Origin: Inquilinus sp. Marseille-Q2685
Lineage (GTDB): Bacteria; Pseudomonadota; Alphaproteobacteria; DSM-16000; Inquilinaceae
Length of the DNA: 64,000 nucleotides
Assembly: GCF_916619195.1 (NCBI RefSeq)
Contig: NZ_CAKAKL010000001.1
Coordinates: 682,001 to 746,000 of the forward strand
Direction of reading: 5' to 3'
Shown here: in pieces, positions 1-64,000 of the stretch
Position numbering within the stretch: position 1 is the first letter of the stretch
Layout of the letters: each line of letters starts with the position of its first letter
The notes under the pieces: model-generated
Database searches by the model: none
What the model saw: the letters and a program-made list of their open reading frames with translations, nothing else
Told to the model about the DNA's origin: nothing
Program-made: the position numbers and the translations under genes

Positions 1-1158
1 GCGCTCGGCACCTATGCCGCCGGCTTCTTCACCCGGCCGCTGGGCGGCCTCTTGTTCGGCGCCATCGGCGACCGCTACGGCCGCAAGCAGGCGCTGGTCA
101 TCACCCTGCTGATCGTCGGCATCGCCACCTTCGTCATCGGGCTGATGCCGACCTATGCCGAGATCGGCATCTGGGCGCCGCTGGCCCTGCTGTTCATCCG
201 CCTGCTGCACGGCTTCGGCATCGGCGGCGAGCAGGGCAACGCCATCCTGATCATGTGCGAGCACGCGCCGTCGCGCGCCCGCGGCTTCTTCGGATCCTGG
301 GTGCAGATCGGCGCGCCGGCCGGCTTCGTGCTGCCGCTCGGCATCTTCGCGCTCTTGACCTCGACCCTGTCGGAGGAGGCATTCCTGAGCTGGGGCTGGC
401 GCATCCCCTTCCTGCTCAGCATCCTGCTGGTCGGCATTGGCATGTACATCCGCCTGCAGCTGACCGAATCGCCGCTGTTCCTGGAGATGCGGAAGCGCCG
501 GGCCGAGGATGCGCATCCGCTGGTCGAGGTGGTGCGCAGCCAGCCGCGGGAGCTGATCCTGGGCTGCGGCAGCAAGCTGGCCGAGAGCATCGCCTTCACC
601 AGCTTCGCCGTGCTGATCGCCGCCTACGCCACCAGCCGCGGCATCGACCGGCCGACCATGACCACGGCGATGCTGATCGCCATCCTGCTGGAGCTGGTGA
701 CCCTGCCGCTGTTCGGCGCGCTGTCGGACCGGATCGGCCGCAAGTCGGTCTACCTGTTCGGCGCCGCCGTCGTCCTCGTCGCGACCTTCCCCGTTTTCGG
801 CCTGGTCTATGCCCGGATGGACGGGCTGGTCTGGCTGGGCCTGATCGCCGCGCTCGCCATCGGCCACAGCGCCATGTACGGACCGCAGGCGGCGTTCTAT
901 TCCGAGCTGTTCCCGACCAAGGTGCGGGCCAGCGGCGTGTCCTTCGTGCAGCAGATCGGCGCGCTGATCGGGTCTGCCGGCACGCTGGCGGCGGGCTGGC
1001 TGCTGGAGATCGGCGACGGCACGCCCTGGTATCTGTGCGCCTATATCGCCCTGGGCTGCGTCATCACCCTGCTCTGCGCCCGGGCGCTGCCCGAGACGGC
1101 GCCACGCCTGTCCCGCACCGGGGACCTGATCGGCGGCCCCGCCGCCGCCCATTCCTGA
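1..1158 (+). CDS. MFS transporter, MHS (metabolite:H+ symporter) type, 5' partial
   Basis: The reading frame is open from base 1, so the N-terminus lies outside the window. About 385 residues remain, enough for most of a 12-helix MFS carrier. The frame starts in helix 2 and the loop 2-3 signature GDRYGRK is visible. A second GRK loop (DRIGRKS) follows the sixth helix, as in the two pseudo-symmetric halves. The PTKVRASG stretch near the C-terminal half is typical of the MHS subfamily (ProP, ShiA, KgtP-like proton symporters for organic acids or betaines). The stop lies 14 nt before an L-idonate-dehydrogenase-like gene, so they are probably cotranscribed, and the substrate may be a sugar acid. 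Substrate is not readable from the sequence. Confidence 0.85.
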   Translation, partial: ALGTYAAGFFTRPLGGLLFGAIGDRYGRKQALVITLLIVGIATFVIGLMPTYAEIGIWAPLALLFIRLLHGFGIGGEQGNAILIMCEHAPSRARGFFGSWVQIGAPAGFVLPLGIFALLTSTLSEEAFLSWGWRIPFLLSILLVGIGMYIRLQLTESPLFLEMRKRRAEDAHPLVEVVRSQPRELILGCGSKLAESIAFTSFAVLIAAYATSRGIDRPTMTTAMLIAILLELVTLPLFGALSDRIGRKSVYLFGAAVVLVATFPVFGLVYARMDGLVWLGLIAALAIGHSAMYGPQAAFYSELFPTKVRASGVSFVQQIGALIGSAGTLAAGWLLEIGDGTPWYLCAYIALGCVITLLCARALPETAPRLSRTGDLIGGPAAAHS

Positions 1159-1172
1159 CCCAGGAGACGCCC

Positions 1173-2210
1173 ATGTTCGCCGCCGTGCTGCACCAGGCCA
1201 AGGATCTGCGGATCGAGGATCGCGAGCCGCCGAGCGTCGCCCCCGGCGAGGTCAAGGTGCGGTTCCGCGCCGGCGGCATCTGCGGTTCCGACCTTGCCTA
1301 CTACTCCAAGGGCAAGACCGGCGACTTCTATCTGCGCGAGCCGCTGATCCTCGGCCACGAGATGGCCGGCGAGGTCGCCGAGGTGGCGCCGGACGTCGAG
1401 GGCCTGTCGGTCGGCCAGCCGGTCGCGGTGAACCCGAGCCGGGCCTGCGGCCGCTGCGAGTACTGCATGGCCGGGCTGGAGAACCAGTGCCTGAACATGC
1501 GGTTCCTGGGCAGCGCCTCGATCTTCCCGCACATGCAGGGCGCCTTCCGCGAATACCTGACCGTGCCGGCCCGGCAATGCGTCCCGGTGCCGGAGCATGT
1601 CAGCTTCGCCGAGGCCTCGATGGCCGAGCCGCTGGCGGTGTCGCTGCACGCCGTGCGCCGCGCCGGCCCGATCCTGGGCGAGGACGTGCTGATCGTCGGC
1701 TGCGGCCCGATCGGCGCCCTGGTGCTGCTGGTCGCCCGCCAGGCCGGCGCCCGCCGCATCACCGTGGTCGACCTGGCCGAGAAGGCGCGCGAGACGGCGC
1801 TGGGCCTGGGCGCCGACGAGGCGGTCGATGCCCGGGACGAGGAGCGGATCGCGGCCTGGAGCCGGAACCGCGGCCGCTTCGGCGTGACGATCGAGGCCTC
1901 GGGCGCCCCGGCCGGCCTCGACACTGCGTTGCGCGCCGCCCGCGCCCGCGGCCGGGTGGTCCAGCTCGGCAACCTGCCGAGCGGCCAGTCGCCGGTCTCG
2001 GCCAACCTGGTGATGGCGAAGGAGCTGGAGTATCGCGGCTCCTTCCGCTTCGCCGAGGAATACGCGCTGGCGGTGGAGATGATCGCCGGCCGGCGGATCG
2101 ACCTGACGCCGCTGATGACCCACCGCTTCCCGGTCCGCAACGCGGACCAGGCCTTCCAGGTCGCCCTCGACCGCAACCAGTCGATGAAGGTCCATCTCCT
2201 GGACCTCTGA
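1173..2210 (+). CDS. idnD: Zinc-dependent L-idonate 5-dehydrogenase-like alcohol dehydrogenase
   Basis: 345-residue medium-chain dehydrogenase. Catalytic zinc ligands are visible as Cys37 (GGICGSD) and His62-Glu63 (GHE). The structural zinc lobe has four cysteines at 92, 95, 98 and 106. A GCGPIGALV Rossmann motif binds NAD(P). Overall similarity is closest to L-idonate 5-dehydrogenase, which oxidises L-idonate to 5-keto-D-gluconate in the cytosol; related polyol dehydrogenases cannot be excluded. The ATG is preceded by CAGGAGA. It sits between two MFS carriers, consistent with a sugar-acid utilisation operon whose left part is outside the window. Confidence 0.8.
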   Translation: MFAAVLHQAKDLRIEDREPPSVAPGEVKVRFRAGGICGSDLAYYSKGKTGDFYLREPLILGHEMAGEVAEVAPDVEGLSVGQPVAVNPSRACGRCEYCMAGLENQCLNMRFLGSASIFPHMQGAFREYLTVPARQCVPVPEHVSFAEASMAEPLAVSLHAVRRAGPILGEDVLIVGCGPIGALVLLVARQAGARRITVVDLAEKARETALGLGADEAVDARDEERIAAWSRNRGRFGVTIEASGAPAGLDTALRAARARGRVVQLGNLPSGQSPVSANLVMAKELEYRGSFRFAEEYALAVEMIAGRRIDLTPLMTHRFPVRNADQAFQVALDRNQSMKVHLLDL

Positions 2211-2248
2211 GCGGCCACCAAGCCGCCCCCGCAAGCGGAAGGACCACC

Positions 2249-3532
2249 ATGTTCAGAAGCGTTCGCTGGCTGATCGTCGGCCTGCTGTTCATCGCCGGCA
2301 TGATCAACTATCTCGACCGCTCGGCGCTGTCGATCGCGGCGCCGCTGATCCAGCAGGATCTCGGCCTGGACCACGCCCAGATGGGCGTGATCTTCAGCAG
2401 CTTCTTCGCCGGATACGCCGTGTTCAACTTCATCGGCGGCTGGCTGTCGGACCGGATCGGGCCGAAGGCCGTCTTCAGCGGCGCCATGGGGCTGTGGTCG
2501 CTGTTCTGCGGCCTGACCGCGGTCGCCACCGGCTTCGTCTCGATGATCGTGCTGCGCGTGCTGTTCGGCGTCGGCGAAGGGCCGCTGAGCTCGACCATGA
2601 GCAAGACGGTCAGCAACTGGTTCCCGCGGCGCGAGGCGGCGACGGCGATCGGCATCGTCAATTCCGGCACGCCCCTGGGCGGCGCCGTGGCCGGCCCGAT
2701 CGTCGGCTATCTGGCGCTGGCCTTCGGCTGGCGGCTGGCCTTCGTCATCATCATGCTGCTCGGCTTCGTCTGGCTGGTGTTCTGGCTGCGGATGTCGACC
2801 GACCGCCCCAGCCAGCATCCGCGCATCAGCGACGCCGAGCGCCGGCTGATCGAGGAGGGCCAGGCGCAGATCGATCCGGCAGCGCAGCTGCCGGCGCAGG
2901 GGCTGGGCTTCTACCTGCGCCAGCCGATCGTGCTGGCCACCGCCTTCGCCTTCTTCACCTACAACTACGTGCTGTTCTTCTTCCTGACCTGGTTCCCGAG
3001 CTACCTGACCGAGGTGCACAAGCTCGGCATCAAGGACATGAGCCTGGCCACGGTGATCCCCTGGGTGCTGGGCTTCCTGGGCCTGGCGCTGGGCGGCTTC
3101 GTCTCAGACCGCATCTTCCGGCTGACCGGCCGGGCGCTGCTGTCGCGCAAGCTGGTGCTGATCGGCGGGCTCGGCGTCGCCGCGGTGGGCGTCGCCCTGG
3201 CCGGCGACGTGGCCGATGTCAGCAGCGCGGTGGCGCTGATGTCGGTGTCGATCTTCGGCCTCTACCTCACCGGGTCGATCTACTGGGCGGTGATCCAGGA
3301 CGCGGTGCGCGGCGAGAATGTCGGCGGCGTCGGCGGCTTCATCCACTTCCTGGCCAATCTCGCCGGCATCATCGGCCCGGCGGTGACCGGCTTCATCGTC
3401 CAGGCCACCGGCGGCGTCTACACCAGCGCCTTCGTGCTGGCCGGCGGTCTGGCCGTGCTCGGCGCCCTGGCGTCGCTGGTCTTCATCCGCGAGCCGCGCG
3501 GCCGGGCGGCCGGAGTCGCGGCGGCCGAGTAG
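2249..3532 (+). CDS. MFS transporter, anion:cation symporter (ACS) type
   Basis: 427-residue 12-helix carrier of the ACS branch (GudP/DgoT/ExuT-like), which imports hexonates, hexuronates or related organic anions with protons. The N-terminal MINYLDRSALSIAAP helix and the loop SDRIGPK are characteristic of this family, as is the GEGP stretch in helix 4. A ribosome site (GGAAGGACC) precedes the ATG. It follows the idonate-dehydrogenase-like gene by 38 nt, so a sugar-acid import and oxidation operon is likely. The neighbouring gene at the left edge is also a carrier, so this locus encodes two distinct transport proteins. Confidence 0.85.
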   Translation: MFRSVRWLIVGLLFIAGMINYLDRSALSIAAPLIQQDLGLDHAQMGVIFSSFFAGYAVFNFIGGWLSDRIGPKAVFSGAMGLWSLFCGLTAVATGFVSMIVLRVLFGVGEGPLSSTMSKTVSNWFPRREAATAIGIVNSGTPLGGAVAGPIVGYLALAFGWRLAFVIIMLLGFVWLVFWLRMSTDRPSQHPRISDAERRLIEEGQAQIDPAAQLPAQGLGFYLRQPIVLATAFAFFTYNYVLFFFLTWFPSYLTEVHKLGIKDMSLATVIPWVLGFLGLALGGFVSDRIFRLTGRALLSRKLVLIGGLGVAAVGVALAGDVADVSSAVALMSVSIFGLYLTGSIYWAVIQDAVRGENVGGVGGFIHFLANLAGIIGPAVTGFIVQATGGVYTSAFVLAGGLAVLGALASLVFIREPRGRAAGVAAAE

Positions 3533-3621
3533 GCGTCGCTTCGACCGAGGCCGAAGCGTCTTCGGCCTCCGGACCGGATCGGCCGGCTATGATGACGGCC
3601 ACTCCAGCCGAGGGACCGATC

Positions 3622-4755
3622 ATGCAGCCGCCGTGCGATCCCGTCGCCGCCGTGACCCATCCCGATCCCTACCCCTACTACGCCGGACTGCGGCGGCGGC
3701 CCTTCCAGCATGACGAGGCCCTCGGCCTCTGGGTCGCGGCGGACGCCGAGGCTGCGGCAGCGGTGCTGGCCAACCCCGCCTGCCGGGTCCGGCCGCCGGC
3801 CGAGCCAATTCCGCGGCCGCTGCTGGGCAGCGCCGTCGGCGACCTGTTCGGCCGGCTGGTGCGGATGACCGACGGCGACGCCCAGGCCTACGCCAAGCGG
3901 GCCGTCGCGGCGGCGCTGGACGTCCCGCCCGAGATCGTCCTGGCCGAGGCCCGGCGCCGAGCCGCCGCCCTGGCCGACAATCGCGCCGGCCTCGACGCGT
4001 TCCTCTTCGCCCTGCCGACGCATGTGGTCGGCGCGCTTTTGGGCTTCGCCGCGAACCGGCTGCCCGAGGTCGCCGACCGGATGCGCGACGTTGTCGCCGC
4101 CATCGCTCCGGACGCTACCTTCGAGGAGATCCGGCGCGGACACGAAGCGGCCGCGAGGATGGTCGCCCTGACCGAGACCGTGATCGGATCTGCCGGAGAC
4201 GGTCTCGCCCGGCGCCTGCGCGACGTGGCGGAGCGGGAAGGCGGCATCGACCCGGTTGCGGTCACCGCCAATGCCGTCGGCTTCCTGTTCCAGGCGCGCG
4301 ACGCCGGGGCCGGGCTGCTCGGCAATGCCGTCGCGGCGCTCGGCGCCCGTCCCGAGCTGCGCCGCAAGGCCATGTCCGATCGAGGGCTGTTGCCAGGCCT
4401 GGTGCAGGAGGTGCTGCGCTGCGACCCGCCGGCCCAGAACACCCGCCGCTTCGTCGCCGAGGACACCGAGATCGCCGGCCGGACGCTGCGGGCGGGCGAT
4501 GCCGTGCTGGTCGTCCTCGCCGCCGCCAACCGCGACCCGGCGCTGAACCCCGATCCGGACCGCTTCGATCCTGCCCGGCCGGACCGGCGGAGTCTGAGCT
4601 TCGGCCATGGCCGCCACGCCTGCCCCGGCGACGCCATCGCCGCCGCGATCGCCGAAGTCGGCCTCGACGCCCTGCTCGACCGGCTCCCGGATTGGCCCGA
4701 GCGGCCGGCCGGCTACCGGCCCTCGCCGAACATCCGGATCCCGCGGTTTTCTTAG
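3622..4755 (+). CDS. Cytochrome P450, short form lacking the I-helix threonine
   Basis: 377-residue soluble P450. The heme-binding loop FGHGRHACPG places the proximal cysteine at residue 334, and the K-helix ExxR motif is EVLR. In the I helix, where P450s normally carry an acid-alcohol pair (D/E-T), the sequence is QARDAGAG (residues 224-231); the acid is kept but the threonine is Ala/Gly. That may alter oxygen activation or indicate peroxide use (inference). The start was set at 3622 because AGGGA lies 7 nt upstream; an in-frame ATG at 3589 lacks a ribosome site. No ferredoxin or reductase gene is adjacent. The 3' end overlaps the convergent small gene by a few bases. Confidence 0.85.
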   Translation: MQPPCDPVAAVTHPDPYPYYAGLRRRPFQHDEALGLWVAADAEAAAAVLANPACRVRPPAEPIPRPLLGSAVGDLFGRLVRMTDGDAQAYAKRAVAAALDVPPEIVLAEARRRAAALADNRAGLDAFLFALPTHVVGALLGFAANRLPEVADRMRDVVAAIAPDATFEEIRRGHEAAARMVALTETVIGSAGDGLARRLRDVAEREGGIDPVAVTANAVGFLFQARDAGAGLLGNAVAALGARPELRRKAMSDRGLLPGLVQEVLRCDPPAQNTRRFVAEDTEIAGRTLRAGDAVLVVLAAANRDPALNPDPDRFDPARPDRRSLSFGHGRHACPGDAIAAAIAEVGLDALLDRLPDWPERPAGYRPSPNIRIPRFS

Positions 4756-4916
4756 CCCTGGTCGCCTGGGGCCAGTTCCGCCGCCTTCCCCGCCAGCACC
4801 TTGTCAAGATCGGCCTCACTGGCCTCGCCACCTTCGGCGATTGAGCGATCGAGCGTCTCCTTCAGCGCTCGCAGCTTCTCCTCGAGCCCCTCGGCCGGAC
4901 GATCGCTGCCGGTCAT
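4752..4916 (-). CDS. Small acidic hypothetical protein (54 aa)
   Basis: Unrecognised 54-residue protein, charged and predicted to be helical, with a short heptad-like stretch (LEEKLRALKETLD). The ATG at 4916 has a strong GGAGG Shine-Dalgarno 8 nt upstream, the main argument that it is real. An ATG five codons further upstream has no such site. It converges on the P450 gene and overlaps its stop by 4 nt. A palindromic repeat lies upstream. It has no ribbon-helix-helix or AbrB-like signature that would mark an antitoxin, and no partner toxin gene is adjacent. Confidence 0.5.
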   Translation of the reverse strand: MTGSDRPAEGLEEKLRALKETLDRSIAEGGEASEADLDKVLAGKAAELAPGDQG

Positions 4917-4960
4917 CACGATATCCTCCATGATGCGGGACTTTGGAGGCTCCGCCTCTA

Positions 4961-5048
4961 CCGTCATTGCGAGGAGGCGAAGCCGACGAAGCAATCCAGG
5001 GGCCAATGCGTGCGGCCCTGGATTGCTTCGCTGCGCTCGCAATGACGG
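4961..5048. repeat. REP-like palindromic repeat, family 1, copy 1
   Basis: An 88-nt interspersed palindrome whose ends are CCGTCATTGCGAG and its complement CTCGCAATGACGG. The inner arms are GAAGCAATCCAGG and CCTGGATTGCTTC. A second copy lies at 43321-43407 with the same arms and a different loop. It is intergenic between the 54-aa gene and the LysR gene and has no coding potential of its own. Confidence 0.85.
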
Positions 5049-5119
5049 CGTTGGGAACTCTGAAAGTCTCGTGACGGGGAGCAGAATAGCAAAGAGCAGG
5101 CGCACATTGTCATCGCCCC

Positions 5120-6004
5120 CTACCCGAACGCCTCGACCACCGCGTCGATGAAGCTGCGCAGCTTCGGGGTCGGGCGGCGGTCGGGGGCGAACAGGATGTG
5201 CATCGGCCGCGAGGGCGGGTCGTAGCCCGGCAGCACGCGCACCAGCCGGCCGGCGGCGATGTCGTCGCGCAGCAGCCCCTCCGGCTGCAGGATGATGCCC
5301 AGCCCCTCCAGCGCCGCGCTGCGCAGCGCCTGGCCGCTGTTCACCGAGAAGCGGCCGCGAACCTGAACCGAATGCAGGGTCCCGTCCGGGCCGATGAACT
5401 GCAGCAGGTCGCGCGGCATCCAATGGGCGAAGCCGAGGCATTCATGGCCCGCCAGATCCTCCGGCCGCGCCGGCGCGCCGCGTTCGGCGAGATAGGCGGG
5501 CGCGGCGCAGGCGACCAGGCGGTAGGGCCGCAGCCGGCGGGCGATCAGGCTGGAATCGGGCAGCGGCGCGATCCGGATCACCGCCTCGTACCCCTCCTCC
5601 ACCAGGTCGACGATGCGGTCGCTCAGCGTCACCTCGATGCTGACCTCGGGATTCGCCCGCAGATAGCGCGCCACCATCGGCATCAGCTCATGCGCGCCGA
5701 AGGTGACCGGCGCGTTGACCCGCAGCCGGCCGCGCGGCACGGCGCGCAGGTCCTCGGCCAGCGCCTCCGCCGCCTCGGCCTCGGCCAGCACGTTGCGGCA
5801 GCGCTCGTAGAAGGCGCGGCCGACCTCGGTCAGGCTCTGCCGCCGCGTGGTGCGGGCCAGCAGCCGGGCGCCGAGGCGATCCTCGAGGAACCGGACATGC
5901 TTGCCGACCATCGGCGCCGACAGGCCGAGCGCCTCCGCCGCGGCGGCGAAGGAGCCGGTTTCGACGGCCCGGACGAACACCGCCATGCTGGTGAGACGGT
6001 CCAT
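5120..6004 (-). CDS. LysR-family transcriptional regulator
   Basis: 294-residue LTTR with an N-terminal winged helix-turn-helix (FVRAVETGSFAAAAEALGLS at about residues 10-29) and a C-terminal periplasmic-binding-like effector domain; length is normal for the family. The ATG at 6004 starts with the usual MDRLTSM. It is divergent from the quinone-oxidoreductase gene that begins at 6105, which it most likely controls. A perfect inverted repeat, GAAACC-AAC-GGTTTC, lies a few bases upstream of its start. The effector is unknown. Confidence 0.9.
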   Translation of the reverse strand: MDRLTSMAVFVRAVETGSFAAAAEALGLSAPMVGKHVRFLEDRLGARLLARTTRRQSLTEVGRAFYERCRNVLAEAEAAEALAEDLRAVPRGRLRVNAPVTFGAHELMPMVARYLRANPEVSIEVTLSDRIVDLVEEGYEAVIRIAPLPDSSLIARRLRPYRLVACAAPAYLAERGAPARPEDLAGHECLGFAHWMPRDLLQFIGPDGTLHSVQVRGRFSVNSGQALRSAALEGLGIILQPEGLLRDDIAAGRLVRVLPGYDPPSRPMHILFAPDRRPTPKLRSFIDAVVEAFG

Positions 6005-6009
6005 GATTG

Positions 6010-6024
6010 GAAACCAACGGTTTC
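6010..6024. promoter_or_regulatory. Candidate LysR operator (inverted repeat)
   Basis: GAAACC-AAC-GGTTTC is a perfect 6-bp inverted repeat with a 3-nt spacer in the 100-bp divergent region between the LysR gene and the oxidoreductase gene. It is just upstream of the regulator start codon, fitting autorepression. The rest of the region (6025-6095) is locally AT-rich and should hold both promoters. Confidence 0.4.
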
Positions 6025-6104
6025 GACTGTTGCGTCGGATTCGATACTTATCTTCTTTTGCGAAGTAATCATATCGGAGGGCGTCCCATCCACAGGAGCC
6101 CGAC

Positions 6105-7094
6105 ATGGCCCGCATCGTCCGCATCCACGAGCTCGGCGGCCCCGAGGTCCTTCGCCTCGAGGAGGTCGAGGTGCCGCCGCCCGGCCCCGGCGAGATCCGC
6201 CTGCAAGTGAAGGCGCTGGGCATCAACCGCGCCGAATCGATGTTCCGCACCGGCTATTATCCGGAAGCGCCGGACTTCCCGGCCCGGCTGGGCTACGAGG
6301 CTGCCGGGACGGTCGAGGCGCTGGGCCCGGGCGTCACCGGCCTCGCCGTGGGCGACGCGGTCAGCATCGTGCCGCCGCTGTCGATCACCCGCTGGGGCGC
6401 CTATGGCGAGGTCGCCAATGTGCCGGCCGAGGTGACGGTGAAGCATCCGGCCAACCTGTCCTGGACCGAGGCCGCCGCGGTCTGGATGCAATACGTCACC
6501 GCCTATGGCGCGCTGGTCGAGATCGCCGGGCTGAGCCGCGGCGATTCGGTGCTGATCACCGCCGCCTCCAGCAGCGTCGGGCTGGCCGCGATCCAGATCG
6601 CCAACCGGCTCGGCGCGACGTCCATCGCCGCCACCCGAACCGCCGCCAAGGCCGCGGCGCTGCGCGATGCCGGCGCCGCCCATGTCGTCGTCACCGACGA
6701 GGAGGACCTTGCCGGGCGGGCCAAGGCCATCACCGGCGGCGCCGGGGTCCGGGCGGCGTTCGACCCGGTGGCCGGCCCGGCCGTGAATGTGCTGGCCGAG
6801 GCGCTGGGCCAGGGCGGCATCCTGGTCGAATACGGCGCGCTGAGCCCCGAGCCGACGCCCTTCCCGCTGTTCCCGGCCCTGGTCAAGGGGCTGAGCGTCA
6901 GGGGCTACCAGTACAAGGAGATCGTCGGCGACCCGGCCAAGCTGGAGCGGGCCAAGCGCTTCATCGTCGAGGGGCTGGCCGACGGGTCGCTGAAGCCGGT
7001 GATCGACCGGGTCTTCCCGCTCGACCAGATCGTCGAAGCCCATCGCTACCTCGAATCCAACCAGCAGATCGGCAAGATCGTGGTCACGGTCTGA
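6105..7094 (+). CDS. Zinc-type/quinone-oxidoreductase-like MDR dehydrogenase
   Basis: 329-residue medium-chain dehydrogenase of the quinone-reductase (QOR) branch. It has an N-terminal GroES-like domain (GPGEIRLQVKALGINRAE) and a Rossmann domain with the variant nucleotide motif AASSSVGLAA. Zinc-ligand cysteines are absent, so a zinc-independent NADPH-dependent reduction of quinones or enones is expected. The specific substrate is unknown. It is transcribed divergently from a LysR regulator, a common arrangement for inducible stress or detoxification reductases. ACAGGAG precedes the ATG. Confidence 0.85.
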   Translation: MARIVRIHELGGPEVLRLEEVEVPPPGPGEIRLQVKALGINRAESMFRTGYYPEAPDFPARLGYEAAGTVEALGPGVTGLAVGDAVSIVPPLSITRWGAYGEVANVPAEVTVKHPANLSWTEAAAVWMQYVTAYGALVEIAGLSRGDSVLITAASSSVGLAAIQIANRLGATSIAATRTAAKAAALRDAGAAHVVVTDEEDLAGRAKAITGGAGVRAAFDPVAGPAVNVLAEALGQGGILVEYGALSPEPTPFPLFPALVKGLSVRGYQYKEIVGDPAKLERAKRFIVEGLADGSLKPVIDRVFPLDQIVEAHRYLESNQQIGKIVVTV

Positions 7095-7126
7095 ACCAGC
7101 GGCAGAGTGCCTGCCCGACTCTCCAG

Positions 7127-7161
7127 CGTCATGGCGAGGCTCCTTGGGGCTCGCCATGACG
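7127..7161. terminator. Hairpin after the oxidoreductase gene
   Basis: CGTCATGGCGAG at 7127-7138 pairs perfectly with CTCGCCATGACG at 7150-7161 around an 11-nt loop. It lies 32 nt after the stop of the oxidoreductase gene. There is no T tract, so it may be a REP remnant acting as an mRNA-end hairpin rather than a classical intrinsic terminator. Confidence 0.45.
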
Positions 7162-7297
7162 GCGCGAGGGCGGAGTCAGTGCCTACGCCACCCGTCCGAG
7201 CATCACCGTGATCCATCCAATCACGTTTCATTAACGCGCAAGGATCTACCGTCCGCCCGATATCGACCGAAACCATCGATCAATTCGGGGACTGATC

Positions 7298-7630
7298 ATG
7301 CGCAGTATCGAACAACCTCCGCCCACCCGGATGACCGCCGAATGGGCCCGTCGCTACCTGCAGCGTCTGGACCAGCCTCTCGATCCCTGGGAAGCGGACT
7401 ATTTCCGCAGCGGCTGCAACTTCCTGGCCCGCGATTCGGCCACCGGCGCGATCGCCTGCTGGAAGTCGATGAACCTGCCGATCGACCGGCGGCGCGAGAC
7501 GTATATGGGGCCGATGGGCATGACGCCGCTGACCCGGCAGGAGATGGATCGCCTGTCCGGCCTGCTGGAGAAGCTGGCCGACGGCGAGGACGCCTCGCAC
7601 CAGGTGGCGGCGCTGCGGCGCTTCCGCTAG
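7298..7630 (+). CDS. Hypothetical protein (110 aa)
   Basis: No family recognised. The 110-residue protein is soluble, rich in Arg and aromatic residues in its first half, with a Met/Pro-rich centre (TYMGPMGMTPLT). There is no signal peptide or membrane segment. It stands alone, with about 200 nt of non-coding sequence upstream containing a hairpin. Codon use is as GC-biased as that of its neighbours, which supports its being a real gene. It is followed by the SGNH hydrolase gene. Confidence 0.65.
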   Translation: MRSIEQPPPTRMTAEWARRYLQRLDQPLDPWEADYFRSGCNFLARDSATGAIACWKSMNLPIDRRRETYMGPMGMTPLTRQEMDRLSGLLEKLADGEDASHQVAALRRFR

Positions 7631-7798
7631 ACGCCGATATCCGGGGGGACTGATCGCCGGGCGTGGAGCCTCTCCACGCCCGCGCTCATGTCCGTCCGGC
7701 GTTGCCCCGGCAGGCTTTCCTTCCTCATACTTCCATCGCCGGCGCAGGTCCGGCGGGCCGCCGAATCCGTCGGCGGCCGCAGCGGGAGGAAAAGCCGA

Positions 7799-9025
7799 AT
7801 GATCCGACGCAACGCCATCGGCCGGTCCTGGCTGGCCGCCGCCATCCTGTCGGCCGCCCTGGCCGGGCCCGGCGCCGCCTGGGCGCAGGACAGCTGGATC
7901 GGCAGCTGGGGCGCCAGCCCGGCCTTTCCGGTGGGGCCGGAGCTGAACAACGCCACCATCCGCCAGCTGGTGCGGATCAGCGCCGGCGGCAGCAAGGTCC
8001 GGGTGCGCTTCACCAACGAGACCGGCACCCAGCCACTGGTGATCGGCGCCGCCGCCATCGCCCGGCCCGGCAACACCCCCGGGTCGATCGACCCGGCCAG
8101 CAGCAAAGCCCTGACCTTCGGCGGCGCCGCCTCGATCACCATACCGCCCGGCGCGCCCGCGCTCTCCGACCCGATCGACCTCGCCGTCTCGCCGCTCGAC
8201 AGCCTGTCGATCAGCCTGTTCGTGTCGCGCTGGACCGGCCCGTCGGTGGTGCATCCGCTGGGGGTGCAGACCGCCTGGATCTCGCTCGCCGGTGACAGCA
8301 CCACGGCGCCGACTCTGCCGGACCCGACCGAATCGACCATGCGCTACCTGCTGTCCCGGGTCGAGGTGGCGGCCGAGGGCGGCACCGTGGTGACCCTCGG
8401 CGATTCGATCACCGACGGCTACGGCTCGGGCGTCGACGGCAACCGGCGCTGGCCCGACATCCTGGCGGAGCGGCTGGCGAAGGCCGGCGGGCCTGCGGTC
8501 GGGGTGGTCAATTCCGGCATCAGCGGCAACCGCATCCTGCACGACCTGCCGGAGCAGATGTTCGGCCCCGGCGCCCTGTCGCGCTTCGACCGCGACGTGC
8601 TGTCGGTGCCCGGCGTGCGCTGGGTGGTGATCATGGAAGGCATCAACGACATCGGCCATTCCGGCTCCGCCGGGCTGCCCGAGCAGGCGGTGTCGGCCGA
8701 GGAGATCATCGGCGGGCTGCGCCAGCTGGTGGCGCGCGCCCGTGGCGCCGGGCTGAAGGCCTATTGCGCCACGCTGACGCCCTATGAAGGCACGGTCTTC
8801 GCCAACTACTACAGCGCCGAGGGCGAGACCAAGCGCCAGGCGGTGAACCAGTGGATCCGCACCGGAAAGGGCTGCGACGCGGTGATCGACTTCGACGCCG
8901 CGGTGCGCGACCCGGCCAAGCCGTCGACGCTGAAGGCGGAGTTCGACGAGGGCGACCACCTGCACCCGAACGCCGCCGGCTACGAGGCGATGGCGAACGC
9001 GGTGGATCTGGGGCTGTTCAAGTAG
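7799..9025 (+). CDS. Secreted SGNH/GDSL-family hydrolase
   Basis: 408 residues with a cleavable signal peptide (MIRRNAIGRSW, a hydrophobic Ala/Leu core, then AWAQ), so it is exported. The SGNH hallmarks are present: GDSITDG with nucleophile Ser203, SGNR, GINDIG, and the catalytic pair Asp386-His389 in GDHLHPN. An N-terminal beta-rich domain of about 170 residues precedes the hydrolase fold. These enzymes deacylate carbohydrates or lipids; the substrate is not evident. The start was chosen for the GGAGGA site 8 nt upstream and for the signal peptide. Confidence 0.88.
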   Translation: MIRRNAIGRSWLAAAILSAALAGPGAAWAQDSWIGSWGASPAFPVGPELNNATIRQLVRISAGGSKVRVRFTNETGTQPLVIGAAAIARPGNTPGSIDPASSKALTFGGAASITIPPGAPALSDPIDLAVSPLDSLSISLFVSRWTGPSVVHPLGVQTAWISLAGDSTTAPTLPDPTESTMRYLLSRVEVAAEGGTVVTLGDSITDGYGSGVDGNRRWPDILAERLAKAGGPAVGVVNSGISGNRILHDLPEQMFGPGALSRFDRDVLSVPGVRWVVIMEGINDIGHSGSAGLPEQAVSAEEIIGGLRQLVARARGAGLKAYCATLTPYEGTVFANYYSAEGETKRQAVNQWIRTGKGCDAVIDFDAAVRDPAKPSTLKAEFDEGDHLHPNAAGYEAMANAVDLGLFK

Positions 9026-9060
9026 GGCTTGGCGTCGCCGGCCTTCACCATCCCCTCTCA

Positions 9061-9151
9061 CTGTCATGCCCGGGCTTGACCCGGGCATCCAGGAATGTCG
9101 ATGCCGCTCTGCGTGGCCCCTGGATTGCCGGGTCAAGCCCGGCAATGATAG
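9061..9151. repeat. REP-like palindromic repeat, family 2, copy 1
   Basis: A 91-nt palindrome. One arm is CTGTCATGCCCGGGCTTGAC followed by CCGGGCATCCAG, and the other is CTGGATTGCCGGGTCAAGCC followed by CGGCAATGATAG. Three more copies occur at 14733, 17724 and 46701. This one separates the SGNH hydrolase and DUF1491 genes. Confidence 0.85.
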
Positions 9152-9214
9152 TTGAGAGGTATCAGGGGCCGGTCCTACACCCCATGTCCGCCCATCTCTG
9201 CTATACCCAGCCCC

Positions 9215-9556
9215 ATGTCGACCGACCGTCTTCCGACCGAGCTGTGGGTCCAGGCCCATCTGCGGCAGCTGGGGCAACAGGCCATCCCCGCCTACGTCGT
9301 CCGCAAGGGCGACCCGCGGGCCGGCCTCTTGATCCTGAAGCTCAACCTGGGCCTGCCGGGCTGCCGGGTGCTGAGCCAGTCGCGCGACCTGGACGGCGCG
9401 CTCGCCTGGCTGCCCGCCAAGGGCGGGGAGCTGCTGCCGGAAGCCGATGCCGACGCCTATATCGCCCGCGCGGTCCAGCGCGATCCCGACCTGTGGGTGG
9501 TCGAGATCGAGGACCGCGAGGGCCGGCATCCCTTCGAGGGACGCGTCCTGACTTAG
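9215..9556 (+). CDS. DUF1491 family protein
   Basis: 113 residues matching the alphaproteobacterial DUF1491 family: the N-terminal LPTELWVQAHLRQL, an AYVVRKGDPRAG strand and the C-terminal RDPDLWVVEIEDREGR are typical. It is small, soluble and of unknown function. The ATG at 9215 (MSTDRLPTELWV) fits the family N-terminus; a longer start at 9152 adds residues not expected for the family. It converges with the Na/Pi cotransporter gene. Confidence 0.8.
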   Translation: MSTDRLPTELWVQAHLRQLGQQAIPAYVVRKGDPRAGLLILKLNLGLPGCRVLSQSRDLDGALAWLPAKGGELLPEADADAYIARAVQRDPDLWVVEIEDREGRHPFEGRVLT

Positions 9557-9569
9557 GCGGCGGGCCTCC

Positions 9570-11291
9570 CTACTGCGCCGGAACCAGCCCCGGCTCCCCG
9601 GCGGCGGGCCGGCTGCCGGCCGCGGACAGCTTCTGCACCCGCTCCAGGACGGCGGCCCGGTCCACCGACCGGCGCTCCGCATCGATGCGCGCGATCAGCA
9701 GCTCCGCCCGCTCGACGCTGCCGAGGATCGCGAGGATCGCGCCGCGCTCGTCCGGGGTGATGCCGCCGGCCTTCAGGGTCCGCAGGCGCAGCTCCTCCAC
9801 CGGCAGGCTCTGGACATGGCCGGCCGGCAGCGTGGGCTCGAGCGGGCCGGTCGGCAGGATCGGGCGCAGCGCCAGATCGAGCTTGTCGAGCGCGGCGGAG
9901 ACGATGGCCTGGGCCTCGGCCCCGAATTTCTGCCGCTTCGTCCGGCGCGCGACCTGATGCAGCGCCTCCGCCAGGCTCGCGGTGAAGTCCGCCTCCTCGA
10001 TCAGGCTCGCCACCAGGTCGAGCTGGTCATAGGACATATCCGGCCGGAACAGCGACGCGGAATAGGACCGGATGTCCCGGTTCAGGATGTCGACCGCGGC
10101 GTAGTGCTCGCCGGGATCCTCGGGCACGCCCTTCTTGCCGCGGGCGATGTCGAGGAAGACCGCCCCGGCCTGCAGGTCGCGCAGCGTCTCCTTCTGCACG
10201 GCCGGCACGGCACGGATCAGGTCGCCCGCGATCGACCGGTCGAGATATTTCGGGGTCGAATAATCCTCGATCTCCTCGGCCTCGGTGCGGCCGATGCGGG
10301 ACAGGAACCGCTCGAACACGCCGACGAAGGGGAACAGCAGCAGGGTGTTGAAGATGTTGAAGGCGGTCGAATAGAGACCGATCGCCACCGGCACCAGGGG
10401 GTAGGTCTCCTTGCCGTCGATCATCACCGGCTTTCCCGGGTCGCCGCCGAACCAGCCCATCACATATCCCAGCACCGGCATCGACAGGAAGAACAGCGGC
10501 AGCACCACCGCCACGCCGATGAAGTTGAAGGAGATGTGCGCGTAGGCCGCGCGCTTGGCGTTCTTCGACAGGTTGAGCGAGGCCATCCAGGAGGTGATGG
10601 TGGTGCCGAGATCGGCGCCGAGCGAGAAGGCGACCGCGGTCTGCCAGTCGAGGATGCCGGAGGCCCCCAGCCCCATGACGATGCCGATCGTCGCGGAGGA
10701 GGAATGGATCAGGGCGGTGATGGCGGCCGCGATCAGCACGCAGGCGATCAGGCCGCCGAAGCTGTCGGCCCGCAGGCTCGAGATCACCTCCATGATCTCC
10801 GGCATGTTGCGCAGGGGCTTGAGGCCGCCGGTCATCAGGTTGAGGCCGTAGAAGATCAGGGCGAAGCCCATGCAGGCCAGCGCGATGTTGCGCGTCTTCT
10901 CGCTCTTCCCGAACACGTAGAACAGGGCGGCGATGCCCGCGCCGAGCAGGCCGAGCGGGCCGAGCGGCAGCGCGATCAGGCCGTTGCCCAGGGTGGTGCC
11001 GATATTGGCCCCCATGATCACGCTGATCGCGGGCCGCAGCGCCACCACCCCGGCATTCACCAGGCCGACGACCATCACCGTCATGGCGGTGGAGGATTGC
11101 AGGATGCCGGTGATGACCGTTCCCGCCACGACGCCCTTGGACGGCGTGCCCGCGAACTTCGCCAGAAGGTCGCGCATGCGGTTCACCGCCAGCGCCTGGA
11201 TCCCGTTCGACATGAATTCGAGGCCGAGCAGGAAGACGCCCAGCCCCCCGATGATGGGGACGATCATGTCCCGGAAATAATCCACCTGCAC
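9570..11291 (-). CDS. Na/Pi cotransporter family protein with C-terminal PhoU-like domain
   Basis: 573-residue inner-membrane protein. The N-terminal half has two repeated NptA/PNaS cores, each with glutamine-serine-serine motifs (ILQSSTAMTVM and LIHSSSATIGI) that form the phosphate path, plus 8-9 membrane spans. The C-terminal ~190 residues are helical and PhoU-like. The start is a GTG at 11291 with GAGG 8 nt upstream. It probably couples inorganic phosphate movement to sodium. It lies 65 nt downstream of a PstS-like gene in the same direction, so the two may form a phosphate operon lacking PstCAB. Confidence 0.88.
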   Translation of the reverse strand: MQVDYFRDMIVPIIGGLGVFLLGLEFMSNGIQALAVNRMRDLLAKFAGTPSKGVVAGTVITGILQSSTAMTVMVVGLVNAGVVALRPAISVIMGANIGTTLGNGLIALPLGPLGLLGAGIAALFYVFGKSEKTRNIALACMGFALIFYGLNLMTGGLKPLRNMPEIMEVISSLRADSFGGLIACVLIAAAITALIHSSSATIGIVMGLGASGILDWQTAVAFSLGADLGTTITSWMASLNLSKNAKRAAYAHISFNFIGVAVVLPLFFLSMPVLGYVMGWFGGDPGKPVMIDGKETYPLVPVAIGLYSTAFNIFNTLLLFPFVGVFERFLSRIGRTEAEEIEDYSTPKYLDRSIAGDLIRAVPAVQKETLRDLQAGAVFLDIARGKKGVPEDPGEHYAAVDILNRDIRSYSASLFRPDMSYDQLDLVASLIEEADFTASLAEALHQVARRTKRQKFGAEAQAIVSAALDKLDLALRPILPTGPLEPTLPAGHVQSLPVEELRLRTLKAGGITPDERGAILAILGSVERAELLIARIDAERRSVDRAAVLERVQKLSAAGSRPAAGEPGLVPAQ

Positions 11292-11356
11292 GGTATCCCC
11301 CTCAGGATGTCGAAATCGGACGGGCCGCGCCTGTCGCCGGCGCTTCGCCCGGTTTG

Positions 11357-12451
11357 CTAGAGGCCTGCGCCGCCGGGAAGCGAGGCGCGCCAGTAGTCCT
11401 TGATCATCCCGACCAGCTCTTCGGGCAGCGGCACGTAGCCGAGCGCCGCCGCCTCCTCCGATCCCTTGTCGAGCGCGTAGGTCAGGAAATAGAGCGTCCG
11501 CAGCGTGCGCCCTTCGGACCGGTCGCGCTTGTGCATCAGGATGAAGGTCGCGGCCGTGAGCGGATAGGCGCCGGCCGCGTCGACCTCGCCTGGATCGGCA
11601 TGGAAGTCCCGGCCGGGATCCCAGCGGACGGCCCGGGCGGTGGCCGCGAAGGCCTCCGGCCCCGGCGTCACGAAGGCGCCGGCGTGGTTCTGGACCTGGG
11701 CGAAGGCGAGCCCGCTGCGCTGGACCTGCCCGAATTCGGCATAGCCGATCGCCCCCTTGGTCCGCTGCACGGCCTCGATCATGCCGGAGCTGCCCTTGGC
11801 GCCGGCGCCGCGGGGCCAGGCGACCAGGGTGTCGGCGCCGACCTGCTGCCGCCATTCAGGGCTCGTGCGCGACAGGAACCGGGTCCAGGTCAGGGTCGAT
11901 CCCGATCCGTCCGACCGGTGGACCACCGCGATCGGCAGGTCGGGCAGCGCCAGGTCCGGGTTGAGCGCGCCGATGGCCGGATGGTTCCAGCGCTCGACCC
12001 GGCCGAGATAGATGTCGGCGAGGACGCCGCCCGTCAGCTTCAGCCGTCCCGGCGCGATGCCGTCGAGATTGACCACCGGCGCGATGCCGCCGAGGACGAT
12101 CGGGAACTGGGCCAGGCCGCGCTTGTTCGTCTCCGCGGGCGGCAGGGGCGCGTCCGAGGCGGCGAAGTCGATCTCGGGCTGGCCGAGCCGCATGATCCCG
12201 CCGAGGGATCCGACCGGCTCGTAATCCACCCCGGCGTCGTTGTTCACGAAGTCGCCGTCGCCGGCGCGATCGCGCAGGAACCCGTCCGACCAGGCGGCGA
12301 TGATGGGAAAGGCGAAGGTCGATCCCGAACCGCGGATCGGCTCCGCCCGGGCCGGCGCCATCAACGCCGCCGCGACCAGCGCGAAGACTGCGGCCGCCGC
12401 GAGCCGGCGGGGCGCCGCGCCAGGCCGGAGACGAAGGAATGTCGAGACCAA
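11357..12451 (-). CDS. pstS: PstS-family periplasmic phosphate-binding protein
   Basis: 364 residues with a signal peptide (LAAAAVFALVAAALMAPARA) and the PstS signatures IRGSGSTFAFP, FAASDAPL and VHRSDGSGSTLTWTRFL, whose Ser/Asp/Arg residues contact phosphate. It is expected in the periplasm. No ATG fits: the frame begins with TTG at 12451, with GAGG 5 nt upstream. No pstC, pstA, pstB or phoU genes follow; instead a Na/Pi cotransporter does. A role in phosphate sensing or delivery is inference. The upstream 40 bases are locally AT-rich and probably contain the promoter. Confidence 0.85.
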   Translation of the reverse strand: MVSTFLRLRPGAAPRRLAAAAVFALVAAALMAPARAEPIRGSGSTFAFPIIAAWSDGFLRDRAGDGDFVNNDAGVDYEPVGSLGGIMRLGQPEIDFAASDAPLPPAETNKRGLAQFPIVLGGIAPVVNLDGIAPGRLKLTGGVLADIYLGRVERWNHPAIGALNPDLALPDLPIAVVHRSDGSGSTLTWTRFLSRTSPEWRQQVGADTLVAWPRGAGAKGSSGMIEAVQRTKGAIGYAEFGQVQRSGLAFAQVQNHAGAFVTPGPEAFAATARAVRWDPGRDFHADPGEVDAAGAYPLTAATFILMHKRDRSEGRTLRTLYFLTYALDKGSEEAAALGYVPLPEELVGMIKDYWRASLPGGAGL

Positions 12452-12629
12452 AATCGCCTCGTCGGTTGCATATATTTTTACTAGAAACCCAGTCTAAACG
12501 ACGGAGATGACCGTTCCGTTAAGACGCCGCCCGCCGCGGCGGCGTTCCGCTGGCAGAGGGGAGTGCCCATCCCTATATTGCCTCTGCACCGTCCGATCTT
12601 CCTCCCGACATCTGGACACACCCGGCCGC

Positions 12630-14696
12630 ATGGACTCGCACGCGAACGACACCCTCGACACCGGCGCCAACCCGCTGATCGCGCCCTCGCCGCTGCAGGA
12701 CCAGGCGGTGCCGTTCGACCGCATCGAGGTCGCGCATTACCTGCCGGCGCTGGACCATGCGATCGCCGAGGCGAAGGCCCGGATCGAGGAGATCCTGGCC
12801 AATCCGGCGGCGCCGGACTTCGAGAACACCATCGTGGCGCTGGAGCAGGCGGGCCAGGAGGTCGACCGCGTCTCCTCGGTCTTCTACAACCAGCTCTCGG
12901 CCAAGACCTCGGACGAGTTGCAGGCGCTGGCCGCCGATTTCGGCGGCAAGAGCGCCAACTTCTCCTCCGACGTCTCGCTCAACCCCCGCGTCTTTGCCCG
13001 GGTCAAGGCGGTGTGGGACAGGCGGGAGGCCCTGGGCCTGTCCGGCGAGAAGGCGCGCCTCCTGGACGACACCTACACCGGCTTCGTCCGCAACGGCGCC
13101 CTGCTTTCCGACAACGAGAAGGGCGAGCTGCGGTCGATCGACGAGCGGCTGGCCAAGCTGACCCCCGACTTCCAGCACAACGTGCTGAAGGCGACCAACG
13201 CCTTCGCCCTGTGGATCGAGGACGAGGCCGATCTGGCCGGCCTGCCGGAAGGCGCGGTCAAGGCGGCGAAGCTGGCGGCGGAGGAGCGCGGCCGGCCGGA
13301 GGCCTGGCTGATCACGCTCGACGCGCCGAACTACGTCCCGTTCATGACCTATGCCGACCGCCGCGAGCTGCGCGAGCAGCTGTGGCGCGCCTTCAACTCG
13401 CGCGCCTTCGGCGGCGAGTTCGACAACCAGCCGCTGATCAAAGAGATCGCGGCGCTGCGCTTCCAGCGGGCGAAGCTGCTGGGCTATCCGACCCACGCCG
13501 CCTTCGTGCTGGAGAAGCGGATGGCGGAGACGCCGGCCGCGGTGCATGCCTTCCTCGACCGGCTGCTGACCGCCTCCAAGCCGGCGGCGGAGCGCGACCT
13601 GGCCGACATCCAGGCCCACGCCAGGAGCCTCGGCGGCCCCGAGCCGCTGCAGCCCTGGGATGTCGGCTACTATTCCGAGAAGCTGAAGCAGCACCGCTTC
13701 ACCTTCGACGAGGAAGCGCTGCGTCCCTACTTCCCGCTGCAGCAGGTGATCGACGGCGTGTTCGAGCACTGCCGGCGCCTCTACGGCCTGGTGTTCCGAC
13801 CGTCCGACGCCTATCCGGTCTGGCACCCGGACGTGAAGGTCTATGAGGTCTATGACGAGGCCGAGGACCGCTATGTCGGCCTGTTCTACGCCGATTTCTT
13901 CCCGCGCGCGTCCAAGCGCAACGGCGCCTGGATGACGACCTACCGCGACCAGGGCCTGTACCGCGACGGCATCAAGCGGCCGCATGTCGCCATCGTCTGC
14001 AACTTCACGAAGCCGACGGCGGACCGGCCCTCGCTTCTGTCCTATGACGAGGTGCGGACCTTCTTCCATGAGATGGGCCACGCCCTGCACGGCCTGCTGT
14101 CGCGCTGCACCTACCGCTCGCTCGGCGGCACCAACGTGTACTGGGACTTCGTCGAGCTGCCGTCGCAGATCTTCGAGAACTGGGTGCAGGAGAAGGACGG
14201 GCTGGACCTGTTCGCCCGGCACTACCGCACCGGCGAGAAGATGCCGGCCGAGCTGGTGCAGAAGATCCGCGACAGCGCCCGCTTCATGGCCGGCTGGCAG
14301 TCGCTGCGCCAGACCGCCTTCGGCCTGCTCGACATGGCATGGCACGACGGCGACCCGACCGCGATCGAGTCGGTGCCGGAGTTCGAGCGCAGCGCCGTCG
14401 CCCGCGCCCAGGTGCTGCCGCCGATCCCGGAGGCCAACACCTCCTCCGGCTTCAGCCACATCTTCGGCGGCGGCTATTCCGCCGGCTACTACAGCTACAA
14501 ATGGGCCGAGGTGCTGGACGCGGACGCCTTCGAGCTGTTCCGCGAGAAGGGCCTGTTCGACCCGGAGACCGCGCGCAGCTTCAAGGAGAACGTCCTGGAA
14601 CGCGGCGGTACCGAGCATCCGATGGAGCTGTACAAGCGCTTCCGCGGCCGCGAACCGGACCCGGACGCGCTGCTGCGGCGGGACGGGCTGATGTAG
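12630..14696 (+). CDS. M3-family zinc oligopeptidase (Dcp/oligopeptidase A type)
   Basis: 688-residue cytosolic metallopeptidase of the thimet-oligopeptidase family. The zinc motif HEMGH is at residues 480-484 (TFFHEMGHALHG), with the family C-terminal segment GFSHIFGGGYSAGYYSY for substrate binding. It cleaves short peptides; length is close to E. coli PrlC/Dcp (680 aa). No signal peptide. The ATG at 12630 lacks a strong ribosome site. It runs divergently from pstS with about 180 nt between them. It resembles peptidyl-dipeptidase Dcp, but Dcp and OpdA cannot be separated confidently by eye. Confidence 0.88.
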   Translation: MDSHANDTLDTGANPLIAPSPLQDQAVPFDRIEVAHYLPALDHAIAEAKARIEEILANPAAPDFENTIVALEQAGQEVDRVSSVFYNQLSAKTSDELQALAADFGGKSANFSSDVSLNPRVFARVKAVWDRREALGLSGEKARLLDDTYTGFVRNGALLSDNEKGELRSIDERLAKLTPDFQHNVLKATNAFALWIEDEADLAGLPEGAVKAAKLAAEERGRPEAWLITLDAPNYVPFMTYADRRELREQLWRAFNSRAFGGEFDNQPLIKEIAALRFQRAKLLGYPTHAAFVLEKRMAETPAAVHAFLDRLLTASKPAAERDLADIQAHARSLGGPEPLQPWDVGYYSEKLKQHRFTFDEEALRPYFPLQQVIDGVFEHCRRLYGLVFRPSDAYPVWHPDVKVYEVYDEAEDRYVGLFYADFFPRASKRNGAWMTTYRDQGLYRDGIKRPHVAIVCNFTKPTADRPSLLSYDEVRTFFHEMGHALHGLLSRCTYRSLGGTNVYWDFVELPSQIFENWVQEKDGLDLFARHYRTGEKMPAELVQKIRDSARFMAGWQSLRQTAFGLLDMAWHDGDPTAIESVPEFERSAVARAQVLPPIPEANTSSGFSHIFGGGYSAGYYSYKWAEVLDADAFELFREKGLFDPETARSFKENVLERGGTEHPMELYKRFRGREPDPDALLRRDGLM

Positions 14697-14732
14697 CGGT
14701 TCGCCGACAGAGCGGTTCGCCCTTCTCCCTCC

Positions 14733-14811
14733 CTGTCATGCCCGGGCTTGACCCGGGCATCCAGAAGCTGTCGACATCCTCTGGATTGCCGGGTCAAGCC
14801 CGGCAATGACA
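14733..14811. repeat. REP-like palindromic repeat, family 2, copy 2
   Basis: A 79-nt copy with the arms CTGTCATGCCCGGGCTTGAC and GGGTCAAGCCCGGCAATGAC, and a shorter central loop than the copies at 9061 and 17724. It lies between the M3 peptidase and prfC genes and ends 24 nt before the preferred prfC start. Confidence 0.85.
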
Positions 14812-14835
14812 ATAAAGAATGTCATTGTCACGACC

Positions 14836-16428
<1,593 letters not shown>

Positions 16429-16498
16429 GGTTGCCAGGACGGCCGGGTTCATGCGCCCGGCCATCCTCTCGAGCGGTATCTTGGTACGCAGAAAGTAC

Positions 16499-16523
16499 AG
16501 ATCGATCGACAAAATCGATCAGT
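16499..16523. promoter_or_regulatory. Candidate operator upstream of yeiH-like gene
   Basis: GATCGAT at 16500-16506 and ATCGATC at 16514-16520 form a perfect inverted repeat around a 7-nt AT-rich spacer. The flanking bases are unusually AT-rich for this genome. It lies about 75 nt upstream of the YeiH gene start. Related yeiH genes are often controlled by LysR proteins, but no regulator gene is adjacent here. Confidence 0.35.
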
Positions 16524-16573
16524 TTCAAAAGATGAATGCGTTGGATCGGTTGAACGCCGAAGGTCATCTTCGT

Positions 16574-16596
16574 GACAGTTCTGCAACGAGACTGTC
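16574..16596 (+). promoter_or_regulatory. Hairpin covering the translation start of the yeiH-like gene
   Basis: GACAGT at 16574-16579 pairs with ACTGTC at 16591-16596, directly abutting the ATG at 16597. The 11-nt loop holds the only weak ribosome-site-like bases (AACGAG). Translation initiation may be structure-dependent. Confidence 0.35.
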
Positions 16597-17682
16597 ATGG
16601 CGATCGTCGATCCGGCCCGGTCCTCCCTTCCTGCCACGAACCGCCCGACGGCCGTCCTCGGGTCGATCCCGGGCGCCCGGCTGGTGCCCGGCCTGCTCCT
16701 CTGCGGCGCGGTGACCCTGGCCGCGCTGGGGCTGGAGCGGGTCGAGGCCGGGCTGTTCGGCCATGCCTGGCTGGAGGCGCTGGTGCTGGCGATCCTGGTC
16801 GGCGCCCTGGTGCGCACGCTGTGGAGCCCGAGCCAGCGCTGGACGCCCGGCATCGCCTTCGGCGCCAAGACGCTGCTGGAGATCGCCGTCGTCCTGCTCG
16901 GCGCCTCGGTCAGCGTCGGTGCGATCGTGTCCGCGGGTCCGCTGCTGCTGGTCGGCATCGCCGCCGTGGTGGTGATCGCCATTGCCGCCAGCTACGGGTT
17001 GGGGCGGCTGCTCGGCCTGCCGCACCGCATGGCCGTGCTGGTCGCCTGCGGCAACTCGATCTGCGGCAACTCCGCCATCGCCGCCGTGGCCCCGGTGATC
17101 GGCGCCGACGGCAAGGAGGTGGCGGCGTCGATCGCCTTCACCGCCGTGCTCGGCGTGCTGGTGGTGCTGGGCCTGCCCTTCCTGCCGGCGCTGATGCAGA
17201 TCAGCGAGGTGCAGTACGGCGTCCTGGCCGGGCTGACCGTCTATGCCGTGCCGCAGGTGCTGGCCGCCACGGCGCCGATCGGGGCGATCGCGCTGCAGCT
17301 CGGCACCCTGGTCAAGCTGGTGCGCGTGCTGATGCTGGGGCCGATGATCCTGGTCCTGACGCTGGTGACGCGGCATCGGAACGAGGGCAGCGCCTCCACC
17401 TCCGGCCGCATGCCCTGGCACAAGCTGGTGCCCTGGTTCATCGACGGCTTCCTTCTGCTGGCCGTGCTGCGCTCCTTCGGGCTGCTGCCCGAGGCGGTGC
17501 TGGCCCCGGCCGCCACGGCGGCGACCTGGCTGACGGTGCTGTCGATGGCCGCGCTCGGCCTCAGCACCGACCTCGGCAGCGTCGCCAGGGCCGGCGGCCG
17601 GGTCACCGCGGCCGTGACCCTGTCGCTGCTGGTGCTGGGCGCCATCAGCTTCGGGCTGATCCGACTGCTCGGGATCGTGTGA
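16597..17682 (+). CDS. YeiH/UPF0324 family putative sulfate exporter
   Basis: 361-residue membrane protein with about ten hydrophobic segments. The family hallmark CGNSICGNSAIAA lies in the middle, followed by VYAVPQVLAAT. The UPF0324/YeiH family has been linked to sulfite or sulfate export with sulfonate metabolism, but direct evidence is limited. It is the only gene on its strand here, between prfC and the convergent edd gene. A palindromic AT-rich region and a hairpin at the start codon suggest regulated expression. Confidence 0.85.
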   Translation: MAIVDPARSSLPATNRPTAVLGSIPGARLVPGLLLCGAVTLAALGLERVEAGLFGHAWLEALVLAILVGALVRTLWSPSQRWTPGIAFGAKTLLEIAVVLLGASVSVGAIVSAGPLLLVGIAAVVVIAIAASYGLGRLLGLPHRMAVLVACGNSICGNSAIAAVAPVIGADGKEVAASIAFTAVLGVLVVLGLPFLPALMQISEVQYGVLAGLTVYAVPQVLAATAPIGAIALQLGTLVKLVRVLMLGPMILVLTLVTRHRNEGSASTSGRMPWHKLVPWFIDGFLLLAVLRSFGLLPEAVLAPAATAATWLTVLSMAALGLSTDLGSVARAGGRVTAAVTLSLLVLGAISFGLIRLLGIV

Positions 17683-17723
17683 GGCCGACAGCGGGATCGA
17701 GCCGTCAGCGGATCAATCCTAAA

Positions 17724-17814
17724 CTGTCATGCCCGGGCTTGACCCGGGCATCCAGGAATGTCGATGCCGCTCTGGGTGGCCCCTGGATCGCCGGGTCAAG
17801 CCCGGCGATGACAG
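17724..17814. repeat. REP-like palindromic repeat, family 2, copy 3
   Basis: A 91-nt copy between the convergent yeiH-like and edd genes. Relative to the others it has GGATCGCC in one arm and GGCGATGAC in the other, a compensatory change that keeps the stem paired. It may serve as a bidirectional mRNA 3' end. Confidence 0.85.
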
Positions 17815-17852
17815 GAAAGGACAGTCCGCGACCAACCTGCGCGCGCGGAGTC

Positions 17853-19664
<1,812 letters not shown>

Positions 19665-19737
19665 CGGGCTGGCTCCTTGGTCACTGTCTCGCCGCCGACC
19701 GGGCCAGACAGCATCCTCCGACCCGATCATGCACCAT

Positions 19738-19785
19738 GATCAATACGTTAGCACACTATATTGAAGTTTTTTCTTAGCCTTCCGG
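19738..19785 (-). promoter_or_regulatory. AT-rich putative promoter region before edd
   Basis: The 129-nt pgl-edd gap contains about 48 nt that are mostly A/T (around TATATTG and a run of T), in strong contrast to the surrounding DNA. A promoter or regulator site for edd is plausible. No TGTAA-N5-TTACA (HexR-like) site is present here. Confidence 0.3.
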
Positions 19786-19793
19786 CGGTGCCT

Positions 19794-20492
19794 CTACGGG
19801 CACCAGAAGATCTCGACCGGGCGCTCGGACCGGGTCAGCACGGCGCGGATCGGCATCGCCTCGGCCGGGCCGCAGACCAGGGCCGCCTCCAGCACGCGCT
19901 GCTTCCCCGCCCCTTCGATATGAAGACACAGAGTCTCCGCCGCCAGCAAGACCGGCAGCGTCAGGGTGATGCGCGGCTCGCCTGCCGCCGGCGCCCGCAT
20001 GGTCTCCAGCAGCTGGCCGGGGGCCGGGTCCATCGCCCGGGCCAGCCGGTCGCCGCCGGGGAAGAAGGAGGCGGTGTGGCCGTCGTCGCCCATGCCCAGC
20101 ACCGCCGCGGCGAAGGGCAGCGGCAGGGCGGCGATCCGCGCCGTCACCTGCGCCAGCCCGTCCTCGGGCGTCGGCACGTCGACATGCAGCGGCACGAAGC
20201 CGGCCGCCGCGGCCGGGCCCTGCAGCAGATGCGCCCGGACCAGGGCGGCGTTGGAGCGGTCGGAATCCTCCCCCACCCAGCGCTCGTCGACCAGGGTGAC
20301 GTCGATCCGCGTCCATTCGACGGGCTTCTTCGACAGCGCCTCGAAGAACCGGGTCGGGGTGCGCCCGCCGGAGACGGCGAGCGCGGCCCGACCGGATCGG
20401 GACAGCCGCGCCGTCAGCGCGTCGGCGACATGCCCGGCGAGGGCGTCGGCCAGCGCCTCCTTGGTCGGGAAGTCGTGACGCGCGATGGACAT
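19794..20492 (-). CDS. pgl: 6-phosphogluconolactonase
   Basis: 232 residues, normal for the DevB/NagB-like lactonase family. Motifs include LAVSGGRTPTRFFEAL (sugar-phosphate loop), VDERWVGEDSDRSN and GMGDDGHTASFFPG. It hydrolyses 6-phosphogluconolactone from Zwf to 6-phosphogluconate in the cytosol. Its ATG overlaps the zwf stop (TGATG), so translation is coupled. Confidence 0.95.
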   Translation of the reverse strand: MSIARHDFPTKEALADALAGHVADALTARLSRSGRAALAVSGGRTPTRFFEALSKKPVEWTRIDVTLVDERWVGEDSDRSNAALVRAHLLQGPAAAAGFVPLHVDVPTPEDGLAQVTARIAALPLPFAAAVLGMGDDGHTASFFPGGDRLARAMDPAPGQLLETMRAPAAGEPRITLTLPVLLAAETLCLHIEGAGKQRVLEAALVCGPAEAMPIRAVLTRSERPVEIFWCP

Positions 20493-21970
20493 CAGTCCTC
20501 GTCCTCATGCCAGGTGCGGCCGTCGCGCTCGATCAGGGCGATCGCGGCGGACGGCCCCCAGGTGCCGGCGGTGTAGGGCTTCGGCGGCTCCTTCGACGCC
20601 CTCCAGGCCTCGATGATCGGGTCGACCCAGGTCCAGGCCTGCTCGACCTCGTCGCGGCGCATGAACAGGCTCTGGTTGCCGCGCACCACGTCCATCACCA
20701 GCCGCTCATAGGCGTCCGGGTTCCGCACGTTGAAGGCCTCGGCGAAGCTCATGTCCAGCGGCACGTGCTGCAGGCGCATGCCGCCCGGGCCCGGATCCTT
20801 GATCATCAGCCACAGCTTCACGCCCTCGTCGGGCTGCAGCCGGATGACGAGGTGGTTCTGCGAGATGGTGCCGGCCGAGCTGTCGAACACCGAATGCGGG
20901 ATGGCGCGGAAGGTGACGACGATCTCCGACATCCGCGCCGCCAGGCGCTTGCCGGTGCGCAGGTAGAACGGGACGTTGGCCCAGCGCCAGTTCTCGATCT
21001 CCGCCTTCAGCGCGACGAAGGTCTCGGTGTGGCTGGAGGGGTTGCCGAGCTCGTCGAGATAGCCGGGCACGGCGCCCCCGGCCGAGGCGCCGGCGCGGTA
21101 CTGGCCTCGGACGGTGATGGTGTTCACCGTGGCGTCGGAGATCGGCTTCAGCGCCTTCAGCACCTTCAGCTTCTCGTCGCGCAGCGAATCCGCGTCCATC
21201 GAGGTCGGCGGCTCCATGGCGACGAGGCAGAGCAGCTGCAGCATGTGGTTCTGCACCATGTCGCGCAGCGCGCCGGCGCCGTCATAGTAGCCGGCGCGGC
21301 CCTCGACCCCGAGGCTCTCGGCCACGGTGATCTGGACATGGTCGATGTGCGAGGCGTTCCACAGCGGCTCGAACAGGGCGTTGGCGAAGCGCAGCGCCAT
21401 CAGGTTCTGCACCGTCTCCTTCCCGAGGTAGTGATCGATCCGGTAGATCGACTCCTCGGGGAAGACGCGGCCGATGGCGTCGTTCAGCGCCCGGGCCGAC
21501 TCCAGGTCCTTGCCGATCGGCTTCTCGACCACGACGCGGGCCCGCTCGGTCACGAGGCCGTGCTGGCCAAGCTGGCTGCAGATCTCCTCGAACAGGTCGG
21601 GCGAGGTGGCGAGATAGAAGATGCGGATGCGGTCGGCGTTGCCCTGTAGCGCCTCGGCCAGGTCCGGCCAGCCCGTCTGGGCCGTCGCATCGACCGCGAC
21701 ATAGGACAGCCGCGCCAGGAACTCGTCCAGCACCGTGCCGGCCCGCTCCGCCGACGGCACATGCTCCAGGATCGCCTTGCGGGCGAAGTCGCGGAACTCC
21801 GTATCCGACATCGGCCGCCGCGACGTGCCGATGATCCTCGCCCCCGGCGGCACCTGCCCGGCCTTGTCGCGCTCATAGAGCGCCGGCAGCAGCTTGCGCT
21901 GGGACAGGTCTCCCGTCGCGCCGAACACGACGATGTCGAACGGCTCCACGGCGATGACGCGCGCGATCAT
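20492..21970 (-). CDS. zwf: Glucose-6-phosphate dehydrogenase
   Basis: 492-residue NAD(P)-dependent enzyme. It has the nucleotide loop FGATGDLSQRKLLPAL at the N-terminus and the active-site signature RIDHYLGKE with the catalytic histidine. It is the first gene of the zwf-pgl-edd operon that feeds the Entner-Doudoroff pathway. GAGG lies 9 nt upstream of the ATG. The upstream gap to the Clp gene has no obvious HexR-like box. Confidence 0.96.
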   Translation of the reverse strand: MIARVIAVEPFDIVVFGATGDLSQRKLLPALYERDKAGQVPPGARIIGTSRRPMSDTEFRDFARKAILEHVPSAERAGTVLDEFLARLSYVAVDATAQTGWPDLAEALQGNADRIRIFYLATSPDLFEEICSQLGQHGLVTERARVVVEKPIGKDLESARALNDAIGRVFPEESIYRIDHYLGKETVQNLMALRFANALFEPLWNASHIDHVQITVAESLGVEGRAGYYDGAGALRDMVQNHMLQLLCLVAMEPPTSMDADSLRDEKLKVLKALKPISDATVNTITVRGQYRAGASAGGAVPGYLDELGNPSSHTETFVALKAEIENWRWANVPFYLRTGKRLAARMSEIVVTFRAIPHSVFDSSAGTISQNHLVIRLQPDEGVKLWLMIKDPGPGGMRLQHVPLDMSFAEAFNVRNPDAYERLVMDVVRGNQSLFMRRDEVEQAWTWVDPIIEAWRASKEPPKPYTAGTWGPSAAIALIERDGRTWHEDED

Positions 21971-22111
21971 GTATCCAACCCTCGATCACATCGAGCCGCT
22001 GTTATCGACGGGTCGGCGGCCGAGTGCCAGCGGGAAATGCGGGCCGAGGGCCGGCCCGGCGCATGCGTCGGTTGAGTCAGGCGCGGGTGCGGCCCGTCGC
22101 CGCCCCGCGCT

Positions 22112-22128
22112 TGCCCAAACGCTGGGCA
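22112..22128. terminator. Hairpin downstream of the Clp gene
   Basis: TGCCCA at 22112-22117 pairs with TGGGCA at 22123-22128 around a 5-nt loop, 13 nt past the end of the Clp gene on its strand and upstream of zwf. There is no T tract, so terminator function is tentative. Confidence 0.3.
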
Positions 22129-22140
22129 GATGCCCAGAAA

Positions 22141-25005
<2,865 letters not shown>

Positions 25006-25169
25006 GGTGACGTCTCCACTCCGGGTCCGGATCGGCCTTCGGCCTGTTGCGGGACGGCCCGGGCACGCGTCCGGGTCGGAAGATGGGCTGCTCCCCCTGT
25101 CCCCGCCAACGTCTGGCGTCGGCGGCGGTTCCGGCATGAGGCCCGATGTCCCCGCCGAAACGCGAATTT

Positions 25170-25202
25170 AAGCATCGCCCCGGCAGCATCCCTTCGGTCA
25201 AG
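25170..25202 (-). promoter_or_regulatory. Possible promoter upstream of the Clp gene
   Basis: On the minus strand CTTGACC (TTGACC at 25201-25196) is followed by an AT-rich stretch GCTTAAATT. The 249-nt gap before the Clp gene also contains several G/C-rich short repeats. The -10 spacing is not canonical, so the exact promoter is uncertain. Confidence 0.25.
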
Positions 25203-25254
25203 TCGGAACGAACGCTGCAGGTGGGCTGAACATCGCCGCGGCAGGCCACAGCCC

Positions 25255-25890
25255 TCAGCCCCGGCAAGCCAGCCGGCGGAAGGCCGAAGGCCGCGTCGGG
25301 TCGTCGAGGCGCCGGCGGATCGCCGCGGCGCAATCCAGAGGGCTGAGCACGGAAGTGTCGACCTCGAGATCGTAGATCCCGGGGCGATGCACCTCGCGCT
25401 GCCAGCGCAGCACCGCCTCCGGCACCGGGTCCTCCGCGGGGCCGGCCACGTACTCGCCCTCACGCCCCGGCTGCCCCGCCCGGTGCCGGCGCATGATCTC
25501 CTCGACCGGGCAACGGATCCCGACCAGGAGCGCCGGCAGGCCGAGCAGACGCCGGGCACAGTCGCGGAGGACGCCGCGGGGCACGGCATAGGCGTCGTGG
25601 AAGCCGACATCGACCACCACGTTCAGCCCGAGCCGGCTGTGCGCCGCGACCGATTCGACGAGTGCGGCATAGAATACCTGCACCCACGCCTCGATCTCCG
25701 GCCGCTCGCCTCCGGGCCGCAGCCCGATCCCGGGCCGGCAGCGCGGCGGCGTCATGTGCCGGGCATGAACATCGACGCCCAGATTCATCCAGGGGCCGTC
25801 GTCCCACTCCTGCATCGCCGCGACGATGCTCGACTTGCCCGAGCGAGGCGCGCCGTTGAGGACGACGATCCATCCAGGCTCCTGGGCCAT
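25255..25890 (-). CDS. Chloramphenicol phosphotransferase-like P-loop kinase
   Basis: 211 residues with a P-loop GAPRSGKSS at residues 13-21 and a GVDVH segment where CPT enzymes have their catalytic aspartate. The C-terminal EVHRPGIYDLEVDTS also resembles this family. CPT-type proteins phosphorylate small hydroxylated compounds; most chromosomal members have unknown substrates, so resistance should not be assumed. It starts 22 nt after the PhyH-family gene and is probably cotranscribed with it. Confidence 0.75.
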   Translation of the reverse strand: MAQEPGWIVVLNGAPRSGKSSIVAAMQEWDDGPWMNLGVDVHARHMTPPRCRPGIGLRPGGERPEIEAWVQVFYAALVESVAAHSRLGLNVVVDVGFHDAYAVPRGVLRDCARRLLGLPALLVGIRCPVEEIMRRHRAGQPGREGEYVAGPAEDPVPEAVLRWQREVHRPGIYDLEVDTSVLSPLDCAAAIRRRLDDPTRPSAFRRLACRG

Positions 25891-25912
25891 TCGCCTGCTC
25901 CCGCTTCCCGGC

Positions 25913-26608
25913 CTAAAGGCCCGCCCACTCCAGGCCGCCGGGCAGCGCCCCTGCGGCGAAATCCACCTGCAGCACCCGGCGGCGGGCCGGCTGCCGGGCC
26001 GCCTCCGATGCGTGCAGGATCGGCGTCGCGTAGATCCAGATGTCGCCGGCCTCGGCGACGCATGCCGCGATGCCGCAGCGGCGGACGGCGCCTGCGATCT
26101 CCGTTTCCGGGACTCGGCCAAGGTGGTGCGACCCGGGCGCCACCAGCAGCGGTGCGTTGGTGACCGGCACCGGATCGAGATGGACGCGCAGCGTCACCAT
26201 GCCTGCCAGCACCGCGAAAGGCGGGGCGACATGGAGCTGGCCGTCCTTGACCGTCCAGGGGCCGAAGCCGTCGACCTCGACGCGCCGCATCACCGAGACG
26301 GTTCGATCCTGATGCCAGGCGAGCGCCCAGTTGGCGGCCGGAGTCTTGTCGAACAGGATCGCGCGGACCGGGCGCGCCGCGCTGCCCAGGACCGCGGCGG
26401 CCGCCGCCCCAACCGGCCCATCCGCCGCCAGAAGGGGCCGCAGGGCGGGGAGTCCCCGCAGCCGGATGCCCGCGCGGTTCGTCGGCAGGCCGGCGAACGT
26501 GGCCTCGAGACCGTCCAGATCGGCCTTCGTCAGCGCCGATGCGCGGCGCTGTGCGCCGTGCGGCGAGAAGCGCAGCGCATTCGGGTCGGGCCAGTCGGAC
26601 GAAGCCAT
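25913..26608 (-). CDS. Phytanoyl-CoA dioxygenase (PhyH) family protein
   Basis: 231-residue Fe(II)/2-oxoglutarate oxygenase-like protein. The metal facial triad is represented by WHQDR (His, Asp) and a distal ILHAS histidine, with RRRVLQ supplying the 2-oxoglutarate arginine. The bacterial PhyH families hydroxylate diverse small molecules; no substrate is evident. Its partner is a CPT-like kinase 22 nt downstream. Confidence 0.82.
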   Translation of the reverse strand: MASSDWPDPNALRFSPHGAQRRASALTKADLDGLEATFAGLPTNRAGIRLRGLPALRPLLAADGPVGAAAAAVLGSAARPVRAILFDKTPAANWALAWHQDRTVSVMRRVEVDGFGPWTVKDGQLHVAPPFAVLAGMVTLRVHLDPVPVTNAPLLVAPGSHHLGRVPETEIAGAVRRCGIAACVAEAGDIWIYATPILHASEAARQPARRRVLQVDFAAGALPGGLEWAGL

Positions 26609-26759
26609 GTCCTCACCTAAGGCGAGGCGGCGGCGCAGTGCAAGCCCGCCGTCCGGGACGGGCCGCGTCGCTCCAAGGTCGGGTGGGCCGCGACCGATCC
26701 GACAGTTGCGGCCCGCCCGGCAGATCGGTCAGGCTGTCGCCAACAGCCGGGAGTCGCGG

Positions 26760-27413
26760 ATGAGCGGTTCGATCCAGACCTTTCTGCTCACCCTCTCCGC
26801 CCTGTTCTCGATCGTGAACCCGATCGGGGCCGCCCTGATCTTCAGCCAGATCACCGCCGACCGGTCGCATGGCGAGCGCCTGCGGCTGGCGCGCAAGATC
26901 GGCGTCTACTCCGCCCTGGTGATGCTGGGGGCGCTGTGGGGCGGCGCCTACGTCCTCAGCTTCTTCGGCATCAGCCTGTCGGCGCTGCGCATCGCCGGCG
27001 GGCTGATCGTCGCCGCCAGCGCCTGGCGGCTGCTGCAGTCGCCCGAGCAGCAGGAGGAGCGCAAGCAGGAGCAGGCATCCGAGGCCGAGGGCATCGACGC
27101 GGTCGCCTTCTACCCGCTGACCATGCCCTTCACCACCGGCCCCGGCACCATCTCCGTCGCGATCGCCATCGGCTCGAACCTGCCGGTCGGTGAGCCGAAT
27201 TTCCTGCCCTTCGTGCTCGGCGCCTCGGCCGCGGCCCTGGTGATCGCCATCGGCGTCTGGATCGCCTACGCCTCGGCCGACCGGCTGGTCGCGTTGCTCG
27301 GGCAGTCCCAGGTCCGGGTGCTGTCCCGGCTGATGGCCTTCCTGCTGCTGTGCGTCGGCACCCAGATCACGCTGGGCGGCATCAGCGACTTCGTCCATTC
27401 GCTGGCCCCCTGA
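26760..27413 (+). CDS. MarC family integral membrane protein
   Basis: 217 residues with six hydrophobic segments. The family motifs are NPIGAALIF in the first span and PLTMPFTTGPGTISVAI in the middle. MarC proteins (formerly thought to be antibiotic-resistance proteins) have no firmly known function and sit in the inner membrane. The start at 26760 follows CGGGAG. It is monocistronic, head-to-head with the PhyH gene. Confidence 0.88.
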   Translation: MSGSIQTFLLTLSALFSIVNPIGAALIFSQITADRSHGERLRLARKIGVYSALVMLGALWGGAYVLSFFGISLSALRIAGGLIVAASAWRLLQSPEQQEERKQEQASEAEGIDAVAFYPLTMPFTTGPGTISVAIAIGSNLPVGEPNFLPFVLGASAAALVIAIGVWIAYASADRLVALLGQSQVRVLSRLMAFLLLCVGTQITLGGISDFVHSLAP

Positions 27414-27503
27414 CGCCGCGATCCGGCCGCCCGGCTCCGCCCTTGCTTTCGCCGGTTCGGATAATTAGCAATATGGCTAAGTTCCGAAACCAGGAGAGAC
27501 GAG

Positions 27504-28448
27504 ATGGCCGAGCTGCGGGTGGACCGGGACGGCATCGCTCGGATCGAGCCGCTGATCCGGCCGCATATCCGTCGGACGCCGGCGGTCGAGACGGCGGGAC
27601 GCGATTTCGGCATCGACGCCGGCCCGATCACGCTGAAGCTAGAGCTGCTGCAGCATGCCGGGTCGTTCAAGACCCGCGGCGCCTTCGCCAACCTGCTGAC
27701 CCGCGACGTGCCTGCGGCCGGTGTCGCCGCGGCGTCGGGCGGCAATCACGGCGCGGCGGTGGCCCATGCCGCGGCGTCGCTGGGCCTGCCGGCGCGGATC
27801 TTCGTGCCCAGCATCTCCTCCCCCGCCAAGATCGAGCGGATCCGCCGCACCGGCGCCGAGCTGGTGGTCGGCGGCGACCGCTATGCCGATGCGCTGGCCG
27901 CCTGCGACGCCTGGGTCGCCGCCACCGGCGCGCTGTCGGTCCACGCCTTCGACCAGGCGGAGACCATGCTGGGCCAGGGCACGCTGGCGCTGGAGCTGGA
28001 GAGCCAGGCGCCGGATCTCGACACGGTCCTGGTCGGGGTCGGTGGCGGCGGGCTGATCGGCGGCATCGCCGCCTGGTATGCCGGGCGGGTCAAGGTGGTC
28101 GGGGTCGAGCCGGAGGCCTCGCCCACCCTGCACCGCGCCTTCGCGGCCGGCCGGCCGGTCGATGCCGAGACCGGCGGCATCGCCGCCGACAGCCTTGCGC
28201 CGAAGCGGATCGGCGAGCGGATCTTCCCGGTGCTGCGGCAGCATGGGACGGCCGCGGTGCTGGTCACGGACGAGGCGATCCGGGAGGCGCAGCGGGCCCT
28301 GTGGCAGGGTCTGCGAATCGTCGCCGAGCCGGGCGGGGCCGCCGCCTTCGCGGCGCTGCTGTCCGGCCGCTACCGTCCGGCCCCGGGCGAGCGGGTCGGC
28401 GTCGTGGTCAGCGGCGGCAACACCACCGCGGTGGATTTCGATCGCTGA
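27504..28448 (+). CDS. Threonine/serine dehydratase-like PLP enzyme
   Basis: 314-residue fold-type II PLP enzyme. The PLP lysine lies in AGSFKTRGA, a phosphate-binding GVGGGGLIGG loop is present, and SGGNH is the substrate loop. Length matches catabolic threonine dehydratase or serine racemase-like proteins without the C-terminal ACT regulatory domain. It probably deaminates L-threonine or L-serine to a 2-oxo acid; hydroxyaspartate or other substrates are possible. It is preceded by AGGAGAGACGAG. Confidence 0.85.
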   Translation: MAELRVDRDGIARIEPLIRPHIRRTPAVETAGRDFGIDAGPITLKLELLQHAGSFKTRGAFANLLTRDVPAAGVAAASGGNHGAAVAHAAASLGLPARIFVPSISSPAKIERIRRTGAELVVGGDRYADALAACDAWVAATGALSVHAFDQAETMLGQGTLALELESQAPDLDTVLVGVGGGGLIGGIAAWYAGRVKVVGVEPEASPTLHRAFAAGRPVDAETGGIAADSLAPKRIGERIFPVLRQHGTAAVLVTDEAIREAQRALWQGLRIVAEPGGAAAFAALLSGRYRPAPGERVGVVVSGGNTTAVDFDR

Positions 28449-28883
28449 AGGCCTGCCCGGTCGGGCCTGGGAACGGTCACGCCGGGCCGGGATCGGATTC
28501 GCACCGCCGCCTCCGCCGACTCCTCTCCGCCGTCGGGGACTTCCCGCATCGACCGGCCGCATGGATGGAGGACTGGCGGCCCCCCGACAAGGACTCCGTC
28601 CCGCACGGACGGAGTCTCCCGAACCGATTCAGTCGCCGCGAGCGGCGGAACCGGGTTGAATGAGCAGAAGTCAAGCAACAATCATGCTGCGAGTCGATTA
28701 CAATTCGATCCCGATCGGATTTTGAAGGAAACAGGGACAGGACCGAAAACTTTTTTCTGAATCCCATGGAACCTTATGGCTGTTCTCGGCTTGTGGCATT
28801 GATCGCAAGCAGAGCAACCTCATGGCTGTAAGGACAACCCGGTGCTCGACCGCGGGACTGCAGGGCAGGATGGGAGAAACGTG
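28449..28883. other. 435-nt intergenic region before mucR
   Basis: There is no gene here. It contains a perfect hairpin (GACTCCGTC at 28592-28600 with GACGGAGTC at 28608-28616) that may end the upstream transcript. Next comes an AT-rich stretch from about 28670 to 28770 including a CGATC-CC-GATCG inverted repeat (28706-28717) and a run of seven T. It probably contains the promoter and self-regulatory sites of mucR; MucR-type proteins bind AT-rich DNA. Confidence 0.5.
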
Positions 28884-29402
28884 ATGTCGACGCTGAGCGA
28901 CGAGATTCTGAAGTTCACCAAGGAGATCATCGTTGCCCACGTTTCCCACAACGCGGTGGACAGCGAGAGCCTGCCAGATCTCATCCGGAACGTGCACCTG
29001 TCGCTGATCGAAGCCCGCAATGCGGCCATCCAGCGGGATCCGGCGATGGTTTCGGACATCGAGCCGGCTGCAAACGCCAAGGAGAGCGGCAGGATACAGG
29101 ACACCCCCGCGGCCACTTCGATTCACCCCGTTCCGGCCGTGCCCATCGCGGAGTCGGTGACCCCGGACTACATCATCTGCCTGGAGGATGGCCGGCCCTT
29201 CAAGATGATGAAGCGCTGGCTGCGCGCCACCTACGGCATGACGCCGGAGCAGTACCGCGCCAAGTGGAACCTGCCGGCGGACTATCCGATGGTGGCGCCG
29301 AACTACGCCCGGTCGAAGTCGGTCTATGCCAAGGCCCAGGGCCTGGGCACCGAGAAGCTCCGCCGCCGCGCCGGCAAGCAGCGGTCCCGCCGCACCGCCT
29401 GA
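28884..29402 (+). CDS. mucR: MucR/Ros-family regulator with degenerate zinc finger
   Basis: 172-residue regulator. The C-terminal half is clearly MucR: CLEDGRPFKMMKRW, TPEQYRAKWNLPADYPMVAPNYA and a basic tail. MucR proteins are H-NS-like repressors of many surface and virulence genes in alphaproteobacteria. Of the usual Cys-Asp-His-His zinc ligands, Cys99 and Asp102 are kept, but the histidines are Trp112 and Thr116. The start at 28884 is supported by GGGAG 8 nt upstream. The N-terminal domain could mediate oligomers. It is long compared with the ~140-residue family norm because of an Ala/Pro-rich linker. Confidence 0.87.
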   Translation: MSTLSDEILKFTKEIIVAHVSHNAVDSESLPDLIRNVHLSLIEARNAAIQRDPAMVSDIEPAANAKESGRIQDTPAATSIHPVPAVPIAESVTPDYIICLEDGRPFKMMKRWLRATYGMTPEQYRAKWNLPADYPMVAPNYARSKSVYAKAQGLGTEKLRRRAGKQRSRRTA

Positions 29403-29453
29403 ACTCGTTCGCACATGGCCGGAGCCCTCCCGCAGGAGGGCTCCGGCAAGGAC

Positions 29454-30884
29454 TCAGGCGGCCTCGTAGCCGATCACGCCCTTGATCTCGAGGAACTCCT
29501 CGAGGCCGAACTCGGCATATTCGCGGCCGTTGCCCGACTGCTTGTAGCCGCCGAAAGGCGCGGCGGTGTCCCAGGCCGGGTAGTTGATGTGGACATTGCC
29601 GACGCGCAGCTGCGACGCCACCTTGCGCGCCCGCTCCAGGCTGCCCGACTGGACATAGGCGGCGAGGCCGTAGGGGGTGTCGTTGGCCAGCTCGATCGCC
29701 TGCTCCTCGGTTTCGTAGGTCAGGATCGACAGCACCGGGCCGAAGATCTCCTCCCGCGCGATCGTCATGTCCGGCGTCACCCGGGCGAAGACGGTCGGGC
29801 GGACGAAATAGCCGCGGTTCAGCCCCTCCGGCCGGCCGGGGCCGCCGGCTACCAGCTCCGCCCCCTCGGCGATGCCGGCCTCGATCAAGCGCTGGATCTT
29901 GTCGTATTGCAGCTGGCTGACCACCGGGCCGAGCTGGGTGTCAGGCGCGTCGGCGGGGCCGACCTTGAAGCTCTCGGCCGCCGCCTTGGCATAGCCGATC
30001 GCCTCGTCCTCGCGGTCGAGCGGCACGAACAGCCGGGTCGGGGCGTTGCAGGACTGGCCGCTGTTGCCGAAGCAGCCGGCGACGCCCTTGGTCACCGCCC
30101 GCTTCAGATCGGCGTCCGACAGGATGATGTTGGCCGACTTGCCGCCCAGCTCCTGATGCACCCGCTTGACCGTGTCGGCCGCGGCCTTGGCCACCAGGAT
30201 GCCGGCGCGGGTCGAGCCGGTGAAGGACACCATGTCGACGTCGGGATGGCTGGAGATCGCGGCGCCGACCGTCGGCCCGTCGCCGTTCACCAGGTTGAAC
30301 ACGCCCTTCGGCACGCCGGCCTCGTGCAGGATCTCGGCGAAGATGACGGCGTCCAGCGGCGCGATCTCGCTCGGCTTCAGCACCATGGTGCAGCCGGCCG
30401 CCAAAGCCGGGCCGACCTTGCAGGTGATCTGGTTCAGGGGCCAGTTCCAGGGCGTGATCATGCCGACCACGCCGACCGGCTCCTTCACCACCATCGAGGT
30501 GCCCTTGGGCCGCTCGAACTGGAAGGTCTCCAGCGCCTCGATGATCCGGGTCAGGTGCGCCTCGCCGGCCCAGGTCTGGGAATCGAGCGCGAACTTCCGC
30601 GGCGCGCCCATCTCGCGCGACACGGCCAGCGCGATGTCGGGGGCGCGGCGCTTGTAGATCTCGAGGATCCGGCGCAGCAGGGCCAGGCGTTCCTCGCGGC
30701 TGGTGCGGGCGAAGGCCGGGAAGGCCCGTTTCGCCGCCGCCACCGCGCGGTCGACGTCGGCGGCCGAGCCGAGCGAGATCTGGGCGAAGGGCTCCTCGGT
30801 CGAGGGGTCGATCACGTCGAGCGTCTTCGGCGTGACCGGGTCGACCCATGCGCCGTCGATGTAGAATTGCAGTTCGTGCGCCAT
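29454..30884 (-). CDS. NAD(P)-dependent aldehyde dehydrogenase family protein
   Basis: 476 residues. The catalytic cysteine lies in NSGQSCNAPT, the general-base glutamate in ELGGKSA, and the NAD site in PWNWPLNQ with FTGST. It resembles broad-specificity cytosolic aldehyde dehydrogenases that oxidise aldehydes to acids. It is convergent with mucR and has no partner gene. The ATG has GAGG 5 nt upstream. Specific substrate is not predicted. Confidence 0.92.
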   Translation of the reverse strand: MAHELQFYIDGAWVDPVTPKTLDVIDPSTEEPFAQISLGSAADVDRAVAAAKRAFPAFARTSREERLALLRRILEIYKRRAPDIALAVSREMGAPRKFALDSQTWAGEAHLTRIIEALETFQFERPKGTSMVVKEPVGVVGMITPWNWPLNQITCKVGPALAAGCTMVLKPSEIAPLDAVIFAEILHEAGVPKGVFNLVNGDGPTVGAAISSHPDVDMVSFTGSTRAGILVAKAAADTVKRVHQELGGKSANIILSDADLKRAVTKGVAGCFGNSGQSCNAPTRLFVPLDREDEAIGYAKAAAESFKVGPADAPDTQLGPVVSQLQYDKIQRLIEAGIAEGAELVAGGPGRPEGLNRGYFVRPTVFARVTPDMTIAREEIFGPVLSILTYETEEQAIELANDTPYGLAAYVQSGSLERARKVASQLRVGNVHINYPAWDTAAPFGGYKQSGNGREYAEFGLEEFLEIKGVIGYEAA

Positions 30885-31046
30885 CAGAACCTCGTTCGGT
30901 CGTGGGGCGGAGGGGAGCCGAAGGCCCTGCCCTCCGTCGCTTCCGTCGCCTCCCGCGACGGGCTGAGGAACGTTAGAACAGGCTTCGGGGGGCGGGGAAG
31001 CTCCGGCGGTGATGAGCGGCCATGCGCGCGCCCTGCCCTGTGCCCG

Positions 31047-31805
31047 TCAGGTCGCCTCGGCCTGCTTGCGCCGGGCCCGCTCCGACCGCACGGCGTATCC
31101 CACGCCGAAGAGCAGCAGCGCCGCCAGGCCGAACCAGGTGACGGCGTAGACCAGGTGGCTGTTCGGGAAGGAAATCACCGTCAGCCCGCCGATCGGCAGC
31201 CCGCCCGGATTGGGCGCGGCGTCGGCGTCGATGAAATAGGGCGCGACATTCGTCAGCCCGCGGGCCGCGGCGATGGCGGCGACGTCGCGGGAGTACCAGC
31301 GCTCTTCCGCCGGTTCGTTCGAGCGCAGGAAGCCGCCCTTCGGCTCGGTGATGCGCAGCAGCCCGGTGACGGTGACGGGGCCTTCGGCCTGCCCCGCCGC
31401 CCGGGTCGCCGGGTCGCGGTTCTCCGTCGGCACGAAGCCCCGGTTGACCAGGACCACCGTGCCGTCCGCCGTCTGCAGCGGGGTCATCACCCAGTAGCCG
31501 GCCCCCTTGGCCGTCGAGGCGACGACCTGGGCCTCGCGGTCGTTCAGGAAACGGCCGGAGACGCGGACATGCCGGTACTCGTCCCGGTCCGCGGTGACCC
31601 GGGCCCAGTCGGCCGGGCCCGGCGGGGCCGACGGCTCGGCCGCGACGCGCTGGTCGACCCGGGCGATCAGGTCGAGCTTCCAGGCCCGCCGCTCGACCTG
31701 CCAGACGCCGAGCGCCAGGAGGCCGAGGAACACAGCGAGCGCCGCCGCCCCGAGGACGACCAGGGCGGCGGTCGAGCGAGGCCGATGTGCCTCGCCCTGC
31801 GTCAC
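31047..31805 (-). CDS. SURF1 family oxidase-assembly protein
   Basis: 252 residues with an N-terminal and a C-terminal transmembrane helix flanking a periplasmic domain, as in SURF1/Shy1. Typical motifs are GVWQVERRAWK, GYWVMTPLQ, VNRGFVP and the second helix ending in a basic tail. SURF1 aids heme a/o insertion in oxidases. The start is a GTG overlapping the cyoD stop (GTGA), so it belongs to the quinol oxidase operon. SURF1 in quinol oxidase operons is known in Paracoccus (Surf1q). Confidence 0.87.
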   Translation of the reverse strand: MTQGEAHRPRSTAALVVLGAAALAVFLGLLALGVWQVERRAWKLDLIARVDQRVAAEPSAPPGPADWARVTADRDEYRHVRVSGRFLNDREAQVVASTAKGAGYWVMTPLQTADGTVVLVNRGFVPTENRDPATRAAGQAEGPVTVTGLLRITEPKGGFLRSNEPAEERWYSRDVAAIAAARGLTNVAPYFIDADAAPNPGGLPIGGLTVISFPNSHLVYAVTWFGLAALLLFGVGYAVRSERARRKQAEAT

Positions 31806-32191
31806 GGCATGTTGCGCATGTCGTGGGCGGAGACCGGCATCATGTTGGTGTTGAGGTGGTACATCACCCACAGCGAGCCGGCGAGCGTGATCACCACCAG
31901 CACCACGGTGAAGATCAGGGCCAGCATGGTCCAGCCGCCCTCCGACTTCGTGTTCATGTGCAGGAAATAGACCATGTGCACGACGATCTGGACGACCGCG
32001 AGCGCCATGATCACCAGCGCCGTGGTCTGGGGATCGGCGAACACGTCGCCCATGACCAGCCAGAACGGGATCACGGTCAGGATCACCGCCAGCACGAAGC
32101 CGGTGACGTAGCCCTTCAGCGTGCCGTGGCCGCTGGCGTCGCCATGATGGTGGTCGCCGTGATGGTGATCGGTGTGGGCGTGGGCGCTCAT
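31802..32191 (-). CDS. cyoD: Cytochrome bo3 quinol oxidase subunit IV
   Basis: 129 residues with three membrane spans and the CyoD signature QIVVHMVYFLHMN. An N-terminal extension is His-rich (HTDHHHGDHHHGD), which may bind metal. It stabilises the Cu site in subunit I. The ATG overlaps the cyoC stop (ATGA), and its own stop overlaps the SURF1 start. Confidence 0.92.
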   Translation of the reverse strand: MSAHAHTDHHHGDHHHGDASGHGTLKGYVTGFVLAVILTVIPFWLVMGDVFADPQTTALVIMALAVVQIVVHMVYFLHMNTKSEGGWTMLALIFTVVLVVITLAGSLWVMYHLNTNMMPVSAHDMRNMP

Positions 32192-32811
32192 GCCATGGAT
32201 CCCATCAGATAGACGAAGGTGAAGACGCCGATCCAGATGACGTCCAGGAAGTGCCAGAACAGGCTGAGGCACATCAGCCGCCGCTTGTTGTCCGGGATCA
32301 GCCCGTGCTGGGCGACCTGAACCATCATCGTCACCATCCAGACGATGCCGACGGTGACGTGCAGCCCGTGCGTCCCCACCAGGGTGAAGAAGGACGACAG
32401 GAAGGCGCTGCGCCACGGCCCCGCCCCCTCATGGATCAGATGGGCGAACTCGTAGAGCTCGAGGCCGACGAAGGCGACGCCGAACAGGGCGGTGACCGCC
32501 AGCCAGAACAGGGTGGCGCCCTTCCGGTTCCGCTCCATCTCCAGCATGGCGAAGCCGCAGGTGATGGAGGAGAGCAGCAGCATCGAGGTGTTGACCGCCA
32601 CCAGCGGCAGGTCGAACAGGTCGGCGCCGGACGGGCCGGCCGCATAGCTGCGGCCGAGCACGCCGTAACAGGCGAAGAGGACTGCGAAGATCAGGCAGTC
32701 GCTCATCAGGTAGATCCAGAAGCCGAGCATCGTGCTGCCGCCCGAATGCTCGTGCTCCTCCTCGACGTGGAAGCGGACCGCGCCGTTTGCAGCTTGATCG
32801 AGTGGCGTCAT
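32188..32811 (-). CDS. cyoC: Cytochrome bo3 quinol oxidase subunit III
   Basis: 207 residues with five membrane spans, the usual CyoC size. Motifs include GFWIYLMSDCLIFAVLFA and GTHGLHVTVGIVW. It starts at the ATG at 32811, overlapping the cyoB stop; a GTG one codon upstream is an alternative. It belongs to the cyoABCD-SURF1 operon. Confidence 0.93.
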   Translation of the reverse strand: MTPLDQAANGAVRFHVEEEHEHSGGSTMLGFWIYLMSDCLIFAVLFACYGVLGRSYAAGPSGADLFDLPLVAVNTSMLLLSSITCGFAMLEMERNRKGATLFWLAVTALFGVAFVGLELYEFAHLIHEGAGPWRSAFLSSFFTLVGTHGLHVTVGIVWMVTMMVQVAQHGLIPDNKRRLMCLSLFWHFLDVIWIGVFTFVYLMGSMA

Positions 32812-34823
32812 CACGAAGCGGCTCCCGCCCGGGCCAGCACGCGGCTGCGCTCATTCTCGGCCTTGGTCACGACCTCGGCCGGAATGTGGTAGTCGCGCTT
32901 GTAGTTGAAGGTGTGCCCGATCGCCACCACCAGCATGGCGAAGAAGGTGAGCGCGGCCAGCCACCAGATGTGCCAGACCATGGCGAAGGAGAAGGCCACG
33001 CTGATCCCGGCCAGGATGATCCCGGTGCCGGTGTTCTTGGGCATGTGGATCGCCTTGAAGCCTGCCAGCGGCCGGGCATAGCCGCGCTTCTTCATGTCCC
33101 ACCAGGCGTCGTGGTCGTGCACCAGCGGGGTGAAGGCGAAGTTGTACTCCGGCGGCGGCGACGAGGTGGACCACTCCAGGGTACGGCCGTCCCACGGATC
33201 GCCGGTCAGGTCGCGCAGTTGCTCGCGCTTCAGGAAGCTGACCACCAGCTGGATCAGGAAGGACGCGATGCCGATGGCGATCAGCACCGCGCCGAAGGCG
33301 GCGATGACGAACCAGATCTGCAGCGACGGGTCGTCGAAATGGTTCATCCGGCGGGTCACGCCCATCAGGCCCAGCACGTAGAGCGGCATGAAGGCGAAGT
33401 AGAAGCCGGTGAGCCAGAACCAGAACGACATCTTGCCCCAGAACGGGTCGAGCTTGAACCCGAAGGCCTTCGGGAACCAGTAGGTGACGCCGGCCATCAG
33501 GCCGAACACCACGCCGCCGATGATGACGTTGTGGAAATGGGCGATCAGGAACAGGCTGTTGTGCAGCACGAAGTCGGCCGGCGGCACCGCCAGCAGCACG
33601 CCGGTCATGCCGCCGATGACGAAGGTCACCATGAAGCCGATCGTCCACAGCATCGGCACCTCGAAGCGGATGCGGCCGCGATACATGGTGAACAGCCAGT
33701 TGAACATCTTCGCCCCGGTCGGGATCGAGATGATCATCGTGGTGATGCCGAAGAACGAGTTCACGCTGGCGCCCGAGCCCATCGTGAAGAAGTGATGCAG
33801 CCACACTAGGTAGGACAGGATGGTGATCACCACCGTGGCGTAGACCATCGAGGTGTAGCCGAACAGGCGCTTGCCGCAGAAGGTCGACACGACCTCGGAG
33901 AAGATGCCGAAGGCCGGCAGGATGAGGATGTAGACCTCCGGATGCCCCCAGATCCAGATCAGGTTCACATACATCATCGGGCTGCCGCCGAAGTCGTTGG
34001 TGAAGAAGTTCGTCCCGACGTAGCGGTCGAGCGACAGCAGGGCCAGGACGGCGGTCAGCACCGGGAAGGCGGCGACGATCAGGACGTTGGTGCACAGCGC
34101 GGTCCAGGTGAAGACCGGCATCTGCATCATCTTCATGCCCGGCGCCCGCATCTTGACGATGGTGGCGACCAGGTTGACGCCCGATAACAGCGTTCCGATG
34201 CCGGCGACCTGCAATCCCCAGATGTAGTAGTCGACCCCGACATCCGGGCTGTAGGCGATGCCCGACAGCGGCGGATAGGCCAGCCAGCCGGTCTTCGCGA
34301 ACTCGCCGATGAACAGCGAGATCATCACCACCACCGCGCCGGCGGTGGTCATCCAGAAGCTGAAGTTGTTCAGGAACGGGAAGGCCACGTCGCGCGCGCC
34401 GATCTGCAGCGGCACCACGAAGTTCATCAGCCCGGTGACGAAGGGCATGGCCATGAAGAAGATCATGATCACGCCGTGGGCGGTGAAGATCTGGTCGTAG
34501 TGATGCGGCGGCAGGTAGCCCTCATTGGCGCCGAAGGCGATCGCCTGCTGTGCCCGCATCATGATCGCGTCGGCGAAGCCGCGCAGCAGCATGACCAGCG
34601 CCAGGATCACGTACATGATCCCGATCTTCTTGTGGTCGATGCTGGTGAACCACTCGTGCCAGAGATAGCCCCACAGGCGGAAATAGGTGACGGCGCCGAG
34701 CACCGCGATGCCGCCGAGCGCCACCGCGATGAAGGTGACGACCAGGATCGGCTCGTGGAACGGCAGCGCTGCCCATGTCAGCTTGCCGAAGACCAGCGTC
34801 TGGAGATCTAGGTTTGAGAACAT
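32811..34823 (-). CDS. cyoB: Cytochrome bo3 quinol oxidase subunit I
   Basis: 670 residues, normal for CyoB (663 in E. coli). It carries heme and copper ligands: [17 protein letters not shown] (heme b histidine), [15 protein letters not shown] (CuB His-x3-Tyr), LVWLHHFF (CuB histidines) and [11 protein letters not shown] (heme histidines). It reduces O2 to water with ubiquinol electrons and pumps protons across the inner membrane. It is the second gene of the operon, 102 nt after cyoA. Confidence 0.96.
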
Positions 34824-34925
34824 CGGGCTACTCTGTCGTTCCGGAGGCCGCCGCTGTGGGCGACGGCCTCCGCCAGTGTGTCATTTGTGCGGCCCCGGAC
34901 GGGCCGGCGGCAGGCATCGGCGTCC

Positions 34926-36014
34926 TCACTCCACGCGACGGGGCGCCATCCAGCGGCTGAGCAGCCCGTCCGCCGGGCGGCTGTCGGCCATGTCGCCCTC
35001 GGTGGTGCAGATCGCCGCGACATAGGTCCGGACCGGCCCGGCGCCGCGCCGGACATCCTTGTCGTGGGTCAGCGCCATGACGTTGTCGAGGCCCGCCATG
35101 CCGCCGCCGCCGCGGGCGTCGATGCTCATCATCTCGTTCATGCACATCTTCGAGCGGTCGACGCACATATTGAGGATGGCGGCGTAGAGGTCGGGGGCAA
35201 CCGTGCCGTAGTGGCGGACCGGCTCGCGTTCGCTCGGGCGCTCCAGCGTCAGGTACTCCTCGCGGCTGAGATTGCCGCCGCCGGACCTGACTTTCTGCAC
35301 CCAGGCGTCGAAGTCGCCGGCGCTGAGGCCGTGGAAGGCGAAGCGCATGCCGGAGAAGCCGGCGCCGCTGTAGTTGGCGGAGAAGCCCTCATACTCGCCG
35401 GGCCGGTTGATCACCGCGTGCAGCTTGGTCTCCACCCCGGCCATGGCGTAGATCTGCCCCGCCAGCGCCGGCACGAAGAAGGAGTTCATCACGGTGGCCG
35501 AGGTGATCTTGAACTGGATCGGCACGTCGACCGGCGCCGCCAGCTCGTTCACCGTGGCGATGCCCTGCTCCGGGTAGAGGAACAGCCACTTCCAGTCGAG
35601 CGCCACGACCTCGACGGTCAGCGGCTTCGCGTCGGCCGCCACCGGACGCTCCGAGTCGATCCGATCCAGCGGCCGGTAGGGGTCGAGCGTGTGGGTGCTG
35701 ATCCAGGTCAGGGCGCCCAGCGCGATGATGATCACCAGCGGCGCCGACCAGATCACCACCTCGAGCTGAGTCGAATGGTGCCAGTCGGGGTCGTAGGGGG
35801 CGTCCTTGTTCGACTGCCGGTACTTCCAGGCAAAGAACAGCGTCAGCGCGATCACCGGCACGATGATCAGCAGCATCAGGATCGTGGAGATCACGATCAG
35901 GTCCCGCTGCTGCACTGCAATATCGCCGGACGGAGACATGACCACCATGTTGCATCCGCCCAGAAGGATCAGGAGCGGAAGCGCAGCGAGGCGGCCTAAA
36001 GCTTTGATGGGCAT
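34926..36014 (-). CDS. cyoA: Cytochrome bo3 quinol oxidase subunit II (lipoprotein)
   Basis: 362 residues. The lipobox LLGGC near residue 21 marks a lipid-anchored subunit, followed by two membrane spans and a periplasmic cupredoxin-like domain (DWKWLFLYPEQGIATVNEL). CuA ligands are absent, as expected for a quinol oxidase. The C-terminal ~80 residues (MCVDRSKMCMNEMMSID) are beyond the core domain. It is the first gene of cyoABCD-SURF1, with its promoter in the gap shared with a divergent MFS gene. Confidence 0.93.
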   Translation of the reverse strand: MPIKALGRLAALPLLILLGGCNMVVMSPSGDIAVQQRDLIVISTILMLLIIVPVIALTLFFAWKYRQSNKDAPYDPDWHHSTQLEVVIWSAPLVIIIALGALTWISTHTLDPYRPLDRIDSERPVAADAKPLTVEVVALDWKWLFLYPEQGIATVNELAAPVDVPIQFKITSATVMNSFFVPALAGQIYAMAGVETKLHAVINRPGEYEGFSANYSGAGFSGMRFAFHGLSAGDFDAWVQKVRSGGGNLSREEYLTLERPSEREPVRHYGTVAPDLYAAILNMCVDRSKMCMNEMMSIDARGGGGMAGLDNVMALTHDKDVRRGAGPVRTYVAAICTTEGDMADSRPADGLLSRWMAPRRVE

Positions 36015-36273
36015 GCCGTTGCCTGGAAGAGAGAAAACGATTGGGCGGCGTTGCCTTACCGGAGCGCACCGTGAACCAACAGTGGACAGTTTGTCCTACC
36101 AGATGCCCGATGGTTGCAGTGCAACATTGTCGCACGGGGGTTGACGGCGGGGTTCCGGGCGGTTCCGACCCCGCTTCGGTCCGCTTGGCACGATTTGACG
36201 CACCGGAATCCTGGGCCATACTCAAAAGAAAAAACAGCGGCATCTCGGCCCGGCCCACCCAGGAGGAACATTT
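36015..36273. promoter_or_regulatory. Divergent promoter region between cyoA and an MFS gene
   Basis: 259 nt without a gene. Two inverted repeats are visible: GGACA-GTT-TGTCC (36084-36096) and TTGCA-G-TGCAA (36114-36124). Either could be a regulator site for oxygen- or redox-responsive control of the oxidase, but no FNR box (TTGAT-N4-ATCAA) is present. The MFS start has a strong AGGAGGAAC ribosome site. Confidence 0.4.
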
Positions 36274-37593
36274 ATGGCCACTGTCAGTCGAGACTTCGGG
36301 TCCCAGCCCCCGACCGCCGCGCCACGGCACCGCGCAGGTGTCCCCCCCGGCGAGATCGCGATCGGCGTCGTGATCGGCCGGACCGCGGAATTCTTCGACT
36401 TCTTCGTCTATGCCATCGCCTCGGTGCTCGTGTTCCCGCGGTTCTTCTTCCCGCAGGCGGCGCCGCTGGACGCGATGCTCTATTCCTTCGCCGTCTTCGC
36501 CCTCGCCTTCGTCGCGCGCCCGCTGGGGTCGGTCCTGTTCATGGAGATCGACCGGCGGCACGGCCGCAGCGTCAAGCTGACCGCGGCGATGTTCCTGCTC
36601 GGCGGCTCGACCGCCGCGATGGCCTTCCTGCCCGGCACCGCCGACATCGGCACCGCCGCCATCGCCCTCCTGGCGCTGTGCCGCATCGGCCAGGGCCTGG
36701 CGCTGGGCGGCGCCTGGGACGGCCTGGCCTCGCTGCTGGCGCTCAACGCGCCGCAGAACCGCCGCGGCTGGTACGCGATGATGCCGCAGCTCGGCGCCCC
36801 GCTCGGCTTCATGCTGGCCAGCGCGCTGTTCGCCTTCTTCCTGGTCAACCTGCCGACGGCGGACTTCCTCGACTGGGGCTGGCGCTATCCCTTCTTCGTC
36901 GCCTTCGCGATCAACGTGGTGGCCCTGTTCGCCCGGCTGCGCCTGGTGGCGACCGAGCAGTTCGAGCGGCTGTACGAGAGCAAGGACCTGGAAGCGCTGA
37001 GCGTGCCCGAGACGCTGAAGCACCAGGGCCACAACATCCTGGTCGGGGCCTTCGTGCCGCTGGCCACCTTCGCCCTGTTCCACCTGGTCACGGTGTTCCC
37101 GCTGAGCTGGGTGACGCTCTACACCGACCACAACGCCGGCACCTTCCTGATGACGGAGTTCGCCGGCGCCATCCTCGGCACGGCGATGATCGTGGTGTCG
37201 GGACTGATCGCCGACCGCACCGGCCGGCGCACCCTGCTGGCAGGCTGTGCCGTGCTGATCGCGATCTTCAGCTTCGTCACGCCGCTGCTGCTGGGCGGCG
37301 GGCCGACGGCGCGGTCGCTGTTCGTGATCCTGGGCTTCGGCCTGCTCGGCTTGTCCTTCGGCCAGGCGGCCGGCGCGGTGGCGTCGAACTTCCCGAACAA
37401 CCACCGCTACACCGCCTCGGCCCTGACCTCGGACCTGGCCTGGATGGTGGGTGCCGGCTTCGCCCCGCTGGTCGCGCTGGCGCTGGCCAGCCAGTTCGGC
37501 CTGGCCCTGGTCGGCGCCTATCTCCTGTCCGGCGCCGTCTGCACCCTGGCCGCCCTGAGGGTCAACAAGGAGCTGGAGCTGCGGGGGAACTGA
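36274..37593 (+). CDS. MFS transporter, MHS type
   Basis: 439-residue 12-helix carrier. The first span contains GRTAEFFDFFVYAIASVLVFP, with the Phe-Asp-Phe feature of metabolite:H+ symporters. Loop 8-9 contains DRTGRRT. The usual loop 2-3 motif is altered to DRRHGRS. It is divergent from the bo3 oxidase operon. The substrate is unknown; related proteins import organic acids or osmolytes with protons. Confidence 0.85.
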   Translation: MATVSRDFGSQPPTAAPRHRAGVPPGEIAIGVVIGRTAEFFDFFVYAIASVLVFPRFFFPQAAPLDAMLYSFAVFALAFVARPLGSVLFMEIDRRHGRSVKLTAAMFLLGGSTAAMAFLPGTADIGTAAIALLALCRIGQGLALGGAWDGLASLLALNAPQNRRGWYAMMPQLGAPLGFMLASALFAFFLVNLPTADFLDWGWRYPFFVAFAINVVALFARLRLVATEQFERLYESKDLEALSVPETLKHQGHNILVGAFVPLATFALFHLVTVFPLSWVTLYTDHNAGTFLMTEFAGAILGTAMIVVSGLIADRTGRRTLLAGCAVLIAIFSFVTPLLLGGGPTARSLFVILGFGLLGLSFGQAAGAVASNFPNNHRYTASALTSDLAWMVGAGFAPLVALALASQFGLALVGAYLLSGAVCTLAALRVNKELELRGN

Positions 37594-37600
37594 CCAAGTC

Positions 37601-37690
37601 GTAGGTTGGGTTCGCGGCGCGCGAACCCAACACTCCAGGGCCTCACAAGCCGGTGGGATGTTGGGTTCGCTTCCAGCGAACCCAACCTAC
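37601..37690. repeat. Palindromic repeat with two GGGTTCGC hairpins
   Basis: Two hairpins (TTGGGTTCGC-GGC-GCGAACCCAA and TTGGGTTCGC-TTCCA-GCGAACCCAA) in tandem, whose outer ends GTAGG and CCTAC also pair. It fills the gap between the convergent MFS and lactate-dehydrogenase-like genes and could act as a bidirectional terminator. This looks like a single copy of a further interspersed repeat family. Confidence 0.75.
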
Positions 37691-37696
37691 GCGCTT

Positions 37697-38839
37697 CTAC
37701 CCCCGGATCACCAGGCTGCTGCGATCCCCCTTCCTGATGTCGCCGGTGCCGGTCAGCGCCATGCTGATGTCCAGCTCCTTGCGCATGATCTCCAGCGCCT
37801 TGGTCCCGCCCGCCTCGCCCATCGCCGCCAGGCCGTAGAGGAAGGCCTTGCCCATCAGGCAGCCGCGGGCGCCGAGCGCCACGGCCTTCAGGATGTCCTG
37901 GCCGGACTGCACGCCGCCGTCGAACAGGATCTCGGTCCTGTCGCCGATCGCCTGGACGATGCCCGGCAGGGCCGAGATCGAGGATCGGGCGCCATCCAGC
38001 TGCCGGCCGCCATGGTTGGAGACGACCACGGCGTCGGCGCCGGTCGAGGCCGCGATCTTCGCGTCCTCCTCGTCCAGCACGCCCTTCAGGATCAGCTTGC
38101 CGGGCCAGATGCTGCGCACCCATTCGACGTCCTTCCAGCTCAGCGAGGCGTCGAACTGGCTGGCGGTCCATTGCGACAGGGTGGTCAGGCTGTCCGCCCC
38201 CTTCACCCGGCCCTCGAGGTTGCCGAAGCTGCGGCGCTTGCCGAACAGCACCTTCATCGCCCAGGCCGGCTTGGTGGCGATGTCGAGCGCGTTGCCGAGC
38301 GTCAGCCGCGGCGGCACGGCCAGGCCGTTCTTCAGGTCGCGGTGGCGCTGGCCCTGGATCTGCAGGTCGAGCGTCAGCACCAGGGCCGAGCACTGCGCCG
38401 CCTTGGCGCGTTCGATCAGCGACTGCGAGAAGCCGCGGTCGCGCATGACGTAGAGCTGGAACCAGAACGGCTTCTGGACCGCGCCGCGCACATCCTCGAT
38501 CGAGCAGATCGACATGGTCGACAGGCAGAACGGGATGCCGAAGGCCTGGGCCGCGCGGGCGCCGTGGATCTCGCCGTCGCCGTGGAACAGGCCGGTCAGG
38601 CCGGTCGGCGCGATCGCCAGCGGCATCGCCACGTCCTCGCCCAGGATCGTGGTCGCGACCGAGCGCTTGTCGACGTCGATCATCACCCGCTGGCGCAGAC
38701 CGATCGCGGCCAGGTCCGCCCGGTTCGCCCGCAGCGTCACCTCGTCGTAGGAGCCGCGGTCGGCATAGTCGAAGATCGCGCGCGGGATGCGCCGGGCCGC
38801 CAGCGCTCGCAGGTCCTGGATGTTGGTGATCGTGGGCAT
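37697..38839 (-). CDS. lldD: FMN-dependent alpha-hydroxy-acid (L-lactate) dehydrogenase
   Basis: 380 residues, the length of bacterial LldD. The active-site signature SNHGGRQLDGA with the catalytic histidine and arginine is clear, as are the FMN-binding IAPTGLTGLFH and LILKGVL segments. It oxidises L-lactate or a related 2-hydroxy acid to the 2-oxo acid, usually membrane-associated and linked to quinones. The gene symbol is by family only; mandelate or glycolate could be the substrate. It is transcribed divergently from the D-aminopeptidase gene. Confidence 0.88.
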   Translation of the reverse strand: MPTITNIQDLRALAARRIPRAIFDYADRGSYDEVTLRANRADLAAIGLRQRVMIDVDKRSVATTILGEDVAMPLAIAPTGLTGLFHGDGEIHGARAAQAFGIPFCLSTMSICSIEDVRGAVQKPFWFQLYVMRDRGFSQSLIERAKAAQCSALVLTLDLQIQGQRHRDLKNGLAVPPRLTLGNALDIATKPAWAMKVLFGKRRSFGNLEGRVKGADSLTTLSQWTASQFDASLSWKDVEWVRSIWPGKLILKGVLDEEDAKIAASTGADAVVVSNHGGRQLDGARSSISALPGIVQAIGDRTEILFDGGVQSGQDILKAVALGARGCLMGKAFLYGLAAMGEAGGTKALEIMRKELDISMALTGTGDIRKGDRSSLVIRG

Positions 38840-38977
38840 AGAGGCAGGTTCTTCGGGCCAAGAGTCTTCTAAGGCACGTTTTATGTCTGATAAATCGCAG
38901 GAGGGCGGCTGCCACCCGCAATCCCGGCCGCGGCCATCTTTACCCACCCGGGCCGGGGCGCCGGGGTGGCGGCCATC

Positions 38978-40534
38978 ATGCCGCCCGCCCTCCCCCGCCT
39001 CGACCGGGCCCTCGCCGCCCTTCCCCGCAGCTTCCCCGGACCGGGCGGCGCCGCCGCCGTGCTGCGGGACGGCGAGATCCTCGCCCGCCACGCCTGGGGC
39101 TGGGCCAACGCCGAGCGGCGCATCCCGTTCACGCCGCGGACGCTGTTCCGGATGTGCTCGATCACCAAGCAGTTCACCTGCGGCCTGGTGCTGGACGCCT
39201 TCCCGGACCCGACGGTGCTGGACGGCGACGTGCGCGCCCGGCTGCCGCGGCTGGAGGGCGAGGCGCCGGGCGCTCTGCACCTCTGCCACAACCAGTCCGG
39301 CCTGCGCGACTACTGGGCGGTGGCGATGCTGCACGGCGCGCCGGCCGAGTCGCCTTTCGGCGACCGCGAGGCGGAGAAGGTGATCGCCGGCACCCGGTCG
39401 CTGCATTTCGCGCCCGGCAGCCGCTACTCCTACGTCAACCAGAACTTCCGCCTGCTCTCCGATATCCTCGAGGCCCGCACCGGCCGCGGCTTCGGCGAGC
39501 TGCTGCGCACGCGGATCTTCGACCACGCCGGCATGGGCAGCGCCTTCCTGGCCGCCGATACCCGCGCCATGCCGGACGGCACCGAAGGCTATGAGGGCAC
39601 CCAGGCCGGCGGCTTCCGCGCCGCCGAGAACCGGGTGCTGTGGACCGGCGACGCCGGGCTGGGCGCCAGCCTGGACGACATGATCGCCTGGGAGCGCCAC
39701 ATCGACGCCACCCGCGACGATTCCGAGGCGCTGTACAGCCGCCTGTCCGCGCCGGTCGCCTTCTCGAACGGCGCCCCGGCCCCCTACGGCTTCGGCCTGA
39801 ATCGGGCGACCGAGTTCGGACGCGCGATCACCGGCCATGGCGGCGCCCTGCGCGGCTGGCGCAGCCATCGGCTGTACGTGCCGTCGGAGCGGGTCTCCGT
39901 GGTGGTGATGTTCAACCACCTCTCCGACGCCAATGCCGCGGCGCTGGACCTGCTGGCCGCCGTGCTGGGCGAGGAGCGCGCCAGGCCGGCCGCCGACCTG
40001 CCCGCGCCGGACTGGCTCGGCAGCTACATCGGGCCGGAAACGGGGCTCTCGGCCCGCGCCGATATGGTCGACGGCCGGGTGCGGCTGCGCTTCGGCCATT
40101 CGGCGGAGCGGCTGGACCTGCAGCCCGACGGCGGCGCCGGCAACGGCCGCACCCGGCTGCGCCCCGCCGCGGACGGACTGTGGCTGGACCGGCCGCAGGA
40201 GAACCAGAGCTCGCGCCTCGTCCCCTGCAACGGTGAGCCCGCCCTCGATCTCGGCGGCCGCTACCGCTGCGACGAGCTGGAGGCCGAGCTGGAGGTGACC
40301 GATGCCGGCGGCGTGCTGTATGGCGGCTTCTCCGGCTTCCTCGGCCAGGGCCGCATGGAGCTGTTGGACCCGATCGGGCCGGATGTCTGGGCCCTGCCCT
40401 GCCCGCGCGCGCTGGACCACACCCCGCCGGGCGACTGGACCCTGGCCTTCCGCCGCGACAACGCCGGCCGGGTGAAGGACGTCGAGGTCGGCTGCTGGCT
40501 GGCCCGCCGCCTGCGCTACGACCGGATCGGCTAG
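38978..40534 (+). CDS. dap: D-aminopeptidase (DAP-type serine hydrolase)
   Basis: 518 residues, nearly the length of Ochrobactrum anthropi DAP (520). The penicillin-recognising SxxK motif SITK is at residues 61-64 (62-65 in DAP), with Tyr and Asn in YSYVNQNF and the KTG-box replacement HGGALRGW. Two C-terminal beta-barrel domains follow the catalytic domain. DAP removes N-terminal D-Ala or other D-residues from peptides and amides in the cytosol (no signal peptide here). The ATG is 12 nt after an in-frame GTG; its ribosome site is weak. Confidence 0.85.
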   Translation: MPPALPRLDRALAALPRSFPGPGGAAAVLRDGEILARHAWGWANAERRIPFTPRTLFRMCSITKQFTCGLVLDAFPDPTVLDGDVRARLPRLEGEAPGALHLCHNQSGLRDYWAVAMLHGAPAESPFGDREAEKVIAGTRSLHFAPGSRYSYVNQNFRLLSDILEARTGRGFGELLRTRIFDHAGMGSAFLAADTRAMPDGTEGYEGTQAGGFRAAENRVLWTGDAGLGASLDDMIAWERHIDATRDDSEALYSRLSAPVAFSNGAPAPYGFGLNRATEFGRAITGHGGALRGWRSHRLYVPSERVSVVVMFNHLSDANAAALDLLAAVLGEERARPAADLPAPDWLGSYIGPETGLSARADMVDGRVRLRFGHSAERLDLQPDGGAGNGRTRLRPAADGLWLDRPQENQSSRLVPCNGEPALDLGGRYRCDELEAELEVTDAGGVLYGGFSGFLGQGRMELLDPIGPDVWALPCPRALDHTPPGDWTLAFRRDNAGRVKDVEVGCWLARRLRYDRIG

Positions 40535-41418
40535 AGACGGTCCAGCTTCAGGGTCTCGGCGAGATAGTCGACGAACAGGCGGGTCTTGGCCGGCGGCAGC
40601 CGCGGCGCCGGCCAGACCGCATGGATCGGCACCTTCGGCACCTCGTAGTCGGTCAGGACCGGCTCCAGCACGCCCCGGTCGACCAGATCGCGGATCTGCC
40701 ACAGCGGCGTGAAGCCGATGCCGAGCCCTTCCGCCACCGCGGCATGGGCCGCCGCCGTGTTGTCGGCTCGGAACCGGCCGTTGACGCGGACCATGCGGGT
40801 CCGGCCGCCGATCCGGAACGGCCAGGCCTCGCCTTCGGCCGTCCGCACCACGCATTGGTGCCGGGCCAGATCGTCCGGATGCTGCGGCCGGCCGTGCCGC
40901 TCGAAATAGGACGGGGCGCCGAACGCCACCCGCCGCAATGCACCCAGCCGGCGGGCCTTGAGCGCGGAATCCGGCAGCTCGCCGATCCGCACCGCCAGGT
41001 CGAAGCCGCCGTCGGTCAGGTCGACGAAGCGGTCGGACAGCCTGAGCTCCACCTCGATGCGCGGATGGCGCCGCATGAAGCCGGCCACCACCGGCACCAG
41101 ATGCGGCGGCGTGAACAGCACCGAAGCGCTGATCCGCAGCAGGCCGGACGGCTCCGCCCGCCGCTCCGCCGCCTCGGCCCGCGCCTCCAGGATCTCCGCC
41201 GGGGCCGGCTCCACCCGCCGGTAGAAGGCGAGGCCGGCATCGGTCGGCGTAGACCGCCGGGTGGTCCGCTGCACCAGCGCCACGCCCAGCCCCTGCTCCA
41301 GCGTCGCCAGCGACCGGCTGACCGATTGCAGCGACCGGCGCAGATCGCGCGCCGCCGCGCTCAGCCCGCCGGCCTCGACCACGGCGACGAAGGCGGCGAG
41401 ATCGTCCAGCCGGTCCAT
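40531..41418 (-). CDS. LysR-family transcriptional regulator
   Basis: 295 residues with an N-terminal HTH (AFVAVVEAGGLSAAARDLRRS) and an effector domain of the usual size. The ATG at 41418 is preferred over one two codons upstream because AGAGGA lies 6 nt before it. It is divergent from the NmrA-type gene starting at 41524. A near-perfect inverted repeat at 41421-41448 overlaps its own ribosome site, suggesting autorepression. The stop overlaps the end of the convergent dap gene by 4 nt. Confidence 0.9.
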   Translation of the reverse strand: MDRLDDLAAFVAVVEAGGLSAAARDLRRSLQSVSRSLATLEQGLGVALVQRTTRRSTPTDAGLAFYRRVEPAPAEILEARAEAAERRAEPSGLLRISASVLFTPPHLVPVVAGFMRRHPRIEVELRLSDRFVDLTDGGFDLAVRIGELPDSALKARRLGALRRVAFGAPSYFERHGRPQHPDDLARHQCVVRTAEGEAWPFRIGGRTRMVRVNGRFRADNTAAAHAAVAEGLGIGFTPLWQIRDLVDRGVLEPVLTDYEVPKVPIHAVWPAPRLPPAKTRLFVDYLAETLKLDRL

Positions 41419-41420
41419 GC

Positions 41421-41448
41421 ACATTCCTCTCGGGTCGCGAGAGAATGT
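41421..41448. promoter_or_regulatory. Candidate operator overlapping the LysR ribosome site
   Basis: ACATTCCTCTCG and the facing CGAGAGAATGT form an inverted repeat around GGTCG with one bulged base. It includes the AGAGGA ribosome site of the LysR gene and lies 75 nt upstream of the NmrA gene, so one site could control both. Confidence 0.45.
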
Positions 41449-41523
41449 ATCACGAGAGCTGCCTATTCTCACGCATGCCGGTCTTCCCAAAATCGATCCC
41501 AGCTTCGCCTGCAGGAGATCGAC

Positions 41524-42390
41524 ATGACCGCCTCCACCGTTCTCGTCGTCGGCGCCGCCGGCCGCTTCGCCGGTCTCGTCGTGCCCGAGCTCGCCCGCCG
41601 CGGCGCCACCGTCCGCGGTCTGGTGCGCGACGACGCCAAGGCCGCGATCGCCCGGGCCGGCGGCGCCGCCGAGATCGCCCTCGGCGACCTGCGCGACCGG
41701 GCCAGTCTCGACGCCGCCCTGCGCGGCGTCGACGGCGTCTTCCACATCGGCCCGGCCTTCGCGGCGGACGAGGCGGAGCTGGGCGTCCGCATGGTCGAGG
41801 CCGCGCGCCGGGCCGGCGTCCGGCGCTTCGTCTTCTCCTCGGTGATCCAGGCCACCAACACCGCGCTGGCCAACCACGCCAGCAAGATCCCGGTCGAGGC
41901 GGCGCTGCACGGCTCCGGGATGCAGCACACGATCCTGCAGCCGACCAACCTGATGCAGAACATCGGCGCCGCCTGGCCCGGCGTGCTGGCCACCGGAATC
42001 TTCGCCGAGCCCTTCCCGAAGACCGCCCGGGTGGCGCGGGTCGACTACCGAGACGTGGCCGAGGCTGCCGCGATCGCCCTGACCGGGGACCGCCTGGCCT
42101 ATGGCAGCTTCGAGCTCTGCGCCGACGGGTTGCCGGACCGCGAGGAGATCGCGGGCCTGATGAGCGCGGCGCTGGGCCGCCCGGTCGCGGCCGGCGAGCC
42201 TCGCTTCGCCGACTGGGTGGCCGCCGCCCGGCCGCCCTATGAATCGCGGCAGCTGGCGCTGCTGGAGAAGGTCTTCGCCCACTATGCCGACCATGGCCAG
42301 CCGGGCAACAGCCTGGTTGCGCGCGCCGTGCTCGGTCGCGACCCGCGGTCGCTGCGCGCCTATATCGGCGAGCTGGCCGCCGGGCCCTGA
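41524..42390 (+). CDS. NmrA-like NAD(P)-binding oxidoreductase
   Basis: 288 residues with an N-terminal Rossmann motif (VLVVGAAGRFAG) typical of atypical SDR/NmrA-type proteins. The canonical YxxxK catalytic pair is not evident (SKIPVEAALHGSG). Such proteins sense redox state or reduce quinones (QOR2-like). It is divergently transcribed from the adjacent LysR gene, the likely regulator. The ATG follows GGAGATCGAC. Confidence 0.82.
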   Translation: MTASTVLVVGAAGRFAGLVVPELARRGATVRGLVRDDAKAAIARAGGAAEIALGDLRDRASLDAALRGVDGVFHIGPAFAADEAELGVRMVEAARRAGVRRFVFSSVIQATNTALANHASKIPVEAALHGSGMQHTILQPTNLMQNIGAAWPGVLATGIFAEPFPKTARVARVDYRDVAEAAAIALTGDRLAYGSFELCADGLPDREEIAGLMSAALGRPVAAGEPRFADWVAAARPPYESRQLALLEKVFAHYADHGQPGNSLVARAVLGRDPRSLRAYIGELAAGP

Positions 42391-42452
42391 GGCGCCTTGA
42401 CCGCATCCGAACAAAAGAGGAACAATGGGTTACAACCCATCGGGAGGAACCC

Positions 42453-43283
42453 ATGCCCAGCCAGACCGAAAAGGCCCTCGCCTTCCAGCGCCTGCATGCC
42501 CGGCCCGGCATCTTCGTCATCCCCAACCCCTGGGACGCCGGAACCGCAAAGCTCCTGGCCGGGCTCGGCTTCGAGGCGCTGGCCACCACCAGCGCCGGCT
42601 ACGCCTTCACCCTCGGCCGCAGCGACGGCGCTGGGAAGGTGAGCCGGGAGGAGACCTTGGCCAATGCGCGGGCCATCGTCGAGGCCGTCGACCTGCCCGT
42701 CTCCGCCGATCTCGAGAACGGCTTCGGCGACGCGCCCGAGGCGGCGGCGGAGACCATCCGCCAGGCCGCCGCAGCCGGGCTGGTCGGCGGCTCGATCGAG
42801 GACGCCACCGGCCGCGACGACGATCCGATCTCCGGCTTCGACCAGGCGGTGGAGCGGGTGCGGACCGCTGTCGCGGCGGCGCGGTCCCTGCCCTTCCCCT
42901 TCACCCTGACGGCGCGGGCCGAGAACTTCCTGCCCGGCCGCCGCGACCTGGCCGATACGATCCGGCGGCTGCAGGCCTTCCAGGAGGCCGGCGCCGACGT
43001 GCTTTACGCCCCCGGCCTGGCGACGCGGGAGGAGATCGAGGCGGTGGTGCGCGCGGTCGACCGGCCGGTGAATGTGGTGATGGGGCTGGTCGGCGCCCGC
43101 TTCACGGTCGAGGAGTTGGGCCAGATCGGGGTCAAGCGGATCAGTGTCGGCGGATCGCTGGCCCGGGCGGCGCTGGGCGGCTTCCTGCGCGCCGCCCGCG
43201 AGATCAAGGACCAGGGCAGCTTCGGCTATGCCGACGACGCCGTGCCGCACAAGGAGATCAACGCCCTGTTCGCCGCGTCGTGA
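42453..43283 (+). CDS. Isocitrate lyase/PEP mutase family protein
   Basis: 276-residue TIM-barrel enzyme. Metal-binding motifs SADLENGFG and GSIEDATGR and the loop LTARAENFL are characteristic. The KKCGH catalytic motif of true isocitrate lyases is absent, so it belongs to the broad PEP mutase/2-methylisocitrate lyase/oxaloacetate hydrolase group. The substrate cannot be told. GGAGGAACCC precedes the ATG. It is probably monocistronic, as a palindromic repeat follows. Confidence 0.85.
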   Translation: MPSQTEKALAFQRLHARPGIFVIPNPWDAGTAKLLAGLGFEALATTSAGYAFTLGRSDGAGKVSREETLANARAIVEAVDLPVSADLENGFGDAPEAAAETIRQAAAAGLVGGSIEDATGRDDDPISGFDQAVERVRTAVAAARSLPFPFTLTARAENFLPGRRDLADTIRRLQAFQEAGADVLYAPGLATREEIEAVVRAVDRPVNVVMGLVGARFTVEELGQIGVKRISVGGSLARAALGGFLRAAREIKDQGSFGYADDAVPHKEINALFAAS

Positions 43284-43320
43284 CCAGCTGGGCTTGACCC
43301 TGATGCCGGCCGCTTCCCCG

Positions 43321-43407
43321 CCGTCATTGCGAGGAGCGCAGCGACGAAGCAATCCAGGGCCGGTGCGCGTTGGCCCCTGGATTGCTTCGCTGCGCTCGCA
43401 ATGACGG
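43321..43407. repeat. REP-like palindromic repeat, family 1, copy 2
   Basis: Starts with CCGTCATTGCGAG, ends with CTCGCAATGACGG, with inner arms GAAGCAATCCAGG and CTGGATTGCTTCG. The loop differs from the copy at 4961-5048 while the stems are kept. It lies between the PEP-mutase-family and TauD genes. Confidence 0.85.
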
Positions 43408-43492
43408 TGTAAGAAATTTCGGGGATCAGGAGAGGCGAAAATTCGGGGCGGATGGTCTTCCGGCCGGCCGGATCGAAGCCCATACTCCCGCC

Positions 43493-44368
43493 ATGACCAG
43501 CCCCGACTCGCGCATCACCATCCGGCCGATGGCCGGGTCGCTCGGCGCCGACATCGACCTCGCCGGCCCGGTCGACGATGGAATCTTTGCCGCGATCCGT
43601 CAGGCCCTGGACCATTACCTGGTGATCCATCTGCACGGGCTCGACCTGGCGCCGGAAGAGCTGGTGGCGCTGACCCGCCGCTTCGGCACCATCAGCCGGG
43701 CACCCTACATCAAGCACATGGACACGCACCCGGACATCGTCGCGGTGAAGAAAGCGGCCGACGAGCGCAAGGTCAGCACCTTCGGCAACGCCTGGCATTC
43801 GGATTTCAGCTTCCTCGACCAGCCGCCGATGGCGTCGCTGCTCTATGCCCGCCAAGTGCCGAGCCATGGCGGCGACACGCTGTTCGCCAACATGGTTGAG
43901 GCCTACGACGCGCTGTCGGATGGGCTGAAGGCGGTGCTGGACGGCCTGGACGCCATGCATGCCGGCAGGCCCTACGGCACCGGCGGCGTGCCGGGCACCA
44001 TCGCCGTCTCCCGCTCGATCGGCATCGAGCGCAACCGGCCGGAGGCGGACCGCGAGGTCGCGCATCCGGTGGTGCGGGTCCATCCCGGCACCGGCCGCAA
44101 GGCGCTGTTCGTCAACCCGATCTACACCATCCGCTTCGCCGGCATGACGGTGGAGGAGAGCCGGCCGCTGCTCGATTTCCTCTACGCCCATGCGGTCCGG
44201 CCGGAATTCACCTGCCGGCTGCGCTGGACAGCGGGCGACCTGGCGATCTGGGACAACCGCTGCACCCTGCACTATGCCGTCAACGACTATGACGGCCAGG
44301 ACCGGCTCCTGTACCGCACCATGGTGCAAGGCGAACGGCCGGTCCCGGCAATACCACGGAGACATTGA
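43493..44368 (+). CDS. TauD/TfdA-family Fe(II)/2-oxoglutarate dioxygenase
   Basis: 291 residues. The metal ligands are His and Asp in AWHSDFSF and a distal histidine in TLHYAVNDY, with the 2-oxoglutarate arginine in RLLYRTMVQG. Family members release sulfite from taurine or oxidise herbicides, carnitine precursors and other acids; the substrate here is unknown. Its TGA stop coincides with the first bases of the long-hairpin repeat at 44366. Confidence 0.88.
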   Translation: MTSPDSRITIRPMAGSLGADIDLAGPVDDGIFAAIRQALDHYLVIHLHGLDLAPEELVALTRRFGTISRAPYIKHMDTHPDIVAVKKAADERKVSTFGNAWHSDFSFLDQPPMASLLYARQVPSHGGDTLFANMVEAYDALSDGLKAVLDGLDAMHAGRPYGTGGVPGTIAVSRSIGIERNRPEADREVAHPVVRVHPGTGRKALFVNPIYTIRFAGMTVEESRPLLDFLYAHAVRPEFTCRLRWTAGDLAIWDNRCTLHYAVNDYDGQDRLLYRTMVQGERPVPAIPRRH

Positions 44369-44508
44369 GATCGTTTGAGACTGCGCTGGCGTGAGTCGGC
44401 TGGCGGTGGTTTCGAGAACCGGAGCGCAGCGCACATTGGTGCGTGAGCACCGGAAGCTTCGAGCCCGCCGTCAGACGGCCACGCCAGTAGCAGTATCGAA
44501 CGATCTCA
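44366..44508. repeat. Long-hairpin interspersed element, copy A (143 nt)
   Basis: The outer arms, 19 nt each (44366-44384 and 44490-44508), pair with one G-U and one G-A mismatch. Stem CTGGCGTG (44386-44393) pairs with CACGCCAG (44480-44487). A further ~15-bp stem and an apical hairpin GCGCAC-ATTG-GTGCGT follow. The core TTTCGAGAACCGGAGCGCAG is shared with copy B at 61852-62000, where paired positions covary. The two ends supply the TGA stops of the flanking convergent genes, TauD and RidA. It is non-coding. Confidence 0.85.
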
Positions 44509-44898
44509 CAGCGGCTTGTACGCGATCGCCTCGATCTCGACCTTGCAGTCGACCATCATGTCGGCGCGGACGCAGGAGCGCGCCGGGCGGTCGCCGGTGA
44601 AGTGGCTGTCATAGGTGCGGTTGAAGGCGGCGAAGTCGCGGGTGTCCGCCAGCCAGACCGTGACCTTGATCACGTCGTCCAGCGTGCAGCCGGCCAGCTC
44701 CAGCGCCGCCTGGACGTTCTTCATGGTCTGGCGGGTCTGGATCTCGATGCCGCCGGTCACGACCACGCCGTTCTCGTCGAACGGCACCTGGCCCGAGACA
44801 TAGACATAGTCGCCGGCGCGGACGGCCTTGGAGAAGGGCAGCTTCTGCCCGCCGGCGCCGGTGACGGTGGTTCCGAAATGCTCTCGCTTGCTGCTCAT
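44506..44898 (-). CDS. RidA-family enamine/imine deaminase
   Basis: 130-residue trimeric YjgF/YER057c/UK114-type protein. The C-terminal SCVRADMMVDCKVEIEAIAY holds the arginine that binds the carboxylate of the reactive 2-aminoacrylate-like intermediate. RidA hydrolyses enamines made by PLP deaminases to 2-oxo acids. It lies 8 nt after the last permease gene, which ties it to the operon and to the D-serine-deaminase-like enzyme at 50418. Confidence 0.88.
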   Translation of the reverse strand: MSSKREHFGTTVTGAGGQKLPFSKAVRAGDYVYVSGQVPFDENGVVVTGGIEIQTRQTMKNVQAALELAGCTLDDVIKVTVWLADTRDFAAFNRTYDSHFTGDRPARSCVRADMMVDCKVEIEAIAYKPL

Positions 44899-44906
44899 GG
44901 TTCTTC

Positions 44907-45728
44907 CTATTTGACGGCGCCGAGGGCCAGGCCGCGCACCAGGTAGCGCTGCAGCCAGGCGAAGACGATGGCGACGGGGATCGTCGCCAGGAACGTCGCG
45001 GCCATGACGTGATGCCACTCGATCGTATAGCGGCCGGCGACCAGGGAGAAAATCTTGATCGGCAGGGTGTGCGTCTCCGGCGCGCGCAAGAGGCTCAGCG
45101 CGACGGCGAACTCGTTCCAGGCGTTGATGAAGGTGAAGATCGCGGTCACCACCATGGCCGGCGCCGCCAGCGGCAGGAACACGCGGATCACGGTGCGCAG
45201 GCGCGACGCGCCCTCCAGCCACGCCGCCTCCTCCAGATCCAGCGGGATGGTGGCGAAATAGCTCTGCAGCATCCAGACGGCGAAGGCGATGTTGAAGCCG
45301 GCATAGACCAGCACCAGCGAATCGACCGAGCCGACGAGGCCGAGCCAGGCGACCAGGCGGAACAGCCCGATCACCAGCACGATCGGCGACAGCATCTGGG
45401 TGACCAGCAGGAAGTCGCGGTACAGGCCCTGCCCCGGGAAGCGGTAGCGCGACATGGCGTAGGCGGCGGGGATGCTGACCGCCAGCGCCAGCAGCGTCGC
45501 CAGGGTCGAGGCGTAGAGGCTGTTCAGCAGCGCGGTGCCGAAACCGGTCGCCTGCCACATGGTGGCGAAGTTCTCCCAGGCGATCCGGCTGGGCAGCCAG
45601 GACGGGTCGGCCGACAGCACCTCCGCCGCCGGCTTCAGCGCCGTGGCCACCATCACGGCGAAGGGGAACAGCACCACCAGGATCAGCGGCGACAGCGCCA
45701 GCCAGCACAGGATGCTCTTCTTAAGCAT
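44907..45728 (-). CDS. Carbohydrate-type ABC transporter permease (MalG family)
   Basis: 273 residues with six membrane spans. The EAA loop is present ([25 protein letters not shown]). It belongs to the CUT1 class, so the substrate is normally a mono- or oligosaccharide or glycerol phosphate. It overlaps the MalF-type gene by 8 nt and works with the periplasmic protein at 46801 and the ATPase at 49145. Confidence 0.9.
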
Positions 45729-46647
45729 GGCGCTCGCCCTTCATCGCCATGCGCAGATAGATCAGGGTGAAGACCAGCAGGATGGCGAACATGATCAGCG
45801 AGATCGACGCCGCCTCGCCCATCTTCCCGAGCTGGAACGCCAGCTTGTACAGGTAGGTGACCAGAATCTGCGTCGAATCCGACGGCCCGCCCCCGGTCAG
45901 CACCCAGATGATCGGGAAGGAGTTGAAGACGTAGATGATGTTCAGCACCACCGCCATGTTGATGAAGGGCCGCATCAGCGGCAGCGTCAGGGTGCGGAAG
46001 CGCTGCCAGGAAGAAGCGCCGTCGGTCGACGCCGCCTCGTAGATGTCGTTCGGGATCGACGACAGCCCGCCCAGGAAGATCGTCACCGTGAACGGGATCG
46101 ACACCAGGATCCCGATCAGGATCTGGATCGGGAAGGCGGTGGCGGCGGAGGCCAGCCAGATCACGTTGTGGTCGGTGATGCCGAGATCCTGCAGGGTCAG
46201 GTTCAGGAGGCCGGATTCGCCGTTCAGCGCCCAGCGCCAGACGATCGCCATCATGGTCAGCGACACCGACCAGGGCAGCATCACGATCACCCGGGCCAGG
46301 CCGCGGCCGTGGAACTCGGTGTTCAGGATCAGCGCCACCGGCACCGAGACCAGCACGGTGCCGGCCACCACCGCGGCGGTCCAGATCAGCGTCCGCCACA
46401 GGCTGTCCAGGAACAGCGGGTCGGCCAGCACGCTGTTCAGGTTGGCCAGGCCGGTGAAGTCGCGCAGCTGGCCGAAGCGGTTGACCTGGTGCGAGGCGAC
46501 CGTCAGCAGGTCCCAGACCGGATAGGCGATGATGAAGGCCGCCAGCAGGAAGCTGGGCAGGATCAGCAGGATCGGCGTCAGCCCGGGCAGCCGCGCGGCC
46601 AGGGGCGCCGACATCGGTATGGTCTGCCTCTCGGTCTCGGTCGTCAC
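45721..46647 (-). CDS. Carbohydrate-type ABC transporter permease (MalF family)
   Basis: 308 residues from a GTG at 46647, with AGGGA shortly upstream; ATG at 46614 is an alternative. It has six spans and the EAA loop [22 protein letters not shown]. It forms the inner-membrane channel with the MalG-type protein. A palindromic repeat of family 2 lies between this gene and the upstream binding-protein gene, which may affect relative expression. Confidence 0.88.
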
Positions 46648-46700
46648 TGCCTGTCCCTGATATGCGCGGCCCGGTTCAGCGCCGCCCGCATTGTCCCAAG

Positions 46701-46780
46701 CTGTCATGCCCGGGCTTGACCCGGGCATCCAGAGTCTGTCGAGACCCTCTGGATTGCCGGGTCGAGCCCGGCAATGACAG
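46701..46780. repeat. REP-like palindromic repeat, family 2, copy 4 (inside an operon)
   Basis: An 80-nt copy in the 153-nt gap between the binding-protein gene (stop 46801) and the first permease gene (start 46647). Same arms as copy 2, with GTCGAG in one loop. It resembles the placement of REP elements between malE and malF in E. coli, where the hairpin protects the binding-protein mRNA. Confidence 0.85.
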
Positions 46781-46800
46781 AAGAAGGAAAGGCAGAGCCT

Positions 46801-48039
46801 CTACTTCGCGCCCAGCACCCCATTCGCCTGCTCGGCGGCGGCCTTCAGCGCCTCCTCCGGCTTGGCCTCGCCGAGATAGATCTTCTGCAGCGCCCGGCCG
46901 GTGGCGTCGGCGATCTCCTCCCAGCCCGCGATGGTCGGGGCGAACTTGGCGTTCGGCAGCATCGCGTTGAACACTTTGAGGTTCGGGTCGTCGGTGAAGT
47001 ACGGCAGCTTGGCCACCGCCTGGTTCTCGGTCAGGAAGCCCTCATTGACCGTGAACTTCTCGCGCCAGTCGTTCTGGAACAGGAAGTCCAGGAACTTCCA
47101 GGCCTCGTCCTTCACCTTGGAGTTGTCGAACAGCACGATCGAATCCGTGACCGCGTAGGTGGCCGAGGTCGTGCCCTTCGGCACCGGCGCCACGCCGTAT
47201 TTCAGGTTCGGCGCCTCGGCCTTGATCTGGCTGGCCAGGAACGGCGCCGTGAACATCATGCCGATGCGGCCCTGCTTGAACAGGTTCTGCACATCCTCGC
47301 GGTTGTAGGCGGTGACGCCCGGCTCGGTCAGCCCGTCGTCGATCATCTGCTTGTAGAGGGTCGCGGCCTTGACCGCGGCTTCGCTGTCCAGCCCGCTCTT
47401 GCCGTCCACCACGATGTCGCCGCCGAAGCTCCACATTGCATAGTAGAAATAGACGTCGGTCTCGATCTCCTTGCCCTGCAGGCCGAAGGCATAGGTGTCC
47501 TTGAGGCCCAGCGCCTTGATCTTCTTCGCGTCCTCGATCAGCTCGTCCCACGTCGCCGGCGGGGCGGAGAGGCCCGCCTTCTCGAAGATCTCCTTGTTGT
47601 AGTACATGGCGCGGGCCGAGGAGGCGATCGGCAAGCCATAGGTCTTGCCGTCCAGCACGCCGGGCGCGAAGAAGGTCGGGATGAACCGCGCCTTGAAGTC
47701 GTCGGTCATGTAGCTGTCGAGGGGCGCGACCACGCCCTGCTGCACGAAATCCACCAGCCAGCGCGTGCCGATGATGGCCAGGTCGGCATTGGCGTTGCCG
47801 GAGATGTCGGTGGTCAGCTTCTGCTGCAGCACGTCCCAGGGCACCACCTCGATCTTGATGTCGGTGCCGGGGTTCTTGGCCTCGAAGGCCTTCGCCGCCT
47901 CCTCGAAATAGGGCCCGGTCTTGGAGCTGTATTCGGCCACCGTCACCCGCACCTCGGCGGCGACGGACGGGGCGGCGGCCAGCGCCGCCAGGATCGAGGC
48001 GCCCGCGCCGAGGAGCACGGACCGGAACGCATGCTGCAT
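46801..48039 (-). CDS. ABC transporter extracellular solute-binding protein (CUT1 type)
   Basis: 412 residues with a signal peptide ending in APSVAAEV, so periplasmic. It is a family-1 extracellular solute-binding protein: the opening VAEYSSKTGPYFEEAAKAFEAK, the central YAFGLQGKEIETDV and the downstream WKFLDFLFQND are typical of sugar-binding members. It is the first gene of the minus-strand operon (binding protein, two permeases, RidA). The next gene's start is separated from it by a palindromic repeat. Actual ligand unknown; context suggests an amino-sugar or N-acyl-D-amino-acid-like compound. Confidence 0.87.
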   Translation of the reverse strand: MQHAFRSVLLGAGASILAALAAAPSVAAEVRVTVAEYSSKTGPYFEEAAKAFEAKNPGTDIKIEVVPWDVLQQKLTTDISGNANADLAIIGTRWLVDFVQQGVVAPLDSYMTDDFKARFIPTFFAPGVLDGKTYGLPIASSARAMYYNKEIFEKAGLSAPPATWDELIEDAKKIKALGLKDTYAFGLQGKEIETDVYFYYAMWSFGGDIVVDGKSGLDSEAAVKAATLYKQMIDDGLTEPGVTAYNREDVQNLFKQGRIGMMFTAPFLASQIKAEAPNLKYGVAPVPKGTTSATYAVTDSIVLFDNSKVKDEAWKFLDFLFQNDWREKFTVNEGFLTENQAVAKLPYFTDDPNLKVFNAMLPNAKFAPTIAGWEEIADATGRALQKIYLGEAKPEEALKAAAEQANGVLGAK

Positions 48040-48352
48040 GGAGAGCCTCCTGTTTCGGCGGCGAGGCCGCGCGAAGTCGCAATTGGAACCGGAAAGCCGG
48101 GGGACGGCCGCGCCCGGCTTTCCGCCGGAACCGCCCTGGATGTAACTCTCTTACAATCCCCGGCGGGGCGCAATTCGGAAGTGGGACGGCGGCCCATTTT
48201 CTTCCGCTATTCCGCAGCAATGCTGAAACCTTCGGCCAATTCGCGGCTCTCCACCGATGCTGCACCGCACACGCACGAAGGCTGTCTTGTAAGTTTCAAA
48301 CATTGAGCTACCATCGGTCCATCACCCCTCGCCCCATGCCGGAACCACAGCC
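48040..48352. promoter_or_regulatory. Divergent control region with TGTAA-N5-TTACA operators
   Basis: 313 nt without a gene between the two divergent operons. At 48141-48155 the sequence TGTAA-CTCTC-TTACA is a perfect inverted repeat of the type bound by RpiR-family proteins such as HexR. A second, weaker match (TGTAA-GTTTC-AAACA) is at 48288-48302, 50 nt before the SDR start. The RpiR-family gene of the same cluster (51728) is the obvious candidate regulator. Confidence 0.55.
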
Positions 48353-49141
48353 ATGACGCGCTTCCAGACCGTTCTCGTCACCGGGGCGCTCGGCGGCATC
48401 GGCGGGGCGATCGTCGATCATTTCGCGGCGGCCGGGGCGACGCTGATCCTGTCCGATCGCGACGCCGCAGCCCTCGACGCCCGTGTCGCCGCGCTGGCTG
48501 AGACCGGCACCAAGGCCGCCGCCGCGCCGGCCGACCTGCGCGACGCCGAGGCCACCCGCGCCGCGATCGAGGCCGCGGTCGCCCGCACCGGCCCGGTCGA
48601 CGTCGTCGTCAACAATGCCGGCGGCGGCGACCGCGGCAGCCTGGCCTCGACCACGGCCGAGAGCTGGGCCGCGGATGTCGAGCTGAACCTGAACGGCGCC
48701 TACCACGTTGTCGCCGCGGTGATCGACGGCATGAAGGCGCGCCGCCGCGGCAGCATCGTCAGCATCAGCAGCGTCAACGCGCTGCAGGCGCTGGGCCACC
48801 CGGCCTACAGCGCGGCCAAGGCCGGGCTGATCAGCTACACCCGCGCCCTGGCGGTGGAATACGGGCCCTTCGGCATCCGCGCCAACGTGATCTGCCCCGG
48901 CACCGTCCGCACGCCGATCTGGCAGGCGCGGGTCGACAAGAAGCCGGAGATCTTCGAATCCCTGCGCAAATGGTACCCGCTGCAGCGCGTGGCCGAGCCG
49001 GCGGACATCGCCAAGGCGGTGGCCTTCCTGGCCTCGGACGAGCTGGCCGGCTTCATCACCGGCGCCATGCTGCCGGTCGATGGCGGCCTGACCGCCGGCA
49101 ACCGGGTGATGGCCGGGGAGCTGACGCTGGAGGAGTTCTGA
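48353..49141 (+). CDS. SDR-family oxidoreductase
   Basis: 262-residue classical short-chain dehydrogenase. It has TGALGGIGG for NAD(P) binding, NNAGGG, a catalytic serine in SISSVN and YSAAK. The C-terminal ITGAMLPVDGGLTAGN is typical. It is the first gene of the plus-strand operon and lies 3 nt upstream of the ATPase gene. It may oxidise a hydroxyl group of the imported compound (inference). Confidence 0.9.
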   Translation: MTRFQTVLVTGALGGIGGAIVDHFAAAGATLILSDRDAAALDARVAALAETGTKAAAAPADLRDAEATRAAIEAAVARTGPVDVVVNNAGGGDRGSLASTTAESWAADVELNLNGAYHVVAAVIDGMKARRRGSIVSISSVNALQALGHPAYSAAKAGLISYTRALAVEYGPFGIRANVICPGTVRTPIWQARVDKKPEIFESLRKWYPLQRVAEPADIAKAVAFLASDELAGFITGAMLPVDGGLTAGNRVMAGELTLEEF

Positions 49142-49144
49142 TCC

Positions 49145-50212
49145 ATGGCGACGGTGCGGCTGGACGGGGTGGTGAAGCGCTACGGCGAGGCGCAGGTGAT
49201 CCATGCGATCGACCTCGACATCGCCGATGGCGAGTTCGTCGTCCTGGTCGGGCCGTCCGGCTGCGGCAAGTCCACCCTGCTGCGCATGATCGCGGGGCTG
49301 GAGACGATCTCCGGCGGCGAGCTCGTGATCGGCGGCGCCCGCGCCAACGAGGTGCCGCCGCAGAAGCGGAACATCGCCATGGTGTTCCAGTCTTACGCCC
49401 TGTACCCGCACATGACCGCCCGGCAGAACATCGCCTACGGCCCCAGGCTGCGCGGTGAGGCGAGGCCGGAGATCGAGGCCAAGGTCGGCAAGGCCGCCGG
49501 CATCCTGAACCTGTTCGACTATCTGGAGCGGCTGCCGCGCCAGCTCTCCGGCGGCCAGCGCCAGCGCGTCGCCATGGGACGGGCGATCGTGCGCGACCCC
49601 GCCGTGTTCCTGTTCGACGAGCCGCTGTCGAACCTGGACGCCAAGCTGCGGGTGCAGATGCGCACCGAGATCAAGGCGCTGCACCGGCGCCTGGGCACCA
49701 CCATCGTCTACGTCACCCACGACCAGATCGAGGCGATGACGCTGGCCGACCGCATCGTGGTGATGAATGGCGGCCGGATCGAGCAGCAGGGCAAGCCGCT
49801 CGATCTCTACGACCTGCCGGCCAACACCTTCGTCGCCGGCTTCCTCGGCTCCCCGGCCATGAGCTTCCTGCCCGGCCGCTACCGCCGCGGTGCCGAAGGG
49901 CCGGTGGTGGAGGCCGAGGACGGCACCCGCCTGCCCGCCCCCGATCGCGGCGCCGAGGACGACCAGCCGGTGCTGCTGGGCGTGCGGCCGGAGCATTTCA
50001 CCCTGGCCGAAGGCGCCGGCGGCGTGCCGGTGACGATCGATCTCGTGGAGCCGACCGGCGCCGAGACCCATCTCTACGGCACCCTGGCCGGCACCCGCAT
50101 CGCCGCGGTGATGCATGGCCGCCGTCCGGTGGCGCCGGGCGACGTGGTGCCGCTCGCCCCCCTCGCCGCCCACGCCCACCTGTTCGACGCGGCCTCCGGC
50201 CGCCGGCTGTAG
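49145..50212 (+). CDS. ABC transporter ATP-binding protein, UgpC/MalK type
   Basis: 355 residues. Walker A GPSGCGKST, signature LSGGQRQRVAMGRA, Walker B VFLFDEPLSNLD and a C-terminal TOBE-like regulatory domain as in MalK/UgpC. It energises the CUT1 permeases encoded divergently at 44907-46647. The symbol is omitted because glycerol phosphate is not implied. Confidence 0.92.
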   Translation: MATVRLDGVVKRYGEAQVIHAIDLDIADGEFVVLVGPSGCGKSTLLRMIAGLETISGGELVIGGARANEVPPQKRNIAMVFQSYALYPHMTARQNIAYGPRLRGEARPEIEAKVGKAAGILNLFDYLERLPRQLSGGQRQRVAMGRAIVRDPAVFLFDEPLSNLDAKLRVQMRTEIKALHRRLGTTIVYVTHDQIEAMTLADRIVVMNGGRIEQQGKPLDLYDLPANTFVAGFLGSPAMSFLPGRYRRGAEGPVVEAEDGTRLPAPDRGAEDDQPVLLGVRPEHFTLAEGAGGVPVTIDLVEPTGAETHLYGTLAGTRIAAVMHGRRPVAPGDVVPLAPLAAHAHLFDAASGRRL

Positions 50213-50235
50213 GAGATGTCGCGGTGAGACCGAGC

Positions 50236-50369
50236 CACCCCCTCACCCTCCCGCCGCCTGCGGCGTCGGGCCCCTCCCTCTCCCCGAGGAGAGGGATGCT
50301 GTGCGCTGCCCCTTCACCTCTCCTTGGGGAGAGGTCGAAATCGCGCCAGCGATTTCGGGTGAGGGGGTG
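50236..50369. repeat. Palindromic repeat with CACCCCCTCACCC ends
   Basis: A 134-nt element with ends CACCCCCTCACCC and GGGTGAGGGGGTG. It contains internal hairpins (CCTCTCC around GAGGAGAGG, and GAAATCGC with GCGATTTC). It is inserted in the plus-strand operon between the ATPase and deaminase genes, so the repeat is transcribed within the operon. Confidence 0.75.
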
Positions 50370-50417
50370 CGCCGGCCTCGCCGTCAGCGCGACGGTCCTC
50401 CAGCGAAAGATCGCCTG

Positions 50418-51728
50418 ATGTTCACCCCCTCCGTCCTTGCCCTCGCCCCGATCCTCGACGCCCCGATCGACGGCGCCAGCAAGGGCCTGCCGCCCGGCCT
50501 GAAGCCGATCCCGTTCCGCAGCATCGGCGACCAGGGCTGGAACGCGCTGTCGGGCGACCTGCCCTTCCCGCAGGCGCTGCTGAAGCGGTCGGTCTTGGAG
50601 CGCAATGCCCGCTGGATGCGCGACATCCTGGCCGAGACCGGCGTCGCCCTGGCGCCGCACGGCAAGACCACGATGAGCCCGCAGCTGTTCGACCTGCAGC
50701 TCGCCAACGGCTCCTGGGGAATCACCGTCGCCACCGCCCAGCAGTTCGAGGTGTGCCGCCGCTACGGGGTGAAGCGGATCCTGGTCGCCAACCAGCTGGT
50801 CGACGCCGCGGCGATGCGCTCGGTGCTGGCGGCGCTGGCCGCCGATCCGGATCTCGAGGCCTTCTGCCTGGTCGATTCCGTTGCCGGGGTGCGCCGCCTG
50901 GCCGAGGCCGCGCGGGCCACGCCGCCGCGGCGCCCGCTGGGCCTGCTGGTCGAGATCGGCATGGCCGGAGGCCGCACCGGCTGCCGCACCGCCGCCGAGG
51001 CGCTGGAGGTGGCCCGGGCCGCGGCCGATGCCCCCGGCCTCGCCCTGCGCGGCGTCGAGGGCTATGAGGGTCTGGTCGTCACCAGGGACGCGGCGGCGGA
51101 CGAGATCGCCGTCAGCGGTTTCCTCGACCGGCTGGCGGCGCTGGCGGCGGAAATCGACGGCGCCGGGCTGTTCTCCACCGAGCCGGTGCTGCTGAGCGCC
51201 GGCGGCTCGGCCTATTACGACATCGTCGCCCGCAGGCTGTCCGAGGTCCGGCTGTCGCGCCCGACCCAGGTGGTGGTGCGCAGCGGCTGCTACCTGACCC
51301 ATGATTCCGGCCAGTACACCCGGCTGTTCGAGCACATCGTCCGCCGCATCCCGGCCGACTGGCGCCGGCACGGCGACCTGGAGCCGGCGCTGGAGGTCTG
51401 GTCGATGGTGCAGTCGCGGCCGGAGCCTGGGCTGGCGCTGCTGACCATGGGCAAGCGCGACGTGTCCTACGACATCGAGCTGCCGATCCCGACCCTTTGG
51501 CGCCCCGCCGGCGCCGCGGCGCCGCAGCCGGTGCTGGCCGGCGCGGTGCTGAGCGCGATGAACGACCAGCACGCCTATCTGAAGCTGCCGGAGGGCTTCG
51601 ACCCGCAGGTCGGCGACCTGGTCTGCTGCGGCATCTCCCACCCCTGCACCACCTTCGACAAATGGCAGGTGATGATGGTGGTGGAGGACGACTACCGCGT
51701 CTCCGGCGCGATCCGGACGTTCTTCTGA
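50418..51728 (+). CDS. D-serine deaminase-like PLP enzyme (amino acid deaminase)
   Basis: 436-residue fold-type III PLP protein of the DSD1/D-threonine-aldolase class. The N-terminal barrel holds the PLP lysine (PHGKTTMSPQ, Lys83), and the C-terminal zinc site is ISHPCTTFDKW. It should eliminate ammonia from a D-amino acid, probably D-serine or a relative, with 2-aminoacrylate as intermediate. That fits the linked RidA. It is translationally coupled to the next gene (TGATG). Confidence 0.82.
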   Translation: MFTPSVLALAPILDAPIDGASKGLPPGLKPIPFRSIGDQGWNALSGDLPFPQALLKRSVLERNARWMRDILAETGVALAPHGKTTMSPQLFDLQLANGSWGITVATAQQFEVCRRYGVKRILVANQLVDAAAMRSVLAALAADPDLEAFCLVDSVAGVRRLAEAARATPPRRPLGLLVEIGMAGGRTGCRTAAEALEVARAAADAPGLALRGVEGYEGLVVTRDAAADEIAVSGFLDRLAALAAEIDGAGLFSTEPVLLSAGGSAYYDIVARRLSEVRLSRPTQVVVRSGCYLTHDSGQYTRLFEHIVRRIPADWRRHGDLEPALEVWSMVQSRPEPGLALLTMGKRDVSYDIELPIPTLWRPAGAAAPQPVLAGAVLSAMNDQHAYLKLPEGFDPQVGDLVCCGISHPCTTFDKWQVMMVVEDDYRVSGAIRTFF

Positions 51729-52648
51729 TGGCCTATGTGGTCGACATCGTCTCGCGCCTGCGCCGCATGGAGGCCTCGCTGCGGCCGTCCGAGCAGCGGG
51801 TGGCCGAGGCGGTGCTGGCCGATCCCGGCTTCGCCACCCGCGCCAGCATCGCCGAGCTGGCGCGCCGCGCCCGGGTCAGCGAGCCCTCGGTCACCCGCTT
51901 CTGCCGCGCCCTCGGCTGCGACAGCGTGCGCGACTTCAAGGTGCGGCTGGCGCAGGACCTGGCCGTCGCCAGCCCCTATCTGGAGCGCCGCCCGCAGGCC
52001 GGCGCGCCGCCGGACGACGTCGCCCAGCTGGCCGACCGGGTGCTGGACAGCGTGATCGAGGCGGTGACCGCCGTGCGCAACCAGCTGGACCCGCAGCCGC
52101 TGCGCCAGGCGATCGAGGCGATCGCCAGGGCGCGCCGGCTCGACATCTACGGCGTCGGCGGCGGTTCGCATGCCGTCGGCCACGACGCCTGGCTGCGCTT
52201 CTTCCGCCTCGACCTGCCGACCGACTTCCATGCCGACACCCAGCTGCAGCGCATGTCCGCCGCGACGCTCGGCCCCGACGACTGCGTGCTGGCGATCTGC
52301 AATTCCGGCCGCTTCCGCGACCTGGTGGAGAGCGTCGAGACCGCCCGGCAATACGGCGCCACCACCGTCGCCCTCACCCGGCCGGACACGCCGCTGGCCC
52401 GGGCCGCCGAGATCGTGCTGGCGGCGGCGCCGCCGGAGGACAGCGACATCTTCAAGCCGACCGCGTCGCGCCTGGCCCATATGGCGGTGATCGACGTGGT
52501 CGCGACCGGCGTCGCCATGCGCCGCGGCCCGGCGGCGCTGGAAAGCCTGCGCCGGGTCAAGCTGAGCCTGAGCCAGATCCCCACCATCGACGAGCCGGCG
52601 ACGCCCGCGCCGCCCCCCTCCGCCCGACGGAAGACCATCCATGCCTGA
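51728..52648 (+). CDS. MurR/RpiR-family transcriptional regulator
   Basis: 306 residues with an N-terminal HTH_6 domain (ASIAELARRARVSEPSVTRFCRALGC) and a C-terminal SIS domain (about 125-265, with ICNSGRFRDLVESV). It typically binds a phosphosugar-like effector and TGTAA-N5-TTACA-type operators. It overlaps the deaminase stop and the D-aminoacylase start, and is probably the regulator of both divergent operons. A C-terminal Pro-rich tail is unusual. Confidence 0.9.
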   Translation: MAYVVDIVSRLRRMEASLRPSEQRVAEAVLADPGFATRASIAELARRARVSEPSVTRFCRALGCDSVRDFKVRLAQDLAVASPYLERRPQAGAPPDDVAQLADRVLDSVIEAVTAVRNQLDPQPLRQAIEAIARARRLDIYGVGGGSHAVGHDAWLRFFRLDLPTDFHADTQLQRMSAATLGPDDCVLAICNSGRFRDLVESVETARQYGATTVALTRPDTPLARAAEIVLAAAPPEDSDIFKPTASRLAHMAVIDVVATGVAMRRGPAALESLRRVKLSLSQIPTIDEPATPAPPPSARRKTIHA

Positions 52649-54095
52649 CCGCGCCTCTTACGACCTCCTGCTCCGCAACGGCACCGTGATCGACGGGTCC
52701 GGCGCCCCCCGCATCCAGGCCGATGTCGCGATCCTGGGAGACCGCATCGCCGCCGTCGCCCCGACCGGCGGCATCGCGCCCGAGCGGGCGCGGGAGAGCA
52801 TCGACGTCGCCGGCCGGGTGATCGCCCCCGGCTTCATCGACGTGCACACCCATGACGACCGGGCGGGGATCGACGGCCCGGACATGCTGCCGAAGATCAG
52901 CCAGGGCGTGACCACCGTGGTGGTCGGCAATTGCGGCATCAGCCTGTCGCCGCTGACCCTGGACCGCGCCCCGCCGCCGCCCTTGAACCTGCTGGGCGAC
53001 CAGGCCGCCTACGAGTTCCCGAGCTTCGCCGACTACCGCGCCCGGCTGGACCGGGTGGTGCCGGGCGTCAACGTGGCGGCGCTGATCGGCCATTCCTCGC
53101 TGCGCATCGGCACCATGGCGGATGTCGGCCGCAAGGCGGATGCCGGCGAGATCGACGCCATGCGCCGCCTGCTGGCCGACAGCCTGGATGCGGGCGCCAT
53201 CGGCTTCTCCACCGGCCTCTACTACAAGCCGAACGCCGCGGCCGACGCCGACGAGGTGGCGGCGCTGGCCGAGCTGCTGGCCGACCGCGGCGGCGTCTAC
53301 GCCACCCATATGCGCGACGAGCACGACAAGGTGCTGGATTCGCTGGAGGAGAGCTTCAGCACAGCCCGCCGCGCCAAGGTGCCGGTAGTGATCTCGCACC
53401 ACAAATGCGCCGGGCCGCACAATTGGGGCCGCAGCCGCGAGACCCTGCCGGTGATCGAGGCGGCGAGCAAGACCCAGCCGGTCGGCCTGGACGCCTATCC
53501 CTACACCGCCGGCTCGACCGTGCTGGATCCGGACCATGTCACCGGCGACATCCGGATCATGGTCGCCTGGTCCAAGGCGAAGCCGGAGATGGCGGGCCGC
53601 GACCTGGCCGACATCGCCGCCGAATGGGGCTGCACCGAGAAGGAGGCGGCGGTGCGGCTGCATCCGGCCGGCGCCATCTATTTCCAGATGGACGAGGCCG
53701 ATGTCCGCCGCATCCTGTCCTTCCCGCTGACCATGATCGGCTCAGACGGCCTGCCGCATGACAGCCACCCGCATCCCCGCCTGTGGGGCACCTTCCCGCG
53801 CGTTCTGGGCCATTACAGCCGCGACCTCGGCCTGTTCCCGCTGGAGACGGCGGTGCACAAGATGACCGGCCTGTCGGCGATGCGCTTCAACCTGCCGGAC
53901 CGCGGCCTGGTGCGCGAGGGCCACGCCGCCGACCTGGTGGTGTTCGACCCGCACCACATCGCCGACGCCGCCACCTTCGAGGCCCCGAAGACCCCGTCCC
54001 GCGGCCTCGACTTCGTGCTGGTCAACGGCTGCATGTCCTGGCGCGCGGGAGAGACCGAGGTCGACCGGGCGGGGCGGCTGCTGGCGCGGGGGTAG
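52641..54095 (+). CDS. D-aminoacylase (N-acyl-D-amino-acid deacylase)
   Basis: 484 residues, the size of Alcaligenes D-aminoacylases. An amidohydrolase barrel with metal motif FIDVHTHDD, the cysteine in VVGNCGISL, histidines in THMRDEHD and SHHKCAG, and the aspartate in GSDGLPHD. It removes the acyl group from N-acyl-D-amino acids to give free D-amino acid. Its start overlaps the RpiR gene by 8 nt. It supplies substrate for the deaminase in the same operon. Confidence 0.87.
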   Translation: MPDRASYDLLLRNGTVIDGSGAPRIQADVAILGDRIAAVAPTGGIAPERARESIDVAGRVIAPGFIDVHTHDDRAGIDGPDMLPKISQGVTTVVVGNCGISLSPLTLDRAPPPPLNLLGDQAAYEFPSFADYRARLDRVVPGVNVAALIGHSSLRIGTMADVGRKADAGEIDAMRRLLADSLDAGAIGFSTGLYYKPNAAADADEVAALAELLADRGGVYATHMRDEHDKVLDSLEESFSTARRAKVPVVISHHKCAGPHNWGRSRETLPVIEAASKTQPVGLDAYPYTAGSTVLDPDHVTGDIRIMVAWSKAKPEMAGRDLADIAAEWGCTEKEAAVRLHPAGAIYFQMDEADVRRILSFPLTMIGSDGLPHDSHPHPRLWGTFPRVLGHYSRDLGLFPLETAVHKMTGLSAMRFNLPDRGLVREGHAADLVVFDPHHIADAATFEAPKTPSRGLDFVLVNGCMSWRAGETEVDRAGRLLARG

Positions 54096-54108
54096 GATCC
54101 GTTCGGAC

Positions 54109-54129
54109 CCCAAGGCTGTCATCCTTGGG
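54109..54129. terminator. Hairpin after the D-aminoacylase gene
   Basis: CCCAAGG at 54109-54115 and CCTTGGG at 54123-54129 pair around a 7-nt loop, 13 nt after the D-aminoacylase stop. No T tract follows, so it may be a Rho-independent-like or mRNA-stabilising hairpin. Confidence 0.4.
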
Positions 54130-54205
54130 CACTGCCATCCTGGGACAAGGTCTAGCCGGCGTCGCTTCGGTACGTCTGGCGGGTCACTGTCGGCGCAACT
54201 ATGAT

Positions 54206-54227
54206 CCTTCGACGGCCATGTCGAAGG
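54206..54227 (+). promoter_or_regulatory. Leader hairpin next to the lipoprotein ribosome site
   Basis: CCTTCGAC at 54206-54213 pairs perfectly with GTCGAAGG at 54220-54227. The GGGGGAG ribosome site follows at once and the ATG is at 54235. The helix sits against the ribosome site and could tune translation. Confidence 0.3.
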
Positions 54228-54234
54228 GGGAGTC

Positions 54235-55380
54235 ATGGTTGTGTTCCGGATGAGAAGAACCGCTCTGCGCCAGTGGCAGGCAGTCTGCCTTTGCTTCCTC
54301 GCGTTCGTGGGCTGCGCAAGAGATCCGGATGCCGGGGCCTCGAAGCCGAAGCTTGTCTCCTATGACCTCCCTTCCGAGAACCCCGTGCGGGAGATCGGGG
54401 CGACCCAAGCCTTGGCTGCGGCAGGCCGTCTCTGGCTGGTCGGCAGAGGTGGAGGCTTGGCGTCCTTCGGACTCGAGGGCGACTTCCGGAACGGCACCTT
54501 TGCCAGCGATGTGTTGTTCGCCGCGAAGTCTGGCGGAACGCTTTGGGTGCTGCGATCGACCGAAGTGCGGTATCGCGAGGTAGAAGATCCTCCGACACGC
54601 ATCCCAATCGGAGGCACCTTCGTCGTCTCAAAATGGGCCGGAGGGGCGTTCGAGGATTCGGCCCCGCTCAGGCTGTCCGAAATGCCGACGGCCCTGGCCA
54701 TTTCCCAGGACGGGTCTCGTCTCGTCGTCTCGCCCAGCCGGATCAGCAACCTTCCGGGCGGATCCCGTCGTTGGACCTCCCGCAAGCTGAAAGGACCCGC
54801 CGAGCCTCTGCACCCACCCTCCACGCCAGCGATCGCGATGATCGGCGACGACCTTTATCTGGGCTTCAATTTCGGCGAGTTCGGCGGCGGCCTTCGAAAG
54901 GTCTCGCTCTCAACCGGCGTCGCCCGCAACATCGTCTACAAATACGGCCAAACGCCCTGTCAGGGATGCGAACCGATCACCGGCATCATCGCCGACCCGG
55001 CCTCCCCAGACTGCATCCTGATCTCGGCCGGCCTGATCCACATGATGTCCTGGGGCCGGATCTCTCAGATCTGCGGCGACCGGGCAACAGTCAAATTCGA
55101 GAAGACCTTCACGGTCGACTGGGGCAGGAAGTCGATAGAGATGACCGTGCCGTTCTTCGGGATCGCAGCGGCACCGCCCGGGGGCTTCTGGGCGATCGCC
55201 CCCGGGACGCTCTACCGGTTCGAGGGTCAGGATCCGAAGGAATACCCTCTGTCTGAGCCCAAGACCGCCGACGGCTTGGTCATTAACCGCGATCTTCCCG
55301 GCGTCATCATTGTCTATACCAATGCGAACCAGGCCTTTTCCCTGAGCGGCACGACACCGATGCTCGTCCCCCTGGATTGA
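54235..55380 (+). CDS. Predicted lipoprotein, paralogue of 57711 gene
   Basis: 381 residues. The N-terminus is basic and hydrophobic, ending in a lipobox-like FVGC, so it is probably an outer-membrane or periplasmic lipoprotein. The rest is predicted beta-rich with repeated short strands, perhaps a propeller. It shares landmarks with the other paralogue: LYLGFNFGEFGGGL, PITGII and ILISAGLIHM, and two Cys in TPCQGCEP. No family recognised. Codon use and base composition look less GC-biased than the operon before it. A hairpin precedes its ribosome site. Confidence 0.7.
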   Translation: MVVFRMRRTALRQWQAVCLCFLAFVGCARDPDAGASKPKLVSYDLPSENPVREIGATQALAAAGRLWLVGRGGGLASFGLEGDFRNGTFASDVLFAAKSGGTLWVLRSTEVRYREVEDPPTRIPIGGTFVVSKWAGGAFEDSAPLRLSEMPTALAISQDGSRLVVSPSRISNLPGGSRRWTSRKLKGPAEPLHPPSTPAIAMIGDDLYLGFNFGEFGGGLRKVSLSTGVARNIVYKYGQTPCQGCEPITGIIADPASPDCILISAGLIHMMSWGRISQICGDRATVKFEKTFTVDWGRKSIEMTVPFFGIAAAPPGGFWAIAPGTLYRFEGQDPKEYPLSEPKTADGLVINRDLPGVIIVYTNANQAFSLSGTTPMLVPLD

Positions 55381-55444
55381 CAGCGGAGCTTGTGTCAGGG
55401 CAGGCCGCCGCCCAAGCCTGGGGCAGACGGCCGCCCCCCTTCCC

Positions 55445-57052
55445 TCACCGCATCAGCTTGGCGAAATCCCCATCCAGCCTCGCCAGCGCGGCATCGATCA
55501 CGCCGCGCCGCTCCTTGATCCAGGCATCCTGCTCCGCCAGCCCGGCCCGGGCCTTGGCGATCATGCGCTCCATCTCCGCCGGCTGCGGGCCGCCGGTCGT
55601 GGCACGGGCCTTCACGATCGCCACCGGGTCGAGCGCGGCGCGGAACTCCGCCTCGGCCATCGGCAGCGCCTGCGGGTATTTCGTGCCGGCGACGGCCTCG
55701 GCATAGATCCGCTGCGCCTCGGCATAGGGGAAATCCAGCGGCTTGATGCCGTTCTGCCGGGCGTAGTCCACCACCTCCGACGCGAAATGATGGCCCTCGC
55801 GGAAGGGCAGGCCGTATTTGCGCATCAGGATGTCGGCCAGCTCCTGCGAGGCCGTCCAGTCGCTGTTCAGCTCCTCCAGCGCCCGGTCGCGGTTGATCAC
55901 CAGTGCCTTCAGCACGCGGTCGAGACCCTTCAGCGTTTTGATGCCGGCCTCGACCATCGCCGTGTTCTGGTCGACATCCTTCGGGTCCGGCATGCCCGGC
56001 GTGATGTTGTGGGTCTGGATGATCGGCCCGAGCGCCAGCGTCACCGCCGTCGACGCATCGCTGCGGGTCGAGTTGAGCAGGCCCGGATTGCGCTTCTGCG
56101 GCATCGCGCTCGACACATAGGTGTTGCCGCCGCCCTCCTCCAGCAGGATCCAGGGCCGCGGCCCGGCATATTGCGTCATGACGTCCTCGACGAAATTGCC
56201 GGTGTGCAGGGCGATCGCCGTGACCACCGCCCCGACCTCGACCGGCTCGTCCATCGAGGAGATCTGCGAGGCGTCATAGGCGTTGTCGACCAGCTGCGCG
56301 AAGCCGAGATAGTCGGCCATGCGCTGGCGGTTCAGCGGCCAGCCGGTGCCGTTGAGCACCGTCGTGCCCATCGCCGACCGGTCGATGCGCGCATAGGCCT
56401 GGCGGATGCGCTCGGCATCGCGCGCGAAGCCGGCGGCATGGCCCAGCAGATAGTGGCCGAAGCTGTTCGGCTGGGCGGCGACGCCATTGGTGTAGTTGGG
56501 AACGACGGTGTCGGCATGCTTGGCCGCCAGCTCGACCAGCGTCGCGGCCGTGACGTTGAGCTGCTCGGCCAGGTCCAGCAGGTCGTCGCGCAGGATCGCC
56601 GCGCGGTAGGTGGCGTGCATGTCCTGGCTGGAGCGACCGGCATGCAGCAGGGTGACATCCACGCCGCCAGCCTTGATCAGCAGCGGCTCGAAGGTGATCA
56701 CGCTGCTAGGCCGCCGGGCCCCTTCCTTGTTGCCGTCCTCGATGACCTTGGCGATGGCCGCCGCGATGCCCGGCGCCAGCTGCTTGTCCAGCAAGCCCTC
56801 ATCGGTGTTGATGACGGCGGTCGCCTTGTTGATCTCCCCGAGCCAGAAGAACTCGTCGCGCTCGGCGGCAGAGGCGCCGGCCGGCCACAGCGATGCCGCG
56901 GCGAGGGCGGAGATCAGCAGGGGGCGCCGGAGCGGTCGTCCGGGCCGTGAACGCCTCTCCGGGCCTGCGGGGATCCCGATTGCGCTGGCCATGGCTGACA
57001 ACCCGGCCGCGCTCGCCGCCGCGCGAATCGCGGCTCGACTCATCAACGCCAT
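55445..57052 (-). CDS. Exported argininosuccinate lyase/fumarase-superfamily lyase
   Basis: 535 residues. The superfamily signature SSAMPQKRNP is at 314-323, with the GRSSQDMH segment and AQPNSFGHYLL. In the segment where argininosuccinate lyases have a catalytic Thr-His (YTH), this protein has YTN (Asn189). A hydrophobic, possibly twin-arginine signal segment (RRPLLISALAAASLWPAGASA) follows an odd ~40-residue N-terminal stretch, suggesting export. The start has AAGGGGG 5 nt upstream. The substrate is unknown, and the His-to-Asn change argues against argininosuccinate. Confidence 0.78.
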   Translation of the reverse strand: MALMSRAAIRAAASAAGLSAMASAIGIPAGPERRSRPGRPLRRPLLISALAAASLWPAGASAAERDEFFWLGEINKATAVINTDEGLLDKQLAPGIAAAIAKVIEDGNKEGARRPSSVITFEPLLIKAGGVDVTLLHAGRSSQDMHATYRAAILRDDLLDLAEQLNVTAATLVELAAKHADTVVPNYTNGVAAQPNSFGHYLLGHAAGFARDAERIRQAYARIDRSAMGTTVLNGTGWPLNRQRMADYLGFAQLVDNAYDASQISSMDEPVEVGAVVTAIALHTGNFVEDVMTQYAGPRPWILLEEGGGNTYVSSAMPQKRNPGLLNSTRSDASTAVTLALGPIIQTHNITPGMPDPKDVDQNTAMVEAGIKTLKGLDRVLKALVINRDRALEELNSDWTASQELADILMRKYGLPFREGHHFASEVVDYARQNGIKPLDFPYAEAQRIYAEAVAGTKYPQALPMAEAEFRAALDPVAIVKARATTGGPQPAEMERMIAKARAGLAEQDAWIKERRGVIDAALARLDGDFAKLMR

Positions 57053-57241
57053 CGTTTCCCCCTTGGCTGTTTGAGAGGCAACGCTAGCATCCGTCGGTTT
57101 TGCCGGACAATCTCGATGGGCTTCGAATCCTTTCCGAATGTCAGCCAAGCGGACCGGAGCCGGACGGGATCGACAGGCCGGCGGTGATCGCCGATGCTGG
57201 TCGCCGATTTTTTTAGCTGCGCATTTCCGGGAGAGAGTCCG

Positions 57242-57697
57242 ATGCTGGTCCTGGCATTCCTGATCGGCTGTGTCGCCGGGCTGCGGACGATGACCGGGCC
57301 GGCGGCCGTCAGCTGGGCCGCCCATCTCGGCTGGCTGCCGCTCGACGGCACCGGGCTGGCTTTTCTCGGCGCCGCGGTCACGCCCTGGCTGCTCACCCTC
57401 GCCGCGATCGCCGAGCTGGTCGCCGACCAGCTGCCACGCACGCCGAGCCGGAAGGTGCCGGTGCAGTTCGGCGCCCGGATCGTCAGCGGCGCGGTCTGCG
57501 GCGCCGCCTTCGGCATCGTCGGCGGCTCGGTGATCGGCGGGATCGCCGCGGGCATCGCCGGCGCGGTGGTCGGGACACTCGTGGGGTACGAGCTGCGGTC
57601 CCGGCTGGCCCGGGCCGCGGGCCGCGACCTGCCGATCGCCCTGCTGGAGGACGCGATCGCGATCGGCGGCGCGATCTGGATCGTCGCGTCGCTTTGA
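57242..57697 (+). CDS. DUF4126 family membrane protein
   Basis: 151 residues with several hydrophobic segments. Motifs GCVAGLRTMTGPAAVSWAA, ELVADQLPRTPSR and ALLEDAIAI are typical of DUF4126 proteins. GGAGAGAGTCC lies before the ATG. Function unknown. It is 13 nt upstream of the second lipoprotein and is likely cotranscribed with it. Confidence 0.78.
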   Translation: MLVLAFLIGCVAGLRTMTGPAAVSWAAHLGWLPLDGTGLAFLGAAVTPWLLTLAAIAELVADQLPRTPSRKVPVQFGARIVSGAVCGAAFGIVGGSVIGGIAAGIAGAVVGTLVGYELRSRLARAAGRDLPIALLEDAIAIGGAIWIVASL

Positions 57698-57710
57698 GGA
57701 AGGCAGCATC

Positions 57711-58856
57711 GTGCACGGCTTCCGGATGCTTATCGTCACCACGACCGTGGTGCCGTTTCTGCTTCTTGCAGGATGCAGCGGCTCGCCAGGGCGATCGGGA
57801 GGCTCTACCGACGTTGCCATGGCTGCAGAGCGCACTTCTGGGCCGGGCCAGGTGGCGACGACAGGCGAATATCGAAACTACAGCCGGGGCCTGAGCCTGG
57901 GCGGCCGGCTGTGGCTGCGCAACGAGGATGGCAGCCTGGCTTCCCTGACGCTGCCCGGCGGCGTGCGCACGCCCCATTTCACCGACGGTGTGATCGACCT
58001 CGCCGTGTCGGACGGAAAACCGGTCGTCTTGCGATCGCTCTCCCTCAACCCGTTCGATATGGAGGAGACGTTCCGGCCGGCCGGCGGCACCTTCGTCCTG
58101 TCGTCGTGGACAGGGGACGTGTTCAAGGATTCCGAACCCCTCAAGCTGCCACTGATGCCGCGAGCGCTGATCATCGTCAACGGGCGCCCGATGGTGCTGT
58201 CGCCCCGCCGGATAGATATCCAGGGCGCCGACGGACGCTGGACGTCAAAGCCCCTGAAGGGCGAGATCCGGGGTCATCCGACTGCCGACTCCCCGATCGT
58301 CCTGGCGGTCAACGGGCAGTTGTACATCGGCCACGACTTCGGCGAATGGGGTGGCGGCCTGCAGCGTCTGGACCTGGCGACCGGCGTCGTCACCGACATC
58401 GGGCGGGACAGCAACGGAGGGTGCACCGGCCACCTGTGCGGTCTTCCTATCACCGGGCTGATTCAAGCCTCCGGTGAGCCGGGTTGTATCCTGGCTTCCA
58501 CCGGGCTGGCGCACATGGTCTTGCAGCAGGGTGCCATCCTGAAGCTGTGCGAAGACCAGGTTTCAGTCGTCTGGGAGAAGGCGTGGATGCAACAATTTCC
58601 CGGAGGGGTGTTCCGGCAAAGCGAAGCCTTCTACGGATTGGCCGACGGAGCCCAAGGTGAATTCTGGATCCTCGGGTATGGCGTGCTATACCGGTTCGAC
58701 GGGACTCATGCCGTCGCGGTTCCGATACCAGAGCTAGCCAAGCTGGGGGACGTCTGGATCAGCCGCGTCATCCCAGGCCATATGATGATCTATTACAGCC
58801 CGGTTGCACCGGAACCGCTGGGAAAGCCCATGCCCCATCTCATCACCCGGGAATGA
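57711..58856 (+). CDS. Predicted lipoprotein, paralogue of 54235 gene
   Basis: 381 residues, the same length as its paralogue. It begins with a hydrophobic helix and lipobox LLLAGCSGS. It starts with GTG at 57711, 7 nt after GAGGAAGG; an ATG at 57726 is an alternative. Shared features are LYIGHDFGEWGGGL, LCGLPITGLI and ILASTGLAHM. It probably sits in the envelope. No function recognised. Confidence 0.72.
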   Translation: MHGFRMLIVTTTVVPFLLLAGCSGSPGRSGGSTDVAMAAERTSGPGQVATTGEYRNYSRGLSLGGRLWLRNEDGSLASLTLPGGVRTPHFTDGVIDLAVSDGKPVVLRSLSLNPFDMEETFRPAGGTFVLSSWTGDVFKDSEPLKLPLMPRALIIVNGRPMVLSPRRIDIQGADGRWTSKPLKGEIRGHPTADSPIVLAVNGQLYIGHDFGEWGGGLQRLDLATGVVTDIGRDSNGGCTGHLCGLPITGLIQASGEPGCILASTGLAHMVLQQGAILKLCEDQVSVVWEKAWMQQFPGGVFRQSEAFYGLADGAQGEFWILGYGVLYRFDGTHAVAVPIPELAKLGDVWISRVIPGHMMIYYSPVAPEPLGKPMPHLITRE

Positions 58857-58875
58857 CCGACTGCGGGTGCCGGGT

Positions 58876-59310
58876 TCAAGCCGCCCCCTCTCCCGCCAGC
58901 AGGATGCGAAGCGCGAAGATCACCCACATCGCCAGCAGCAGCACGAAGCCGGCGGCGAAGGCGGCGAAGCGGGGACCCAGGCGGTTCGAGCCGGTGTGCA
59001 CCGCCACATGCAGGATCCGGGTGGCGACGAACAGCCAGGACATCACCACGAACGGCAGGTCCGCCTTCCTCGTCATCATCGCCAGGATCACCAGCACGAA
59101 GAACAGCAGCGGCAGCTGCAGCTGGCTGTGGAAGCTGTTCGAGACCTGGGTGGCGCGCGCCGGCCAGGCCGGCTGGCCGAGGGCGACGTCGCCGACGCGC
59201 ACCTCGCCCCGCCGCAGCGCGCCATGGCGCTGCTGCAGCATCCAGACCGCCAGCAGGAAGATCAGCGCGACCTGCACGAAGACCGGCAGGAGGATGGCTT
59301 GCACGGACAT
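58876..59310 (-). CDS. MAPEG family membrane protein
   Basis: 144 residues with four membrane helices. The MAPEG-like core is VSNSFHSQLQLPLLFFVLVILAM and ATRILHVAVHTGSNRLGPR. MAPEG proteins include glutathione transferases and leukotriene synthases, but bacterial members are mostly uncharacterised. It is downstream of the ABC permease on the same strand with an 85-nt gap. Confidence 0.8.
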   Translation of the reverse strand: MSVQAILLPVFVQVALIFLLAVWMLQQRHGALRRGEVRVGDVALGQPAWPARATQVSNSFHSQLQLPLLFFVLVILAMMTRKADLPFVVMSWLFVATRILHVAVHTGSNRLGPRFAAFAAGFVLLLAMWVIFALRILLAGEGAA

Positions 59311-59395
59311 GGCGTCTCCGCGGTTCGGGCGGCCCCGGAAGGCCGGGTACGATACGAGATCATACGCCGGTTCCCGATGCCCCTCGCACCCATGA

Positions 59396-60648
59396 TCACT
59401 CCACCGCCAGCGCCTCGGCCAGCGGCCGGCGCTGGATCAGCCAGGCGGGCAGCGCGGCCAGGGCGAAGCCGGTCAGCAGCACCGCCAGCGCGACCCAGAG
59501 CTCGGCCGCGCCCAGGGTCGGCTGCAGGGCGATGCCGGTCTGGGCCGCGAGCGCCCGGCTGATCGCGAAGGACAGGGCCCAGCCGCCGCCCAGGCCCAGC
59601 AGCACGCCCGCCGCGACCAGCGCCGCGGTGAAGCCCCAGGCGACGGCGAAGACGTAGCGGCGCGGCGCGCCCAGGGCCCGCAGGGTGACGAATTGCGGGG
59701 TCAGGAGGCGCAGCAGGATGACGGTGCTGGCCACCAGCGCCAGCAGCACCAGCGCCTGGGTGACGATCGCCAGCAGCGCCATCAGCCGCCGCAGGTCGCC
59801 GAGGATGCCGTACAGCCTGATCAGCGCCTCGGCCGGGAAGAACGCCATGGACTCGTCGGTGGCATAGGCCTGGCGCAGCCGGTAGGCGCCGGCGACGTCC
59901 CTGGCGTGCAGCACCGCCGCCGGGATGCCCGGGGTGCGGGCCGGGTCGAAGGGTGGGCCGATCCGCGCCTCGCCCTCGGCATGGCCGTCCGGCAGGCCGT
60001 GCACCGCCCAGACCAGCTCGACCGGAACCACGATCGCCCGGTCCCAGGGCGAGCCGGTCGGCTGCATCCGGCCGACCACGGTCAGCTCGACGTCGTGGCC
60101 GTCGCCGTGTTCGGCATGTCCCTCCTCCGATTCGTGGCCGTCATCGCCGTCGTGCTCCTCCTCGGCCCCGGCATGGACGCCGTGCGTCGGCCGGAAACGG
60201 TCGCCGAGGCGCAGCGGCGACGCGGCGCCGACCACCGCCTCGGTCCGCGCGGCGAAGACCCGGCCCTCGGCCAGCCCGCCGGAGAGATGGGCCACCAGCG
60301 CCGGGATCGCGCCGACGACCGGGCTGCCGCGCAGGCTGTCGCCGAAGGCGAGCGGCGAGGCGAAGGCGGGGCGGTCGTCGTTCAGCAGCGCCGCCGTGAC
60401 CTCCGGCGCCAGCAGCCGGACCGCGCCGGGCTGCAGATAGACCGCGGTCAGCAGCGCGTCGGTCTGGCTGCCCGGCGCCGCCACCACCAGGTCGAACCGG
60501 TCCGCGGCCCGGGCGCTGCCGGTGCGCAGGGCGCGCTCCTGCGACAGGATGGCGACCGACAGGGCCACGCCGACCGCGACCAGCAGCACGAAGACCAGCG
60601 CCGTGACGCGGTAGCGCCGCAGCGCCGCCCGGATCACCGGTCCCGGAT

Positions 60649-60652
<4 letters not shown>
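59396..60652 (-). CDS. FtsX-type ABC transporter permease with His-rich loop
   Basis: 418 residues. One N-terminal span, a large extracytoplasmic region and three C-terminal spans, as in MacB/LolC permeases. The extracytoplasmic region carries a His/Asp/Glu-rich stretch (residues 157-186, about seven His) that could bind zinc or another metal. It starts with GTG overlapping the ATPase stop (GTGA). With the upstream ATPase and DUF3299-like gene it resembles the ABC part of the vibrio Zrg zinc system. Confidence 0.82.
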
Positions 60653-61373
<721 letters not shown>

Positions 61374-61374
<1 letters not shown>

Positions 61375-61808
61375 CACGACAGCGCGAAGGTGGCGTCGAC
61401 CAGCCGGACCCGGCTGACGAAGCCGGTGGCGGCGTCGGTGGCCGGGCCGATCTCCAGCACGCCGCTGGCGACGATCAGCGCGCCGGGGTCCACCGCCTCC
61501 TCCCGCTCGCGCATGCGGACGAAGACGATGCTGTCGATCCAGTCGCCCTCCGAGGCGCAGAACGGGCAGGTCTCGACCGGCGCGTTGGACAGGATGAAGA
61601 AGTCGGAATCGACCTTCAGATGCGGCGCCATGAAGCCCTGGATCGAGACCCGCCTGCCGGCCAGCTCCTCCGCCTTGGGCGAGAAGCTCATGTCGCGGCC
61701 GTAGAGCTCGAACATGCGGACCCGCGGCTCCTCGGCGCGGCCCGGCCGGCCGGCGAGCGCCAGCCCGGCGGTCCCGGCCAGGGTCAGCCATCCACGTCGC
61801 GTGATCAT
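61374..61808 (-). CDS. DUF3299-like Tat-exported protein
   Basis: 144 residues. The N-terminus MITRRGWLTLAGTAGLALAG is a twin-arginine signal. The mature part shows a metal- or thiol-type motif TCPFCAS and a strand pattern like DUF3299 (GRRVSIQGFMAPHL, FFILSN). It probably acts in the periplasm for the downstream ABC system. In related zinc-regulated clusters a DUF3299 lipoprotein accompanies the same ABC genes. Metal dependence is inference. Confidence 0.72.
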
Positions 61809-61851
61809 TCCGGTGCCCTCCGTCTGCTATGGGCCTCAGAGACCTTGCGGA

Positions 61852-62000
61852 TCAGAGACCGTCTGGAAATGCGCTGGCGCGAGCCGGCTGGTGGTGATTT
61901 CGAGAACCGGAGCGCAGCGGACGGTCAAGTCCGTGAGCACCGGAAGCGGAGAAATCGCCATCAGACGGCCGCGCCAGTAGCATTTACAGGCGGTCTCTCA
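61852..62000. repeat. Long-hairpin interspersed element, copy B (149 nt)
   Basis: The outer arms are 61852-61872 and 61980-62000. Stem CTGGCGCG pairs with CGCGCCAG; copy A has CTGGCGTG with CACGCCAG, a T-A to C-G covariation. The next stem (CTGGTGGTGATTTC with GAAATCGCCATCAG) is fully paired with G-U wobbles. The apical hairpin GCGGAC-GTCCGT covaries with GCGCAC-GTGCGT of copy A. The right end supplies the TGA stop of the M20 peptidase gene (stop at 61998-62000). Confidence 0.85.
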
Positions 62001-63305
62001 CTCCATGCCGGCCGCGGCCAGGATGGTCGCCAGGCTGGTCGCCATGCCCTTGACCATCGGCTCCTTCTCGATGTCGAGCCATTCGTCGAGCGAATGCGAC
62101 CGGCCGTTCTTGTCCGGCCCGTTCTTGCCCAGGGTCACGGCGGGGATGCCGAGGCTCCAGGGGATGTTCGAATCGTTCGAGCCCTCGCGCGGCCCCTTGA
62201 ACTCGTAGCCCGCGGCCAGGATCGACGCCTTGGCCAGCTGGAACAGCGGCTCGGTCTCGGCGATGGTGCCCGGCGGCCGGTCGCCGATCACCGTGGCCTC
62301 GACCGTGATCTTGCCCTCCTTGGTCGAGCGGGCGAAGTTCTCGGTGTCCGCCGCCTGCTGGATGATGGCCAGCAGGCGCTGCTCCATCTTGGTCAGCTCC
62401 GCGGCGTCGCCGGACCGCATGTCGACCTCCATCGACACCTCGAGCGGGATCGAGTTGACCGAGGTGCCGCCCTTCAGCACGCCGACATTGTAGGTCACCT
62501 TCGGGTCGGTCGGAACCTCGGTCCGGGCCAGCAGCGAGATCGCCTCCGCCAGCGCATAGCTCGGATTGACCAGGCCGAAGGCGCCGAAGCTGTGGCCGCC
62601 CGGCCCCTTGAAGGCGATGCGGTAGCGCTTCGACCCGACGCCCTGGTTGGTGAAGGTGTCGGCCGACCCGCCCTCCATCGAGAAGAAGGCCTTGATCCGG
62701 TCCCTGTACTTGCCCTCGGTGAACAGGTGGCGCACGCCGCGCAGGTCGCCCAGCCCCTCCTCGCCCACGGTGCCGACGAACAGGATGGTGTCCTTGTGCT
62801 TGATCCCGGCCGCGTCCATGGCGCGGATGTAGGACAGCAGCGCCGCCAGGCTGAAGGTGTCGTCGCTGACGCCCGGGGCGTTCAGCCGGGTGCCGTCGCG
62901 CCGCACGGTGACGTCGGTGCCCTCCGGGAACACGGTGTCGAGATGGGCGGAGACGACGACGACGCGGTCGTCGGCGCCGGTGCCCTTCCGCAGGCCCAGG
63001 ACGTTGCCCTCCTCGTCGATCTCGACCTCGGCCAGGCCGGCGCCCTTGAACAGCTCGGCATAGGCCTTGGCCCGCGCCTCCTCCTTGAAGGGCGGGGCCG
63101 GGATCTCGACGAGCTTGATCCCCTCGGCGACATAGGGCTCGTAGTTCCGGTCGATGTGCTCGACCGCGGCCTTGTAGGCGGCGCTTTCCCGCACCGTCTG
63201 GATCTGCGCCGCCGCCTGCGTCGCCGCGTCGTCGGCGAAGGCCGGCAGGGCCAGGCCGGCGGCCATGGCGGCGGCCAGAATCGATCGTCGTGGCAGAAAT
63301 GACAT
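61998..63305 (-). CDS. M20/M25/M40-family metallopeptidase, exported
   Basis: 435 residues. The signal peptide (RRSILAAAMAAGLALPAFA) implies a periplasmic enzyme. The M20 zinc motifs SAHLDTVFPEG, GVSDDTFSLAALL and the GTVGEEGLGD glutamate are present, with the dimerisation domain between. It is probably a di- or tripeptidase-like (PepT-like) or acylase. The ATG at 63305 has GGGAGG a few bases upstream; a longer start at 63365 adds residues before the signal peptide. Confidence 0.87.
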   Translation of the reverse strand: MSFLPRRSILAAAMAAGLALPAFADDAATQAAAQIQTVRESAAYKAAVEHIDRNYEPYVAEGIKLVEIPAPPFKEEARAKAYAELFKGAGLAEVEIDEEGNVLGLRKGTGADDRVVVVSAHLDTVFPEGTDVTVRRDGTRLNAPGVSDDTFSLAALLSYIRAMDAAGIKHKDTILFVGTVGEEGLGDLRGVRHLFTEGKYRDRIKAFFSMEGGSADTFTNQGVGSKRYRIAFKGPGGHSFGAFGLVNPSYALAEAISLLARTEVPTDPKVTYNVGVLKGGTSVNSIPLEVSMEVDMRSGDAAELTKMEQRLLAIIQQAADTENFARSTKEGKITVEATVIGDRPPGTIAETEPLFQLAKASILAAGYEFKGPREGSNDSNIPWSLGIPAVTLGKNGPDKNGRSHSLDEWLDIEKEPMVKGMATSLATILAAAGME

Positions 63306-63395
63306 GCGCCCCCTCCCCTGACATGCCGTATACCCGGACGCTACCACTTGTCCGACAAGCGTCAAGCCGCCGTGAGGGGTGCGGCGTCGTCCGCC

Positions 63396-64000
63396 TCACA
63401 CCTGCGTCATCACCGCGAAGCCGAGGGCGACGAGGGCCAGGAATCCCCAGAAGGCCCAGTTCAGGTACTTCTCCAGATAGTAGCGCACCTGGTCGCCGTA
63501 GATCCGCATCAGCACCGCGATCAGGAAGAAGCGCAGGCCGCGCGAGGCCAGCGAGGACAGGATGAAGGGCACGATCGGGAACTGGGCCACGCCGCTGGTG
63601 ATGGTCACCAGCTTGTAGGGGATCGGCGTCACCCCCTTGGCCAGGATAATCCAGCTGCCCCATTCGGCGTATTTCTGCTGGAACTCCTGGAACCCGGCCT
63701 GCAGCCCGTAGAGGTTGATCAGCCACGAGCCGACGGTCTCGAACAGGAAGTAGCCGATGGCGTAGCCGACCAGGCCACCCAGCACCGAGGCGATGGTGCA
63801 CAGCCCCGCCAGCCACCACGCCCGCCGCGGGTTGGCGAGCATCATCGGGATCAGCACCACGTCGGGCGGGATCGGGAAGAAGGAGCTCTCGGCGAAGGAC
63901 ACGCCGGCCAGCGTCCACTGCGCCCGCGGCCCGTGCGCCGCCCGGATCAGCCGGTCGTATTGCCGCCGGATGAAGCCCGGCGGCTCGACCCCGGCCTGAA
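63396..64000 (-). CDS. YqaA/DedA (VTT)-type membrane protein, 5' partial
   Basis: The frame stays open to the right edge of the window, so the protein is longer than the ORF from the internal GTG at 63902. The additional N-terminal residues (PPGFIRRQYDRL, then HGPRAQWTLAG) match the beginning of YqaA-type DedA proteins. The core has SFAESSFFPIPPDVVLIPM and AKGVTPIPYKLVTITSG, and three to four membrane spans. The family is thought to move or scramble lipids or take part in membrane homeostasis. The start lies outside the window. Confidence 0.82.
   Translation of the reverse strand, partial: QAGVEPPGFIRRQYDRLIRAAHGPRAQWTLAGVSFAESSFFPIPPDVVLIPMMLANPRRAWWLAGLCTIASVLGGLVGYAIGYFLFETVGSWLINLYGLQAGFQEFQQKYAEWGSWIILAKGVTPIPYKLVTITSGVAQFPIVPFILSSLASRGLRFFLIAVLMRIYGDQVRYYLEKYLNWAFWGFLALVALGFAVMTQV

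Follow-up and report, generated by a model that had tools for sequence, protein, structure and literature searches.

A predicted exported lyase of the fumarase/argininosuccinate-lyase family in Inquilinus that lacks the histidine-glutamate pair

To our knowledge, the members of the aspartase/fumarase superfamily are known as cytosolic enzymes. A delta-crystallin study describes the hydrogen bond between a histidine and a glutamate, a pair presented there as highly conserved superfamily-wide, and reports that delta-crystallin without that glutamate retains an activity of about 10% (PMC2779060). The structure PDB 1dcn, a delta-2 crystallin His-to-Asn mutant, is titled inactive. The EDDS lyase of Chelativorans sp. 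BNC1 (PDB 6g3d-6g3i, 6rx8) carries Gln159 at the histidine site; this glutamine is one of six residues located 4-6 Å from EDDS, and the Q159C and Q159M variants were among the most active on a new substrate (PMC12363623). The loss of the histidine need not, then, mean a loss of catalysis. The S-(2-succino) lyases (2SL), members of the lyase class I family, split fumarate off N-acetyl-2-succinocysteine (PMC9706529). Finally, Table 2 of a further study counts three "argininosuccinate lyases" of Achromobacter xylosoxidans among the putative Tat substrates and gives them as expressed in the periplasm (PMC11533796). Judged by title and start of abstract, this was the only relevant report on exported superfamily members among the open-licence papers listed, and no study of the branch described here, or of periplasmic fumarate-adduct catabolism, was found in the open-licence literature searched. 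The lyase analysed below belongs to a scattered and, it seems, unstudied branch of the fumarase/argininosuccinate-lyase family.

Assignment, active site and distribution of the lyase

The window, a stretch of 64,000 nucleotides from Inquilinus sp. Marseille-Q2685, contains on its reverse strand an open reading frame whose product has the Lyase_1 domain, the SSxMPxKxNP loop and the fold of the aspartase/fumarase superfamily (Table 1). A preliminary description of this DNA had proposed here a fumarase-superfamily lyase that keeps SSAMPQKRNP, and both points hold, the protein being nearest to EDDS lyase and next to argininosuccinate lyase (ASL, ArgH). The best NCBIfam model was argH with a score of 198.2 bits, below its cut-off of 279.5, and two relatives scored 191.6 and 192.0 bits with the same model. 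The closest solved chains by sequence were 6rx8 (1.8e-42) and 6g3d (2.1e-42), deposited as argininosuccinate lyase yet titled EDDS lyase; argininosuccinate lyases came next. The AlphaFold monomer model has a mean pLDDT of 81, with the active-site loops 188-193 and 313-320 under 50, and its best fold match is again EDDS lyase, which occupies Foldseek ranks 1-4. In VIA, EDDS lyase gave a Z of 38.0 (453 aligned, 3.6 Å) and the best delta-crystallin row 33.4, all ASL/delta-crystallin rows being at or below this value. With EDDS lyase the window protein shares no more than about 25% identity, and the tree, whose branches are long and uncertain, did not group the two specifically. A placement of EDDS lyase with one relative (L103) was set aside for its long branches.

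Table 1 Features of the lyase locus, in positions of the window.
Feature	Position	Strand	Basis or remark
Lyase open reading frame, 535 aa + stop	55445-57052	-	Pfam Lyase_1 + ASL_C2
Predicted mature enzyme, residues 63-535, from AERDEFFW	55448-56866	-	Conserved core start in alignment; best fold matches run from residue 62-66 onward; cleavage site inferred
Signal-peptide region, residues 21-62 (MASAIG...AGASA), putative	56867-56992	-	Homologous to I. limosus lyase N-terminus
Codons 1-20 (MALMSRAAIRAAASAAGLSA), fusion scar	56993-57052	-	From 5' end of exported M20 peptidase gene
Leader DNA + 5' codons	56997-57250	-	Match region upstream of / at start of I. limosus M20 gene (L006, L007)
Asn189 codon	56486-56488	-	Site of ASL catalytic His / EDDS lyase Gln159
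Thr188 codon, kept	56489-56491	-	Alignment
Signature loop SSAMPQKRNP, residues 314-323	56084-56113	-	Alignment
Asn327 codon	56072-56074	-	Site of Glu that H-bonds catalytic His in ASL/delta-crystallin

The sequence alignment with ASL, EDDS lyase and the paralogues showed that Ser141, Thr188, Ser314, Ser315, Lys320 and Asn322 of the window protein are shared with ASL and EDDS lyase, and the six residues are invariant in 35 aligned homologues. Ser314 stands where ASL has its catalytic serine. Thr188 is directly followed by Asn189, where E. coli ASL has Thr-His, and Asn327 replaces the ASL glutamate that is the partner of the catalytic histidine. Both changes, Thr-Asn and Asn at the glutamate site, were found in 66/66 sequences, that is the window protein and 65 of 67 close loci, the truncated loci L067 and L072 being left out. 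Asn189 had been placed at the ASL histidine site from the start, and this assignment stands, since no histidine was recovered there in the alignments with ASL, EDDS lyase, paralogues and homologues; the further wording that the catalytic Thr-His is lacking was right for the histidine but not for the threonine, which is kept. Beyond the preliminary description, the aligned sequences show that the glutamate pairing with this histidine has disappeared too and that these traits are common to a whole clade.

The 67 close loci came from a scan with one genome per species and were located in Inquilinus, Achromobacter, Bordetella, Paracoccus, Herbaspirillum, Aureimonas, Bosea, Cupriavidus and others. 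The family is sporadic: 5/398 Pseudomonadota genomes matched at 1e-55 (the window's own genome, three with 67-71% and a further one with 41% identity), and 2/385 genomes of the window's class did so, one being its own and the other holding a 30% relative with Thr-His and Glu. Plasmids gave 204 records matching at 1e-20, of which 14 are 60-80% identical; the homologues named there (10 of the 14) are called "argininosuccinate lyase" or "lyase family protein". Since the homologues lack a defining residue pair of ASL, the first of these names wants correcting if the enzyme is active. Compared with two I. limosus copies over 473 codons, the window gene showed dN/dS of 0.17 and 0.14, and it is under purifying selection. 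These ratios, together with the Thr-Asn found throughout the homologues, argue that the change of His to Asn is more than chance.

The genome encodes four other superfamily matches. One of them, L002, is an ArgH-type protein that has kept Thr-His and Glu, so the window lyase is probably not the argininosuccinate lyase of the cell. The L002 locus also matches a DAP/ornithine-decarboxylase-like protein.

Predicted export signal and origin of the long N-terminus

Residues 42-62 form the signal-like segment noticed earlier (RRPLLISALAAASLWPAGASA), with AERDEFFW directly behind it. The export features of the window protein and its 65 close homologues were scored heuristically, with start codons picked by script. 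In 66/66 the hydrophobic stretch is followed by a permissive A-x-A-like site, in 62/66 the hydropathy over 12 residues reaches 1.6 or more (1.52-1.59 in the other four) and in 64/66 K/R comes ahead of the stretch; all three heuristics were passed by 60/66, the remaining six missing one. The 35 aligned sequences have first residues that vary between genera and an unchanging start of the mature core (D-x-FFW). The window protein is thus predicted to carry an export signal, which would be of Sec type. An RR pair is present in 7/66 sequences, window included, and Tat export was considered on that account and rejected: the strict motif [ST]RRx[FL][LVI] occurs in 0/66, although a Tat prediction is published for proteins of the same name (PMC11533796).

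The lyase is present in two of five other genomes of the genus. In I. limosus (L006, L007), an exported-looking M20 peptidase gene directly precedes it. Positions 57250-57010 of the window match the leader and first M20 codons of L007 (83% over 243 aligned columns) and positions 57250-56997 match L006 (72% over 269 columns), while from 56960 on the window sequence matches the lyase's own N-terminus. The gap between the two matches is 1452 bases in L007 and 49 in the window. A DUF4126-like gene (57194-57697; Pfam score below cut-off) has its start on the far side in both the window and I. limosus. This arrangement amounts to an in-frame fusion by deletion, in which codons 1-20 derive from the M20 peptidase gene and Met21 is the former lyase start. 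A purine-rich GAGGGGAG lies upstream of the I. limosus lyase start and is absent before Met21 of the window, which suggests that translation probably starts at Met1, using the ribosome-binding site of the peptidase. The "very long N-terminus" of the preliminary description therefore does contain extra codons, but these come from the 5' end of a neighbouring gene and form no special domain. Elsewhere in the window, at 61998-63365 (reverse strand), an exported-looking M20 peptidase is encoded that shares 80% identity with the peptidase absent from the lyase locus; this copy is the only other of its type in the genome at 1e-60.

Wider clade and gene neighbourhoods

Distant relatives were collected from one alphaproteobacterial genus (26/265 genomes, 27 matches at 1e-70; in the order of that genus 1/297 matched) and from one betaproteobacterial order (32/300 at 1e-100 by profile, both clades described below together). 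The tree was built with 72 rows selected by similarity to the window protein, most of the 67 close loci and L155, L156, L157 and L159 being left out; support is the SH-aLRT of a quick search, and signal peptides were assigned by eye from the N-termini. A clade of 44 rows (support 97), spanning Alpha- and Betaproteobacteria, has Asn, Trp or Met at the histidine site and Asn, Met, Val or Leu at the glutamate site, with a signal peptide scored in 42/44 rows. Its sister clade of 15 rows (support 98; L150, L151, L170-L172, L174-L183) keeps Thr-His, in the motif [YF]THGVQAQP, and Glu, and was scored without signal peptide; the two clades are joined at support 99. The calls for L150 and L151 are uncertain because a hydrophobic stretch lies upstream in frame, and they were scored as lacking a signal peptide because sister rows start downstream of that stretch. 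Over the whole tree, 42/42 signal-peptide rows lack both His and Glu, and of the 30 rows without signal peptide, 26 have both, L166, L173 and L100 lack both, and the EDDS lyase row, whose first 39 residues are outside the alignment, has Gln and Glu. The fewest changes on the tree were three for His, two for Glu and two for the signal peptide. Signal peptide and loss of the pair match on the tree, so both map to one branch, which supports an evolutionary link between export and the altered active site. L166 and L173, placed within the exported clade, probably lost their signal peptide. The L166 genome holds a second copy of the family. The two sister clades, with and without the pair, make the role of the His-Glu pair testable by comparison.

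All-against-all clustering of the open reading frames from the 67 loci and the window gave no partner conserved across genera, and no common partner was found in seven annotated plasmid neighbourhoods from the 14 records at 60-80% identity. Genes of TRAP DctM or TTT TctC type made up 8/83 immediate co-directional neighbours versus 25/1015 other genes (Fisher p 0.002, or 0.007 once the doubtful overlapping frame L031 is taken out), in a count that ignores kinship, may include the same genome in both collections, takes mechanical reading frames as genes and has Pfam for some members only. Three of these eight neighbours (L187-L189) adjoin the sister clade without signal peptides, where a TctC-type gene lies just downstream in three of ten loci examined. 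For the exported clade alone the count was 5/74 versus 23/931, with a Fisher p of 0.049 that became 0.13 without L031, so the transporter link is not firm for this clade. Betaproteobacteria have many TctC genes. In one genus a porin-like gene (Pfam for L192) is located 2-9 bases upstream (L191, L192, L200).

In the alphaproteobacterial genus, a homospermidine synthase gene is upstream of the lyase in 15/25 matches examined (L107, L118-L130, L152; the L152 lyase frame is short, 417 aa), and genes of the Orn/DAP-type decarboxylase, GNAT and RidA families come before the synthase in six loci read over 12-13 kb, the Pfam families being taken from one locus. This might be a polyamine operon. The synthases are at least 95% identical, the operon being confined to one lineage, and the synthase had no match in the other loci, window and close homologues included. 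The neighbourhoods hint at a small substrate bearing amine and carboxylate groups, without naming it.

A D-serine-dehydratase/alanine-racemase-type PLP protein, an RpiR/HexR-like regulator and an amidohydrolase are clustered at 50328-54095 (forward strand) and possibly serve D-amino-acid use. This cluster was rejected as a lyase partner, just two of its open reading frames recurring, beside one I. limosus lyase. Two 381-aa proteins flank the lyase (54235-55377 and 57711-58853, both forward), 36% identical over 329 columns; they have lipoprotein-like N-termini and no Pfam or NCBIfam match.

Proposed reaction, alternatives and comparison with known systems

The reading we favour, with even odds in our estimate, is that of a periplasmic fumarate-releasing lyase of EDDS-lyase type, acting on an N-(1,2-dicarboxyethyl)amine. 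A Sec-type signal peptide would deliver the protein to the periplasm, where the tetramer of the superfamily would be formed. The enzyme would then eliminate fumarate reversibly, in the EDDS-lyase mode, from an N-(1,2-dicarboxyethyl)amine, i.e. an N-substituted aspartate, the candidates being an aminopolycarboxylate or an adduct of an amino acid or polyamine. By homology, Ser314 of the loop would take the beta-proton and Thr188, Ser315, Lys320 and Asn322 would hold the succinyl part. Asn189 would take the part that Gln159 has in EDDS lyase and position the substrate, in place of the ASL His-Glu relay, which is dismantled at both positions in the exported branch.

A reaction other than argininosuccinate cleavage is likely. 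The loss of the histidine argues against argininosuccinate as the substrate, and we hold a true periplasmic argininosuccinate lyase to be very improbable: several plasmid records do name the homologues so, and the Lyase_1 and ASL_C2 matches agree with the name, but the argH score stays below the cut-off, the same His-to-Asn change is titled inactive in delta-crystallin, and the His-Glu pair is gone in a genome that has an ASL-type paralogue with both residues. The same losses, with the low activity that delta-crystallin kept when the glutamate alone was missing (PMC2779060), could also point to a catalytically dead scaffold or a carboxylate-binding protein with a non-enzymatic role, as in delta-1 crystallin. 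This we find unlikely, given that none of the 35 aligned homologues departs from Ser314, Thr188, Lys320 or Asn322, that dN/dS is low and that EDDS lyase shows the histidine to be dispensable for catalysis on other substrates.

The conserved active-site core leaves the leaving group open, and a C-S (or C-O) lyase that acts in the periplasm on succinated thiols or alcohols and frees their fumarate, as 2SL enzymes do with N-acetyl-2-succinocysteine, has a small chance in our view; the M20 hydrolase beside the I. limosus lyase could act on its N-acyl product. Against it, the nearest relative of known structure is a C-N lyase, and the Pfam-scanned neighbours (20 proteins, 14 loci) showed no yxe-like gene set. 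The adding direction, in which an aminopolycarboxylate (a chelator or a modified polyamine) would be built from fumarate in the periplasm, runs readily in EDDS lyase (PMC12363623, PMC10792612), and the relative that follows homospermidine synthase would suit it. Fumarate is, however, normally intracellular, and the polyamine operon is found in one genus only and was not seen next to the window gene and its close homologues, so we rate synthesis as rather improbable.

Returning to the fumarate-releasing lyase, we propose, tentatively and with more doubt than belief, that one ancient event exported an ASL-like enzyme, dismantled its His-Glu relay and founded a periplasmic branch cleaving fumarate adducts (chelators, modified amino acids, polyamines), the carboxylate or fumarate being then taken up. 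If active, the protein would be an exported C-N lyase whose natural substrate is still to be found, and a possible addition to the EDDS-lyase biocatalysts.

Among the described systems, 2SL resembles the window protein in its lyase class I family and in fumarate release (PMC9706529), and differs in the C-S bond, the likeness being one of description only. The periplasmic A. xylosoxidans proteins bear the same database name as the homologues and may belong to this family or be mis-named proteins (PMC11533796); one A. xylosoxidans genome searched gave one close homologue and one ArgH-type match. They differ in their Tat listing, the close homologues, Achromobacter included, being without the strict motif. 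ArgH and delta-crystallin share the fold, the Lyase_1 and ASL_C2 architecture, the Ser loop and the Thr, and are distinguished by Thr-His with the partner Glu; the ArgH-type rows of the tree showed no signal peptide. With this pair absent and the NCBIfam cut-off not reached, the window protein would not be classed as a member of ArgH. EDDS lyase is the best match in sequence and fold, is likewise without the ASL histidine and has the same SS.MPQK.NP loop, Thr, Lys and Asn, its Asn288 being kept as Asn322. It differs in keeping Glu293, at the site of Asn327, and on the substrate side, where Arg112, Asn113, Gln159 and Asp290 correspond to Ser142, Gln143, Asn189 and Gly324 of the window protein and Tyr320 is paired with Met354 or Pro355 according to the alignment used. 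From these aligned positions, the window protein is not simply an EDDS lyase, and its substrate specificity must differ.
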